Assembly: GCA_002708905.1 (NCBI GenBank)
Contig: PAPM01000028.1
Span: 1-53,702 of the forward strand
DNA length: 53,702 bases
Direction: 5' to 3'
Origin: Pseudomonadales bacterium
Lineage (GTDB): Bacteria > Pseudomonadota > Gammaproteobacteria > Pseudomonadales > Ketobacteraceae
A program made the translations under genes and the position numbers. The notes under the pieces are model-generated. The model was not told the DNA's origin. It worked only from the letters and a program-made list of their open reading frames with translations, and searched no databases. Positions 1 through 53,702 of the stretch are shown here, in pieces. The stretch's first letter is position 1. Each line of letters opens with the position of its first letter.

Positions 1-603
1 GCGCTGCAGATGGATATCAAGATCACCGGGATTACCGAAGAGATCATGGAGATCGCTCTGAATCAGGCCCGCGAAGGCCGTATGCACATTCTGGGTGAGA
101 TGAACAAGGTGCTGCCCGCTGCCCGTGGTACGTTGTCTTCAGATGCTCCGGTTTACCTCACCATCAAGATCCACCCTGACAAGATCCGGGATGTTATCGG
201 TAAAGGTGGTGCCACTATTCGCAGTATTTGTGAAGAGTCCGGTGCTGAAATCGATATTCAGGACGATGGTCAGGTCCGTATCTACGGTGAAAACCAGGCG
301 GCTGCTGAGAAAGCCCTGTCCATGGTAGAGGGTATTACGGCTGAGGCGGAAGTTGGTCAGCTGTACACTGGTAAGGTGAACAAGATTGTGGACTTCGGCG
401 CCTTCGTTAACATTCTGCCGGGTACCGACGGTCTGGTTCACATTTCCCAGATCGCTGAAGAACGGGTCAACAATGTGAGCGATTACTTACAGGAAGGCCA
501 GGAAGTAACGGTTAAGGTGTTGGACATCGATAACCGTGGCCGGATCAAGCTCAGCATCAAGGAAGCCCTGGCTGAACAGGCTGGTGGTGCTCAGGTCGAG
601 TGA
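1..603 (+). CDS. pnp: Polynucleotide phosphorylase, C-terminal part
   Basis: This is the 3' end of polyribonucleotide nucleotidyltransferase, the phosphorolytic 3'-5' exoribonuclease of the RNA degradosome; the reading frame runs in from beyond the left edge. What remains is the end of the second RNase PH-like domain, then a KH domain with the GKGGATIR loop, then an S1 RNA-binding domain (about codons 115-190) containing VDFGAFV and DGLVHISQI. The chain ends at a TGA at 601-603, followed within 40 bp by a strong terminator. The catalytic core lies outside the window. Identity is secure from the KH-S1 order and the highly conserved sequence. Confidence 0.97.
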
Positions 604-634
604 TGCACATGCTAATCCAATAAGGTTGGCTGTT

Positions 635-661
635 AAAAAGGGAGCTTAACGCTCCCTTTTT
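635..661 (+). terminator. Rho-independent terminator after pnp
   Basis: A 6-bp GC stem GGGAGC (640-645) / GCTCCC (651-656) encloses the loop TTAAC and is flanked by an A-tract (635-639) that can pair with the T-tract (657-661). It lies 32 bp after the pnp stop and should end the pnp transcript. No gene on the other strand ends here. Confidence 0.9.
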
Positions 662-836
662 ATTTACATATGGTTATATAAATTACAGTTGTGTTTGTGA
701 AGACCATTGCGTACCCTAATATGATTCGAGACTAATCAGCCTGTTTGTATTGTGAGATTCAGGTAGTAGACCGCCTCAGGTTGCAAAGCACTCATTAAGA
801 CATATCGAAAAGAACAATAAATTGGAGGAAAGGGAA

Positions 837-1523
837 ATGCCATTGCAAAAAATCAGCTGTGTTAAAGCACTGGTTATGTCATCCGCTTTGCTGTTTTCAA
901 GCGTGACGCTGGCGAACGACTGGCAACTGGACAAGGATGAAAGTGGTATTCAGTTATATACCATGGATTCTCAATCGGCACCTTTAAAACAGGTCAAGGT
1001 CGTCACAACTGTGAAGTCCAGCCTGTCCAGCCTGGTGTCGTTTCTTTCAGATCACAGCGCTTTTCCCGCGTGGATGGACAAAGTGACCAAAGTGGAAAAA
1101 CTGAAGGACATCAACGAGCAGGAATCCATAACTTACACCGTAGTGGATGCGCCCTGGCCGGAGCGGGATCGTGATGCTGTTCTTTACTCCAAGTGGGAAC
1201 AAAATCCGCAAACCCTGGTGGTGACCAAGAAAGTGTTCGCGGAACCTCAGTACCTGAATCAGGATAGCAGTATGATCCGCACCCCCTACCTGGAAGCAGA
1301 GTGGGTGCTGACACCGAGAGGTAATGGCATGGTGGAAGTGGCTTATCACTCGGACTATGATCCCGGTGGTGAGGTTCAGGGTTGGTTGCTGGACGTGTTC
1401 ACCTATGAAATGCCCTTTAACACCATGAAGAATTTAAGAGCATCTGCACTGGGCAAGTATGAAGGTGCTAAATTTGCTTTCATCAAGGAACCGGTGTCTG
1501 ATGGTGTGGCGATGACGCAGTAA
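837..1523 (+). CDS. Secreted START-domain (lipid-binding) protein
   Basis: The product is 228 aa. The ATG at 837 is chosen because GGAGG at 824-828 sits 8 bp upstream; an in-frame TTG at 822 overlaps that ribosome site and is unlikely. Residues 1 to about 26 form a signal peptide ending near TLA-ND, so the protein is probably periplasmic. The rest looks like a START-type hydrophobic-pocket domain (motifs DHSAFPAWM, PWPERDRDAV, TPRGNGMVEVAYH), a fold that binds lipids or other hydrophobic ligands. It converges on cti, a periplasmic phospholipid-modifying enzyme, so a role in lipid handling is plausible but only inferred. The ligand is unknown. Confidence 0.85.
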   Translation: MPLQKISCVKALVMSSALLFSSVTLANDWQLDKDESGIQLYTMDSQSAPLKQVKVVTTVKSSLSSLVSFLSDHSAFPAWMDKVTKVEKLKDINEQESITYTVVDAPWPERDRDAVLYSKWEQNPQTLVVTKKVFAEPQYLNQDSSMIRTPYLEAEWVLTPRGNGMVEVAYHSDYDPGGEVQGWLLDVFTYEMPFNTMKNLRASALGKYEGAKFAFIKEPVSDGVAMTQ

Positions 1524-1542
1524 TGCTTATCACTGGTTTTAG

Positions 1543-1567
1543 AAAGGGGCCGAAAGGCCCCTTTTTT
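1543..1567 (+). terminator. Terminator between the START gene and cti (may act both ways)
   Basis: A perfect 9-bp stem AAAGGGGCC (1543-1551) / GGCCCCTTT (1556-1564) with a GAAA tetraloop is followed by further T residues. It lies 20 bp after the START gene. Read on the minus strand it gives a stem followed by TTTCT about 35 bp after the cti stop, so it probably serves both converging genes, more strongly on the plus strand. Confidence 0.9.
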
Positions 1568-1599
1568 GTTTTTGCTGTGCTTGTTTTTGCTGTATTTGT

Positions 1600-3945
1600 T
1601 TACTGGTTTGCCAGCCGGTTGTAGTCCAGGTATCCGAACTCGATTGGTGAGGATTGTTTGAACGCAGCATGCATAAGGTCGCTGTAGTCCCAAAATGAAG
1701 GGCTGCTGCGTCGTACGGCATATTTGTCCAGTAAGCCGACATAGTCTTCGGTCTTCTTAATCAACCCTACTTGTTCCACAAAATCAGGTAACTGCTCTGT
1801 GGTTAGCTTGAAGAATACGTTGGGATAGGCGCCGATAAATCCGTAGCCCACGGTAAGGCTGTCTTCTTGGGGTAATCTTCGATCCTCTTCGCCAAACAAA
1901 TGGGAAATGTTGGTGAACGCCGAATTGCTGAATACGGTGTAGTATTCTGTATTACCGGACGCATTTTCTGTTAACTCGATGATGGATGTTTGCGGCATAT
2001 GAGCTGCGGCGACGCCCTTGATGTTATTAAGATCGGAAAGTGCAGCCACGGTGATACCGTTTTTGAAACCCTGGTTGAGGTCATGTTGGTGGTTGAGCAC
2101 CGGTGACAACTTGTCTTGTAGTTTGACGTAAAGCTCTTGCAGGGGATCCTTGGTGTTATAGGGTACCGAGGATTCACCCTCGTATCCTTGCGCATATTGA
2201 TAAATATACTCCTTTACTGGATTGACCGAACCGCGATACCAATGATCCCGCACTGCTTTGCGGTTTTGCTTGGGCAACAACGTAAGGAAGTTGAATTCAC
2301 CCTCCATACGCAGGAAATCCATGTAAATCCGGGTATTGAGTTGATGTCCCACGTTTCCGAAGACATCAAATCCCGCCACCAACAGGTAGTGAATCCTCTC
2401 CAGCAATGGGTAGGTGATGACCCAGGCCGTCTGGGGTTTTCCTCCATGGAAACCTTTTATGACGGATGCGCTGTCAAAGTGTCGGTAGATGGTCAGGGCC
2501 GCGTTGTCATTTTCACCGTCGCCATCCCATAGCAGATCCAGCGAAACCTTGAACTGTTTATCAACATGTTCATTCAGGTAGCGGGTTTTGGCATCGGTAA
2601 ATTTTTTCTCCCTGTTGGCATAGCTGAGCCAATTCAGCAGGCCGGCGCTGCTGCTGTCCTTGGCCGGGAGTTTCAGCAGGTTAATATTTTTATTCAGAAA
2701 TTCTTCGGTGAGTTCTGCTGTGCGGTATTTCGGATGCATGAAAGCTACCCAAAAATGATCGTTAATGACGTTCAGGGCTACCTGCCCACGACATACCGGG
2801 CCCTTGATGAAACCCATAATCGTGTATTGAGCTTCTTCCAGCATGAAGCGATAGCGGGCGTAGCTGGGGATTTCCTGAAACGTAATAAAGGGATTGGAGG
2901 ATGTTTTTATCTTATATCCCGGTAACTGCGTCACTTCGTAGTTGTCGTTCAGGAACCACTCTTGCCATTTGTCCATCCGCTCCTGGTCCAGGCGATAAGG
3001 CATATGGGTTTTCAGAACGGGTGTCTCCTGATGGCGACGTAATCGGTAATACACTCTTTCCACTTCAGGGTCATCATAGGGGCGAAGGGTACTGATCAAG
3101 TCAATAGGCTGGGGTGACGGGGTGCGGGAACGTACCAGTTCGAAAAAGACCGGTGTACTGCTGTCGTCAAAATAGAGATGAGCCAGGTACAGATGTTCAT
3201 ACATATAGCGGCTCATAAGACGGGCTTTCAGTGACTCCTGGTTGAAAAACTTTTCCCATTGGGTGACCTGTTGTTGCAGGGACGCTGTAAGGGGAGCGGG
3301 TGGCTCGTAGGGTGAGCCGGACTCGAGCCAGGCAATAAGGGTATTGTGATTTTGGTCTTTCAGGCCCGGTAATCCATAGGGCATGCCCCAGAGGGGATAG
3401 TTTTCTTTGTACTCCGCATAGTGTTCCAGGTCGGTACACTGTTGATCGCGATGCAGCTTGAAGTCGAAACTGTCTGGAAGCACCTGACTATCGGGGAGTG
3501 GGTGAGCGCGTTTTTGCAACAGCATTTGGGCCATCACGCTGGCATTCAGGTTGGCCTCGGCCGAGTTCTGACGTTCATTCAATACGGGATAGAATCCTTT
3601 ACCGCGCCAACTCAGGGTGGATTCTGCGTCGTGGAACAGGCGTGTGGGCTCAGTGGCCAGCAGGCGGGAGCTTTCATAAATATACATTTTGCTGGCACCC
3701 CGGGTGATGCCCTCGAATGCGGTGAGTTTCAGTTGGCACGGAGCGTCGTAGCAGGCGTGGCAAACCACGCAGCGCTGATTCAGGATGGGTTGGATATCGT
3801 TCTGGTAACTGATTGTCGGGGATGGGAGGGGCCGATCAAATCGTTCAGGTTCAGCAAGGCCGTATAGATCATCCCACAGGTTGATTGCAACGGTAGCACA
3901 GCCCGAAATCACCAGAGCGAATGTGATGAATAAAAGACGACGCAT
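1600..3945 (-). CDS. cti: Fatty acid cis/trans isomerase
   Basis: 781 aa. Cti converts cis-unsaturated acyl chains of membrane phospholipids to trans in place, which stiffens the membrane quickly under solvent or heat stress. It is a periplasmic c-type haem enzyme known from Pseudomonas and Vibrio. The haem site is visible as CVVCH (Cys59, Cys62, His63), followed by a second pair of cysteines in CYDAPC. The N-terminus is a signal sequence ending LVISGC, which reads as a lipobox with Cys16; the usual picture is a soluble periplasmic enzyme, so possible lipid anchoring is worth noting. Length fits the family. The gene lies 87 bp after a DesR-like response regulator on the same strand and may be co-transcribed with it. 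Confidence 0.95.
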   Translation of the reverse strand: MRRLLFITFALVISGCATVAINLWDDLYGLAEPERFDRPLPSPTISYQNDIQPILNQRCVVCHACYDAPCQLKLTAFEGITRGASKMYIYESSRLLATEPTRLFHDAESTLSWRGKGFYPVLNERQNSAEANLNASVMAQMLLQKRAHPLPDSQVLPDSFDFKLHRDQQCTDLEHYAEYKENYPLWGMPYGLPGLKDQNHNTLIAWLESGSPYEPPAPLTASLQQQVTQWEKFFNQESLKARLMSRYMYEHLYLAHLYFDDSSTPVFFELVRSRTPSPQPIDLISTLRPYDDPEVERVYYRLRRHQETPVLKTHMPYRLDQERMDKWQEWFLNDNYEVTQLPGYKIKTSSNPFITFQEIPSYARYRFMLEEAQYTIMGFIKGPVCRGQVALNVINDHFWVAFMHPKYRTAELTEEFLNKNINLLKLPAKDSSSAGLLNWLSYANREKKFTDAKTRYLNEHVDKQFKVSLDLLWDGDGENDNAALTIYRHFDSASVIKGFHGGKPQTAWVITYPLLERIHYLLVAGFDVFGNVGHQLNTRIYMDFLRMEGEFNFLTLLPKQNRKAVRDHWYRGSVNPVKEYIYQYAQGYEGESSVPYNTKDPLQELYVKLQDKLSPVLNHQHDLNQGFKNGITVAALSDLNNIKGVAAAHMPQTSIIELTENASGNTEYYTVFSNSAFTNISHLFGEEDRRLPQEDSLTVGYGFIGAYPNVFFKLTTEQLPDFVEQVGLIKKTEDYVGLLDKYAVRRSSPSFWDYSDLMHAAFKQSSPIEFGYLDYNRLANQ

Positions 3946-4032
3946 AAACTACTATCCTGATTCCACTAAAAGGAACCATTCTAAGTCACAAACATGACAA
4001 AACCCAGCTGTAACCAGGGTGGAGCCGCGCTT

Positions 4033-4662
4033 TTAAAGCAGATTGAAGTGGCCGGCCTTGGTGACAGCCTGGGTGCGGGTTTTACACTGTAATTTCTTCA
4101 GTATGCGGGTGACATGGGTTTTGATGGTTTCTGAACTCTTGCCGGTGCTCAAGGCAATCTGTTTGTTGCTCATGCCCGTCGCCAGCCACTTGAGGATCTC
4201 GGTCTCTGTATCCGTCAACTGTAAATCAAGCCTGGTGTGGGCGGCATCATGGCCAGCGCCGGACAGCGGGGTTTCCGGTGTGGAAAAGAAGACGCCGCCA
4301 TTTGCAATGAGGGTGAGGGCATGAATGAATTCATCAATACCACTTTCTTTGAACAAAAACCCCTGTGCGCCCAGTGAGAGACAGTGCTGCAAGGCCATGG
4401 CGTTAAAATGAGAGGTGAGTAACACGACAGGAATTGGGGGGATCAAATGCCGGTTGCGCAGGAGTGTCTCTGCCGTGTCCTGTTTCAAATGGTAATCGCA
4501 GAGAATAAGATCGAGATGCGGGTGCTGTTGCAATAGAGGTATCGCATCCCGCACGTTGTCCAGGCTGTATGACACGCTGAATTGCCCGGTGCTGTTCAAG
4601 AGCGAGGCCAGGCTTTCGCGTACCAGGGCCTGGTCTTCAATCAGTAATAGGTCGTAGGTCAT
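4033..4662 (-). CDS. NarL/DesR-type response regulator next to cti
   Basis: 209 aa. The N-terminal receiver domain carries the acidic pair at Glu9/Asp10, the probable phosphoacceptor Asp56 in LCDYHL, and Lys105 in FLFKES. A LuxR-type helix-turn-helix follows (about 147-205: LTDTETEILKWLATGMSNKQIA...SSETIKTHVTRILKKL). Its start overlaps the end of the upstream kinase gene by 4 bp, so the two are translationally coupled and form a pair. The next gene downstream on the same strand is cti. Control of cti, or of its own operon, is inferred from adjacency; no DNA site is known. Confidence 0.93.
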   Translation of the reverse strand: MTYDLLLIEDQALVRESLASLLNSTGQFSVSYSLDNVRDAIPLLQQHPHLDLILCDYHLKQDTAETLLRNRHLIPPIPVVLLTSHFNAMALQHCLSLGAQGFLFKESGIDEFIHALTLIANGGVFFSTPETPLSGAGHDAAHTRLDLQLTDTETEILKWLATGMSNKQIALSTGKSSETIKTHVTRILKKLQCKTRTQAVTKAGHFNLL

Positions 4663-5822
4663 ACCGCCGGTACCATCAGTTGTGCCCGAAATCCGTCTGC
4701 ATCCAGTACTAAATCCACGTGACCACCCAACTGCAGAACCCGCGCGCGAATTCCATCCAGGCCCTTGCCCGGGGTAAGTCCGGTTTTTCCTGTACCATTG
4801 TCCTCAATACTGACACTGAAGCGGGTGGGGCTTTTCATAATCAGAATCTGCAGTTTGCTCGCGTTTGAGTGCCGCATGCTGTTGGTGATGATTTCCTGAC
4901 AGCAGCGCAACAGTATTTCACCACTGGCGGCAGAGCAGGTACCGTCAAAGCCGTCCAGATCCACTTCAATGCTTGGCCTGGGAATGTTGTTGGCCAGGCC
5001 CATAAGCGCGGCTTTGATATCGAACACCGGTACCTGCCAGGTATGGGATAACGAACGTATCTGCTCGGACATCTTCCGGGTCAGGCTCATGGCGTTTTGT
5101 AAAAGCGGATCCGTGTTGTGGTGGGTGTAGCAATACTGACTCAGATTGTGACTGATGACAGTGCTGAGATGACCCAGTTCGTCATGCAGGTCGCGGGCGA
5201 TCGCTTCTCTGGTTTGCTGTTCAACTTGGGTCTGCAGAAGCTGTTGCATAGAGTTGAATTGTGCGAGATTTATGTTGGCGATGGTTTTCTGCCGAAATTC
5301 GCCGATCATTGTGCTGAACAGGAGGTAAACCAAAACCTGACTGCTGAGGATCTGCAGCAGGAACAGGGAATTGAGTTTGGGGAGTAACAGTACGGCAGCT
5401 ATCACGTTGGCAGAACTGATTATGGTCACTGCTTGCCAAAGCCTGAGACCTGAAGTGCCGGCGGCTGGTAGGGCAAGCAGGAAGGCGAGTACATGGAGGT
5501 TGTCCACGATGCTGCTACCACGATAAACCAGAAAAACGACACAGGAATAATTCAGTATACTGAGGAGAATCAATAGCGGATGTTGTGCCTGATGGGGAAA
5601 GTGTTTTAACTCCCGTAATGGAAACACCAGCGTGAGATACAGGTAAACGCCGAAAAACAAAATGGGATAGAGCGCCGCCACCACCTGGGTAAGAGTGCCG
5701 GCCTGCGAGTTGCTGAACAACTCCAGATAGACACAGGCCAAGACCACCAGTCCAGTGCCGATGAGTGCTGCTGAGCGGGCGATAAAGTACGGTGGTATCA
5801 GTTGAGCTAAACGTTCCGGCAT
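4659..5822 (-). CDS. DesK-like membrane sensor histidine kinase
   Basis: 387 aa. The N-terminal half (about residues 14-175) is a run of hydrophobic segments, probably five or six membrane spans with very short loops and no periplasmic sensing domain. A HisKA_3 dimerisation domain follows with His213 in ARDLHDELGHL, then a HATPase domain with the N-box (EIITNSMRH) and DNGTG. This layout matches the DesK/NarX branch; DesK of Bacillus reads membrane thickness and fluidity through its spans. It overlaps its response regulator gene by 4 bp and follows an alpha/beta hydrolase gene 51 bp upstream. With cti next in line, membrane-fluidity sensing is a reasonable inference, not shown by sequence. Confidence 0.92.
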   Translation of the reverse strand: MPERLAQLIPPYFIARSAALIGTGLVVLACVYLELFSNSQAGTLTQVVAALYPILFFGVYLYLTLVFPLRELKHFPHQAQHPLLILLSILNYSCVVFLVYRGSSIVDNLHVLAFLLALPAAGTSGLRLWQAVTIISSANVIAAVLLLPKLNSLFLLQILSSQVLVYLLFSTMIGEFRQKTIANINLAQFNSMQQLLQTQVEQQTREAIARDLHDELGHLSTVISHNLSQYCYTHHNTDPLLQNAMSLTRKMSEQIRSLSHTWQVPVFDIKAALMGLANNIPRPSIEVDLDGFDGTCSAASGEILLRCCQEIITNSMRHSNASKLQILIMKSPTRFSVSIEDNGTGKTGLTPGKGLDGIRARVLQLGGHVDLVLDADGFRAQLMVPAV

Positions 5823-5873
5823 ATGACTTCAGTGTTTTTTTGTTGAGGTATAACATGCTTGTCAGCAGAACGT

Positions 5874-6914
5874 CTATTGTTGTTCTGCATGGATTCGGTT
5901 TAGAAAGTTCTGGATACGCAGATTCAGGTCACTGGCTTCATGGTGTAACCAGTGGCTGCCTTCCGGATAGGTAACCAGTTCCAGATCCGGCACCAGGTCG
6001 TCAATGCCGGCAAGAGTGTCGGTAGAGAAGTAAGGGTCGGAGAGCCCCCACAGGAACAGTGTTGGTCGTTTGATGGTATAGATCTTACGTTGAAACGTTG
6101 TGAGTTCTGCTGGATAGTCCTGTTCAGTGGGAGGGTAGGGCATGGCCCGGTAATAATGTTTCATTGTTTTCCAGCGTTGGGTGGGTACCCAGTTTTCCAG
6201 CATCAAGCGCAAAATGCGTTTACCGGAATAAAATCCGCTTTCGAAAATCGAAAAGTCGCTGAAAATAATTTTGGAGAAACTGAGCTGCGCACTGAGGCTG
6301 GTTCCCTGGGCATAATCAATGTATTGCGAGCGTTGCTGTTGATCGCTGGACGGATCCAGCAAAGCACGCCCGAACAGGTAAGGGTGGGGTACGCTCAGCA
6401 CCACTAATCCATCGACGGCATCCGGGTTAAGCATACCCATGATCCAGGCGATGGCACCACCAAAATCGTGGCCGACCAAGGTTGCGGTGTCGTACCCCAG
6501 GCAATGAATGAGCGCTCGCACTTCCCAGGCAATTTCAATGAAATCATATTCCTCTATGCTATCCGGGCTGGAGGAATAGTGATGGCCCTTCAAATCCACA
6601 GCGACGGCATGGTACCGGTCACCAAAATATGTCAGCTGCTGTTCCCAGGCATAGGCAAACTCGGGAAACCCATGCAGAAAAAGAATCAGGTGCTGCGGAT
6701 CGGCAGGTTTCTTTTCGATGCTGAAATAGTCCCAGGTGTTGCCGTCGATATCCTTAATACTGAGCGTCTTTTCGGTGAAGGAGCGATTCCATTCACCCAC
6801 CCAGCCGCTATTAAGTCTGGCGAGATGAGCCGGATTGGGCTCAAAGGGGGACTGGCGGCAGTTTTCTGCCATGCAGGAGCTGGATAATACCAATAGCAAC
6901 ACGATTACTCGCAT
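5874..6914 (-). CDS. Exported alpha/beta hydrolase, epoxide-hydrolase-like
   Basis: 346 aa with an N-terminal signal peptide (about residues 1-16, ending SCMA-EN). The alpha/beta-hydrolase core shows the oxyanion motif HGFPE, the nucleophile elbow GHDFGG (an Asp nucleophile, as in epoxide hydrolases and haloalkane dehalogenases rather than Ser esterases), an acid loop near LFLWGLSDPYF, and a catalytic His in EGSHWLHHE. The start has a GAGGGA ribosome site 6 bp upstream. It sits first in a minus-strand series with the kinase, regulator and cti. A fatty epoxide is a possible substrate, but this is only inferred from family and context. Confidence 0.85.
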   Translation of the reverse strand: MRVIVLLLVLSSSCMAENCRQSPFEPNPAHLARLNSGWVGEWNRSFTEKTLSIKDIDGNTWDYFSIEKKPADPQHLILFLHGFPEFAYAWEQQLTYFGDRYHAVAVDLKGHHYSSSPDSIEEYDFIEIAWEVRALIHCLGYDTATLVGHDFGGAIAWIMGMLNPDAVDGLVVLSVPHPYLFGRALLDPSSDQQQRSQYIDYAQGTSLSAQLSFSKIIFSDFSIFESGFYSGKRILRLMLENWVPTQRWKTMKHYYRAMPYPPTEQDYPAELTTFQRKIYTIKRPTLFLWGLSDPYFSTDTLAGIDDLVPDLELVTYPEGSHWLHHEASDLNLRIQNFLNRIHAEQQ

Positions 6915-6999
6915 CCGGATTCCCTCACTGGATCAGGTTTGATGAGAGGTCAGGATGGCGTAAACGTTTAAGTGAGTGTATCACCCGATCGGGTGACCA

Positions 7000-7767
7000 T
7001 CAGAACAGCACGATGTCTTCCGTTTCACCTGCAGCCTGGGCCGATTCGCCTCTAAGGTGTTGCAGCAGGTGTTCAACGATGCCGCACAGGTCTTTATTGG
7101 AGCTGGCCTGATTGTCCAATGCATGGGACATGGCTCTGACGATAGGGTCAACAGCGTTGTAGATTTCTTCTTCCTGATCGGGTTCCAGGCCAAGCATGGG
7201 AAAGATGGTGGCCATGTCGGTGAGCATCTTGTTAACAATGGATTCCCGCTGTGATCCCAGCAGTTTTTGATCCTGCAGCAGGGTCTGTTGAAAGTCCGTT
7301 AAGCGCAGTTTGATCATGGCCTCGGTCTGCCGATAAGCGTTGTGCTTCCGCAGCCAGATATCGGCGCTGTCCAGGAACAGTACCAGGTCATCCTGAATCA
7401 GGTCGGTACCATTGGCATGGGAATCGTGGTGCACAATCAGACTGATTCCCTGGTATTGAAAAGCAAACAGGTGGCTGTCCACCGTTACCTTGTCGGCATT
7501 GGCAAGTACTCGGGCAAGGGTTCGTATTTGGTTGCGTGGCAGGCCTGTTGCAATCTTTCGTATGGCACGGAATTCGTGTCCATTCAGAAACAGAAAGCCG
7601 GAGAGTCCCAGGCTGACGCACAGCTGGTGAATGACCTCCAGCAGATCATCATAATGGTGTGCGCTGATCAGCTGTCGCGTGGCTCGGTTGATCGCGCCAA
7701 GCTGATACTGACGACGCATGGCTTGCATGTTGTCGCTTAAAGCAAATTCGTTCACTGCGGTGGACAC
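7000..7767 (-). CDS. GAF-like sensory protein of unknown role
   Basis: 255 aa, starting with GTG preceded by GGAG at 5 bp. There is no signal peptide or membrane span, so it should be cytoplasmic. Residues about 20-155 have the look of a GAF-type ligand domain, and by eye they match residues about 145-280 of the histidine kinase at 25563-27140 (shared order: YDDLLEVI / YDQLGELL, a glycine-containing strand, then ISLIVHHD / ISVMARNM and a closing helix). The C-terminal third is helical (LTDFQQTLLQDQKLL...) and ends in a short acidic tail; no kinase or output domain is seen. It lies 85 bp upstream of the hydrolase gene on the same strand. Function unknown. Confidence 0.7.
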   Translation of the reverse strand: MSTAVNEFALSDNMQAMRRQYQLGAINRATRQLISAHHYDDLLEVIHQLCVSLGLSGFLFLNGHEFRAIRKIATGLPRNQIRTLARVLANADKVTVDSHLFAFQYQGISLIVHHDSHANGTDLIQDDLVLFLDSADIWLRKHNAYRQTEAMIKLRLTDFQQTLLQDQKLLGSQRESIVNKMLTDMATIFPMLGLEPDQEEEIYNAVDPIVRAMSHALDNQASSNKDLCGIVEHLLQHLRGESAQAAGETEDIVLF

Positions 7768-7790
7768 GTTGGCTCCTTCACAGCGTGAGT

Positions 7791-7842
7791 ATCGGATTTG
7801 AATACTTGGATAAACGGGTATCCGAATAAACAGGCATCCGAA
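7791..7842. repeat. ATCCGAA repeats in the divergent promoter region
   Basis: ATCCGAA occurs at 7820-7826 and 7836-7842 (16-bp period), and the inverse ATCGGAT at 7791-7797. They lie 24-75 bp upstream of the GTG start of the minus-strand GAF-like gene, and 220-270 bp upstream of the AraC-type gene on the other side. The spacing of about one and a half helical turns is compatible with a regulator site. The remaining 294-bp gap (7768-8061) shows nothing else I can support. Confidence 0.3.
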
Positions 7843-8061
7843 GCAATAAGAGTTAGAATTATTCTGCTTTGCAATTCAGTATGGCACCGGGCGGGTGGTG
7901 AACTATCCAAAAAGCGAAAGATTGTCGGGGATTGATAACGGCATCGTTTGAGGGCGCAAAAGTGTGTTATAAATACCCTTACAAACAATAATGTATTCAG
8001 CCCGGTTAATTGAATTTGTGATGAACGCAATCATCGATTGGGAAGTCTGTGTCTTTGTGAC

Positions 8062-9060
8062 ATGAAATTCGACAGTTTAAAATCGTTTGATTTCAGGGAT
8101 ATATGCATCACGGAATTCGATCAGGTCTACAGGAAGTACGATTCCTGTAATACCCCGTTAGCTCACCTTCCCTCAATATCCACCTCAGGGGTGTACTCTG
8201 GTTCCTTCGAGCTGTTCTGGCGTTCCGGCAGTGTGGAAACCTTGCAGGAGTGCGTGCTGACGGAGGATCGCCTGGCCTGTCATCTGCCACACCCGGAATT
8301 ACCAGCATTGCGCCATTTCGCCTGGCATCCGGAAGGGGAAAAGCACTCGCTGCTGGCGCTACCGAACAGCGAATTGACTTGGCACATGCTGCGGAAGACG
8401 CCTTCCATGGCAATGGTGATGAGCTTGAAGCCGTTAACGGCGTTGTTGAGCGACGGTGAAATGGATTGGCTGTTCATGCGTGCCCGAGTCATCAAGCGGC
8501 GGGATCTGGATGGGGTTCATCTTTTTAATATCGCCGATGCGCTGTACCGGATCATGTTGCGCCATCTCACTGAAGGTGGCCAGTCCTGTGCAGCGGAATT
8601 TGATTATTGTATGGGGCAACTCGTACTGGATTGGATGGAGCTGCTTACCCTGGCGGATGGAATGACCACCAAACCCAGCAACCGGGAGCGTATCCTCACG
8701 CGAGCCATCGACTATATTCGGCAAAACTATCCCGCTGAAATCAAAATTCGGGATCTGGTGGACTACACCCATACCACCAGCCGTAACTTGCAGTTGGTAT
8801 TCAAAAGCCAGTTTGGTCTTACTCCATTGCAGTTTCTGCGTTGTTACCGGTTGGTGAAATTCCACCGGGCGTTGCAGGAGCTGGATACCGTGACGGATGC
8901 TGCCGTGAGTTGTGGTTTACGGCATATGGGGCGATTGCCGGATCAGTATCGGGCCTTGTTTGGAGAAAATCCGGGAGACTACCTGAACCGGTTGCGCGGG
9001 CAGAATACCGGTGCAATTGGGGGCTGTCAGTGCGCTATCTGTACTTCAGGCAATGGATAG
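8062..9060 (+). CDS. AraC-family transcriptional regulator with a cysteine tail
   Basis: 332 aa from the ATG at 8062; an in-frame TTG at 8038 would add 8 residues and neither has a convincing ribosome site. The C-terminal third is an AraC-type double helix-turn-helix (IKIRDLVDYTHTTSRNLQLVF...FGLTPLQFLRCYRL...TDAAVSCGLRHMGRLPDQYRALFGENP). The N-terminal part is a ligand-domain-sized region I cannot assign. The last residues contain a C-x-C-x2-C cluster (CQCAIC), unusual for this family and possibly metal-binding or redox-active. The 3' end overlaps the convergent holA gene by 15 bp. Target genes are unknown. Confidence 0.88.
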   Translation: MKFDSLKSFDFRDICITEFDQVYRKYDSCNTPLAHLPSISTSGVYSGSFELFWRSGSVETLQECVLTEDRLACHLPHPELPALRHFAWHPEGEKHSLLALPNSELTWHMLRKTPSMAMVMSLKPLTALLSDGEMDWLFMRARVIKRRDLDGVHLFNIADALYRIMLRHLTEGGQSCAAEFDYCMGQLVLDWMELLTLADGMTTKPSNRERILTRAIDYIRQNYPAEIKIRDLVDYTHTTSRNLQLVFKSQFGLTPLQFLRCYRLVKFHRALQELDTVTDAAVSCGLRHMGRLPDQYRALFGENPGDYLNRLRGQNTGAIGGCQCAICTSGNG

Positions 9061-10076
9061 CTGAGTAGGCCGGACCTTGCCGGAAAGCCACAGGATCAGG
9101 GTGCTGAAACCGTCCCAGGGGTTGCCATCTCCCATTCCTTTAATTGCCTGGTCGATGCGGGCTGCTTCCAATAAGCAATGCCGGAACACATTGCCGGAGA
9201 GGCGTTGTAAGGCCGACTGGAAAATGGGTTTGCGAGTGTCCCAGATTCTGTATTCCTGCATAACCCTGGCGGTCGCCATGCCATTGCTGATCAGTTGGGC
9301 CATGCCGGCCAAAGCCCGAATCTCCTTGCTGAAGGCCCACAGGAGTACCGTTGGTTCCGTACCACCGGCTTTCAATTGGTTGAGCATTTTCATGGCGTGG
9401 GCATCGTTACCCTGTAAGGCTTCATCCACCAGATCATACAGATTGTAGCGGGCATGGTCTGCCACGGATTCTTCAATATCCGCCACATCCAAAGGCCCTT
9501 TACCCCGTAACAACAACAGTTTTTCCACTTCCTGGGAGGCCGCCAGCAGATTGCCTTCCACCCGTTCTGCCAACAGCTGTACGGCCTCGCGGCTGGGCTC
9601 CAGACCGGCATTGCGCATCCGTTGATGAATCCATTGGGGTAATTGATTGATATCGATTGGCCATACCTGAATCAGGGCACCGGTTTGTTCAATTTTCTGG
9701 AACCACTTGGTGGACTGGGTTTTCTTGTCTACCTTGGGAATGATCAGGAGCAGAACGTTATCCGGATTGGGATTATCACAATAGGCCTGTAGTGTCTTCT
9801 TGGCGGCGTCATCAAACTTTGGTTTATCGTGCCGCACCTCCAGAATCTTGCGATCACCAAACAGTGACATGCTGTTACCCGCTTCCAGCAAGTCGCTCCA
9901 ATTGAAACCGCTTTCCACCGGGAACAGCTCCCGTTCGGTAAAGCCCTGTTGGCGGCAGGCTTGTCGAATATGATCTGCGGCCTCCTGCATCAGCAAGGTT
10001 TCATCTCCACTGAGTATATAGACCGGGAGCGTCTGGCCTTTGGAGAAATGTTCCTTTAGCTGGTTGGGGCGCAGTT

Positions 10077-10080
<4 letters not shown>
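9046..10080 (-). CDS. holA: DNA polymerase III delta subunit
   Basis: 344 aa, the usual length. Delta is the clamp-loader subunit that opens the beta sliding clamp; it works in the cytoplasm with gamma/tau and delta-prime. The sequence begins MKLRPNQLKEHFSKG and includes the family block YILSGDETLLMQEA. It starts inside the end of lptE (4-bp ATGA overlap), continuing the leuS-lptE-holA operon common in gammaproteobacteria. Its 3' end runs 15 bp into the convergent AraC gene, leaving no room for a terminator. Confidence 0.95.
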
Positions 10081-13144
<3,064 letters not shown>

Positions 13145-13411
13145 CTAAAAACTCTCGGAAATGCCAAATTGTTCAATGGGCTAATTTAAGGGGACAAGGA
13201 TACCGCACCCGGCCGGTAACAGGTAGGGGCTGCGCCTGGTTTGGTGCCCGATGCCGGTGTGGTTAGATGACTTTTTAGATTGCTTTTTAGGGATTCGGGC
13301 AGGATACACGAAATGACGGCCGGAGGACACGTCTGGGCGGTGGTGATACTGAGGTGGTCATTTTGGATATGGTGTGGTTCTGCATAAAAGAGCGTACAAG
13401 GGATCGTCCCA

Positions 13412-14659
13412 ATGCATAACAGGCAAGACAGGCCATTTGACATCATCCTCTGGGGCGCCACCGGACACACCGGCCGTCCGGCGGCGCTATATCTGCAGCG
13501 TCAATACGGCGGTCAATTGCGTTGGGCCATTGCCGGCCGGGACCGGGACAAGCTGGAGCGGGTCAAGTCGGAGGTGGGTAATCCCGATCTGCCGATCTTC
13601 ATTGTGCCGGGTTCGGATAGGGCGGCTGCTGAAGCGGTAGCCAGGCAAACCCGGGTGATCGCTTCTACCGTAGCGCCCGGGGCGCAGCATGCCACTGAGA
13701 TGGTGGGAGCCTGCATCCAGCACGGAACCCACATGGCGGATCTGTGTGGCGAGCTGCACTGGTTGCGACAGATGATGGATACCCATGATCCGGCGGCCCA
13801 GGCGGGCAGGGTGAAAATCGTCAATTGCTGTGGGCTGGACTCGATACCCTCGGAGTATCTGGTGCACCGGATGCAGCAGGCAGCTCAGCATCAATTCGGT
13901 GAATACTGTTCCCACATCATCAACTGTTTCAGTCACGGCCACATCGCGGTGAGTGGCGGCAGCTTCGCCAGTGGCAAAGGCGTAATGCAGGCCGTAGCCA
14001 ATGATCCCGCTATGGCGGATATGATTGCCAATCCCTACAGCCTGAATCCACCGGATCAGCTGGACGGGCCCCATTGCCCTGACCTGGAGCAGGTGGAATT
14101 CCATCAGGATTTCGACCAGTACATCATGCCCTTTCCCTTCGGGCAGATTAACGCCCGTATTGTGCGCCGCAGCCATGCGGTATTGGGCTCACCCTGGGGT
14201 GCGGATTTCACCTATCGTGAAGCCAAGCTGGCAGGCACAGGCCCCCTCAACCGGATCAAAGCGGAACTGGAGTTTCGCCTCACCCGCCTGTTTGTGGAAG
14301 CCAATCCCAACACTCGTACCGGCCGGTTTCTGCATAGCCTGGGCCCGAAAGAGGGCAGTGGCCCCACAGACAAGCAAATCGCCAACAACGGCCCCTGCGG
14401 ATTTAAGGCGGTAGGTGTGACACCCTCCGGAAGGAAAATAAAGGGCTGGATGCATACTCACTGGGACCCGGGCCACGGAGGCACAGCGGCCATGCTGGTG
14501 GACTCTGCCTATTGCCTGGCTAAACGGCAGGATGAGATCGAAGCTGAGACCGGGCGTACGGGTGGCTATCTCACTCCCTATCTGGCCATGGGCGAAGTGC
14601 TCCGTGAACAGCTGGAGCACAATGCCGGCATTCACTGGGGTGTGGAATCCGTGGCGTAG
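13412..14659 (+). CDS. Saccharopine dehydrogenase-like / trans-acting enoyl reductase family protein
   Basis: 415 aa. An N-terminal Rossmann fold binds NAD(P) (DIILWGATGHTGRPAA, with GATGHTG at about 14-20). The overall pattern matches the saccharopine-dehydrogenase-like group that includes mycobacterial trans-acting enoyl reductases, which act on lipids or polyketides. A second conserved block is NCCGLDSIPSEY. Substrate is unknown. The last 28 bp overlap the convergent TetR gene. The start ATG has only a weak ribosome site. It is the first gene of the accessory block after leuS, and its lipid-type family suits the P450/oxygenase neighbours. Confidence 0.82.
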   Translation: MHNRQDRPFDIILWGATGHTGRPAALYLQRQYGGQLRWAIAGRDRDKLERVKSEVGNPDLPIFIVPGSDRAAAEAVARQTRVIASTVAPGAQHATEMVGACIQHGTHMADLCGELHWLRQMMDTHDPAAQAGRVKIVNCCGLDSIPSEYLVHRMQQAAQHQFGEYCSHIINCFSHGHIAVSGGSFASGKGVMQAVANDPAMADMIANPYSLNPPDQLDGPHCPDLEQVEFHQDFDQYIMPFPFGQINARIVRRSHAVLGSPWGADFTYREAKLAGTGPLNRIKAELEFRLTRLFVEANPNTRTGRFLHSLGPKEGSGPTDKQIANNGPCGFKAVGVTPSGRKIKGWMHTHWDPGHGGTAAMLVDSAYCLAKRQDEIEAETGRTGGYLTPYLAMGEVLREQLEHNAGIHWGVESVA

Positions 14660-15288
14660 AAATAGCGCCGCATCAGCCGCACCAGTTCTTCCACGATTTC
14701 TTCATCGGAATAATAGGGGATGGGTTCCAGTAAGTGTTTGGAAAGCAGGGACGAACAGGCCGTAAACGCCACATACACGGCCCGGTCCAGATCCTCAACC
14801 ACCAGGCGCTGGCGTTGTCGGCTCAGAAAGCGAAACATGGCTTCCATCAGGCGGCGCTCAAACTCACGCCCCTCCGGCAGGGTGCTCAGAACATACTGGC
14901 TCCTCAACAGCTCCGCCATCACGCCACCACTTTGCCGGAAATACCCAATCCCCAGAGTGGCCCAAAGCCGCGTGGATTCTTCTACCGACACATCCCCCAG
15001 CTGCTCCAGCAATTCGTTGAGACGTCGCGTCATGTCGTTGAGATAGCTCTCGATCAGGGCGCTCAGCAACGCCTGCTTGTTGGGAAAGTACTGGTACAGG
15101 GTGGCGATATTGCAGTTCGCCCGCTCCGCCACCTTGTTGGTGGTGAGCGCATCCAGCCCCCGCTGGGTGACCAGTTCCGCCGTGGCCGAGATGATCCGCA
15201 GCACCGTCTGTTTGGCCCTGGGCTGCTTGGGTTGCTTGCTGAGCGCATTCAGGGGCAGGCTGCTTAAATCGAGTGGAGTGGTGTCCAT
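14632..15288 (-). CDS. TetR-family regulator 1
   Basis: 218 aa from the ATG at 15288; a TTG 21 bp further up is in frame but lies inside the operator. The N-terminal helix-turn-helix is clear (ELVTQRGLDALTTNKVAERANCNIATLYQYFPNKQAL), and the C-terminal ligand domain is variable. It is divergent from the MpaB-type oxygenase gene at 15411, and a 16-bp palindrome lies between them, 18 bp from its own start, so autorepression with control of the oxygenase is the simple reading. Its 3' end overlaps the reductase gene by 28 bp. Confidence 0.93.
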   Translation of the reverse strand: MDTTPLDLSSLPLNALSKQPKQPRAKQTVLRIISATAELVTQRGLDALTTNKVAERANCNIATLYQYFPNKQALLSALIESYLNDMTRRLNELLEQLGDVSVEESTRLWATLGIGYFRQSGGVMAELLRSQYVLSTLPEGREFERRLMEAMFRFLSRQRQRLVVEDLDRAVYVAFTACSSLLSKHLLEPIPYYSDEEIVEELVRLMRRYFYATDSTPQ

Positions 15289-15294
15289 AAAAAA

Positions 15295-15321
15295 CCAAGT
15301 ATTAACCAAGTAATTACTTGG
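15295..15321. promoter_or_regulatory. Probable TetR operator (regulator 1)
   Basis: CCAAGTAATTACTTGG at 15306-15321 is a perfect 16-bp palindrome, preceded by a further half-site CCAAGT at 15295-15300. It lies between the divergent TetR and oxygenase genes, 18 bp before the regulator ATG and 90 bp before the oxygenase ATG. Size and symmetry suit a TetR dimer. Binding is inferred. Confidence 0.7.
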
Positions 15322-15410
15322 ATTATGATCGAGTGATCCTAAACTGCAAGTACTGTTTTAAGTACCGCAGCTAGCCACACAACAAGCCACACAACCGGGA
15401 GCTGCCCACC

Positions 15411-16514
15411 ATGACTGCTCAACTGCCCGTCAATTTGATCTGGAAACACAAGTACTCGGATGAGGTGATGGACCGCATGCGCTACACCTGTGACCCACTG
15501 GCGGACGCGGTGGCGGCGCTGGTGGAGCGGGGGCGTCCTTCCCACATGATTGACGAAGTCTACACCCGGGCCAAAGCCGAAGGTGGTGCTTTTGCGGCCT
15601 ATGTGGATCACATGCACACGGTGCCGGGTTGGGTGGACTGGGAACAGGTGGAGCATGCCCGCAAGGTGCTGCTGGCCTTCGCCGGAGTGCGCGGCATAGC
15701 CTTGTTGGTGAGCAGTCTGGTGGAAGGGTATTCCCTCAGTAAAGCCGCCCATGTGCTGGTGGCCACCGGACGTTTGCACCAGGATGTGTTGCGACGTATA
15801 TATGAAACCGGCCAGATGACCCACAATATGCTGGTGCCGGGAGGACTTAAGGTGGGCGGCCCCGGACACCGTACGGTTATGGAAGTGCGTTTGCTGCATG
15901 CCATGGTGCGTAAGTACCTCAAGCAGCGGGGGTGGGAAACAGAAAAATACGATGAGCCGGTAAATCAGGAAGACATGGCGTTCACCATCATCGAGTTTGA
16001 TTACCTATCCCTGCGGGGAATGGAACGGATGGGCGCGCGCCTGACGGATGACGACAAAAAAGCAGTGCATCATTACTGGCGTTATGGCGCTCACTTGAAT
16101 GGTGTGTGCGAGGCGATGCTGACGGATTCCCTGGATGAGGAAATTTATCAATACCAACGCATCCGTGAGCGGCAATACAATCCAAATGAAGAAAGCCGCA
16201 TGCTGGCCCAGGTGGTGATCAATGCGCTGGCGGGTCAGCCCAGCTTTAATTTACCGGAAGGTTTGCTCAATGAACTCAGTCGTATGTGCCTGGGGGATGA
16301 GTTGGCGGAGGCCTATGAATTGCCACGGGACAAAAAATGGCACAAGGCAGCGTTGGCTTACAAGCTTGCCAATAAACTGGGTACCTTTGCGCATTACCGT
16401 ATTCCCGGTGCGGGGCACCTCAGCGCAAATTACAACTATAAGAATTCGCTCAAGGCATTGTCGGAGAACCTGCCGGCAGATCCGGAGAAGCGGGCGTTTC
16501 GCAATATTGCCTAG
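15411..16514 (+). CDS. MpaB-type (DUF2236) oxygenase family protein 1
   Basis: 367 aa, no signal peptide. The sequence fits the DUF2236 group, related to fungal MpaB and to latex-clearing protein (Lcp), which are b-type haem oxygenases cleaving isoprenoid C=C bonds. It aligns by eye with the second copy at 18863-20086: RLLHAMVRK / RMVHSLVRR, then QEDMAFTIIEF / QIDMVATYLGF, then HHYWRYGAHLNGVCEA / IHLWSYVCWIMGVEA. The conserved His in those blocks is the probable haem-ligand region. It is transcribed away from TetR regulator 1. Activity and substrate are inferred from the family only. Confidence 0.8.
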   Translation: MTAQLPVNLIWKHKYSDEVMDRMRYTCDPLADAVAALVERGRPSHMIDEVYTRAKAEGGAFAAYVDHMHTVPGWVDWEQVEHARKVLLAFAGVRGIALLVSSLVEGYSLSKAAHVLVATGRLHQDVLRRIYETGQMTHNMLVPGGLKVGGPGHRTVMEVRLLHAMVRKYLKQRGWETEKYDEPVNQEDMAFTIIEFDYLSLRGMERMGARLTDDDKKAVHHYWRYGAHLNGVCEAMLTDSLDEEIYQYQRIRERQYNPNEESRMLAQVVINALAGQPSFNLPEGLLNELSRMCLGDELAEAYELPRDKKWHKAALAYKLANKLGTFAHYRIPGAGHLSANYNYKNSLKALSENLPADPEKRAFRNIA

Positions 16515-16528
16515 AACCCTGTTGTGCT

Positions 16529-16561
16529 AAAAAAAAGAGCCGAACAGGAAGGCTGTCGGCC
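16529..16561 (-). terminator. Terminator of the MpaB2-P450-SDR operon
   Basis: On the minus strand, GCCGACAG (16560-16553) pairs with CTGTTCGGC (16547-16539) with one bulged base, followed by a run of eight T (16536-16529). It lies about 40 bp after the SDR stop and should end the minus-strand operon. On the plus strand no T-tract follows. Confidence 0.82.
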
Positions 16562-16599
16562 CTGAAAGTTGTACACGAAGGGTACAAGAGAGAAATGTT

Positions 16600-17463
16600 C
16601 TACACTCGGTAGAAGAGTCGGCCGACAGAATTTAAAGCCCAGGGTGTCAGGCTGATTTTAATGGATCGGTTGAACAAACGATCCGGTAACAGGCGGCGTG
16701 CCAGCAGGAATGCCTTGGCGTCTGTTCCCGATGCATAGCGTAATTTGTTGCTGCCATCGGTTGCCGCCTGGTATACCACTTTGGCCGCATCAGCGCTGGT
16801 GGAACCGGCTGGTCCGATGGAATCCATGATATCGAACACTTCTTTGGTGTAAGCGTCGTAATCCTTTACGCCGGTACTGTTAATCCGGTCACTGGAGCGA
16901 CCAAAGAAGTTGGTGTTGGTGGCTCCTGGCTCAATCAGTTTTACTTTAATGTTGTAGTGTTCAAGTTCGTAGATCAGGGTTTCGGTGAAGCCTTCCACGG
17001 CGAACTTGCTGGAGTTGTACACGCTGTACAGCGGCAATGGGAAGCGCCCGGCCATGCTGGCTACATTAATCAATACGCCGGAATTGCGGTTGCGGAAATG
17101 GGGCAGCACCGCTCGGCATACTTCCATCAAACCGAATACATTGGTTTCAAACTGGCGCCGGATTTGGTCGGCATCCAAGGTTTCGAATGCGCCCATTAAG
17201 GCGTAGCCGGCATTGTTTACCAACACATCAATATAGCCAAATTTGTCCAGTGTTTCTTGCACAGCCTGTTCAATAGAAACAGTGTCATTTACATCCAACT
17301 TGGGGCAGATGACGTTTTCCAGATGGGTCAGTTCTGTTTCGGCTTCCGGGTTGCGCATGGTGGCAGCCACGTTCCAGCCTTTGCTGTGGAACAGCTTGGC
17401 GGCTTCCCGGCCGATACCTGAGGAACAGCCGGTGATGAAGATGGTTTTATGATTTTGAGTCAT
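16600..17463 (-). CDS. Short-chain dehydrogenase/reductase
   Basis: 287 aa, a classical SDR. Cofactor motif TGCSSGIG (11-18), NNAG (83-86), catalytic Ser136, Tyr149 and Lys153 in YNSSK. These enzymes interconvert alcohols and ketones with NAD(P)H; the 287-aa length and the FAVEGFTETL block resemble SDRs acting on hydrophobic substrates. AAGGA lies 6 bp before the ATG. It is the last gene of a minus-strand operon, 24 bp after the P450 gene, so oxidation of a P450-made alcohol is a natural but unproven role. Confidence 0.9.
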   Translation of the reverse strand: MTQNHKTIFITGCSSGIGREAAKLFHSKGWNVAATMRNPEAETELTHLENVICPKLDVNDTVSIEQAVQETLDKFGYIDVLVNNAGYALMGAFETLDADQIRRQFETNVFGLMEVCRAVLPHFRNRNSGVLINVASMAGRFPLPLYSVYNSSKFAVEGFTETLIYELEHYNIKVKLIEPGATNTNFFGRSSDRINSTGVKDYDAYTKEVFDIMDSIGPAGSTSADAAKVVYQAATDGSNKLRYASGTDAKAFLLARRLLPDRLFNRSIKISLTPWALNSVGRLFYRV

Positions 17464-17487
17464 GAAAAAATCCTTACTACATAAAAA

Positions 17488-18843
17488 CTACAGACGAATC
17501 AGTTTTACCGGCAATCCGTCGGCGGGATTGGGTAAGGTGGTGAAGTTGATCGGCATGGTGTAATTGGCCGGTACTTCCCAACGATAGTTCAGCAGAATCT
17601 GGTGCATGATGGTCTTGATCTGCAATTCGGCGAAGTGCAGGCCAATGCACTTGTGGGCACCACCACCAAAGGGAATGAACTGATAGGGGTGTTGCTCCTT
17701 GCGCGCTTCGGCATTGAAGCGTTCCGGATCAAAACGTTCCGCATTGGGCCAGTGCTGTTCCATATGGTGAGTCACAAACGGGCTGATGATGGTGAAGGTG
17801 CCCGCAGGAATGGTGTGGCCGTTGAACTCCACATCTTTCACTGTGCGGCGCGGAATACCATGCACCGGCGGAATCAGGCGCAGGGCTTCTTTCATCACTT
17901 TTTCAATACCAGTGAGCTGATCCAAGTCTTCATAGCTCACTTTATCTTTGCCAAATGCCCGGGATTCGTCGCGCAATTTCTGCTGCCATTCAGGATTTTT
18001 GGCCAGGTAATAGAACATAGCGCTCATGGTCAGAGTGGAAGTGTCGTGGGCTGCCATCATCAGGAAGATCATGTGGTTCACCACATCTCCATCAGTGAAG
18101 CGCTGACCATTCTCATCTTCCGCCAGACACAGTTGGCTGAATAGGTCGGGGCCCGGGTTACGACGTCTTTCTGCAACCCGAGACCCGAAAAACTGTTCCA
18201 GTTTCTTGCGCGCTTTTAAACCCCGGGACCAGCGTCCGCCGGGAACGGGATAGCGGATTAGCGCTGTCCCTGCGAGTACGCAATCCACAAAAGCTTGGTT
18301 GATGTCATCGGCTTCCGGCCCCAGTTTTTCACCCATGAACACTTCGGTGGCGATGTCCAGGGTCAGCTGTTTAATGGCCGGAACCACTTTAAAGTTTTTG
18401 CGAACTTTGCTGTAAGACCAGCTCCCCAGATCGTACTCAACCACTGGGTTCATGCGGTCTACATACTGCATCAGCGCCTGCTTTTTAAAGGCCGCCTGCA
18501 TGATGCCGCGATGGAATTTGTGCTCATCAAAGTCCAGCAGCATGATGCCGCGTTTGAAAAACTGGCCGATAAAGAAATCCCAGCCTTTGGAATTGGAGAA
18601 GGCTTTATCACGATCCAGCAATACCAGTTTATTGGCTTCAGGACCTACCAATACCACGGCGGTCATACCAAAAATGGATAACCAGAACACCGGCCCGTGC
18701 TTGCCCTCAAAGCGCAGGGCGGTTTCCACCGGGCGGTACAAAAAATCCAGGCTGTGACCAAGCAATGGCAAGCCTTTCTCTCCGGGCAAGGTCTGTTTCA
18801 GGTGCAGTCCGGCCCGCTGTTCCTGTATCAGGTCTATTATCAT
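17488..18843 (-). CDS. Cytochrome P450
   Basis: 451 aa. Haem-thiolate motif FGGGAHKCIG with Cys399; I-helix oxygen-activation motif AHDTST; ExxR in KEALRL. There is no membrane anchor, so it should be a soluble bacterial P450 needing a ferredoxin and reductase; neither is encoded in this window. The N-terminal half (GLPLLGHSLDFL, the DFDEHKFHRG block) has a flavour of CYP families that take sterols, retinoids or terpenoids, but I cannot assign a family. It sits between the second MpaB-type oxygenase (19 bp upstream) and the SDR (24 bp downstream) in one operon. Confidence 0.95.
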   Translation of the reverse strand: MIIDLIQEQRAGLHLKQTLPGEKGLPLLGHSLDFLYRPVETALRFEGKHGPVFWLSIFGMTAVVLVGPEANKLVLLDRDKAFSNSKGWDFFIGQFFKRGIMLLDFDEHKFHRGIMQAAFKKQALMQYVDRMNPVVEYDLGSWSYSKVRKNFKVVPAIKQLTLDIATEVFMGEKLGPEADDINQAFVDCVLAGTALIRYPVPGGRWSRGLKARKKLEQFFGSRVAERRRNPGPDLFSQLCLAEDENGQRFTDGDVVNHMIFLMMAAHDTSTLTMSAMFYYLAKNPEWQQKLRDESRAFGKDKVSYEDLDQLTGIEKVMKEALRLIPPVHGIPRRTVKDVEFNGHTIPAGTFTIISPFVTHHMEQHWPNAERFDPERFNAEARKEQHPYQFIPFGGGAHKCIGLHFAELQIKTIMHQILLNYRWEVPANYTMPINFTTLPNPADGLPVKLIRL

Positions 18844-18862
18844 TGTTATTTACCCTTCTTGA

Positions 18863-20086
18863 TTAAACGTGCGCAGGATGGTCCGTATCCGGGTTGATAA
18901 TGGCGTGCTCCTTCTCGCCAAACATAGACGCCAGCATATCCATCTGCGCCTGGCGACCCAGTTTCTGCTGGCGCTTGCGTTGCCCGGGCAGGAAATGTCC
19001 GGCGGTATAAACCAGTGCCCGTGGGGCATTGGAAACCAAGGGATACCAGGGCAGACCCAGATCCTCGAAACCTAATTTGGCCATTTTGTCCTTGCCCAGG
19101 AAGTACTGGCTCATACCCAGGTGCTGGTGATAAGACAGCTTGCGTTTCAGGGACTGGAAACGACCGTAACTGCGTTCCAGCGGTTCTTCCGACAAAGACT
19201 TCGCCAGTTCTTTGCTGGTGTCGTCCGGCAGGCTTTGGGTGGCGTAGGTGTGGTTCAGTAACACCATGCCCTCCTGCTCCGATTGCACCAGCCATTTTGC
19301 TTCCACGCCCATAATCCAGCAGACGTAGGACCACAAATGAATAACAGCGCGGGATTCCCGAGGTAATACCGGGATACCCATTTTGCGCAGACCGAGAATC
19401 ATCACCACGCTGAAGCCCAGATAAGTGGCCACCATGTCAATCTGGCTTAACGGGCGACCCCAGCGGGAATGATCCCAGTCGGGATGCTTGTCCAGCCCGC
19501 GGCGCACCAGGGAATGCACCATGCGCACATGCAGGGTGGATTTGTAGCCCGGGCCGAACCGGCGCATGCCATTATGTTCGGTGCAATCGATCCACCATTT
19601 TCCGGTTTCAGCAATACGTTGGGCGGTACCTTTGTTGAGGGCACCGGTCATCACCAGGGATTGGTTGAAGCCGGACAGCATGTAGCCACCCATTAAGGCC
19701 AGATCCCGCAGTACATAGCCGGCGCTGATGCCGACGCTGTGGATGAAATCGACGCCTTCCTCGATCAGGCTGAAATCGATCCAGGCGGGCGGAGTACTCA
19801 GCGTTTCAAAAAAGTCCAGAACCGCCTGGGGAGCATCGGTGAGATCACCCTCAAACGCCTTCTGAACCTGCGCGCGGCGCTGTTTGGGGTTCTCTTCGAA
19901 CATCCAGCTCACCAGGTCGTCCATGGGCTGGTCGCCATCCCACAGGGCATCGGTTACGGCACGATACTCATCACGGCTTGGGGCCAGTTCCCGTCCCAGC
20001 AGGCTCTTCAGCCAGAAAGGGGTTTTCTTGCCGGTCTTCTCAAACGGGCGGGCACGGGTCGGAATAATATGCTCGGCTTGGTTCAT
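18863..20086 (-). CDS. MpaB-type (DUF2236) oxygenase family protein 2
   Basis: 407 aa, no signal peptide. Paralogue of the protein at 15411-16514 with the same central blocks (RMVHSLVRR, DMVATYLGFSVVMILGLRKMG, IHLWSYVCWIMGVEA), but with longer ends. DUF2236 proteins include MpaB and Lcp-like haem oxygenases. It is the first gene of the operon MpaB2-P450-SDR, divergent from TetR regulator 2, with palindromic sites in between. Two paralogues under two different TetR regulators suggests separate inducers or successive steps. Function is inferred from the family. Confidence 0.8.
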   Translation of the reverse strand: MNQAEHIIPTRARPFEKTGKKTPFWLKSLLGRELAPSRDEYRAVTDALWDGDQPMDDLVSWMFEENPKQRRAQVQKAFEGDLTDAPQAVLDFFETLSTPPAWIDFSLIEEGVDFIHSVGISAGYVLRDLALMGGYMLSGFNQSLVMTGALNKGTAQRIAETGKWWIDCTEHNGMRRFGPGYKSTLHVRMVHSLVRRGLDKHPDWDHSRWGRPLSQIDMVATYLGFSVVMILGLRKMGIPVLPRESRAVIHLWSYVCWIMGVEAKWLVQSEQEGMVLLNHTYATQSLPDDTSKELAKSLSEEPLERSYGRFQSLKRKLSYHQHLGMSQYFLGKDKMAKLGFEDLGLPWYPLVSNAPRALVYTAGHFLPGQRKRQQKLGRQAQMDMLASMFGEKEHAIINPDTDHPAHV

Positions 20087-20154
20087 GGCTTTCTAACCTT
20101 TTGGGGTCTTTAAAGTGGGCTCTCAGTTCAAGCTGCTTGATGTCCGGCAAGATT

Positions 20155-20187
20155 AATGCGAATATTTATTCGCGTTCAATTCGCATT
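20155..20187. promoter_or_regulatory. Probable TetR operator (regulator 2)
   Basis: Two nested symmetries lie between the divergent oxygenase (start 20086) and TetR (start 20255) genes. GCGAATA-TT-TATTCGC at 20158-20173 has 7-bp arms. A wider pair, AATGCGAAT (20155-20163) and ATTCGCATT (20179-20187), has 9-bp perfect arms 15 bp apart. Two overlapping sites, or one large one, would suit cooperative TetR binding. Confidence 0.7.
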
Positions 20188-20254
20188 TTGCCCCTGGTTA
20201 CAGAAATCTACATAGACCTATATAAGTTAATAAGGAAGAGGCGGGAGAACGCCC

Positions 20255-20899
20255 ATGAGAAAGAAGCCCAAGCAAAAACGTTCCCGTCAGATGGTGGATG
20301 CTTTGATTGAGGCGACGGCCAAGTGCGTGACGGAGCTGGGGCTGGACGGCATTACCACCCATCACATTGCGGAGACGGCCGGGGTGAGTGTTGGCTCGCT
20401 GTACCAGTACTTTGATGACAAGGAAGCCCTGGTGGAAGCCCTGGTGGACAAGCTGGCCAATGAGATATCGGAAGCACTGCGCAGGCTGCCGCTGATTGAG
20501 CAGACCATGATGGAACAGGCCGGCGGAGCGGAGGGTACTGCCGGCCTGAAGGGCAACGTGAATATGATCATTCAGTTCGGGTTTGCGCTGCTCAATTCCC
20601 GGGATGGACTGTATCTGGAACTGGTGCGCAACTGGCACAGTCTGCCCACCGATCGTGTGATGGATATCCTGCAGCAGACCTTTATGGATCTGTCCCGGGT
20701 GTATTTCCTTAAGAACTACCAGAACACGCCCATCGAAGATCTGCATGTTCGCATTTTCATTATTGCCAACAGCGTCATGTTCACCATGGTGCGTTACATC
20801 GGTCAGCCCCGCATGCTGATGTCCCAGGAGGAAATCACCAAGGGGTTGACTGAAATGGTGGTGGGCTATTTAAGCGGACCAGGAGAAACCGAGTACTAA
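20255..20899 (+). CDS. TetR-family regulator 2
   Basis: 214 aa. The N-terminal helix-turn-helix is clear (CVTELGLDGITTHHIAETAGVSVGSLYQYFDDKEAL), with a TetR-type C-terminal domain. GGGAG precedes the ATG. It is divergent from the MpaB2-P450-SDR operon with palindromes between, so repression of that operon and itself is likely. The stop overlaps the convergent molybdoenzyme gene by 4 bp. It resembles regulator 1 in the DNA-binding helix region (SLYQYF / TLYQYF), as is usual for the family. Confidence 0.93.
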   Translation: MRKKPKQKRSRQMVDALIEATAKCVTELGLDGITTHHIAETAGVSVGSLYQYFDDKEALVEALVDKLANEISEALRRLPLIEQTMMEQAGGAEGTAGLKGNVNMIIQFGFALLNSRDGLYLELVRNWHSLPTDRVMDILQQTFMDLSRVYFLKNYQNTPIEDLHVRIFIIANSVMFTMVRYIGQPRMLMSQEEITKGLTEMVVGYLSGPGETEY

Positions 20900-23022
20900 C
20901 GCGCTTCCACCTGTACCTTGATCCCGGTCATATGGGCCTGGTTACTGAGTTTCTCGAAACTGCCGGGACCGGTGGGCAGCAACTGATTGACATTAGTGCC
21001 TGGATATTCGCTGGCAATGCGTAACCCCGGCGTGCGTTGATTTCCCCAGCCATGTGTCATGGCCACGGTACCCTGACGCAGGCTGTCATCAATGTGAATG
21101 CGTGCGGCAATGCGTCCCCATTGATTAAACACCTGCACCTGCTGGCCTTCCTGCAAGTTACGCTGCAGTGCGTCCTGCGGCGATATGTGCAGTGGATTAT
21201 CGAGCTGATGCTCCCGTTTCAGCTCGCTGACGTTGTGATACCAGCTGTTTTGCATGTAGTTGGTGCGCAGGCTGATCAGTTTCAGTTGATCTTTGGGTTC
21301 GGCCCTCAGCTCCACAAAAATTTTGTGAGCCTGCTCGATGGCTTCGGCAAACAGGGGCGGGCAGCAGTCCACTTTTTTATCTTCCGTCTGCAACCAGTCA
21401 CGGTAGAAGCGCCCGGTGGGGATTTCCGGCAATGTTACGGAATGACAGGGGGCTGCTTTCAATTCTTCCAGGGTTAAACCGGCATAACCCAGCATTTTGT
21501 TGAGTCGTCCGAAGGGATCGGGATTGTCGCTGCCATCGAACAGGGAATGGAAGCCGAGAGCCTGTTCCAACTTGCCCAGTATCCACCATTCCGGTTTGCG
21601 CTGGGCTTTGGGTTGCACCACAGCATCGGTGTATTGAACATAGGGTTCAGCCTGCATGCCTAGTCCACAGATGTTGATGTCCGGGCGTTCCAACATGTCG
21701 GCACAGGGCAGCAGGTAGTCGGCGTATTCGCCGCTGGCGTTGCGGACCAGGTCCAGCACAATAATCAAATCCAGTTGCGCAAAGGCTTCGCGGATACGTT
21801 GTTCGCCGCCCATGGAGAGGATGGGATTACCGGCGATGATGATCAATGCCTTGATGGGCGTGCTGTCTTTCAATATCAGATCAGGCAGCAGGTTGCCCGG
21901 CAGCGCACCGCGTATTGTCCGCAGTTCCCCATGTTCACTGTTGAAAAAGATTGATTCCGGCTCCAGGCTCCGCATGGCACCGGCTTTAGCGGCAGGATAG
22001 AAACCCAGTGAATATAAATTGCCGCCGGGGACATCGAGATTGCCGGTGACAAAGCTCAGCATCTGCAATAACCAATAGCATAGGGTTCCCTGGCGCCCCA
22101 TGTTAACGCCGGTAGACATATGGACACAGGCCGACTCGGCCCGGGCAAAATCCAACGCGGTCTGGCGAATGCTGGCTGCGTCGATACCGGTGATGTCTGC
22201 CACGGAGTCAGCATCATAGGGTGCGATAAACTGACGCAGCCCTTCTACATGTTTGCCGTGTTCAGCCAATGCATCCCGATCGAACCCCACCTGCGCGTCG
22301 ATCTCATGGAGCAGGGCGGCTAACAGATACAGGTCCGTGTCCGGTTTGATCTGCAACACTTCTCCGGTGGCAGCGGTGGCGGATTCAATCCGGCGTGGAT
22401 TGATGAACTTGATGGTGGCACCGTTCTTCTTTGCCTGTTTCAGTTGTCCCATGGGATTGGCCATGGACACAAACGACATATGGGACACCTTTGGATTTTC
22501 ACCAAAGATCAGGGCGTAACGGGTACGGGCCAGATCGGGAATAGGGTGCAGGGTGCTGGTGCCGAACACGGCCTCTGCTCCGGCAAATTTGTTACTGCAA
22601 TCCTGGGTGCCGGAGTTGAACAGGCGGCGCACACCCAGCTGGGTGAAGAACGACATCATCGCCTGACTGCCCAATGCATTGAATGCGGTGGGGTTGCCCA
22701 CGTAAGCGGCAATGGCATCGGTGCCGAAGCGTTCCTGTATTGATTTCAATTGCGATGCGATGTCTGCCAACGTTTGATCCCAACTTTGTTCCACAAAGGC
22801 AGCGGGTTCTGATTTCGGGTTGACCCGTTTCAGCGGCGTATCAAGGCGGTCCGGGTCTTCGTGGATCGCCTGAAAATTGATGCCTTTGTGACAGGCGAAG
22901 CCGCGGCTGACAGGATGCTCCCGGTCCGGAACCAATTTAATCAAACGATCATTTTCCACCTCTGCTACCAGCGCGCAGGAAGGCTCGCAAACCCGGCAAA
23001 ATGTGTGTTTCTTTTCTGTCAT
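20896..23022 (-). CDS. Molybdopterin oxidoreductase B (cytoplasmic)
   Basis: 708 aa, DMSO-reductase superfamily. An N-terminal [4Fe-4S] site is formed by Cys9, Cys12, Cys16 and Cys44; a likely Mo ligand is Cys142 in TQDCSNK, as in Cys-ligated formate/nitrate-type enzymes. The C-terminal molydop-binding domain is present (PGDALQ-like ISPQDALQRNL...GTVAMTHGWGN). There is no Tat signal, so it is cytoplasmic. It starts 2 bp after the paralogue at 23025-25391. No Fe-S electron-transfer or membrane subunit is encoded nearby. The substrate is unknown. Confidence 0.92.
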   Translation of the reverse strand: MTEKKHTFCRVCEPSCALVAEVENDRLIKLVPDREHPVSRGFACHKGINFQAIHEDPDRLDTPLKRVNPKSEPAAFVEQSWDQTLADIASQLKSIQERFGTDAIAAYVGNPTAFNALGSQAMMSFFTQLGVRRLFNSGTQDCSNKFAGAEAVFGTSTLHPIPDLARTRYALIFGENPKVSHMSFVSMANPMGQLKQAKKNGATIKFINPRRIESATAATGEVLQIKPDTDLYLLAALLHEIDAQVGFDRDALAEHGKHVEGLRQFIAPYDADSVADITGIDAASIRQTALDFARAESACVHMSTGVNMGRQGTLCYWLLQMLSFVTGNLDVPGGNLYSLGFYPAAKAGAMRSLEPESIFFNSEHGELRTIRGALPGNLLPDLILKDSTPIKALIIIAGNPILSMGGEQRIREAFAQLDLIIVLDLVRNASGEYADYLLPCADMLERPDINICGLGMQAEPYVQYTDAVVQPKAQRKPEWWILGKLEQALGFHSLFDGSDNPDPFGRLNKMLGYAGLTLEELKAAPCHSVTLPEIPTGRFYRDWLQTEDKKVDCCPPLFAEAIEQAHKIFVELRAEPKDQLKLISLRTNYMQNSWYHNVSELKREHQLDNPLHISPQDALQRNLQEGQQVQVFNQWGRIAARIHIDDSLRQGTVAMTHGWGNQRTPGLRIASEYPGTNVNQLLPTGPGSFEKLSNQAHMTGIKVQVEAR

Positions 23023-23024
23023 GC

Positions 23025-25391
23025 CTAAACCACCGCAGCCTGTTTCGTTGTCGGTTCCTGTTTGAATTTTGCTGCCGCCGTAACCCGGACCGGCACCCCA
23101 TTGATCACGGCCATTCCAGTGAGTCCATCTACTAATGTGTGATCGGTGATGTCGTTCATGCTTACGCCGGCTTTTTTCGCTGCATTTGATAGTGCGGCAC
23201 CCTCACGGTGATGCCCCCAACCATGGGGCATGCTCACCACACCGGGCATAATGTCGTCGCTCACCCACAGGGGGAGTTCCAGTTCGCCTGTCGCCGATTG
23301 CACACGGACAGTTTGACCATCCTGCAAGCCAAGCCGATTGGCATCCCGGTTGGACATCATCAGATTGCAACGGTTTTTTCCTTTGATGAGGCGGTTGCTG
23401 TTGTGCATCCAGGAGTTGTTGCTGCGAACATGGCGGCGTCCGATCAGCAGCAGCGCATCCTGCGGACCGGCGGCCGGCAGATTGGCACGCAGTCGTTGCA
23501 AGTCGTGCAAAAATAATGGCGGCGCCAGGTCCACTTTGCCGTCCCTGGTGAAGATACGGTGGGCGAGCATGGGCTGCAGCGGACCCAGGTCAATACCGTG
23601 GGGGTGTTGTTTCACTTCGTTCAGGTCCAGGCGGGGAAAGTCCACCGGGCTGTTGGCGGTGATATTGCCGTAGGCTGAAGACTGCAGGGCGGCTCTCAGC
23701 CCGCGGTTGCGCCGGGTCATCTGTTGCAGGCCGTTGGACACCACACGCTTGACGGACTGGGTCAACTTGCGGGTGGCAGACAGTTTGCCCAGGATCTGCA
23801 GCATCAGATAGGTAACCGGCAGGCCCTTGCCATAGGGGCCCAGCTTGATCAGCCAGTCCAGCATGCCTTCATCGGTGAGACGTTTGATCAGCGCCAGCTT
23901 GGCTCGTGCGGCGACTTTCTTCATTGCGGAAGTGGATTCTAATCTGGCGGTAAGTTCCGCCAGAATCTGCCAGTCGTGTAGCGCACCTTCCGGTGGTTTG
24001 AGTAATGGGGGTGAATATTTTACCGTGTTGCGAATGGCGACACTGTGCAGGCCGAGTTCGTAATGCCCGTGTTCCAGCGGGCCTGTGGGTGGCAAAATAA
24101 TATCGGCGTGTTTGGTGGTTTCGTTCAGGTAGATGTCAATACAGACCATGTATTCCAGTTGATCAAACGCCTTTTCCAGTAATTTTCCATTGGGAACCGA
24201 GAGCACCGGGTTGCCCGCATGGGTGATCATGGCTTTGATCTGTCCGCTTCCTGGAGTAAGAATTTCCTCCGCCATGGTGGCCACCGGAATCTCACCGGCA
24301 AATTCCGGCAGGTTTCGTACCCGTGAGCGCCAGCGGTCAAAACTGCCGGTTTCCCCCACTGCGGCGGACAGCCCCACCAAGTCGATGGCCGGTAGCGTAA
24401 ACATCAAACCACCGGCTTTATCCAGATTGCCGGTAATGATGTTCAGGGTGTAGATCAGCCAGGCGTTGATGGAGCTGAATTGCGAGGTGGAGATTCCCAC
24501 CCGGCCGTAGGCAATAGCCCGGGGCGCCGTCGCAAATTCCCGGGCCAGACGTTCAATATCCGCTTTGGCAATGCCGGTGATGGGAGCCACCTGCTCCGGA
24601 GTGAACAGTTTCACCGCTTCCTGCAGTGGTTCCAGATTTTTTAACCGGCCCCTCGCCACGCCTTCGTTCTGCAGCTGCTCGCGGAAGATGACATGCAACA
24701 GGGCCAGCAGGAACAGGGCATCGGTACCGGGTTTGATGAACTGATGTTCCGAGGCGATGGCAGCGGATTCGGTTTTGCGGGGATCCAGGACCACAAAGCG
24801 GCCACCCCGTTGTTGCAGGCGTTGCAGTCGGGCCTTGATATTCGGGGCCGTCATCACGCTGCCGTTGGACGCCAATGGATTGGCCCCCAGGCAGAGAAAA
24901 TAGTCGGTGCGGTCCAGGTCGGGAATGGGAAAGTCCGCAAAATGGCCGAACATTTCCTTGCAGGCCAGCATGTGGGGCAACTGGTCACAGGAGGTGGCGG
25001 AAAAGCGGGACCTGGTATCCAGTGCGGCAATAAACGGGGCAAGCATCAGCAGCGCCCCGTGATTGTGGGCTGTGGGGTTACCGACGTAAAGCCCGACCGC
25101 ATCGCGGGAATACTGCTTTTGTATGCGTTGCAGATTGGTGGCGATCTCATCAAACGCCTGCGGCCAGCTGATTTCCTGCCAGCCATCCGCCGTTCTCTTC
25201 AGCGGTTTGCGCAAACGGTCAGGGTCTTGCTGCAGGTCCTGCAGGGCCACGGCTTTGGGGCAGATATGCCCTTCCGACAAAGGGTCGTTTGCATCCCCTT
25301 TGATGGATAAAATCTCGCCATTTGCGTGCGTGATTTCCAGGCCACAGCTGGCCTCACAAATATTGCAGGTGCGGTAATGTATGTTCACCAT
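23025..25391 (-). CDS. Molybdopterin oxidoreductase A (cytoplasmic)
   Basis: 788 aa from the ATG at 25391. An ATG 18 bp earlier is in frame, but the chosen start places the [4Fe-4S] cysteines at 9, 12, 16 and 44, exactly as in the downstream paralogue. The probable Mo ligand is Cys135 in TSCDQLPH. The C-terminal molybdopterin-binding domain has GVVSMPHGWGHHREGA. No Tat signal is present. It is first in a two-gene operon and divergent from the histidine kinase gene at 25563. It shares with copy B the NPTAHNHG / NPTAFNALG block and other landmarks, so the pair arose by an old duplication. Confidence 0.92.
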   Translation of the reverse strand: MVNIHYRTCNICEASCGLEITHANGEILSIKGDANDPLSEGHICPKAVALQDLQQDPDRLRKPLKRTADGWQEISWPQAFDEIATNLQRIQKQYSRDAVGLYVGNPTAHNHGALLMLAPFIAALDTRSRFSATSCDQLPHMLACKEMFGHFADFPIPDLDRTDYFLCLGANPLASNGSVMTAPNIKARLQRLQQRGGRFVVLDPRKTESAAIASEHQFIKPGTDALFLLALLHVIFREQLQNEGVARGRLKNLEPLQEAVKLFTPEQVAPITGIAKADIERLAREFATAPRAIAYGRVGISTSQFSSINAWLIYTLNIITGNLDKAGGLMFTLPAIDLVGLSAAVGETGSFDRWRSRVRNLPEFAGEIPVATMAEEILTPGSGQIKAMITHAGNPVLSVPNGKLLEKAFDQLEYMVCIDIYLNETTKHADIILPPTGPLEHGHYELGLHSVAIRNTVKYSPPLLKPPEGALHDWQILAELTARLESTSAMKKVAARAKLALIKRLTDEGMLDWLIKLGPYGKGLPVTYLMLQILGKLSATRKLTQSVKRVVSNGLQQMTRRNRGLRAALQSSAYGNITANSPVDFPRLDLNEVKQHPHGIDLGPLQPMLAHRIFTRDGKVDLAPPLFLHDLQRLRANLPAAGPQDALLLIGRRHVRSNNSWMHNSNRLIKGKNRCNLMMSNRDANRLGLQDGQTVRVQSATGELELPLWVSDDIMPGVVSMPHGWGHHREGAALSNAAKKAGVSMNDITDHTLVDGLTGMAVINGVPVRVTAAAKFKQEPTTKQAAVV

Positions 25392-25562
25392 GTCGAGCCC
25401 CGACCTCATCTTTTTTATTTTGCGTCGTCAACAGAGTCCTAGAAGCCTTTGGTTGATTCAATGTCCAAAACATACAAATTTGCGGTGGTCTAAGGTCAGC
25501 CTGCAAAACGGCCGCATCTGCACTAGTCTTAGGGTGTTGGCCATGTCATGAAAGGAACGGCC

Positions 25563-27140
25563 GTGAACGCGCGCTATGGACTGCAAATGCTGCTTCTGGT
25601 GGAAGACCAGACCCGTTCAGAACTGGCACTGCCAGAACTGGAGCGGACCCTGGGCTGCAACCTGGTGTACCTGAACGGGATGGAAGCCCTGTCCCGGCAG
25701 CAAGCCACTGCCCCGGTCGCATTGCTGGAAGTCACCCGTGATAATCATTCTGCACTGGCCAAACATCTTCAGGGCGAATTCCAGGTCCTGCCCTATGATC
25801 ACTTAATCCTGTTCCAGCGCCAACCCGGCCCTATTGACCTGGAACCTTTCTGGCAATGCCGCCTGGCCCTGTATGTGCCTGTTTTTTCCGGATTTGATGG
25901 TCTCTATTGCGCACTGGACCAGTTCTTCTCCCAGCAACGTGAGATTTCAACGCTCCGGCATCAGCTGCAGGAAGCCAGCGATATTGCCATGTTGTCCATG
26001 TCTGCCAGCAGTCAACTGGGTGAGATCATTCGTTTTCTGGAAAAGAGCTATGAGTGCAACGACTATGACCAGCTGGGTGAACTCCTTAATCAGACCCTGG
26101 AGCGTTTGGGCGTGGCGGGCTGTGGCCTGATTGAAGCCAGTGATGGTGGTGTGGTGTATTTTGGCCTGGAAGACCGCCAGGATGCCTGGCAGCGGTTGAT
26201 GGTGGAGATGCGGAGCAAAGGGCGCTTTGTAGATCTGGAAAACCGGACCATCACCAACTTCGATAACATCAGTGTTATGGCACGCAATATGCCGGAAGTG
26301 GGGTCCGAGCCCTACGGCCGTATGAAAGATATGCTGTTCACCTTGGTGGAAGGAGCTGAGGCCCGGGTAAAAACCCTGGCGCTGGAACGGGCGGTCTCGC
26401 TCTCAGAGAAATCGAAGTCCACGTTTCTGAGGGTGATGTCCCATGAATTGCGTACCCCCATGAACGCCATTCTCGGATTCAGCAGTCGCCTGGAGACCAA
26501 ACCCATTGGCTCCGCTTTTAACCAGCGGGAGCAATCGGCCATCGGCATGATTCAAGACAATGCCAACCGGCTGATGGAAATGATCGAGGATCTGGAAGAT
26601 CTCAGCGGTGTCAGCGTGGACAGTCAATCTGCCAAGAGCAAGGTATTGGTGAGTGACGTGCTGGCCAGCGTGATTCGGGTGGCGCGGGAGCAGGCTGATG
26701 CCAAAGGCATAGAGTTTACTGCAGAGTTCAGCGAACCCGGCTTGCAGGCTGAGCTGGACCCGAAACGTTTGGCCCAGGTAGCGAAAAAACTCTGTTTCAA
26801 TGCGCTTAAATACACCAAGCAGGGATATATCCGACTTTCGGTAGACACCCGCTATGCCAGCGAGCAGGGCGAAATGGTAGTGTTAACCGTAGAGGATAGC
26901 GGGCAGGGCATGTCACCAGAGAAGCTCAATAGCCTGTTTCGTTCAGTGAGCCAGCTCTACGATGATTATGTGCACCATCATCAGGGCACCGGCCTGGGGA
27001 TTGCTGTCGTAAAAGAGTTTGTTGCTGAAATGGAAGGGGAGCTGGAGGTGAGGTCTGTAGAAGGTGAGGGTACCTGCTTCAAAGTCGTACTGCCCCGTTA
27101 CACTTCCAAAGCACCCGACGACGGCATTGCCTTGTTTTGA
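25563..27140 (+). CDS. Histidine kinase with degenerate receiver and GAF-like domains
   Basis: 525 aa from GTG 25563, chosen because AAGGA lies 6 bp upstream; an ATG at 25548 is also in frame. Residues about 5-120 look like a receiver-type fold lacking a clear phosphoacceptor pattern. Residues about 145-280 are a GAF-like region matching the protein at 7000-7767. HisKA follows with His294 in RVMSHELRTPMNA, then HATPase with NALKYT, DSGQGMS and GTGLGIAVVKEF. There are no membrane spans. No response regulator gene lies alongside. It is 108 bp upstream of the sortase target; a link is possible since dedicated kinases are known for Gram-negative sortase systems, but is not shown. Confidence 0.9.
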   Translation: MNARYGLQMLLLVEDQTRSELALPELERTLGCNLVYLNGMEALSRQQATAPVALLEVTRDNHSALAKHLQGEFQVLPYDHLILFQRQPGPIDLEPFWQCRLALYVPVFSGFDGLYCALDQFFSQQREISTLRHQLQEASDIAMLSMSASSQLGEIIRFLEKSYECNDYDQLGELLNQTLERLGVAGCGLIEASDGGVVYFGLEDRQDAWQRLMVEMRSKGRFVDLENRTITNFDNISVMARNMPEVGSEPYGRMKDMLFTLVEGAEARVKTLALERAVSLSEKSKSTFLRVMSHELRTPMNAILGFSSRLETKPIGSAFNQREQSAIGMIQDNANRLMEMIEDLEDLSGVSVDSQSAKSKVLVSDVLASVIRVAREQADAKGIEFTAEFSEPGLQAELDPKRLAQVAKKLCFNALKYTKQGYIRLSVDTRYASEQGEMVVLTVEDSGQGMSPEKLNSLFRSVSQLYDDYVHHHQGTGLGIAVVKEFVAEMEGELEVRSVEGEGTCFKVVLPRYTSKAPDDGIALF

Positions 27141-27248
27141 GTTGCCACAATTCATCATTTTTCCACCCGCACTTGCCACATTTCCGACCCGGCATTGCCC
27201 ATTTCACCTGTTGTACTGAACTCCATCATTAATTGATTGGGGTGAGTT

Positions 27249-29324
27249 ATGCGTTGTGTTTATCGGGCCGTCGTGGCCTTCCTTCTGCTGTTTATGTCTG
27301 TTTATGCTGCGGCCTTTGAAGAGGTTCACTATCGTTCCCTGGACGAAGTGGGCACCGGCAGTATGCTGGTGAAAGGTGAGCAGGGTTACCAGCCTTTTGT
27401 GCGCAGTGAGGCAGAGTTTGATGTACAGGTGAGTGGTCTGGTATCCCGCGTTACGCTGCGGCAGGGTTTTATCAATCCCTCCCGGGAATGGGTCGAGGCG
27501 GTTTATGTGCTGCCGTTACCTGAGGACAGTGCGGTTAATGCCATGCGCATTCGCATTGGCGAACGGGTAATCGAAGGGGAGATCAAGGAGAAGCAGGAAG
27601 CCAAACGCATCTACACAGAAGCGAAGGCCCAGGGCAAGAGGGCCGGTTTACTGCAGCAACAACGCCCCAATCTGTTCTCTACTCAAGTGGCGAATATTGG
27701 TCCCGGCGAGACCATCGAAGTGGAACTGACCTTTCTGCAAACCCTGCATTACCAAAGTGGTGAATTCGCCCTGCGCCTGCCGATGACGCTCACACCCCGT
27801 TATATCCCCGGTGCTCCCGTAGAGGAAACGCCACCGCAGGAGGTTCAGGGCTGGGCTTTCCCAACCGCACAAGTGCCCGACGCCAATCTCATTACTCCGC
27901 CCCAGACCCACAGTGCCGCTGCCGACCAGCTGGTGGCCCGGCTGGATATAAAAATTAATGCCGGCTTTGAGGTGGAAAACTTTGCTGCGCCCTATCACAA
28001 CATCAGGGTTACCCGATTGAGCAACGACTACCTGATCCGACCGGAACAGGATCAGGTTCCTATGGATCGTGACTTTGTTTTGCGTTGGAAACCGGTGGCG
28101 CAACAGGCTCCGGTGGCAGCGTATTTTGCCGAGCAGATATCCGGCCACGATCATGGCTTGATCATGGTGATGCCCCCGGCTGCTTCACCGTCACTGCAGA
28201 TTGGCCCGCGGGAATTGATTATGATTATCGACAGTTCCGGCTCCATGTCCGGGCAATCCATGGTGCAGGCCAAGCAGGCCGTGCAGATGGCACTGGCCCG
28301 TCTACGTCCTCAGGATCGGTTCAATATCATTGATTTTGATTCCGGGTTTCGCACACTGTTTGCCACTTCCACCCACGCTTCCGAGGGCGCTATCCGCCGC
28401 GCCCGCTTTTTTGTAGATGGCCTGACGGCGGATGGTGGCACCGAAATGTATGCGCCACTGCAGGCAGCGCTCACTCAATCCGTTCCCGGTGAAAGCGGGA
28501 AAAGTGAAGACAGCCTTACCCAGATTGTTTTTATCACCGACGGCAGTGTAGGCAACGAGAGCGCATTGTTCGAACTCATCCATGAAAAAATTGCGGATAA
28601 ACGGCTTTATACCGTGGGGATTGGTTCTGCCCCCAACGCCTATTTTATGCGTAAGGCCGCTGAATTCGGTCGGGGCACCTATACCTACATCGGCAGCACC
28701 GATGAAGTGCAAACCAGGATGGCGGATCTGTTCGGTAAGATCGAAAAGCCGGCGTTGACGCAGATTGCCATAACAATAAACGGCTCGGAGGCTGAGCTCT
28801 ACCAGCAGCCGGTGCCGGATCTGTTTGTGGGGGAACCACTGTTAATCAAGGCGCGTTTTGATCAGCCACCTGAGAATGTGGTAATCGAAGGGCGCTTTCA
28901 GGGTCAACCATGGCGTCGGGAGTTAAAGCTGCAATCCGGTGAACAGGCCGAGGGTATCGCTACCCTGTGGGCGCGGGCGAAAGTGGCCAACCTGATGGAT
29001 GAGGGCGTGCGTCAGGGCAATGCATCGCTGCACAAAGAAGACATTATCAAGTTGGGCATCGTACATCGCCTGGTAACGCAGTACACCAGTTTTGTGGCGG
29101 TTGACAAAACGCAGGTTCGTCCGCAAGACGCCCCCTTGAAACAGAATCAAATCGCTAACCGAATGCCGGCGGGCTCAAATCAGCTGGCGCCCACGGTAGG
29201 CTACCCCCGTACGGCGTTGGGGCTGCATTGGCACATGCTGATTGGCCTGGGCCTGTTCGGTTTGGCGTTGTTGTTATGGCAACGCAATGAATTTGGAGGG
29301 GCACAAGATGCGGACCTGGCGTAG
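27249..29324 (+). CDS. Gram-negative sortase target: VIT and von Willebrand A domains
   Basis: 691 aa. Signal peptide at about 1-21; VIT (inter-alpha-trypsin) domain at about 25-165; von Willebrand A domain at about 320-500 with the MIDAS motif Asp328-Ser330-Ser332; then a C-terminal hydrophobic anchor at about 661-677. This matches the family described as the marine proteobacterial sortase target, usually the only substrate of its partner sortase. The sorting signal here reads YPRTA (652-656) instead of LPxTG, and the tail after the anchor is acidic rather than basic. The sortase gene overlaps its 3' end by 17 bp. GGGGTGAG precedes the ATG. Confidence 0.93.
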   Translation: MRCVYRAVVAFLLLFMSVYAAAFEEVHYRSLDEVGTGSMLVKGEQGYQPFVRSEAEFDVQVSGLVSRVTLRQGFINPSREWVEAVYVLPLPEDSAVNAMRIRIGERVIEGEIKEKQEAKRIYTEAKAQGKRAGLLQQQRPNLFSTQVANIGPGETIEVELTFLQTLHYQSGEFALRLPMTLTPRYIPGAPVEETPPQEVQGWAFPTAQVPDANLITPPQTHSAAADQLVARLDIKINAGFEVENFAAPYHNIRVTRLSNDYLIRPEQDQVPMDRDFVLRWKPVAQQAPVAAYFAEQISGHDHGLIMVMPPAASPSLQIGPRELIMIIDSSGSMSGQSMVQAKQAVQMALARLRPQDRFNIIDFDSGFRTLFATSTHASEGAIRRARFFVDGLTADGGTEMYAPLQAALTQSVPGESGKSEDSLTQIVFITDGSVGNESALFELIHEKIADKRLYTVGIGSAPNAYFMRKAAEFGRGTYTYIGSTDEVQTRMADLFGKIEKPALTQIAITINGSEAELYQQPVPDLFVGEPLLIKARFDQPPENVVIEGRFQGQPWRRELKLQSGEQAEGIATLWARAKVANLMDEGVRQGNASLHKEDIIKLGIVHRLVTQYTSFVAVDKTQVRPQDAPLKQNQIANRMPAGSNQLAPTVGYPRTALGLHWHMLIGLGLFGLALLLWQRNEFGGAQDADLA

Positions 29325-29907
29325 GCGCATTGCGCTGCTGTTGATGGTGCTGGCATTCTGGTTTTTGGGAGAGAGTGCCTATATGACTGCCAAGGCTCAG
29401 CTGGCGCAGTATCTGCTGGACGAAGCCTGGCAAAAACACTTGCAGGATGGTCAGCCCCATCGCCCCTGGCCCTGGGCCGATACTTCGCCTTTGGCCCGGC
29501 TGGTGTTTCCACAGCAGGATAAAAAACTGGTGGTGTTGGCGGGCGCCAGTGGTCGTAACCTGGCCTTTGGTCCCGCCCATTTGAGTGCCAGTGTGCAACC
29601 GGGGCATACGGGAGTCAGTGTGATTGGTGGTCACCGTGATACCCACTTTGCCTTCCTGCGGGAAGTGGAATTGGGAGAGCAGTTCCTGCTGCAGTCCCGC
29701 GACGGTGGTTTGCAGTGGTATCAGATTGTGCAGATACAGGTGACGGACGTGCGTGATTCGGAAATTTCGTTACAGGCGGACGAACCAGTGTTGGCATTGG
29801 TAGCCTGTTACCCGTTCAATGCATTGGACAGCGGTGGTCCGTTGCGTTATCTGGTCATCGCCAGGCGGATACAGGGTGGGGCTGCCCTCAGCCCCACGCG
29901 AGTGTGA
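29308..29907 (+). CDS. Proteobacterial sortase (transpeptidase)
   Basis: 199 aa from the ATG at 29308, which has GGAGG 8 bp upstream and lies inside the target gene. An N-terminal membrane anchor (about 7-22) precedes the sortase fold. Catalytic His109 is in IGGHRDTHF, Cys167 in LVACYPF and Arg180 in PLRYLV. Sortases join a cleaved C-terminal signal of the target to an acceptor amine; the acceptor in Gram-negative bacteria is not known. The tight overlap with a single VIT/vWA protein marks it as the dedicated enzyme for that target. Only 7 bp separate its end from the convergent lnt gene. Confidence 0.93.
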   Translation: MRTWRRRIALLLMVLAFWFLGESAYMTAKAQLAQYLLDEAWQKHLQDGQPHRPWPWADTSPLARLVFPQQDKKLVVLAGASGRNLAFGPAHLSASVQPGHTGVSVIGGHRDTHFAFLREVELGEQFLLQSRDGGLQWYQIVQIQVTDVRDSEISLQADEPVLALVACYPFNALDSGGPLRYLVIARRIQGGAALSPTRV

Positions 29908-29914
29908 TCCGCTT

Positions 29915-31474
29915 TTATTTTCTAGGGTAGGAAGAGTTGTGATACAGGGGCCGGACTTCGGGCTCCGGCTCTTTGCGCAGGCTCAATACCGCGCCTGCCA
30001 CCAAACCCAGAAAACATAACCCCAACACCGGCCACTGACCAAACTGCACAAAAGGCGTAACACCCTGGGTACCGTACATAACCCCCTTCAATACTCCAGG
30101 CTGGAAAGAGGGGAGTTTTGACTGAACGTGACCTTTGTGGTCAATGATGGCGGTAATGCCGGTGTTGGTGCCCCGCAGCAGATATTTGCCGGTTTCCAGG
30201 GCCCGCATGCGCGCCATCTGGAAATGCTGGATCGGACCCCAGGAATGACCGAACCAGGCATCGTTACTGATGGTCACCAGGAAGTCTTTGCCTTTCGCCT
30301 GTTGTCTTACCAGTTCCGGATACACCACCTCGTAACAGATGAATACAGCGAAATTCATACCACTAGCGATTAACGGTGCCTGGTCTGCCGCACCTTTGGT
30401 AAAACTGGACATCGGCAGGTTGAAAAACGGCAGCAACCCCCGCAGGGTGTTCTCCAAAGGAACATACTCACCGAAAGGCACCAGCTTCTGCTTGTTGTAC
30501 ATGCCTTCCCCGTCGCCTATGACAAACACCGAGTTGTAATAGCGATCGCCGCCGTTTTCCAATGGCTCCCAGCGGGGTACACCACTGACAATCGCGGTGG
30601 AGTGTTCAGACGCTTTGATGTCCAGCTGAGTAATGGTTTTCAGGGCCTGGTGGTAGTACACCGGATAAGCTGCTTCCGGCCAGAGGATGAAGTCGGCATC
30701 CAGGTTTTTTTCCGTGTTGGAAAGGTAAGTTTCGAATATCTTGCCGCGGTAGGCGGGGTCCCACTTCTGTTCCTGGGGGATATTACCTTGTATTAACGCA
30801 ACCTGACGGGTTTGCGCCAGATCGGGCAGGGTCCACTCCAAACTGTGCAGAGCCCAGCAGCCAACCCAGATCACCGCCAGTGCGATCAGCGCCGGGGTAC
30901 GACGCAAATTGTCCCGTTTAAAGATAAAGCGCAATAACACGGCCGAAAGCGCCGCCACCAGACTCAGTCCCAGGGTTCCCGCTACGGGAGCCAAGCCGGA
31001 AATGGGTGAATCGATAAATCCGTAACCCGCCCACAACCAGGGGAAGCCACTCAGCAACCAGCTTTTGGTCCACTCCATCAACACCCAAATTGCAGGAAAG
31101 GTCAGCAGCGCGTAACGATCCAACTGCCAGCGTCGATAGGCCCAGAACGGCAGCGACAACGTGAGCAGGCTGAGGAAAGCACAGAAACCAACAGTACCCA
31201 GTGCCGACAACCAGGCCGATGTGCCGCCGTGATAATGGATGCTCACATAGACCCAGGAGACACCCACACCGTTAAAGCCCATACCCCACAGAAACGCCCG
31301 CCAGAAGGCGCGCTTGGGTGTCTGGCCTTCCAGCAGCAGCACCAGTAGTGCCATTGATACCGGAATGAGGGGCCAGATACCTAATGGTGCCAATCCCAGT
31401 GGAAAAATTGCCCCCGCCAATAGCGCCAACAGGTGACCTTTGCCACCTGTGGTAATCGAAGTTTTTACGGTCAT
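29915..31474 (-). CDS. lnt: Apolipoprotein N-acyltransferase
   Basis: 519 aa. Lnt adds the third acyl chain to the N-terminal cysteine of lipoproteins in the inner membrane. The N-terminal half has about six membrane spans; the nitrilase-like periplasmic domain shows the catalytic Glu in LWPEAAYP, Lys in NKQKLVPFGEYVP and Cys in FICYEVVYPE. It is 17 bp after corC on the same strand, the order corC-lnt being standard. It ends 7 bp from the convergent sortase gene without an obvious terminator. Confidence 0.97.
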   Translation of the reverse strand: MTVKTSITTGGKGHLLALLAGAIFPLGLAPLGIWPLIPVSMALLVLLLEGQTPKRAFWRAFLWGMGFNGVGVSWVYVSIHYHGGTSAWLSALGTVGFCAFLSLLTLSLPFWAYRRWQLDRYALLTFPAIWVLMEWTKSWLLSGFPWLWAGYGFIDSPISGLAPVAGTLGLSLVAALSAVLLRFIFKRDNLRRTPALIALAVIWVGCWALHSLEWTLPDLAQTRQVALIQGNIPQEQKWDPAYRGKIFETYLSNTEKNLDADFILWPEAAYPVYYHQALKTITQLDIKASEHSTAIVSGVPRWEPLENGGDRYYNSVFVIGDGEGMYNKQKLVPFGEYVPLENTLRGLLPFFNLPMSSFTKGAADQAPLIASGMNFAVFICYEVVYPELVRQQAKGKDFLVTISNDAWFGHSWGPIQHFQMARMRALETGKYLLRGTNTGITAIIDHKGHVQSKLPSFQPGVLKGVMYGTQGVTPFVQFGQWPVLGLCFLGLVAGAVLSLRKEPEPEVRPLYHNSSYPRK

Positions 31475-31491
31475 ATTATTTTTGAATGATG

Positions 31492-32340
31492 TTATGAATG
31501 TTGAATCTGGCTGACCTTTAATAATCGAATGGCTCGGTTATCGGCGTTCAGCACAGTAAAATTGTACTTGCCAATATTGACGCTTTCATCACGCTTGGGC
31601 AAATGGCCAAAGTGACTCAACACAATACCACCAATGGTATCGTATTCATCTTCATTGAACTTGGTGGCGAAGTGCTCATTGAATTCATCGATGGGCGTCA
31701 CCGCTTTCACCACGAATTCATTGTCTTCCGCCTGCTTGATCATATAGTCATCGTCGAAATCGTGTTCATCATCGATTTCACCCACGATCTGTTCCAGCAC
31801 GTCCTCAATGGTCACCAGACCGGACATCTTGCCGTATTCGTTTACCACAATGGCCATGTGGGTGCGGGTTTGGCGGAACTCCCGCAGTAACACATTGAGG
31901 CGTTTACTTTCAGGGATCAGGGTGGCAGGACGAATCAGGTCTTTCAATTGGGTCTTTTCCAGTTTGCCTTTGTAGGCCAGGTCCAACAGATCCTTGGCCA
32001 GCAGGATGCCGATGATGTCGTCAGGACTCTCACCGTAAACCGGGAATCGGGAATGGGCTGATTCAATGATGGGAGGCAGGTATTCATCCGGCTTGGCGCT
32101 GGAGTTAATAACGATGCATTGCGCCCGGGGAACCATGATTTCCCGAACCTGCATGTCTGATACCTGTAATGCCCCCTGAAAAATACCCAGTGCTTCTGAT
32201 TCTACCAGCCCGCTGTGGTGGGCGTTGGTCAGAATCTCTAAAACCTCTGACTGGGTTTGCGGTTCACCGGACAGGAAGTTGGCTAATTTATCCAAGAAAC
32301 CTCTGCCTGACGAACCGTTACGACTCTGATCGTCGCTCAT
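31492..32340 (-). CDS. corC: CorC-type CBS and transporter-associated domain protein
   Basis: 282 aa from the ATG at 32340, with GAGGAG about 14 bp upstream; an earlier in-frame start at 32391 would overlap ybeY. Two CBS domains (about 55-180) bind adenine nucleotides in this family, and the CorC_HlyC domain ends the protein (about 200-275: YDTIGGIVLSHFGHLP). CorC is linked to Mg/Co efflux in enterobacteria, and its exact role is debated. It lies between ybeY and lnt in the conserved order. Confidence 0.95.
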   Translation of the reverse strand: MSDDQSRNGSSGRGFLDKLANFLSGEPQTQSEVLEILTNAHHSGLVESEALGIFQGALQVSDMQVREIMVPRAQCIVINSSAKPDEYLPPIIESAHSRFPVYGESPDDIIGILLAKDLLDLAYKGKLEKTQLKDLIRPATLIPESKRLNVLLREFRQTRTHMAIVVNEYGKMSGLVTIEDVLEQIVGEIDDEHDFDDDYMIKQAEDNEFVVKAVTPIDEFNEHFATKFNEDEYDTIGGIVLSHFGHLPKRDESVNIGKYNFTVLNADNRAIRLLKVSQIQHS

Positions 32341-32362
32341 GATGACGAATGTCACTCCTCTT

Positions 32363-32839
32363 CTAGTTATTGATCGCGTACGGGTCGGCATAGCCCAGCT
32401 TGGCCAGGGTCTGCACCTCTAACGCTTCCATTATCTCGGCGTCTTGCTCTTCTATATGGTCATAACCCAGTAAATGCAAGGTGCCGTGAATCACCATATG
32501 GGCCCAATGAGCCTCTTTAGTCTTGTTTTGTTCCGCCGCTTCCAGTTCCACCACCGGGGCGCAGATCACCAGGTCTCCCAGCAGGGCCAGGGGGATGCCT
32601 TCAGGGGTTTCGAAGGGGAACGACAATACGTTGGTGGGTTTGTCTTTGTCCCGATACGTGCGATTCAGCTCCCGGCTTTCATAGGTGTCTACCAGCCGTA
32701 GGGTCATCTCGATGGGCATGTCCGCGGGGACGTCGTACTGGGCTTCCTGCAGGGCTTGTGCCACCCATTGAGTAAAGGCTTCCAGAGGGGGAGTCTCATA
32801 GTCCTCGCAGGCTTGCTGCAGGTCAATGTCAAGATTCAT
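32363..32839 (-). CDS. ybeY: Endoribonuclease YbeY
   Basis: 158 aa. YbeY is a metal-dependent single-strand RNase involved in 16S 3'-end maturation and ribosome quality control. The zinc-binding motif H-x3-H-x5-H is present as [11 protein letters not shown]. The gene overlaps the end of ybeZ by 11 bp, so the two are translationally coupled. Confidence 0.97.
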
Positions 32840-33851
32840 GACGGTGCATGTCGTCCGCTTCGTGTTGGTCGTAGGCTTCCACTATCCGCTGGACCAGGGT
32901 GTGCCGCACCACGTCCTTGGACTGGAAGTGAGAGAAACCAATGCCTTTCACATCTTTCAGCACATCCATGGCGTGCACCAAACCGCTTTTGGTTCCGCGG
33001 GGCAGATCGATCTGGGTGTAGTCCCCCGTGATCACCGCTTTGGAGCCAAAACCGATTCGGGTCAGGAACATCTTCATCTGCTCTTTGGTGGTGTTCTGAC
33101 TTTCGTCGAGAATTATGAAGGAATTGTTCAGTGTGCGACCCCGCATGTAGGCCAAGGGGGCCACTTCAATGATCTGGCGATCAATGAATTTGGCGACGCG
33201 CTCGAAACCCAGCATTTCATACAGGGCATCATAGAGCGGGCGCAGGTAAGGGTTGATCTTTTCGGCCAGGTCACCGGGTAAAAAGCCCAGCTTCTCACCG
33301 GCTTCCACTGCAGGTCTCACCAGTAGGATACGACGCACCTGTTCGGACTCCAGGGCCTCCACTGCACAGGCCACCGCCAGGTAGGTTTTACCGGTACCCG
33401 CCGGTCCAATGCCGAAATTGATGTCGTTGCGCATGATCTCACGCACGTAAGCCTTTTGGCTTTCTCCCCGTGGTTTGATCATGCCCTTGCGGGTACGAAT
33501 ACCCAGTTCGGTGGCTTCCTGATCCACGGCCGGCGCTTGGCCGATGGCTGCGCTGGTCTGGCTGAGTTCCGGGTTCATCAGGCTCTCTCGCAACATCAGA
33601 TGGACGTCATCCGGTGTCAGATAACGATTGTTCAGTGTGTCTTTGTAGAGTTTGTTCAGCACGTCGCTGGCAGCGCTGACATGGTTCGGGTGGCCGGTCA
33701 GCTGGAACGCGTTGCCACGATTGGCAATTTGCACTTCCAGTTTGTCTTCGATTTGGCGCAGGTGCTCATCGAACTGTCCACAGAGCTTGGCGAGGCGGCT
33801 GGAATCAGCAGGTTCCAGTGTCAATTGGTGAGTGGTAACGATCTCGTTCAA
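32829..33851 (-). CDS. ybeZ: PhoH-like ATPase YbeZ
   Basis: 340 aa. PhoH-family ATPase, a putative RNA helicase that partners YbeY. The Walker A motif is [11 protein letters not shown], and the Walker B region is [12 protein letters not shown]. An N-terminal extension of about 110 residues precedes the ATPase core, as usual for the YbeZ type. It is the first gene of the ybeZ-ybeY-corC-lnt run and lies 496 bp after miaB on the same strand. Most of that gap appears to be a plus-strand RNA gene, which would have to be crossed by any read-through from miaB. Confidence 0.95.
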
Positions 33852-34040
33852 AGTGGCTGCGTAATACGCCCTTCTATAGTGAATTGGATATAAGAATATA
33901 CGGAAGCGTCAGGCAGGAAAAGCATAATTGGGCTTTAAGAATCTTTGGTCATTTTATAACAGGTTTTTGGGACAAATGGTTTTTCCCAAAGGTGCGGTTC
34001 TTGCTGTAAAAAATGGTCACTTTATGTCGAACCTTTTTAC

Positions 34041-34063
34041 AGAACTGAATACTCGTCAGTTCT
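34041..34063 (+). other. Stable hairpin upstream of the structured RNA
   Basis: AGAACTGA (34041-34048) and TCAGTTCT (34056-34063) form a perfect 8-bp stem with a 7-base loop in the AT-rich stretch between ybeZ and the RNA candidate. The bases after it (TATTTGT) are only weakly T-rich. It could be part of the promoter region, a weak terminator, or the 5' part of a longer RNA. Confidence 0.35.
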
Positions 34064-34130
34064 TATTTGTCTATAAAATATATTTAAAACAAAGACATAT
34101 CAAACTGGCATATTGCCTGCATTGGTCAGG

Positions 34131-34334
34131 GCGTTGTTGCTGTTCGTGCTACCTACTTGCCTTTAAGTGGCTGAATTCCTAGGGGGAAAGCGAGCAGAAA
34201 CCCATTGGGGCACAATATGGGGGCGGTTTCACAGGACCTTGTTCTGGTGACAGTCCCCGGGTTTCTTTATTTGCTGTAGCCGTACGAGCAGTAACACGTG
34301 AACGACCGGACAACGCTGTTGCCGGTCGTTTTTT
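34131..34334 (+). ncRNA. Candidate structured small RNA with its own terminator
   Basis: This lies in the 496-bp gap between ybeZ and miaB, both minus. A closing helix joins 34136-34147 with 34284-34295 (12 bp, two G-U pairs), continues inward as GCTAC (34148-34152) / GTAGC (34276-34280), and outward past one bulge to about 34131/34299. Inside are a hairpin at 34153-34170, a long arm 34196-34203 / 34259-34266 extended by 34207-34210 / 34255-34258, and a tip hairpin at 34229-34250. The G-U pairs work only on the plus strand. A plus-strand terminator ends it. The outline (closing stem, open middle, long terminal arm) recalls 6S RNA, but I do not find its conserved bases. The exact 5' end is unknown. 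Confidence 0.5.
34301..34334 (+). terminator. Plus-strand terminator with no plus-strand gene before it
   Basis: AACGACCGG (34301-34309) pairs with CCGGTCGTT (34322-34330), extended inside by CAAC (34311-34314) / GTTG (34318-34321), and is followed by TTTT. On the minus strand no T-tract follows the stem. All genes from 29915 to 35697 are on the minus strand, so the signal must end some other plus-strand transcript. Confidence 0.85.
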
Positions 34335-34347
34335 ATTGGGCAGGAGT

Positions 34348-35697
34348 TTAGTTTACCTCGGACTCTGCCAGTCCGAGGAAAGATCCCAGCAGGGAGTTGG
34401 GCAGAGCCTGGTCGATGCTCACTTCGACAAACTTGCCGATCAACTCATCATCGTCGTGGCGGAAGTTCACTACCCTATTGTTTTCCGTGCGGCCTTGCAG
34501 TTGTCCGGGGTCTTTCTTCGAAATACCGTCCACCAGAATCACCTGCTTGCTGCCCACCATGCGGCGACTGATCTCCTGGGCATTCTGGTTGATGCGGTGT
34601 TGCAGCAACGCCAGGCGCCGTTTCTTCTCCTCAGCCGGGGTATCGTCTTCCAGGTCCGCCGCCGGGGTGCCGGGGCGGGCGCTGTAGACAAAACTGAAGC
34701 TGAGGTCGAAACCGATCTCGTCGATCAGGGTCATGGTGTCGTTGAAGTCTGCTTCGGTCTCACCAGGGAAGCCGATAATGAAATCAGAAGACAGACTGAT
34801 GTCCGGGCGGTTGGCCTGGATGCGGCGGATTTTAGCTATGTATTCGTCCCGGTTGTGGCCCCGTTTCATGGCGCTGAGAATCCGGTCGGAACCACTTTGT
34901 ACCGGCAAGTGCAGGTGGCTCACCAGTTTGGGTTCCCGGGCATACACATCAATCAGGGAGTCGGTGAACTCCACCGGATGACTGGTGGTAAAGCGAATGC
35001 GACCGATACCGGGGACCTTGGCTACGTGCTCAATCAGCTCCGCCAGATCCACAATGTCCCCCTCGGCGGTTTCACCGCGGAAGGCATTCACGTTCTGCCC
35101 CAGCAGGTTCACCTCCCGCACACCCAGGTTGGCCAGGTGCTGCACTTCTTTCATCACGTCTTCAAACCGGCGGCTGATTTCCTCGCCGCGGGTGTAGGGC
35201 ACCACACAGAAGGTGCAGTATTTGGAGCAGCCTTCCATGATGGAGACGAAGGCTTTGGGGCCGTCCACGCTGGGCTCAGGCAGCTTGTCGAACTTCTCGA
35301 TTTCGGGGAAGCTGACGTCCACTACTGCTTCATGGGTGATGTCCACGGTTTGGATCATATTGGGCAGGCGGTGCAGGGTCTGGGGGCCGAACACCATATC
35401 CACATAGGGCGCGCGATCCCGAATCGCATCCCCTTCCTGGCTGGCTACACAACCGCCGACACCGATCACCAGCTGCGGATTGCGCTCTTTCAGCTTTTTC
35501 CAACGCCCCAGCTGGTGGAAAACCTTCTCCTGGGCTTTCTCCCGGATGGAGCAGGTGTTCAGCAGCAGTACGTCCGCTTCTTCTGCATTATCAGTGAGTT
35601 CCAGTTGATAGGAATCCCCCAGCAGATCCGCCATACGATTGGAATCGTATTCGTTCATTTGGCAGCCATGGGTTTCAATAAAGAGTTTTTTGCGCAT
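34348..35697 (-). CDS. miaB: tRNA-2-methylthio-N6-dimethylallyladenosine synthase
   Basis: 449 aa from the ATG at 35697, matching the usual start [15 protein letters not shown]; a longer frame to 35760 has no support. Radical-SAM methylthiotransferase modifying A37 of tRNAs reading UNN codons. The N-terminal UPF0004 domain has its three cluster cysteines (HGCQMN, LNTCSIR, GVGGCVA); the radical-SAM motif CxxxCxxC is in [14 protein letters not shown]; a TRAM RNA-binding domain closes the protein. A long antisense frame over this gene is a shadow. Confidence 0.97.
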
Positions 35698-35834
35698 GAT
35701 CCACTTCAGTCCGAGCCAGTGCGGGAGGCGAATTATACAGGGGATAAGGGCGCTTTTCACAGTTTGTCTTGCGCGCGGGATAGGTTAGTATCGGGTCAAC
35801 TAAAAACTGTTTATAAATCAGCGATAAAGCAGGT

Positions 35835-36437
35835 GTGTACGTGAAGGCAGGCAGGGTTCAGTCAAGAGTACAGGCACAATTGATGTGGTTGTTGGTGTGG
35901 TCGTTATGGGTGGTTGCCATTCCATCGTGGGCGGGGCAGTTGCCCATCAATACCCGGCTGGGTGGGGAATTTTCCCTGCCTTCCACCGTTGGCGAATCCT
36001 CCAGCTTGTCTGATTTTAAAGGCAAGGTGGTGCTGTTGAACTTTGGCTACACCAGTTGCCCGGATATTTGCCCCATGGTGCTGAACCGCATGGCGGCGGT
36101 GATGAATGAACTGGAAGATGAGCGCAGTAAAGTCCAGCCCATGTTCATTACCTTTGATCCCAAACGGGATACCATTGAGCGTTTGCAGCAGTACCTGAAA
36201 TATTTTGGTGATGACTTTATTGGTTTTACCGGTAGTGAGGAGCAACTGGCCGCAGTGGCCAGGCAGTATGGTGTGATCGCCATTGCCCAGAAATCCGACT
36301 CCGCCGCCGGTACCCTGTACACCCACAGCGACTACATTTACCTGCTGGACCGGCAGGGGCGGGTGCGGGCGCTGTTTGCCAAATCCGATTCCATCGACAA
36401 AATGGTGGACGACATAGAATCCCTGTTGGAGGACTGA
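35835..36437 (+). CDS. SCO1/SenC-type copper protein
   Basis: 200 aa if started at GTG 35835; GTG 35841 is better spaced from AAGCAGG. An N-terminal signal anchor (about 17-33) holds a thioredoxin-like domain in the periplasm. The copper/redox motif CxxxC is Cys75 and Cys79 in TSCPDICP, with the partner His in LYTHSDY. SCO proteins deliver copper to, or reduce, the CuA site of cytochrome c oxidase. The PCu(A)C chaperone follows 5 bp later, a known functional partner. Confidence 0.93.
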   Translation: MYVKAGRVQSRVQAQLMWLLVWSLWVVAIPSWAGQLPINTRLGGEFSLPSTVGESSSLSDFKGKVVLLNFGYTSCPDICPMVLNRMAAVMNELEDERSKVQPMFITFDPKRDTIERLQQYLKYFGDDFIGFTGSEEQLAAVARQYGVIAIAQKSDSAAGTLYTHSDYIYLLDRQGRVRALFAKSDSIDKMVDDIESLLED

Positions 36438-36442
36438 TTTCG

Positions 36443-36898
36443 ATGAAGATGTGCTTGGTTGCGTTATTGCTTGTGGTATTACCTGGCGTGGTAATGGCCT
36501 CGGATCTGGAGGTGGAGCAACCTTGGGTACGTTCTGTGCCGCCGGTCAGCCCCAACACGGCCGGCTACTTTATGTTGCATAACAACAGTAAACAGGAGCG
36601 GGTGTTGGTGGCCGTCAGCAGCGACGTGGCCAGTTCAGTGGAAATGCACACCGTAGTGGAGCAGGACGGGGGCATGAGCATGCAACAGCTGCAGGAAGTG
36701 AAAATTGCAGCGGGTGACTGCGTCATGTTTGAGCCCGGTGGTAACCATATTATGTTTATCGGATTGAAGCAGCCGTTGCAGGAGGGAGATGAAGTCAAAC
36801 TCACCTTGCAATTCAAGGATGGTGAAAGCCTGTCTATGCTCCTGCCGGTGAAGCGTTCCCAGGATGAAGCACACCAACACCAGCACCATCATCATTAA
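36443..36898 (+). CDS. Periplasmic copper chaperone PCu(A)C
   Basis: 151 aa with a signal peptide (cleavage near VMA-SD). It carries the copper-binding pattern of this family, with a Met/His pair at VEMHT, Met residues in GGMSM and the distal HIM. The C-terminus is a histidine-rich tail (HQHQHHHH), which probably binds extra copper. GGAGG lies before the ATG, inside the end of the SCO1 gene. With SCO1 it would metallate CuA of cytochrome oxidase; no oxidase genes are in the window. Confidence 0.92.
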   Translation: MKMCLVALLLVVLPGVVMASDLEVEQPWVRSVPPVSPNTAGYFMLHNNSKQERVLVAVSSDVASSVEMHTVVEQDGGMSMQQLQEVKIAAGDCVMFEPGGNHIMFIGLKQPLQEGDEVKLTLQFKDGESLSMLLPVKRSQDEAHQHQHHHH

Positions 36899-36909
36899 TA
36901 GGACTTAAC

Positions 36910-37716
36910 ATGGCTCAGGTTCCCGGTTTTGATGAGTTCAGGTTCAGCTATGGCGGTTTTTCCCATCGGGTATTGAAAAAGGGTGATGGCAGTAAGCCGG
37001 GGGTCTTGATTATCCAGGAATTACCGGGCATTACCCATCACACCATTGAACTGGCGGAACGCCTCTACGCCGATGGCTTCACCGTATATTTGCCGGTGTT
37101 GTTCGGTCAACCCAATTCGCCTTTTGAACCCCTGAAAAACCTGGCCAAGGTCTGCGTCAGCTTTGAATTTCGGGTGCTGGCCAATCGCCGCCGTGGTCCG
37201 GTGGCGGATTGGCTCAGGGCTTTGTGTCGGCGTATGCAGGAAGAGTGCGGTGGTGTTCCGGTAGGGGCCATTGGTATGTGTTTCACCGGCGGCTTTGCCC
37301 TGACCCTGATGATTGATGACGCGGTGGCGGCCCCGGTCTCCTGCCAGCCCGGTAATGCTGACGGCATGATTGGTAAGAAGGCGCGCCGTAGTTTGGGCGT
37401 GACGCAAGCTGACATGACCACCGCTGTTCGCCGCTCCCGGGAAGAAGGAATCCCGGTGATGGGGATGCGTTTCACCAACGATGTCATGTGTCCACGGGCC
37501 CGTTTCGATTATCTGCAGGATCAGTTCGGGGAGAACTTTCGTAGAATCGAGATTGATTCCTCGTTCTTCAATGAACATAAGATTCCACCCTGGGCACATT
37601 CGGTCCTGACCATTGATTTTGTGGACGAGCCCGGTCATCCCACCCGCCAGGCCTATGACCAGATGCTGGATTTTTTTCGTGAACAGCTTCGCAAAAAGGA
37701 GCCGGTTGAAGCTTAA
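36910..37716 (+). CDS. Dienelactone hydrolase family protein
   Basis: 268 aa, no signal peptide. Alpha/beta hydrolase of the dienelactone hydrolase group: GVLIIQELPGI (oxyanion and Glu region) and nucleophile elbow GMCFTGG with Cys as nucleophile, as in true dienelactone hydrolases. The catalytic Asp/His near the end are less plain (the His in PGHPTRQAYDQ is a candidate). AGGA precedes the ATG, 11 bp after the copper chaperone. The substrate is unknown. Confidence 0.85.
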   Translation: MAQVPGFDEFRFSYGGFSHRVLKKGDGSKPGVLIIQELPGITHHTIELAERLYADGFTVYLPVLFGQPNSPFEPLKNLAKVCVSFEFRVLANRRRGPVADWLRALCRRMQEECGGVPVGAIGMCFTGGFALTLMIDDAVAAPVSCQPGNADGMIGKKARRSLGVTQADMTTAVRRSREEGIPVMGMRFTNDVMCPRARFDYLQDQFGENFRRIEIDSSFFNEHKIPPWAHSVLTIDFVDEPGHPTRQAYDQMLDFFREQLRKKEPVEA

Positions 37717-37754
37717 GCCCGGCTCTGTGGGCCATAATATTTATTGTTGCTGCG

Positions 37755-37787
37755 GCAGATAGCAAAGCTTGATGGCTTGTTATCTGC
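37755..37787. other. 11-bp hairpin in the gap before the DUF2167 gene
   Basis: GCAGATAGCAA (37755-37765) can pair with TTGTTATCTGC (37777-37787) with one G-U pair, leaving an 11-base loop. No T-tract follows, so a plain terminator is unlikely. It sits between the hydrolase stop (37716) and the DUF2167 start (37855). Confidence 0.4.
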
Positions 37788-37854
37788 AGTGACGTAAATC
37801 CAACACCCACTCAATAACCTGTCTCGACACTTGGGGTAGACAAGGAGAACAATC

Positions 37855-38757
37855 ATGACTCGAACCCAGCATTGGTTCGCTGCTGTAATTTGCAGCTTTT
37901 CGTTAGCTGCTTCCATCGTTCAGGCGCAGGGTTCTGAACCTCAAGCGCTGGACGAACAGGCGCAGATTCAAGCCTGGATACAACAGTTTGAAGCCAGCCT
38001 GGATCGTCAAACCGGTACCATTTCATTGCCCAATGGCGTTGCCACCTTGAATGTTCCGGAGGGATTTTATTATTTGTCCCCCCAGGATTCGCAGCGGGTT
38101 TTGGTGGAAGCCTGGGGTAATCCGGAAAGCGATCCTCCCCTGGGAATGTTGTTCCCCGCGGAAAAATCGCCGCTGGATTCCGATTCCTGGGGCGTCACCA
38201 TTGAGTACAGCGATGAAGGCTATGTAAGCGATGAAGATGCCAACGAGATCGATTACAGCGATTTACTGGCAGATATGAAAGCCAGTACCCGGCAGGAAAG
38301 TGAACAGCGGGTTCGTCACGGTTACGAGGCGATTGAACTGGTGGATTGGGCTGCGCAGCCCTACTACGACAGTGTGGAACACAAGTTACACTGGGCGCAG
38401 GAACTGCGATTCGGTGATGCTGAAGAAAATACTCTGAACTACAACATTCGGGTGTTGGGGCGTAATGGCTATCTGTTGATGAACTTTATTGCCGACATGA
38501 ACCAGCTGCCGGAGATCAATCAGAATGTGGACAGTGTTTTAGCCATGGCCCAGTTCAACGAAGGGCATAGGTATGACCAGTTTGATCCGGAGTACGATAA
38601 ATATGCCGCTTACGGTATCGGCGGCCTGGTGGCCGGTAAGGTCATGGCCAAGACCGGGCTGTTGGCGGGCGCCCTGCTGTTCCTGAAAAAATTCGGCGTG
38701 TTTATTGTGGTTGGTTTGGGTGCTCTGGTGGGTAAAGCATTCAAACGTTCCGCCTGA
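37855..38757 (+). CDS. DUF2167 membrane-anchored protein
   Basis: 300 aa. Signal peptide (cleavage near VQA-QG), then a DUF2167 domain with its typical opening (TISLPNGVATLNVPEGFYYLSPQDSQ in part, and the WGNP block), and a C-terminal pair of hydrophobic segments (about 255-295) ending in a basic tail KAFKRSA. The bulk of the protein would be periplasmic, tethered by its C-terminus. The family's function is unknown. AAGGAG precedes the ATG at good spacing, and a strong terminator follows. Confidence 0.88.
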   Translation: MTRTQHWFAAVICSFSLAASIVQAQGSEPQALDEQAQIQAWIQQFEASLDRQTGTISLPNGVATLNVPEGFYYLSPQDSQRVLVEAWGNPESDPPLGMLFPAEKSPLDSDSWGVTIEYSDEGYVSDEDANEIDYSDLLADMKASTRQESEQRVRHGYEAIELVDWAAQPYYDSVEHKLHWAQELRFGDAEENTLNYNIRVLGRNGYLLMNFIADMNQLPEINQNVDSVLAMAQFNEGHRYDQFDPEYDKYAAYGIGGLVAGKVMAKTGLLAGALLFLKKFGVFIVVGLGALVGKAFKRSA

Positions 38758-38780
38758 TTCGCGGCAATTTTTGAAACTAA

Positions 38781-38809
38781 AAAGGCAGTCATGAATGGCT
38801 GCCTTTTTT
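38781..38809 (+). terminator. Terminator after the DUF2167 gene
   Basis: AAAGGCAG (38781-38788) pairs with CTGCCTTT (38799-38806), the stem continuing toward a small loop at CATGAATG, followed by more T residues. On the minus strand the stem is followed by TTTTTAG, so it may also serve the convergent pirin gene, which ends 30 bp away. Confidence 0.88.
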
Positions 38810-38835
38810 CGTCCTGTCCTTATTCGTTCAGCGCA

Positions 38836-39678
38836 TCAGGTGCTGGCGGTGAGCCTGCCCTGTTGATAGTCCTGTATGGCTTCCTCAATTTGTTCACGGG
38901 TATTCATGACAAAGGGACCGTATTGGAACACCGGTTCCCGCAACGGGCGGCCTGCCAGCAGCAATATCCGGGCTTCGTTTATCGCTTCCAGGGTAAAGCT
39001 GCCATCATGTTGCAAGCGGACCATTTGCACGCCTTGCAGCTCTTCTTCAGCCAGCTTCAGGCTACCCTCATAGAGAAAGATCAGGGTGGTCAACGCCGGA
39101 TCCAGTTGCAATGTAAGAGGTCGATGGTCATTCAACTCCAGATCCCATAGCTGTGGTTCAGTGGTGCGATCCCGAATGGGGCCAGTGACTTTGTCTGCGC
39201 CCACCTGGAATACGCCACCTAGCACGTGAATGCGGTGGTTGCCGTGTTCCACCAGGGGAATGTCCTGCGGCTCCAGGTTGTGGTACTCCGCCGGTCGCAT
39301 TTTCTCGTCGGCCGGCAGATTCAGCCAAAGCTGGAAGCCATGGAACGCGCCGTCTTTTTGCAGTGGCATTTCAGAGTGAATGACCCCGCTACCGGCCGTC
39401 ATCCATTGGGCGCCGCCATCCCGGATAACACCTTTGTTGCCCATGTGATCCTGATGCTCCAGTTGTCCCCGGCGCATATAGGTCACTGTTTCAAAGCCCC
39501 GGTGGGGATGAGCGGGGAAACCGGCAACATAATCACTGCCGCTTTCGGAGCGGATCTCATCCAACATCAGGAAGGGGTCCATGACCGAGTAATCGCCCAT
39601 GGGGACAACCCGTTTGATTTTGACGCCGGCGCCATCCGAGGCCGGGCGCGCGGGAATACGATGTAATATTCTGGTCAT
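38836..39678 (-). CDS. Pirin family protein
   Basis: 280 aa, bicupin. The N-terminal cupin carries the pirin metal-site signature HPHRGFETVTY and HSEMP. Bacterial pirins such as YhhW act as quercetinases or as redox-sensing regulators. GGAGGG precedes the ATG. The gene lies 35 bp downstream of azoR on the same strand. The pair suggests a response to quinones or electrophiles, probably under the divergent LysR regulator. Confidence 0.93.
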   Translation of the reverse strand: MTRILHRIPARPASDGAGVKIKRVVPMGDYSVMDPFLMLDEIRSESGSDYVAGFPAHPHRGFETVTYMRRGQLEHQDHMGNKGVIRDGGAQWMTAGSGVIHSEMPLQKDGAFHGFQLWLNLPADEKMRPAEYHNLEPQDIPLVEHGNHRIHVLGGVFQVGADKVTGPIRDRTTEPQLWDLELNDHRPLTLQLDPALTTLIFLYEGSLKLAEEELQGVQMVRLQHDGSFTLEAINEARILLLAGRPLREPVFQYGPFVMNTREQIEEAIQDYQQGRLTAST

Positions 39679-39713
39679 AGCTTGTCCCTCCTTTAGGGTT
39701 CGGGCGTGCTGAT

Positions 39714-40316
39714 TCAGCTTGACAGCAGCTCGTCAATTTTTGCTTTGGCCTCAGCCATAATCTGCGGTGCTTTGTCCGCTTCCATATTGAGCTTTTCCGC
39801 CAACACAAACTCCACATCAGTGATGCCGACAAAGTTCAGAAACGTGCGCAGGTAAGGTGTTTGGGTATCCATGGGTGTACCGAAATATTCGCCACCCCGG
39901 GCACCCAGCACGAAAGTCTTTTTGTTGCCCAGCAGGCCCACCGGACCATTTTCGGTGTATTTGAAGGTGGTGCCGGCACGGGCAATATTGTCGATCCAGG
40001 CTTTTAGGGTCGAGGGAATGCCGAAGTTGTACATGGGGACACTGAACACCAGGATGTCGGCGTTTTGCAGCTCTTCTATCAGCTGGTCACCGGTGCTGGC
40101 CAATTGCTGCTGTTCCGGAGTGCGCTGGTCGGCTGCGGTAATATTGGCCTTGAAGGTGTCGGCGTCCAGGTGCGGCACCGGGTCCTTTGCCAGGTTCCGG
40201 GTAACGATTTCTGCGTCCGCGTGCAGTTCCCTGATGCGCTCCAGGAAATGGGTGGCCAATTTGCTGGAGTTGCCGTCATCGCCAAAAATACTGCTGCTGA
40301 TGTGTAATACGTTCAT
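39714..40316 (-). CDS. azoR: FMN-dependent NADH-azoreductase / quinone reductase
   Basis: 200 aa from the second of two ATGs (40316); the first (40322) is only 2 bp from the AGGGAG ribosome site, while the second has normal spacing. Flavodoxin-like fold beginning MNVLHISSS with the phosphate-binding loop, and the family blocks PMYNFGIPSTLKAWID and LGARGGEY. AzoR reduces quinones and azo compounds with NADH. It is the first gene of azoR-pirin and divergent from a LysR-type regulator. Confidence 0.93.
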   Translation of the reverse strand: MNVLHISSSIFGDDGNSSKLATHFLERIRELHADAEIVTRNLAKDPVPHLDADTFKANITAADQRTPEQQQLASTGDQLIEELQNADILVFSVPMYNFGIPSTLKAWIDNIARAGTTFKYTENGPVGLLGNKKTFVLGARGGEYFGTPMDTQTPYLRTFLNFVGITDVEFVLAEKLNMEADKAPQIMAEAKAKIDELLSS

Positions 40317-40392
40317 GATCATGCTCCCTTGAGTGGTCAGATAATGTCAGTGGTCAGACAACGTGTTCGCTCATTCAATAACGACTATCATA

Positions 40393-40409
40393 ATTCGAAT
40401 AAATAGAAT
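40393..40409. promoter_or_regulatory. LysR-type box between azoR and its regulator
   Basis: ATTC-N9-GAAT at 40393-40409 contains the T-N11-A pattern with dyad symmetry expected for LysR-type regulators, in an AT-rich region with further CGAAT/ATTCG half-sites up to 40455. It lies about 77 bp from the azoR start and 63 bp from the LysR start. Confidence 0.5.
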
Positions 40410-40471
40410 TAAAATACGAATATATCGCCGATACTGATCGAATTAGTCGAAAGAAATTGCGGGGGGAAATC

Positions 40472-41410
40472 ATGGCGGCATCTCTGGTTCCCAAAGTGAC
40501 GTTAGAGCAATGGCGGGCTTTTCAGGCGGTCGTGGAGTTTGGCGGCTATGCCCAGGCGGCAGAGGCCATTCACAAAACCCAGTCCACACTCAGTTATTCG
40601 GTGCAAAAGCTGGAGCAGTCACTGGGGCTTCAGGTGCTGGAGGTCAAGGGGCGCAAGGCCCAGCTGACGGCGGCGGGGGAGGTGTTGTTAAGGCGCTCCC
40701 GCCAGTTGTTGGAGAGTGCGCTGTCTCTGGAAACGATCGCTGATAATCTGGCCCGGGGCATCGAGCCGCGGCTGGATCTTGCAGTGGAAGTGGTGTTCCC
40801 CTATGACGAGCTGTTTTGCCTGCTGGCGCAGTTTTCCCAGCGGTATCCGGACACCCGGGTGGAGTTGATGGAGTCGGTGCTGTCCGGCGGCCATGATTTG
40901 CTGGTGTCGGGCCAGGTGGATCTGCTGGTTTCCACCGTGGTGCCCCAGGGGTTTGTGGGGGCGCCGCTGATGCGCCTGGAGTTCATCTGTGTCAGTAGCC
41001 CGCAGCACCCGCTGCAGGCAATGGATCGTCCGGTAACCCTGCAGGACTTGAAGCTGCATCGGCAAATGGTGACGCGAGACTCCGGGCCGCAGCGGCGCTT
41101 CAGTGCCCCCTGGCTGGAGGCTGAACAGCGTTGGACAGTCAGCAATCTCAGTACCTCTATCCGGGCGATCAAAGGCGGCTTGGGGTTCGCCTGGGTGCCG
41201 CGCCTGCAGATAGAAGACGAGCTGCGTCTGGGCACACTGGTGCCCGTCAGGATGGAAGAGGGCGGCCGTCGCTACGGTGAGTTGTATTTGGTGTATAAAG
41301 ATAAGGATGCGGCGGGCCCGGCGACTCGTTATCTGGCGGAGTTGCTGCTGGATCGTTGCAGAAGTATGACTTACGCGGAGCCTGTGGATGAAGATCCTGC
41401 GCAACCTTAA
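40472..41410 (+). CDS. LysR-family regulator
   Basis: 312 aa from the ATG at 40472, preceded by GGGGGGAA; an in-frame TTG at 40457 is rejected. N-terminal winged helix-turn-helix (FQAVVEFGGYAQAAEAIHKTQSTLSYSVQKLE) and a LysR substrate domain (about 95-300). Divergent from azoR-pirin, so it probably controls that pair. Its last 23 bp overlap the start of the DUF4124 gene, which has no separate promoter room. Confidence 0.93.
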   Translation: MAASLVPKVTLEQWRAFQAVVEFGGYAQAAEAIHKTQSTLSYSVQKLEQSLGLQVLEVKGRKAQLTAAGEVLLRRSRQLLESALSLETIADNLARGIEPRLDLAVEVVFPYDELFCLLAQFSQRYPDTRVELMESVLSGGHDLLVSGQVDLLVSTVVPQGFVGAPLMRLEFICVSSPQHPLQAMDRPVTLQDLKLHRQMVTRDSGPQRRFSAPWLEAEQRWTVSNLSTSIRAIKGGLGFAWVPRLQIEDELRLGTLVPVRMEEGGRRYGELYLVYKDKDAAGPATRYLAELLLDRCRSMTYAEPVDEDPAQP

Positions 41411-42347
41411 ATGGATTAGTCTTTTGTGCTTGCTGTGCGCCGGTGTTGGCGTGGCGGAAATCTATCAATGGAAAGATGCTGCCGGCCGAATTCACTATTC
41501 AGATGAGGCGCCGGAGCAATACGAAAGTGAGAAAATTACCCCCAATACGGAACGACTGGGGGTGAAGCTGAGCGAGCCAAAGGCGGCCGAAGCCTGGTCG
41601 GAACAGGTGTTGTCGCAAGAGAAAACTACGCCACCAAAAACCGTTCGCAAGCGCGTTTCCGGCACAGCCAAAGATGTCTCGGAAAATGATTTGTGTGAAG
41701 GGAAGGTGGGGGACTGTTTCACTGAGCAGCAGGATTATGTATGCAAGTTGCGCTTCAGTCTGGAGTGTAAAAAGATCTATCACTGGAAAGTCTGTCTGCA
41801 ACAGGATTGTCAGCAGAAAGACATATCCGATAAGTGCGAATCGCCTTATCAGCTGTTGGATCGCCGTCCTCCGGTGATGACCCGGGCCCAGATGGGACGC
41901 GTGATGCCGTTACAGGAGCAGGTTTCTGAACGGGACTGGCAGTGCTTAAGCCAACACGGTTTTTTTTGCGATGAAGTGGCTTTTGAGGCAACCTGCCAGG
42001 AGCGCTTCGGGCTCAGTTGCGAGGCGCTGAAGAGCTGGGCAACGGAGGCCCAAGCCCGCTGTAAAAAGCAGCGGGGCAGTGATTGCGATGACATCGACAG
42101 CTGGAAGAAATTCCGGCCGTTATCCCTGGAGGAAAAAGAAAAGGCCGGCATTCGGCTGATGGGTGGCGGGGTCTCTTCCCGTGATCTGCTGCTGGAATCC
42201 CTGGGCGTGCAGAAGGATGACCCGGAAACCTATCCTGCCCTGCAGCAGGCCATGGAATCCCTCACCGGCCTGAATATTCGTGAGCGCCGACGACGTTTTG
42301 ATTGCGATGCCGAGTGGAAGGATTTTGCTCCGGGTCTCCTCAACTGA
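41388..42347 (+). CDS. Cysteine-rich exported DUF4124 protein
   Basis: 319 aa. Signal peptide at about 1-23, then an N-terminal DUF4124 domain (EIYQWKDAAGRIHYSDEAP). From residue 103 onward there are at least 13 cysteines, many in a C-x7-C spacing (119/127, 186/194, 203/211, 225/233), separated by helical stretches. In the oxidising periplasm this suggests a disulphide-braced repeat, not a known fold to me. It begins within the LysR gene, so translation is probably coupled. Function unknown. Confidence 0.85.
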   Translation: MKILRNLKWISLLCLLCAGVGVAEIYQWKDAAGRIHYSDEAPEQYESEKITPNTERLGVKLSEPKAAEAWSEQVLSQEKTTPPKTVRKRVSGTAKDVSENDLCEGKVGDCFTEQQDYVCKLRFSLECKKIYHWKVCLQQDCQQKDISDKCESPYQLLDRRPPVMTRAQMGRVMPLQEQVSERDWQCLSQHGFFCDEVAFEATCQERFGLSCEALKSWATEAQARCKKQRGSDCDDIDSWKKFRPLSLEEKEKAGIRLMGGGVSSRDLLLESLGVQKDDPETYPALQQAMESLTGLNIRERRRRFDCDAEWKDFAPGLLN

Positions 42348-42432
42348 CCTCTTGTTTCATTCAAATTGTCGCTAAAGGTCACTCAGTTTCCCTGCGGGAT
42401 TCGTTAGAATTCCCTGCATAGTCCAAAGCGAA

Positions 42433-42576
42433 ATGCTGTTGTGTCGACTTCCATTGTTAAGGGCAAAGGACTACCGAGGGGCCCTTTTGAAGCACCAGAC
42501 TTACAACCCGTTTCGTGAACTCCAAACTATCTTCTCTTTTAGCATTTGTGCGTTGAATGCACTCGCCACGCTGTAG
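42433..42576 (+). CDS. Possible 47-aa small ORF
   Basis: ATG at 42433 opens 47 codons to a TAG inside the terminator stem. The peptide (MLLCRLPLLRAKDYRGALLK...) ends in a moderately hydrophobic stretch (TIFSFSICALNALATL). The only ribosome-site-like sequence is a weak AAAGCG. Listed because it fills the space between the possible -10 and the terminator; it may equally be chance. Confidence 0.15.
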   Translation: MLLCRLPLLRAKDYRGALLKHQTYNPFRELQTIFSFSICALNALATL

Positions 42577-42608
42577 ATTGGGCTGCATGTGGCGAGTTTT
42601 TCTTTTTT
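42561..42608 (+). terminator. Strong terminator downstream of the DUF4124 gene
   Basis: ACTCGCCAC (42561-42569) pairs perfectly with GTGGCGAGT (42589-42597), with an inner TGTAG / CTGCA helix, followed by TTTTCTTTTTTT. It is plus-strand specific. A further hairpin ACTGCTTT / AAAGCAGT (42610-42632) follows at once, just before the ndh stop on the other strand. Confidence 0.88.
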
Positions 42609-42632
42609 TACTGCTTTCTTTTTTAAAGCAGT

Positions 42633-43928
42633 TTAATGCAGTTTCAGCGTGGGGCTGGCCCGCCGGTTGATGCGATCACGCAGAATCAGCAGCAGGGTTC
42701 TGAATACACCGTGTAGCGTGAATTGGTGCATGCGATAGAGCGTGATGTACATAAACCTCGCCACCTTGCCTTCGAAGGTAAAGTCCTTGCTCAGGTTGCC
42801 CATAATGTTACCCACGCTGCCTTTCTTGCTCAGTGAAATCAGAGAGCCTTTGTCCTGGTAAACAAACGGCAGCGGGTCTTTGCCCTCCAGTCGTCGATGC
42901 AGGGATTTTGCTAACAATTTGGCTTGCTGGTGGGCGGACGCCGCTCGCGGCGGAACGGGCGTATCCGTATCCTGGCGGGGACACTGGGCACAATCGCCAA
43001 AGGAAAATATGTTTTCGTCACGGGTGGTTTGCAGTGTATTGGTCACCACCAGTTGATTAATACGATTGCTTTCCAGTCCGGCAATGCCGTTTAAAAATTC
43101 GGGGGCCTTAATGCCTGCACTCCAGACTTTGAGGAACGCAGGTACAAACTTGCCGCTTTTGGTATGTAATCCATCGGCCGTAATTTCTGTCACCATCTCA
43201 TTGGTGAGCACCTGAATATTCAGTTCCTTTAATTGCCGCAGAATGGCGGCAGAGGCTTTTTCTGAGAGTACCGGCAGCACCCGGTCAGCCGCTTCGATGA
43301 TGGTGATGGTCAGGTTTTCCGGTTTGATCTGATCAAAGCCGTAGTCCACCAGCTCATGGGCAGAATGATTCAGCTCAGCGGCCAGCTCCACGCCAGTGGC
43401 ACCGGCACCCACAATAGCGATGTTGCAATGTTTGGATTCGTCACTGGGATCCTGGCTGGCTTTCAGATATTCGTTTAGAAACTTGCGATGGAACGCTTCA
43501 GCGGCTGCACGTTTATCGAGAAAGATACAATGTTCAGAGGCGCCTTTGGTACCGAAGTCATTGGTGTTGCTGCCAATGGAGATTACCAGTGTGTCGTAGT
43601 GGATTGTACGTTGGGGCAGGATTTCCTCATTGCCTTCGATGTGAGGCTCCAGGATCAGTTGCTTTTTTCCCCGGTCCAGATTGCACATGCGCCCCATAAT
43701 GAACTTAAAATGATGACGCTGGGCATGGGCCACATAATTCAGTTCGTCCACATCGGCATTCAATACGCCGGCTGCCACTTCATGTAACCTGGGTTTCCAC
43801 AGATGCGTCATATTGGCGTCCACCAAAGTGATTTCAGCCTGCCCTTTTTTTCCCGCTTTATTGCCCAGGAGGGTTGCCAGTTCCAGGCCGCCGGCGCCAC
43901 CTCCGACAATGACAATTCGATGGCTCAT
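42633..43928 (-). CDS. ndh: Type II NADH dehydrogenase-like FAD oxidoreductase
   Basis: 431 aa, close to E. coli Ndh. FAD-binding motif IVGGGAGGLELA at the N-terminus, second dinucleotide site NIAIVGAGATGVELAAEL (about 165-185), and the family block SFGDCAQCP. The C-terminal amphipathic part (about 395-431) would attach it to the inner membrane, where it passes electrons from NADH to quinone without pumping protons. It is a single gene; a 15-bp direct repeat lies 15-50 bp upstream of its start. Confidence 0.93.
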   Translation of the reverse strand: MSHRIVIVGGGAGGLELATLLGNKAGKKGQAEITLVDANMTHLWKPRLHEVAAGVLNADVDELNYVAHAQRHHFKFIMGRMCNLDRGKKQLILEPHIEGNEEILPQRTIHYDTLVISIGSNTNDFGTKGASEHCIFLDKRAAAEAFHRKFLNEYLKASQDPSDESKHCNIAIVGAGATGVELAAELNHSAHELVDYGFDQIKPENLTITIIEAADRVLPVLSEKASAAILRQLKELNIQVLTNEMVTEITADGLHTKSGKFVPAFLKVWSAGIKAPEFLNGIAGLESNRINQLVVTNTLQTTRDENIFSFGDCAQCPRQDTDTPVPPRAASAHQQAKLLAKSLHRRLEGKDPLPFVYQDKGSLISLSKKGSVGNIMGNLSKDFTFEGKVARFMYITLYRMHQFTLHGVFRTLLLILRDRINRRASPTLKLH

Positions 43929-43943
43929 AGTTAGTTACCTTAG

Positions 43944-43975
43944 TTAAGTCAGAAAATGATTTAAGTCAGAAAATG
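43944..43975. repeat. 15-bp tandem direct repeat upstream of ndh
   Basis: TTAAGTCAGAAAATG occurs twice without mismatch at 43944-43958 and 43961-43975 (17-bp period), 15 bp before the ndh ATG on the opposite strand. It may be a regulator site or a small duplication in the leader. Nothing else stands out in the 238-bp gap up to the cupin gene. Confidence 0.6.
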
Positions 43976-44166
43976 GAAACTCGAATGCACCTCAGCCCCG
44001 TGCCTGGGAGGCTGAACGGTAAAAAATCGTTGTGTTCGGTCGACCGTGCAGTCAGTACTGCAGATGACCAAAGTGATAGAGGGCGGCCATTCTAGTGATC
44101 AATCATGCTCACACAATGACAATTTTGTAACGGGTGCCCGTCGCCAGGGCAATTGCGCTTACGAAC

Positions 44167-44535
44167 TCAGTCTTCCAGATCCTGATAATGTTCGGGCACA
44201 AACCGGGGTGTGCACAGGGCCAGGAAAATGAGCTCCTCTTCTCCTGAATTGCGGATACGCTGGCGCATGCCGGCCGGAATCACCACTGTATCTCCCGGGT
44301 TTACCTCAGTGGGTGGTTCGTCACCGACTTCGACGAGCCCTGTTCCAGACAGAATTTGATAGCGTTCAACGGTGTTTAACAAACTGTGCCAGCGTGTCTG
44401 GCCACCTGGACTGACCCTGGCCCGTGCGATGGACAAGTCCGGATCTGCTTCCGAATTCAGTTGCTCAATGATGTAGCAACCTTCTTCAAAAAAATATTCT
44501 GATTCAGGTTTGAAAGGCAGGATCATAGGCTTCAT
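44167..44535 (-). CDS. Small cupin-domain protein
   Basis: 122 aa, single cupin. The two cupin motifs are recognisable (GGQTRWHSLLNTVERYQILSG in part, and NPGDTVVIPAGMRQRI), though the first motif has fewer His than enzymatic cupins, so metal binding is uncertain. It starts 3 bp after the hemJ stop, so it is probably the last gene of a ClC-hemJ-cupin operon. Function unknown. Confidence 0.85.
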   Translation of the reverse strand: MKPMILPFKPESEYFFEEGCYIIEQLNSEADPDLSIARARVSPGGQTRWHSLLNTVERYQILSGTGLVEVGDEPPTEVNPGDTVVIPAGMRQRIRNSGEEELIFLALCTPRFVPEHYQDLED

Positions 44536-44538
44536 GGT

Positions 44539-44982
44539 TTAGCCTGCGTAAGGTTGTTTCAGCGTGACCAAAATGATGACCGCAACCAGGATAAGTACCG
44601 GGGCCTCATTGAACAGGCGATAGAAACGCTCTGAACGGGTGTTTTGGTCAGCGGCAAATTTCTTCAGGTAGGCGCCGCACATATGGTGATAGCCAATCAG
44701 CAGAAACACCAGAGTGAGTTTTATGTGCATCCAAATGGCGGATTTGAAATAGGGGTCCCAGCGATCCACCAACATCCAGATACCTAATATCAGAGCAACC
44801 ACCATGGATGGTGTCATGATGCCCCGATACAGTTTGCGCTCCATTATTTTAAAGCGTTCTGAGCCGGCTTTATCGCCTTCTGCATTGGCCTGACAGTGAT
44901 AGACGAACAGTCGTGGCAGATAAAACAAGGCCGCGAACCAGCAGACAATGGCGATGATGTGAAAAGCTTTTACCCAAAGCAT
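44539..44982 (-). CDS. hemJ: Protoporphyrinogen IX oxidase HemJ
   Basis: 147 aa with four membrane spans, the HemJ/CopD-like type. HemJ oxidises protoporphyrinogen IX in haem synthesis in bacteria lacking HemG/HemY. The conserved His8 is in VKAFHIIAIVCWFAALFYLPRLF, and the Lys-containing block is MHIKLTLVFLLIGYHH. GGGAT precedes the ATG. It lies 25 bp after the ClC gene and close to argC, an arrangement I recall from Pseudomonas. Confidence 0.93.
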   Translation of the reverse strand: MLWVKAFHIIAIVCWFAALFYLPRLFVYHCQANAEGDKAGSERFKIMERKLYRGIMTPSMVVALILGIWMLVDRWDPYFKSAIWMHIKLTLVFLLIGYHHMCGAYLKKFAADQNTRSERFYRLFNEAPVLILVAVIILVTLKQPYAG

Positions 44983-45007
44983 CTTTGATCCCTAAATACT
45001 GTAAATT

Positions 45008-46753
45008 CTAGATCTGATAGTAGTGTTCAATATCCTGTTTGCGTACCACACCAAACACCCGATAGATGTTGGGCGCGGACATACGGCGTACATAGACAGC
45101 GCTCACGTCAGCTTTCTTCATCGCATCCAGCGCTTCGTGCAGGGTGGCGCTTAACAACACGGGGGTCACATTATCCCGTTTAGCGGGAATTTCCAATAGG
45201 TTCAGGCTGGGAGCTTCGGCAGCCGTGTTTTCTTCTTTGGAGTTGCTTTGATCGAGGCCGGCGAGATACGTGGCTAACTCCGCCGCCGGCATAAAATGTG
45301 TGGGCAAGCCGTCTTTCTCGATCAGCAACCAGTTTGGCTGCTTTTTCAGAAGATCGTCTGCTTCTTCCCTGGATATGAATTGATTAACCCGTCGAATATT
45401 GCGGTCCATTACCGCAGCCACACCCACCCTGTGCAGGTGGCGGGCAAGCGGGCTTACATTCAAAGCGATACCCTGAGCTTCCAGAAAGGCCTGAAAAATA
45501 CCTTTTTGGCGAAACACCTGGCTGGTAATCAAGCTGGAGATCACCACTACCAGCATGCCCGGGAAAATGATGTTCGGTTCAAACGTGAGTTCCAGCAATG
45601 CCATCAAGGCGGCAAGCGGCGCTTCCAGGGTGGCGGCCATCATGCCCGCCATGCCCAGCAAAACGTAGAGGGTGAAGTTGGATTCTTCCGGCAGCAAAGC
45701 GCCGCCCAGTTCGCCGAACAGACCTCCGGCCATGGCACCCATAAACAGGGATGGGCCAATAACACCGGCCGGTAATCCAGCGCCAACGCAGGCACTGGTG
45801 GCCAATAATTTCAGGCAGGTGATCAGCAAAAGTGAGCTTACCGCCAGGCTGCCGGCCAACGCGGCATCCACCGAGTCATAGCCGATGCCCAGGATCTCCG
45901 GCGCCAGGTAACCGCATCCAGCCGTTACCACGCCTGCCAGGAAGAAACGCCAACCGATCCCCAGGCGATGCGTATGTTGATAAAAACGCAGGGACAGAAA
46001 AATCAGGGCTGCGGCCAAACAGCCGATGATCACACCACACAACACCACGAAGGGCAGCTCCATTAAAGAGCCCATTTGCACCGTGGGAATGGTAAATGCC
46101 GGCTCATGTCCATACACTGCCCGGGTCAGGGATGCCCCGACCACAGAGGCCAGGATGATGGGAATGAATGTGCTGATACTGTATTCCATCATGATCACCT
46201 CCATAGCGAAGATGACCCCTGCAATGGGGGTGTTGAAGGAGGCTGAGATGGCAGCGGCGCAGCCGCACCCAGTCAAAATCCGTACACTGTTGTTGGGCAA
46301 GCGTGCCCATTGCCCCAGCAAGCTGCCTCCCGCTGCACCCAGGTGCACTGCGGGGCCTTCCCGCCCCATGGAAAGCCCTCCAATCAAGGTGGCTGCGGCG
46401 CCAAAAAACTGCACCAGTAGACTGCGCCCGCTAATGGCGCCCTGATAGAGATTGAAGCGCTCGATCACATAGCTAACCCCCGTGCGGCGTTCATCCCTGG
46501 AAAGATAATGAAAAGCCGCCCCCAGCAGGATGGCACAGGTGAGGGGCAGTGAACCCTGCAACATAGGGCTCAACCCTTCAAAATTTTCCGAATTTTCCGG
46601 CAGCACCAATGCGAGCACCAGTTCCACCAGCATGCGAAACAAAATGATAATCAAGCCCGAGCTGAGGCCCGCCAGAATGCCCAGTACCGCCAGCAGTGGT
46701 ACGGCATCCAGTGTGGATAATCGTTCTCTTATGCGATCAAGATCAAAGTTCAT
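45008..46753 (-). CDS. ClC-family chloride transporter with CBS domains
   Basis: 581 aa. N-terminal ClC core with about ten membrane helices, including the filter motif GREGPAVH; its Glu132 is the gating glutamate of ClC antiporters. The usual GSGIP motif is replaced by TGVSYV, as in the ClcB-like group. A pair of CBS domains follows (about 445-580: DRNIRRVNQFIS... and LHEALDAMKKADVSAVYVRR). It is probably a Cl-/H+ exchanger or channel in the inner membrane. It is divergent from argC; the 208-bp gap (46754-46961) must hold both promoters. Confidence 0.92.
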   Translation of the reverse strand: MNFDLDRIRERLSTLDAVPLLAVLGILAGLSSGLIIILFRMLVELVLALVLPENSENFEGLSPMLQGSLPLTCAILLGAAFHYLSRDERRTGVSYVIERFNLYQGAISGRSLLVQFFGAAATLIGGLSMGREGPAVHLGAAGGSLLGQWARLPNNSVRILTGCGCAAAISASFNTPIAGVIFAMEVIMMEYSISTFIPIILASVVGASLTRAVYGHEPAFTIPTVQMGSLMELPFVVLCGVIIGCLAAALIFLSLRFYQHTHRLGIGWRFFLAGVVTAGCGYLAPEILGIGYDSVDAALAGSLAVSSLLLITCLKLLATSACVGAGLPAGVIGPSLFMGAMAGGLFGELGGALLPEESNFTLYVLLGMAGMMAATLEAPLAALMALLELTFEPNIIFPGMLVVVISSLITSQVFRQKGIFQAFLEAQGIALNVSPLARHLHRVGVAAVMDRNIRRVNQFISREEADDLLKKQPNWLLIEKDGLPTHFMPAAELATYLAGLDQSNSKEENTAAEAPSLNLLEIPAKRDNVTPVLLSATLHEALDAMKKADVSAVYVRRMSAPNIYRVFGVVRKQDIEHYYQI

Positions 46754-46961
46754 AACAGGACAGGTCAGTCAAATACGCTACGCTTAATTACATCAGGACA
46801 CAACCAATGGTGGGCACAGAACCCTATCAGTCACAAAGGACGCTTGCCTACTCCGCTTTTTATAGCAAAAATTTTGCCTAAACAACGGCTTAGGATTTTT
46901 AATACGGTTCGAGCTGCTTTATGATTGCATATTCTGTCGGCAAGAACGAATCGGGATCCCT

Positions 46962-48011
46962 ATGAATCAAGGCGCAAAACTCAAGATTGGCATCGTTGGT
47001 GGAACCGGATACACAGGCGTAGAACTGTTACGGTTATTGGTGCAGCACCCCAATGTGGAGCTTACTGCGGTTACCTCGCGCTCTGAAGCGGGGCAGGACG
47101 TGCACGCATTGTATCCAAATCTGCGCGGACATGTAGATCTCCAGTTTTCCCAGCCGGATGTCGATAACCTGAGTCAATGCGATCTGGTGTTTTTCGCAAC
47201 TCCCAACGGGGTCGCCATGAAAATGGTGCCTGCACTGCTGAAAGCGGGAGTGAAAGTGATCGATCTGGCAGCAGACTTCCGACTCAAGGACCCTCATGCT
47301 TGGCAGGAATGGTACGGCATGCCCCATGCCTGTGAGGATGTGCTCGAGCAGGCGGTCTATGGCTTGCCGGAAGTGAACCGTGCCCTGATCGCGCAGGCCA
47401 GCATTGTAGCGAACCCCGGCTGCTACCCGACAGCGGTACAACTGGGTTTCCTGCCGCTGCTGGAAAAGGGACTGATTGACCCCATGCACCTTATTGCCGA
47501 CGCCAAATCCGGTGTCAGTGGCGCCGGTCGTGAAGCGAAGCTGGGGTCGTTGTTGTGTGAAGCCAGTGAAAGCTTTAAAGCCTATGGCGTGGGCGGGCAT
47601 CGCCACCTACCCGAAATCAAGCAGGGCCTGAGTGATGCCATCAGTGCACCGGTTGGACTGACCTTTATTCCCCATTTAACGCCCATGATTCGAGGTATTC
47701 ACGCCACCTTGTATGGCCGTCTGGATGAGAATTCGCTGGACGATCTGCAGGCGTTGTTTGAATCCCGCTTCGCTGATGAGCCGTTTGTGGATGTGATGCC
47801 TGCCGGGTCCATGCCGGAAACCCGTAGCGTGAAGGGCTCCAACCAATGCCGAATTGCGGTGCACGTACCCCAGGGTGGCGACACGGTAGTGGTGCTGTCC
47901 GTGATCGACAACCTGGTGAAAGGGGCCGCAGGTCAGGCGGTACAGAATATGAACATTATGTGTGGCGTACCTGAATCAGCCGGGCTGAATCAGGTGGCGC
48001 TGATGCCCTGA
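46962..48011 (+). CDS. argC: N-acetyl-gamma-glutamyl-phosphate reductase
   Basis: 349 aa. Third step of arginine synthesis, NADPH-dependent reduction of N-acetylglutamyl phosphate. N-terminal Rossmann motif [17 protein letters not shown] (9-25), and the catalytic Cys154 in [14 protein letters not shown] lies before the ATG. It leads the run argC-DUF6776-bactofilin, which I recall from pseudomonads. Confidence 0.97.
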
Positions 48012-48020
48012 GGTCTTTGC

Positions 48021-48782
48021 GTGGCTAAACCGGTGGGAAGCCCAGATCCTCAGTTAATTTTGGTGCCACAGAGACAGGGTTCACGTTGGAAAATCGTGAT
48101 GCTGTCTATACTGGTACTGTTGCTGGTGGCGGGCAGTTGTTTTGTGGCCGGCTATTATCAGGGCATACGGGAAAAACTCCATGTACTGGACGAGCGCTCT
48201 GATCTCCGCTCTGAGACGGCAGTTCTGAAAAAACAGCTGGCCCAGGCCCAGGAGCAGTCCGCCATTCACAAGCATGGTAGTGAACTGGAGCGGCAGGCCT
48301 CTGAACGGGTGCGCAAAGAAAACATCACCCTGCAAAACCGGGTCTCGGAATTGGAAGAAGCGGTTACGTTCTATAAGAGCATCATGGCTCCCCGCAAGAA
48401 CGACAAAGGTTTGCGGATCGAGCGTCTGGAACTGTCATCCACGGTCAATAAACGCCGTTTTAAATATAAGGTGGTCATGACCCAGGTAGCGGATAACAGC
48501 TCCTATATCAGTGGCAACGTCACCATGAACCTGGTGGGGGTGCGCAACGGCGCCAAGGAAAGTCTCTCTTTTGAGACTCTGTCCAAAGAAATGGAAAATA
48601 ATGGAATCCCTTTTAAATTCCGTTACTTCCAGAACGTGGATGGAGAAATTATGGTTCCGGGTGACTTTGTACCGGAGCAAATTGAGGTAATCGCGCAGTC
48701 AAAAGGTCGTAAAGCGACTAGACTGGAAAAGCGGTTTGATTGGAATGTGCTAGAGGTAAAAAGCGATGTGGGGAAAGGATAA
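48021..48782 (+). CDS. DUF6776 family membrane-anchored coiled-coil protein
   Basis: 253 aa from GTG 48021, with TGAGG 8 bp upstream. One membrane span at about 24-46, then a coiled coil (about 52-115, rich in Glu, Gln, Arg and Leu heptads), and a beta-rich C-terminal domain in the periplasm. The end overlaps the bactofilin gene by 17 bp, so the two are translated together and probably work together, perhaps linking a bactofilin scaffold to the cell wall. The function is not established. Confidence 0.85.
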   Translation: MAKPVGSPDPQLILVPQRQGSRWKIVMLSILVLLLVAGSCFVAGYYQGIREKLHVLDERSDLRSETAVLKKQLAQAQEQSAIHKHGSELERQASERVRKENITLQNRVSELEEAVTFYKSIMAPRKNDKGLRIERLELSSTVNKRRFKYKVVMTQVADNSSYISGNVTMNLVGVRNGAKESLSFETLSKEMENNGIPFKFRYFQNVDGEIMVPGDFVPEQIEVIAQSKGRKATRLEKRFDWNVLEVKSDVGKG

Positions 48783-49248
48783 AACGAAAAAAGTAGACTT
48801 TGACCGTCATGCTGGAAAAACCACCATGATCGCAAAAGGCACTGTAATTGATGGCGACGTAAAATTTGAAGGTGGCCTGCTAGTGGAAGGCACCATCAAA
48901 GGTAATGTCCGCGCTGAGGAAGGCAGTGAAGCCCTGTTGCGCTTGAGTGAGGCCGGTGAGATTCAAGGCCAGATTCATGTGCCCAACGTGGTGGTCAACG
49001 GCAAGGTGAATGGCGATGTCCATTCTACCGCCCATGTTGAATTGGCCGCCAAGGCGGTGGTGAACGGCAACGTTCATTACAATCTGATCGAAATGGTAAT
49101 GGGCGCTGAGGTGAATGGTTCGTTGGTGCACAGCCAGCAGAAACCTGCAACCTCAGAGGCACCTATCTCCTTCGACAAAAAGCCCAAAAAAGAAGACAAG
49201 GCACCCAGCCTGGATGCCAAAATGGAAACCAAGCAAAGCCCTGCTTGA
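48766..49248 (+). CDS. Bactofilin (polymer-forming cytoskeletal protein)
   Basis: 160 aa. The central beta-helix domain (about 20-115) has the repeated short hydrophobic pattern of bactofilins (GDVKFEGGLLVEGTIKGNV..., VVNGKVNGDVHSTAHVELAA), which polymerise without nucleotide. Charged, proline-containing tails flank the core. Bactofilins organise cell-wall enzymes in several bacteria. It overlaps the DUF6776 gene by 17 bp; the M23 peptidase gene a little downstream, on the other strand, is a possible functional relation. Confidence 0.93.
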   Translation: MWGKDKTKKVDFDRHAGKTTMIAKGTVIDGDVKFEGGLLVEGTIKGNVRAEEGSEALLRLSEAGEIQGQIHVPNVVVNGKVNGDVHSTAHVELAAKAVVNGNVHYNLIEMVMGAEVNGSLVHSQQKPATSEAPISFDKKPKKEDKAPSLDAKMETKQSPA

Positions 49249-49291
49249 TGCTCCAATTCTTGACTACTTTAGTAGGACTTAAGATAATCAT

Positions 49292-49317
49292 CTGACGGCG
49301 CCCGGTGGCGCCGTCAG
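49292..49317. other. Perfect 11-bp hairpin in the erpA leader
   Basis: CTGACGGCGCC (49292-49302), loop CGGT, GGCGCCGTCAG (49307-49317). It is very stable and GC-rich, but no T-tract follows on the plus strand, and the erpA ribosome site is only about 10 bp downstream. It may attenuate transcription or translation, or protect the processed erpA mRNA. A small CTAC-TTTA-GTAG hairpin lies just before it (49264-49275). Confidence 0.6.
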
Positions 49318-49341
49318 TAGTTAAGCAGGAGTCCCAGTAAC

Positions 49342-49680
49342 GTGTCAGACGCAGCAGCAATGAGTTTCACTGATAGCGCAGCCCGCAAGGTGAGAACCTT
49401 GATTGAGGAAGAAGGCAACGAGAACCTCAAGTTGCGAGTGTATATCACCGGCGGCGGATGCGCCGGGTTTTCCTATGGTTTCAAGTTTGATGAAGATGCC
49501 AAGGAAGACGATACTCAGGTGGAAAATCAAGGGGTTACCTTATTGGTGGACCCGATGAGTATTCAATATCTGGCTGGATCGGAAGTTGACTACACAGAAG
49601 GTCTGCAGGGTGCTCAGTTCGTGGTGAAAAACCCAAATGCCACCAGTACCTGTGGTTGCGGCTCTTCTTTCTCAATCTGA
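49342..49680 (+). CDS. erpA: Iron-sulphur cluster insertion protein ErpA
   Basis: 112 aa, GTG start with CAGGAG upstream. A-type carrier delivering Fe-S clusters to apo-enzymes. The three cluster cysteines are visible: Cys40 in GGGCAGF, and Cys104 and Cys106 in STCGCG. Length and sequence are typical of ErpA. It ends at the base just before the stop of the convergent anmK gene, without a terminator between. Confidence 0.96.
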
Positions 49681-50808
49681 TTAAGCTTTAAACATCCCAC
49701 CCAGTAGAGCCGCTTCTTTCGCTCCGGTGAAGGGGCCCGTTTCCAGTTTATTATTGTCCACATAGCATTTTGCCAGCCAGGCAAAACACATTGCTTCTAC
49801 CCAGTCTCCAGCAATACCTGCTTTCTCTGAAGGCTCGAGAGGGCACTGGATCAGGTCTTGCAGACGGTTCATCAGCCGTTTGTTGTGGGCCCCGCCGCCG
49901 CATACCAAAACGCGATCAATCTTCATTGGCAGATCCTGGATCGCATTAGCAATGGACTTTGCCGTCAATTCCAAAAACGAGGCCTGCACATCGGCGGGAT
50001 CTGAATCCCCGAATGCCGCTCCCGCCATTTTCTTGGCCCAGGGTAAATGAAAGTATTCCTTTCCGGTGCTCTTGGGGGCCGCTAGAGAAAAATAAGGATC
50101 AGACAACCACTTTGATACCAAAGCGTCTATGACCTTTCCCTGGGCAGCCCAATCACCGTCACAATCATAGGCTTCCCCTTTGTGCAGCTGGCACCAGCTG
50201 TCCATCAGTCCACTGGCCGGGCCTGTGTCCATAGCGAGCGGTAAGCCCTCCCTTGGCAGCAGGGTAATATTGGCGATTCCGCCCAGGTTCAAGACCACTC
50301 TGGTTTCCTGAGCACTCGACAATACGGACTGATGGAACAACGGCGCCAGAGGTGCACCCTGGCCTCCACAGGCCATATCCCGGCGTCGAAAATCAGCGAT
50401 AACATCAATCCCTGTCTGCTGGCTGATTACATTGGGGTCGCCAATCTGCAGAGTAAATGGATGCTTGCCAACGGGGCGGTGACGAATGGTTTGTCCGTGG
50501 CTGCCAATGGCGCGAATGCCCGCAGCCGGGGTATTGCTGTGTTCCAGCAAGGTCTGTGCGGCTTCAGCAAATAGTCGCCCCATTGCAATATCCAACTCTC
50601 CCATTAGATCGACCTGGAGATCGCTGGGGGTAAAAAGGGAGACCAGTCGCTCCCGGACTTCAGGTGGAATGGGATGCAGATGATGAGCCAGAAGCCTGGG
50701 TTGAGAATGCTCGAAAGAAACCAGTGCGGCGTCGATACCGTCAGCACTGGTTCCGGAAATCAGTCCAATATAGAGATCTTTAGAATTGAGATCGCCAGAT
50801 CCCATCAT
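49681..50808 (-). CDS. anmK: Anhydro-N-acetylmuramic acid kinase
   Basis: 375 aa. AnmK opens and phosphorylates anhydro-MurNAc during cell-wall recycling. The family signature GLISGTSADGIDAALV lies near the N-terminus, and the ATP-fold blocks LNLGGIANIT and VCGGGAHN follow. Its start overlaps the M23 peptidase stop by 4 bp, so the two cell-wall genes are coupled. Confidence 0.96.
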   Translation of the reverse strand: MMGSGDLNSKDLYIGLISGTSADGIDAALVSFEHSQPRLLAHHLHPIPPEVRERLVSLFTPSDLQVDLMGELDIAMGRLFAEAAQTLLEHSNTPAAGIRAIGSHGQTIRHRPVGKHPFTLQIGDPNVISQQTGIDVIADFRRRDMACGGQGAPLAPLFHQSVLSSAQETRVVLNLGGIANITLLPREGLPLAMDTGPASGLMDSWCQLHKGEAYDCDGDWAAQGKVIDALVSKWLSDPYFSLAAPKSTGKEYFHLPWAKKMAGAAFGDSDPADVQASFLELTAKSIANAIQDLPMKIDRVLVCGGGAHNKRLMNRLQDLIQCPLEPSEKAGIAGDWVEAMCFAWLAKCYVDNNKLETGPFTGAKEAALLGGMFKA

Positions 50809-52166
50809 TGATCCAGGTTGGCGACTTTTTCGCTCTCCATTGCAGCTGCATAGGTCGAAAGCTGGCCAACCATTTGCTGTGCAACAGTAAGGAATGCCTC
50901 TTTGTCCTGCTTGGCAATGGGCTCTGCATGGGGCAGTTTTACCGTAACCGGGTTGCGCACAGCGCCATTTACGTAGAACTCATAGTGTAGGTGAGGGCCG
51001 GTAGCTAAACCGGTGCTGCCGACATAGCCGATAGTCTGGCCTTGTTTGACGCGAGTGCCGGAGCGGATGCCCCGCGCATAGTTATTCATGTGGGCATACA
51101 GGCTGCGATATTTTTGTCCGTGTTGCAGAATGACCACCTTACCGTAGCCGCCTTTCACTCCGGCAAAAATCACCTTGCCGTCGCCAGTGGCTTTGATGGG
51201 GGTGCCACGGGAAGCAGCATAATCGGTGCCTTTGTGGGCACGGATCGTGTGCAGAACGGGATGTTTGCGCCTCAAATTGAAATGGGAACTGATGCGGGCA
51301 AAACTGATGGGGCTGCGCAGGAACGCCTTGCGCATGCTCTCCCCTTGCGGAGTGAAATAGCTGGCGCCGCGATCTGAGGTTTCATACCGAATCGCGGTAA
51401 ATGTATTGCCCTGGTTGGTGAACTGGGCGGCTAGAATCTCTCCGTCTTTCACTTTTTCGCCGTCTAAATGCATCTCTTGGTAAATCACCCGGAAGGAGTC
51501 GCCTTCCCGGATATCCAAAACGAAATCCACGTCCCAGCCGAAAATATTCGCCAGTTCCATCGTTAAGCCTTCCGACAGACCGGCTTTCTGGGCAGCAAGA
51601 AAGAGGGAGGAGTCGATGGTGCCTTCCGCATAGGAGGTGAAGGGAACCATTTCCTTAATCTGCATTTCCGCAACGTAGCCATTTTCGCTCTGCTCAATCA
51701 TCAAGCTGTCGGTGCGGGACATTACGTATTCCAGTGCCACCAGCTTTTGCCCTTCAATATCAAAGCGCATGGTTTGCCCCGGATGAATCTTTTTCAGCAG
51801 CTCAACGTCCCCTTGACCCGCCATGACTTCGTATACGTCTCTGGAGCCCAGGCCGACGCGCTTGAAAATGTGGCTCAAAGTATCACCACTACGGACCTTT
51901 TGATCTTGCCAGTTACGAGCAATAACGGTTTCCATCTGGGGTTCAACCAGCTGTTCATCAACCAGCTCCTGCGCCTGTTCTATTGGTGTAGGCTCAACAT
52001 TGGCGCTAGTTGGCTTCAGGCGGACCGTTTTGGTCGCGGTTGCATCCGGTGATGGCAATAACGTCAGGGCCAATATCATCACGGCAGAACACACGGCTAC
52101 AGCCATCAGATGAAGTTTCGGATATGAAGTTTGGGGCTTGTGCCCTGGACTGGAATGCTTCGTCAT
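50805..52166 (-). CDS. M23 peptidoglycan endopeptidase (MepM-like) with LysM/OapA region
   Basis: 453 aa from the ATG at 52166; a longer frame to 52280 lacks support. An N-terminal membrane anchor (about 19-37) is followed by a LysM/OapA-like region (RSGDTLSHIFKRVGLGSRDVYEVM), a second beta domain, and the M23 catalytic domain with the Zn motifs HKGTDYA (HxxxD) and HLHYEF (HxH). MepM-type enzymes cut peptide cross-links to allow wall growth. Coupled to anmK by a 4-bp overlap. I recall this gene next to tyrS in Pseudomonas. Confidence 0.93.
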   Translation of the reverse strand: MTKHSSPGHKPQTSYPKLHLMAVAVCSAVMILALTLLPSPDATATKTVRLKPTSANVEPTPIEQAQELVDEQLVEPQMETVIARNWQDQKVRSGDTLSHIFKRVGLGSRDVYEVMAGQGDVELLKKIHPGQTMRFDIEGQKLVALEYVMSRTDSLMIEQSENGYVAEMQIKEMVPFTSYAEGTIDSSLFLAAQKAGLSEGLTMELANIFGWDVDFVLDIREGDSFRVIYQEMHLDGEKVKDGEILAAQFTNQGNTFTAIRYETSDRGASYFTPQGESMRKAFLRSPISFARISSHFNLRRKHPVLHTIRAHKGTDYAASRGTPIKATGDGKVIFAGVKGGYGKVVILQHGQKYRSLYAHMNNYARGIRSGTRVKQGQTIGYVGSTGLATGPHLHYEFYVNGAVRNPVTVKLPHAEPIAKQDKEAFLTVAQQMVGQLSTYAAAMESEKVANLDQ

Positions 52167-52370
52167 ACCTAATTCGAGTAGATTCTGGTTAACACTGCTA
52201 AGTAATTCATTATAAGGATAGTTGAAAGTGAATGTTACAGAAACTTTAACTTGAGGATTGAGCCACCCATCACAGTTCAAATTTCTATTTATTGCGGCTG
52301 GGGCTTTCTGTGCTCCGTGCTACAATACCGCCCTTTTTTATGATCAGACCAATCAGTTAAGGTGAAAGTC

Positions 52371-53576
52371 GTGTCGAATTCCGTAGAACAGGCCTTGGCC
52401 CTCATCAAACGGGGCGCAGAAGAAATCCTGCTGGAAGAAGAGCTTATCGAGAAATTGAAGGAAGGCCGGCCGCTGCGTGTCAAAGCGGGTTTTGATCCGA
52501 CGGCCCCTGATCTTCATCTTGGCCATACGGTACTGATTAACAAATTACGTCAATTCCAGGATCTTGGGCATCATATCATGTTCCTGATTGGCGATTTTAC
52601 CGGCATGATCGGTGACCCAACGGGAAAAAACCAAACCCGCAAGCCGCTGACCAGGGATGATGTCCTGGAAAACGCTAAATCCTATAAGGAGCAGGTGTTC
52701 AAAATCCTGGATCCTGAGAAAACCGAAGTGGTGTTCAATTCCAGCTGGATGGAGAAATTGGGCGCGGCCGGCATGATTCAGCTGGCGGCCCAGCACACTG
52801 TTGCCCGTATGCTGGAGCGTGACGATTTCTCCAAACGATTTAAGGCTAATCAGCCCATCGCGATCCATGAGTTTCTCTATCCCCTGATTCAGGGGTGGGA
52901 TTCAGTAGAAATGAAGGCCGATGTGGAGTTGGGGGGCACCGATCAGAAATTCAATCTGCTGATGGGCCGCGAACTGCAGAAAGCTCACGGTCAGAAACCG
53001 CAAACCGTATTGATGATGCCGATCCTGGAGGGGCTCGACGGTGTGCAAAAGATGTCCAAATCTTTGGGCAATTATATCGGCGTAACGGATGCGCCCTCCG
53101 AGATGTACGGCAAGCTGATGTCCATCAGTGATGAGCTGATGTGGCGTTACTTTGAGTTGCTTAGCTTCCGCACTAATGAAGAAATTGCCAATTTCAAGGC
53201 TGAGGTTGCGGCTGGTGTTAATCCTCGCGATATCAAAGCCAGGCTGGCAGAAGAGATTGTTACCCGTTTCCATGGCGAAGAGGCCGCTCAAAATGCTCAC
53301 AAAGGAGCAGGTAATAAGTTCAAGTGGGGCGATGTGCCGGAAGAAATGCCTGAAATCGAATTGGAATCCACGGATGCAGAAGGTATTCCTGTACCCAACG
53401 TGATTCAGCAGGCCGGCTTGACCAAAACCACTGGGCAGGCCAGGGACATGATGAAACAGGGCGCTGTTCGTGTGGACGGTGAGCCGGTGAGTGACCTCAA
53501 ATCCCGGTTGGGAGTGGGCGGTCCCTACATCTGCCAAGCGGGTAAAAAGAAGTTCGCGCGCGTTACGATCAAGTAA
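52371..53576 (+). CDS. tyrS: Tyrosyl-tRNA synthetase
   Basis: 401 aa from GTG 52371, which has AAGGTG 6 bp upstream; GTG 52362 lies inside that site. Class I synthetase of the TyrZ-like type: HIGH equivalent HLGH, KMSKS in [10 protein letters not shown], and a C-terminal S4 RNA-binding domain (about 340-401). It is followed by an rRNA-type promoter. The 204-bp gap before it, shared with the divergent M23 gene, shows no clear T-box or leader. Confidence 0.97.
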
Positions 53577-53612
53577 CCTGTAAGGTATTGAATAAAATAG
53601 TTAAAAAAAGCG

Positions 53613-53640
53613 TTGACGTAGTAATTGAGATGCCTATAAT
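53613..53640 (+). promoter_or_regulatory. rRNA-type promoter (sigma-70)
   Basis: -35 TTGACG (53613-53618), 16-bp spacer, perfect -10 TATAAT (53635-53640), followed at once by a GC-rich discriminator GCGCACC. An A-rich stretch (53591-53609) just upstream looks like an UP element. This combination is typical of rrn P1 promoters under stringent control, and tyrS followed by a 16S operon is the order I recall in Pseudomonas. Confidence 0.85.
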
Positions 53641-53702
53641 GCGCACCACTTCGACGGGATAGGCGCTCAGAGATGAGGCAGCCAGGCTGTAGAAGGACGC
53701 AA
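53641..53702 (+). other. Start of a probable pre-16S rRNA leader
   Basis: The bases after the rRNA-type promoter up to the right edge carry no ORF and begin a GC-rich leader. The 16S gene itself is not in the window. The assignment rests on the promoter and on remembered gene order. Confidence 0.5.

Follow-up and report, generated by a model that had tools for sequence, protein, structure and literature searches.

A predicted sigma-54-dependent regulatory RNA behind a PEP-CTERM-type promoter in Ketobacter

A structured RNA lies on the plus strand at positions 34131–34336 of the stretch of DNA analyzed here (the window; 53,702 nucleotides, contig C27 of the 5.4-Mb genome G000, genus Ketobacter), where it is flanked by the housekeeping genes ybeZ and miaB. 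The reading that best accounts for this locus, to which we assign a probability of roughly two in three, is a stand-alone small regulatory RNA (sRNA) that would belong to the exosortase/exopolysaccharide regulon and be activated by the response regulator PrsR together with sigma-54. The predicted features are as follows.

34025–34041, plus strand: upstream activator site TGTCGAACCTTTTTACA, of the PEP-CTERM "motif 1" type, the predicted PrsR site
34106–34121, plus strand: sigma-54 -24/-12 promoter TGGCATATTGCCTGCA, of the form TGGCA(C/T)N5CTGC(A/T)
34132–34334, plus strand: predicted transcript, with its start (34132 ± 1) placed by the distance from the -12 element and its end in the U tract
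34131–34149, plus strand: 5' arm of the closing helix P1, from the fold, arm swapping and covariation
34282–34299, plus strand: 3' arm of P1, own arms best of 40320 permutations
34173–34190, plus strand: conserved core GAAUUCCUAGGGGGAAAG, including hairpin 1 and its G-rich loop, hardly changed across the genus alignment
34196–34203, plus strand: 5' arm of P2 AGAAACCC, an exact inverted repeat
34259–34266, plus strand: 3' arm of P2 GGGUUUCU, from the inverted repeat and the covariation table
34204–34216, plus strand: hairpin 2 AUUGGGGCACAAU, loop GGGCA predicted open in the window
34219–34258, plus strand: apical hairpin P3, sequence free to vary, 3 of 40320 permutations in the arm-swap test
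34300–34334, plus strand: Rho-independent terminator, kept in six genus genomes

According to the proposed mechanism, the kinase PrsK would switch PrsR, which would bind TGTCGAACCTTTTTACA and, at the -24/-12 element 64 bp further downstream, activate RNA polymerase carrying sigma-54. We infer transcription from near 34132, with a stop at the terminator by 34334, and the RNA would be produced together with exosortase-sorted (PEP-CTERM) proteins, perhaps also with exopolysaccharide genes. P1 and P3 would be scaffolds of changeable sequence that hold a near-invariant core, and this core (two G-rich hairpins around the GAAACCC/GGGUUUC helix) would be the working part, presumably in trans, through base pairing with mRNAs or through protein binding.

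Structure and conservation of the RNA

The original prediction had placed a structured plus-strand RNA in the gap between ybeZ and miaB, and this is now backed by conservation, covariation, a terminator and a promoter. Folding of 34131–34336 on the plus strand gave -93.3 kcal/mol (z = -5.92), with 0 of 200 shuffles as good, while the minus strand gave -66.4 kcal/mol (z = -3.14), also with 0 of 200 shuffles. The fold therefore favors the plus strand, although a minus-strand fold is not absent. The closing helix, announced as about 20 pairs, comprises 18 pairs in the minimum-energy fold and 4 more past an internal loop, and the nested arm and hairpins described inside it are present as well. The predicted transcript would be about 203 nt long.

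The terminator consists of arms at 34301–34309 and 34322–34330, with six T at 34329–34334. It is plus-strand-specific, as had been claimed: read on the minus strand, the hairpin runs into CACGTG and has no U tract. A simple terminator scan of the window did not report it, because the 12 nt between its arms exceed the loop limit of 8 in that scan. Upstream, the nearest recognized plus-strand gene encodes a class GN sortase and is called to end at 29907, 4.2 kb away, in agreement with the earlier remark that no such gene precedes the RNA for more than 4 kb; the long ORFs from there to the RNA are on the minus strand.

Alignment of the gap across relatives and a search for covarying pairs, both of which had been proposed as checks, found the structure kept. 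In the genus alignment, 93.0% of cells were paired, compared to 42.6–56.1% with slid partners. Two-sided changes occur in 9 of the 45 pairs; shuffles average 3.3 (sd 1.4), none of 500 reaching the observed number, although this control is lenient because there are only six related sequences and the structure was derived from them. We also swapped helix arms among all eight available sequences without an alignment, using arm limits set by the analyst. For P1, the sequences' own 5' and 3' arms gave the best sum of all 40320 permutations; for P3, own halves beat swapped ones, with 3 of 40320 permutations reaching the observed sum. A sequence's own arm was the best in its row in 6/8 rows for P1 and 5/8 for P3. 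P1 is weak in one locus (L004, -14.8 kcal/mol), and in L011 it is of unrelated sequence and forms 14 pairs around one bulged base. As predicted helices, then, the outer and apical elements persist while their sequences change.

The consensus comprises P1, hairpin 1, P2 (GAAACCC/GGGUUUC), hairpin 2 and P3. P2 is paired in 100% of cells, and since 7 of its 8 pairs never vary, it adds no covariation. Hairpin 1 likewise keeps its pairs in 100% of cells of the genus alignment. Hairpin 2 has one pair with a change on both sides and is missing from the folds predicted for L009, L004, L010 and L011, and a small helix at alignment columns 32–45 is poorly kept (76.5%). Within the genus, the core stretches GAAUUCC, G5, AAAG, GAAACCC and UUGGGGC are nearly invariant; column conservation across the gap peaks at 0.82–0.90 in the core and reaches 0.86 in the terminator. 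The block at 33852–33926, next to ybeZ, is as conserved in the genus (0.86–0.90) as the RNA core, so that the RNA is not the sole conserved part of the gap. This block is probably the ybeZ promoter or leader on the minus strand, and a similar stretch with ATATACC is present in the gaps of other families.

By BLAST, the RNA was matched in all six genomes of the genus (over 45 nt only in the most distant, G098), and in all six it lies between ybeZ and miaB. A covariance model built from these six (R1) and searched against 390 genomes of the order matched seven: the six themselves, by construction (E 1.2e-40 to 1.6e-19), and one sister-genus genome, G153 (E 3.6e-6). Another sister-genus genome, G152, carries the promoter and the core motif in the corresponding position upstream of ybeZ (L010), with only 11.2 bits (E 0.28) against R1. 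At both sister-genus loci (L010 and L011) the RNA lies upstream of ybeZ, the distance from ybeZ to miaB is about 1.5–1.6 kb and another ORF stands between them. The copies in these two genomes are more diverged than those of the genus. A pattern scan of a wider collection gave 10 matches, of which L088, L090, L091, L092 and L095 are the RNA; the other five (L087, L089, L093, L094, L096) were treated as chance, since they had no sigma-54-like element in the preceding 250 nt and no model match under E 3. BLAST matches outside the family (L005–L007; E 0.0016–0.0096) spanned 22–33 nt without ybeZ or miaB nearby and were dropped.

That the original prediction could not match the RNA to a known family agrees with the Rfam results: none of the 4227 models matched the whole window at its gathering score, and the proposed search of 33852–34347 at E ≤ 10 returned three matches of 12.5–13.5 bits, compared to gathering scores of 40–60. 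Seven loci of relatives likewise had no Rfam match at gathering score, and ARAGORN reported nothing in the window.

Promoter architecture and the PrsK/PrsR/exosortase system

Most of the functional information is held by 34025–34121, a region absent from the original prediction. An element of the form TGGCA(C/T)N5CTGC(A/T) stands directly before the RNA in all eight loci, each with GG at -24 and GC at -12. With the start taken to lie 12 bases past the -12 C, transcription would begin at 34132, give or take one base. Further upstream, the activator site TGTCGRN5TTTACA is exact in 7/8 loci (L004 has one mismatch), 63–76 bp from the promoter and 64 bp in the window; four loci (L002, L009, L010, L011) carry an additional copy farther upstream. 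In PEP-CTERM genes under PrsK/PrsR, as described by Haft et al. 2006 (PMC1569441), a 17-nt motif ending in TTTACA is followed, after a spacer of 62.8 nt on average, by a -24(GG)/-12(GC) element. The arrangement found here, 17 nt ending in TTTACA about 63 nt before a -24/-12 element, is of the same kind.

Taken singly, neither element is significant: with two mismatches allowed, the sigma-54 element occurred at 41 sites in the window against 42.2 expected, which is chance level, and the activator site with at most one mismatch is common (57 sites, against 42 for the reversed control). In combination they are, as judged by the composite pattern TGTCGRN5TTTACA-N50-80-TGGN9TGCW, searched with its reverse as the control in the 15 genomes of the family. 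The composite gave 41 matches (40 distinct sites) in 14 of the 15 genomes, and the reversed control gave 0. Because the pattern was drawn from the RNA loci, matches at these loci are not independent; the other sites are. Thirty of the 41 matches were made into loci, representing 29 distinct sites, and the downstream ORFs were read by eye. Fifteen sites precede ORFs with a PEP-CTERM-like tail, 14 with EP and one with VPEIN; the VPEIN protein, the single one whose tail was scored, reached 19.7 bits with VPEID-CTERM, below the cut-off of 33. A further four precede short proteins (58–70 aa) with a membrane-Arg/Lys tail lacking PEP, five precede the miaB-ybeZ RNA, two a second non-coding transcript, and three (L108, L122, L130) were given no class. 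That the RNA has the promoter type of exported matrix-protein genes suggests that the protein-sorting system also has a non-coding RNA arm.

The regulatory and sorting proteins are encoded in the same genome. In G000, adjacent genes at C3:105027–108478 encode PrsR (TIGR02915, 694.8 bits; cut-off 502.6) and PrsK (TIGR02916, 607.3 bits; cut-off 300), and exosortase E (217.5 bits; cut-off 150) lies at C2:29020–30639 among exopolysaccharide genes. Among the same genes, one for a sugar transferase (C2:35977–37377) is equipped with a sigma-54-like element and a one-mismatch activator site. PrsR scored above cut-off in 14/15 family genomes, the exception being G154, which is 54% complete. Since G000 has 54 matches at E ≤ 0.001 to the model for PrsR, most of them different sigma-54 activators and one alone above cut-off, an activator other than PrsR could serve this promoter; we take PrsR to be the probable one. 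As a side observation, a one-mismatch activator site and a sigma-54-like element (9 of 11) also occur at C2:25593 in the exopolysaccharide cluster (L048, L101), where the 300 nt that follow contain no clear ORF.

A second RNA, and alternative readings of the locus

Two sites of the same promoter type appear to drive a second candidate sRNA.

G000:C24:152786–153013 (L041, L129, L136): second candidate sRNA
G146:C38:122595–122798 (L131, L137): second candidate sRNA

In both (promoters at C24:152917 and C38:122702, respectively), the promoter is followed by about 95–105 nt ending in TTTTACCTTCAAGCGTTAAG and a terminator-like hairpin. In G066 and G126, this same 3' end lies some 700 nt from the promoter and serves a PEP-CTERM gene as its 3' UTR. 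The candidate has open ACCCU and ACCUU stretches; the next gene after it encodes a KAP NTPase in G000, and by eye G066 has a similar start there. The second locus suggests that such RNAs can arise by loss of an ORF.

For the miaB-ybeZ RNA, the same origin is only hinted at, and by the genes of the sister genus g92 alone. Nine same-family genomes lie outside the genus, and in six of them the gap contains a sigma-54-like element, namely in both genomes that have the RNA and in four of the five of g92 (G147, G148, G150, G151); none was found by the pattern used in G149, G028 and G154. In the four g92 genomes, the ybeZ-miaB gap holds, behind the same activator site and sigma-54 element, a gene for a 70–72-aa protein.

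L012 383–598, with matching genes in L013, L014 and L016: g92 small protein

This protein has a signal peptide-like start and a membrane-spanning, Arg/Lys-ended tail without PEP; those of the g92 proteins that were tested matched nothing in Pfam and no NCBIfam model above its cut-off. A wider scenario can be drawn from both loci, which we put forward tentatively and at clearly less than even odds: PrsK/PrsR and sigma-54 would switch on at least two unrelated Ketobacter sRNAs, born from PEP-CTERM-type genes that lost the ORF and kept promoter and 3' end, and the miaB-ybeZ RNA would since have become a dedicated three-way-junction regulator of exopolysaccharide or matrix-protein production.

The same observations could be read as decay, in that a short secreted protein like that of g92 was formerly expressed from the promoter, and the RNA is a leftover, ORF-less mRNA with no function in trans. 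A promoter of the same type and place precedes the membrane-tailed protein in g92, and at the second locus two species have a PEP-CTERM gene where two others have a non-coding transcript. However, helices with compensating changes and a core that hardly varies would not be maintained across two genera in a relic, and the g92 transcript and the RNA have no sequence likeness at E 0.01; we regard this as unlikely. Quite improbable, too, is a 5' leader or attenuator of a downstream plus-strand gene. It draws on the sister-genus loci, where a same-strand ORF (295 aa in L010, up to 333 aa in L011) starts about 230–355 nt past the promoter and no hairpin with a U tract was seen after the RNA, so that in the sister genus the RNA could be a leader; in the six genus genomes, by contrast, a strong terminator ends the RNA, the convergent end of miaB follows directly, and in the window the next recognizable plus-strand gene starts only at 35835.

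The RNA lies on the strand opposite to two minus-strand genes, and a cis-antisense role would matter only against miaB-ybeZ read-through or through transcription beside ybeZ. We give this little credence, since it leaves the RNA-level covariation and the PEP-CTERM-type promoter unexplained. A small-peptide mRNA is very hard to sustain: frames of up to 50 codons with GTG or TTG starts cross the core in some genomes, but the core differs by 1–2-nt insertions (CC, CCU or CCUA in front of GGGGG), which put the frames out of register from one genome to the next, and the genomes have no start and stop in common. In the six genus genomes the locus instead has the makings of an sRNA, namely its own promoter, no ORF and a predicted Rho-independent terminator; with no conserved ORF and no PEP-CTERM product found in it, the RNA would be a non-coding member of the regulon and not a PEP-CTERM gene. 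Finally, 6S RNA (RF00013) or a substitute for it, which the length and the long imperfect rod bring to mind and which the original prediction had already doubted, can practically be dismissed, as RF00013 has no match in the window and each of the 15 family genomes has one 6S above gathering score, that of G000 on another contig (C29:51733–51914, 106 bits).

Known systems and possible targets

A target search compared four segments of the RNA with 137 start regions (G000 stretches and the window), 548 comparisons in all. The best result for the hairpin-1 segment was an ORF of the exopolysaccharide cluster, G000:C2:11820–13649 (-22.9 kcal/mol, reached by 1 of 500 shuffles), which as one of 548 comparisons is not significant; no NCBIfam or Pfam model matches this ORF. 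Inspection of the sequence gave little reason to expect a CsrA/RsmA sponge, as GGA is scarce and the conserved copy sits in a predicted stem.

GlmY/GlmZ, Qrr and CrcZ are sigma-54-dependent sRNAs that are switched by a two-component or enhancer-binding regulator. The miaB-ybeZ RNA would work like them in that a regulator switches an sRNA through sigma-54; it differs in having no Rfam match, a different place and a different predicted regulator, and it would represent a new family among sigma-54-dependent sRNAs. To 6S the likeness is one of similar length and of a rod with open parts, without a match.

The closest parallels to the promoter are those of PEP-CTERM genes. In Haft et al. 2006 (PMC1569441), motif, spacing of about 63 nt, -24/-12 element, PrsK, PrsR and exosortase are all as here; those promoters front PEP-CTERM genes and a few others, whereas here the product would be a non-coding RNA. 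The PEP-CTERM gene pepA of Aquincola tertiaricarbonis is RpoN1-dependent, with a mapped -24/-12 promoter TGGCAC...CTGCTT of the type seen here (PMC9850573); unlike the miaB-ybeZ RNA, pepA is a protein gene from another order, and its control by PrsR is, in the text available, likewise predicted at most (PMC9850573). In Desulfovibrio vulgaris, the mapped target of the response regulator DVU0679 is an sRNA (PMC3333781), a comparable output although regulator and RNA differ. In the same study, PEP-CTERM genes were tied to another regulator, DVUA0057, for which the accessible part names no sRNA (PMC3333781). No sRNA under PrsR was among the matches listed in a literature search on PEP-CTERM/PrsR, Ketobacter and sigma-54 sRNAs, which covered titles and abstract openings and few subscription journals.

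In many Proteobacteria, exosortase-sorted matrix proteins are predicted to be switched by PrsK/PrsR, and its outputs described so far, in the accessible parts of the papers, are protein genes. If our reading is right, an RNA behind a PrsR-type promoter would give the system a post-transcriptional output and offer a short handle on how PrsK/PrsR bears on exopolysaccharide, and the second locus would let one read how an mRNA gave rise to an sRNA. The window also contains, at 27249–29907, a gene for a marine proteobacterial sortase target protein (TIGR03788, 757.8 bits) adjoining that for the class GN sortase (TIGR03784, 218.9 bits), a pair that, judged by these model matches, is a second protein-sorting system in G000.
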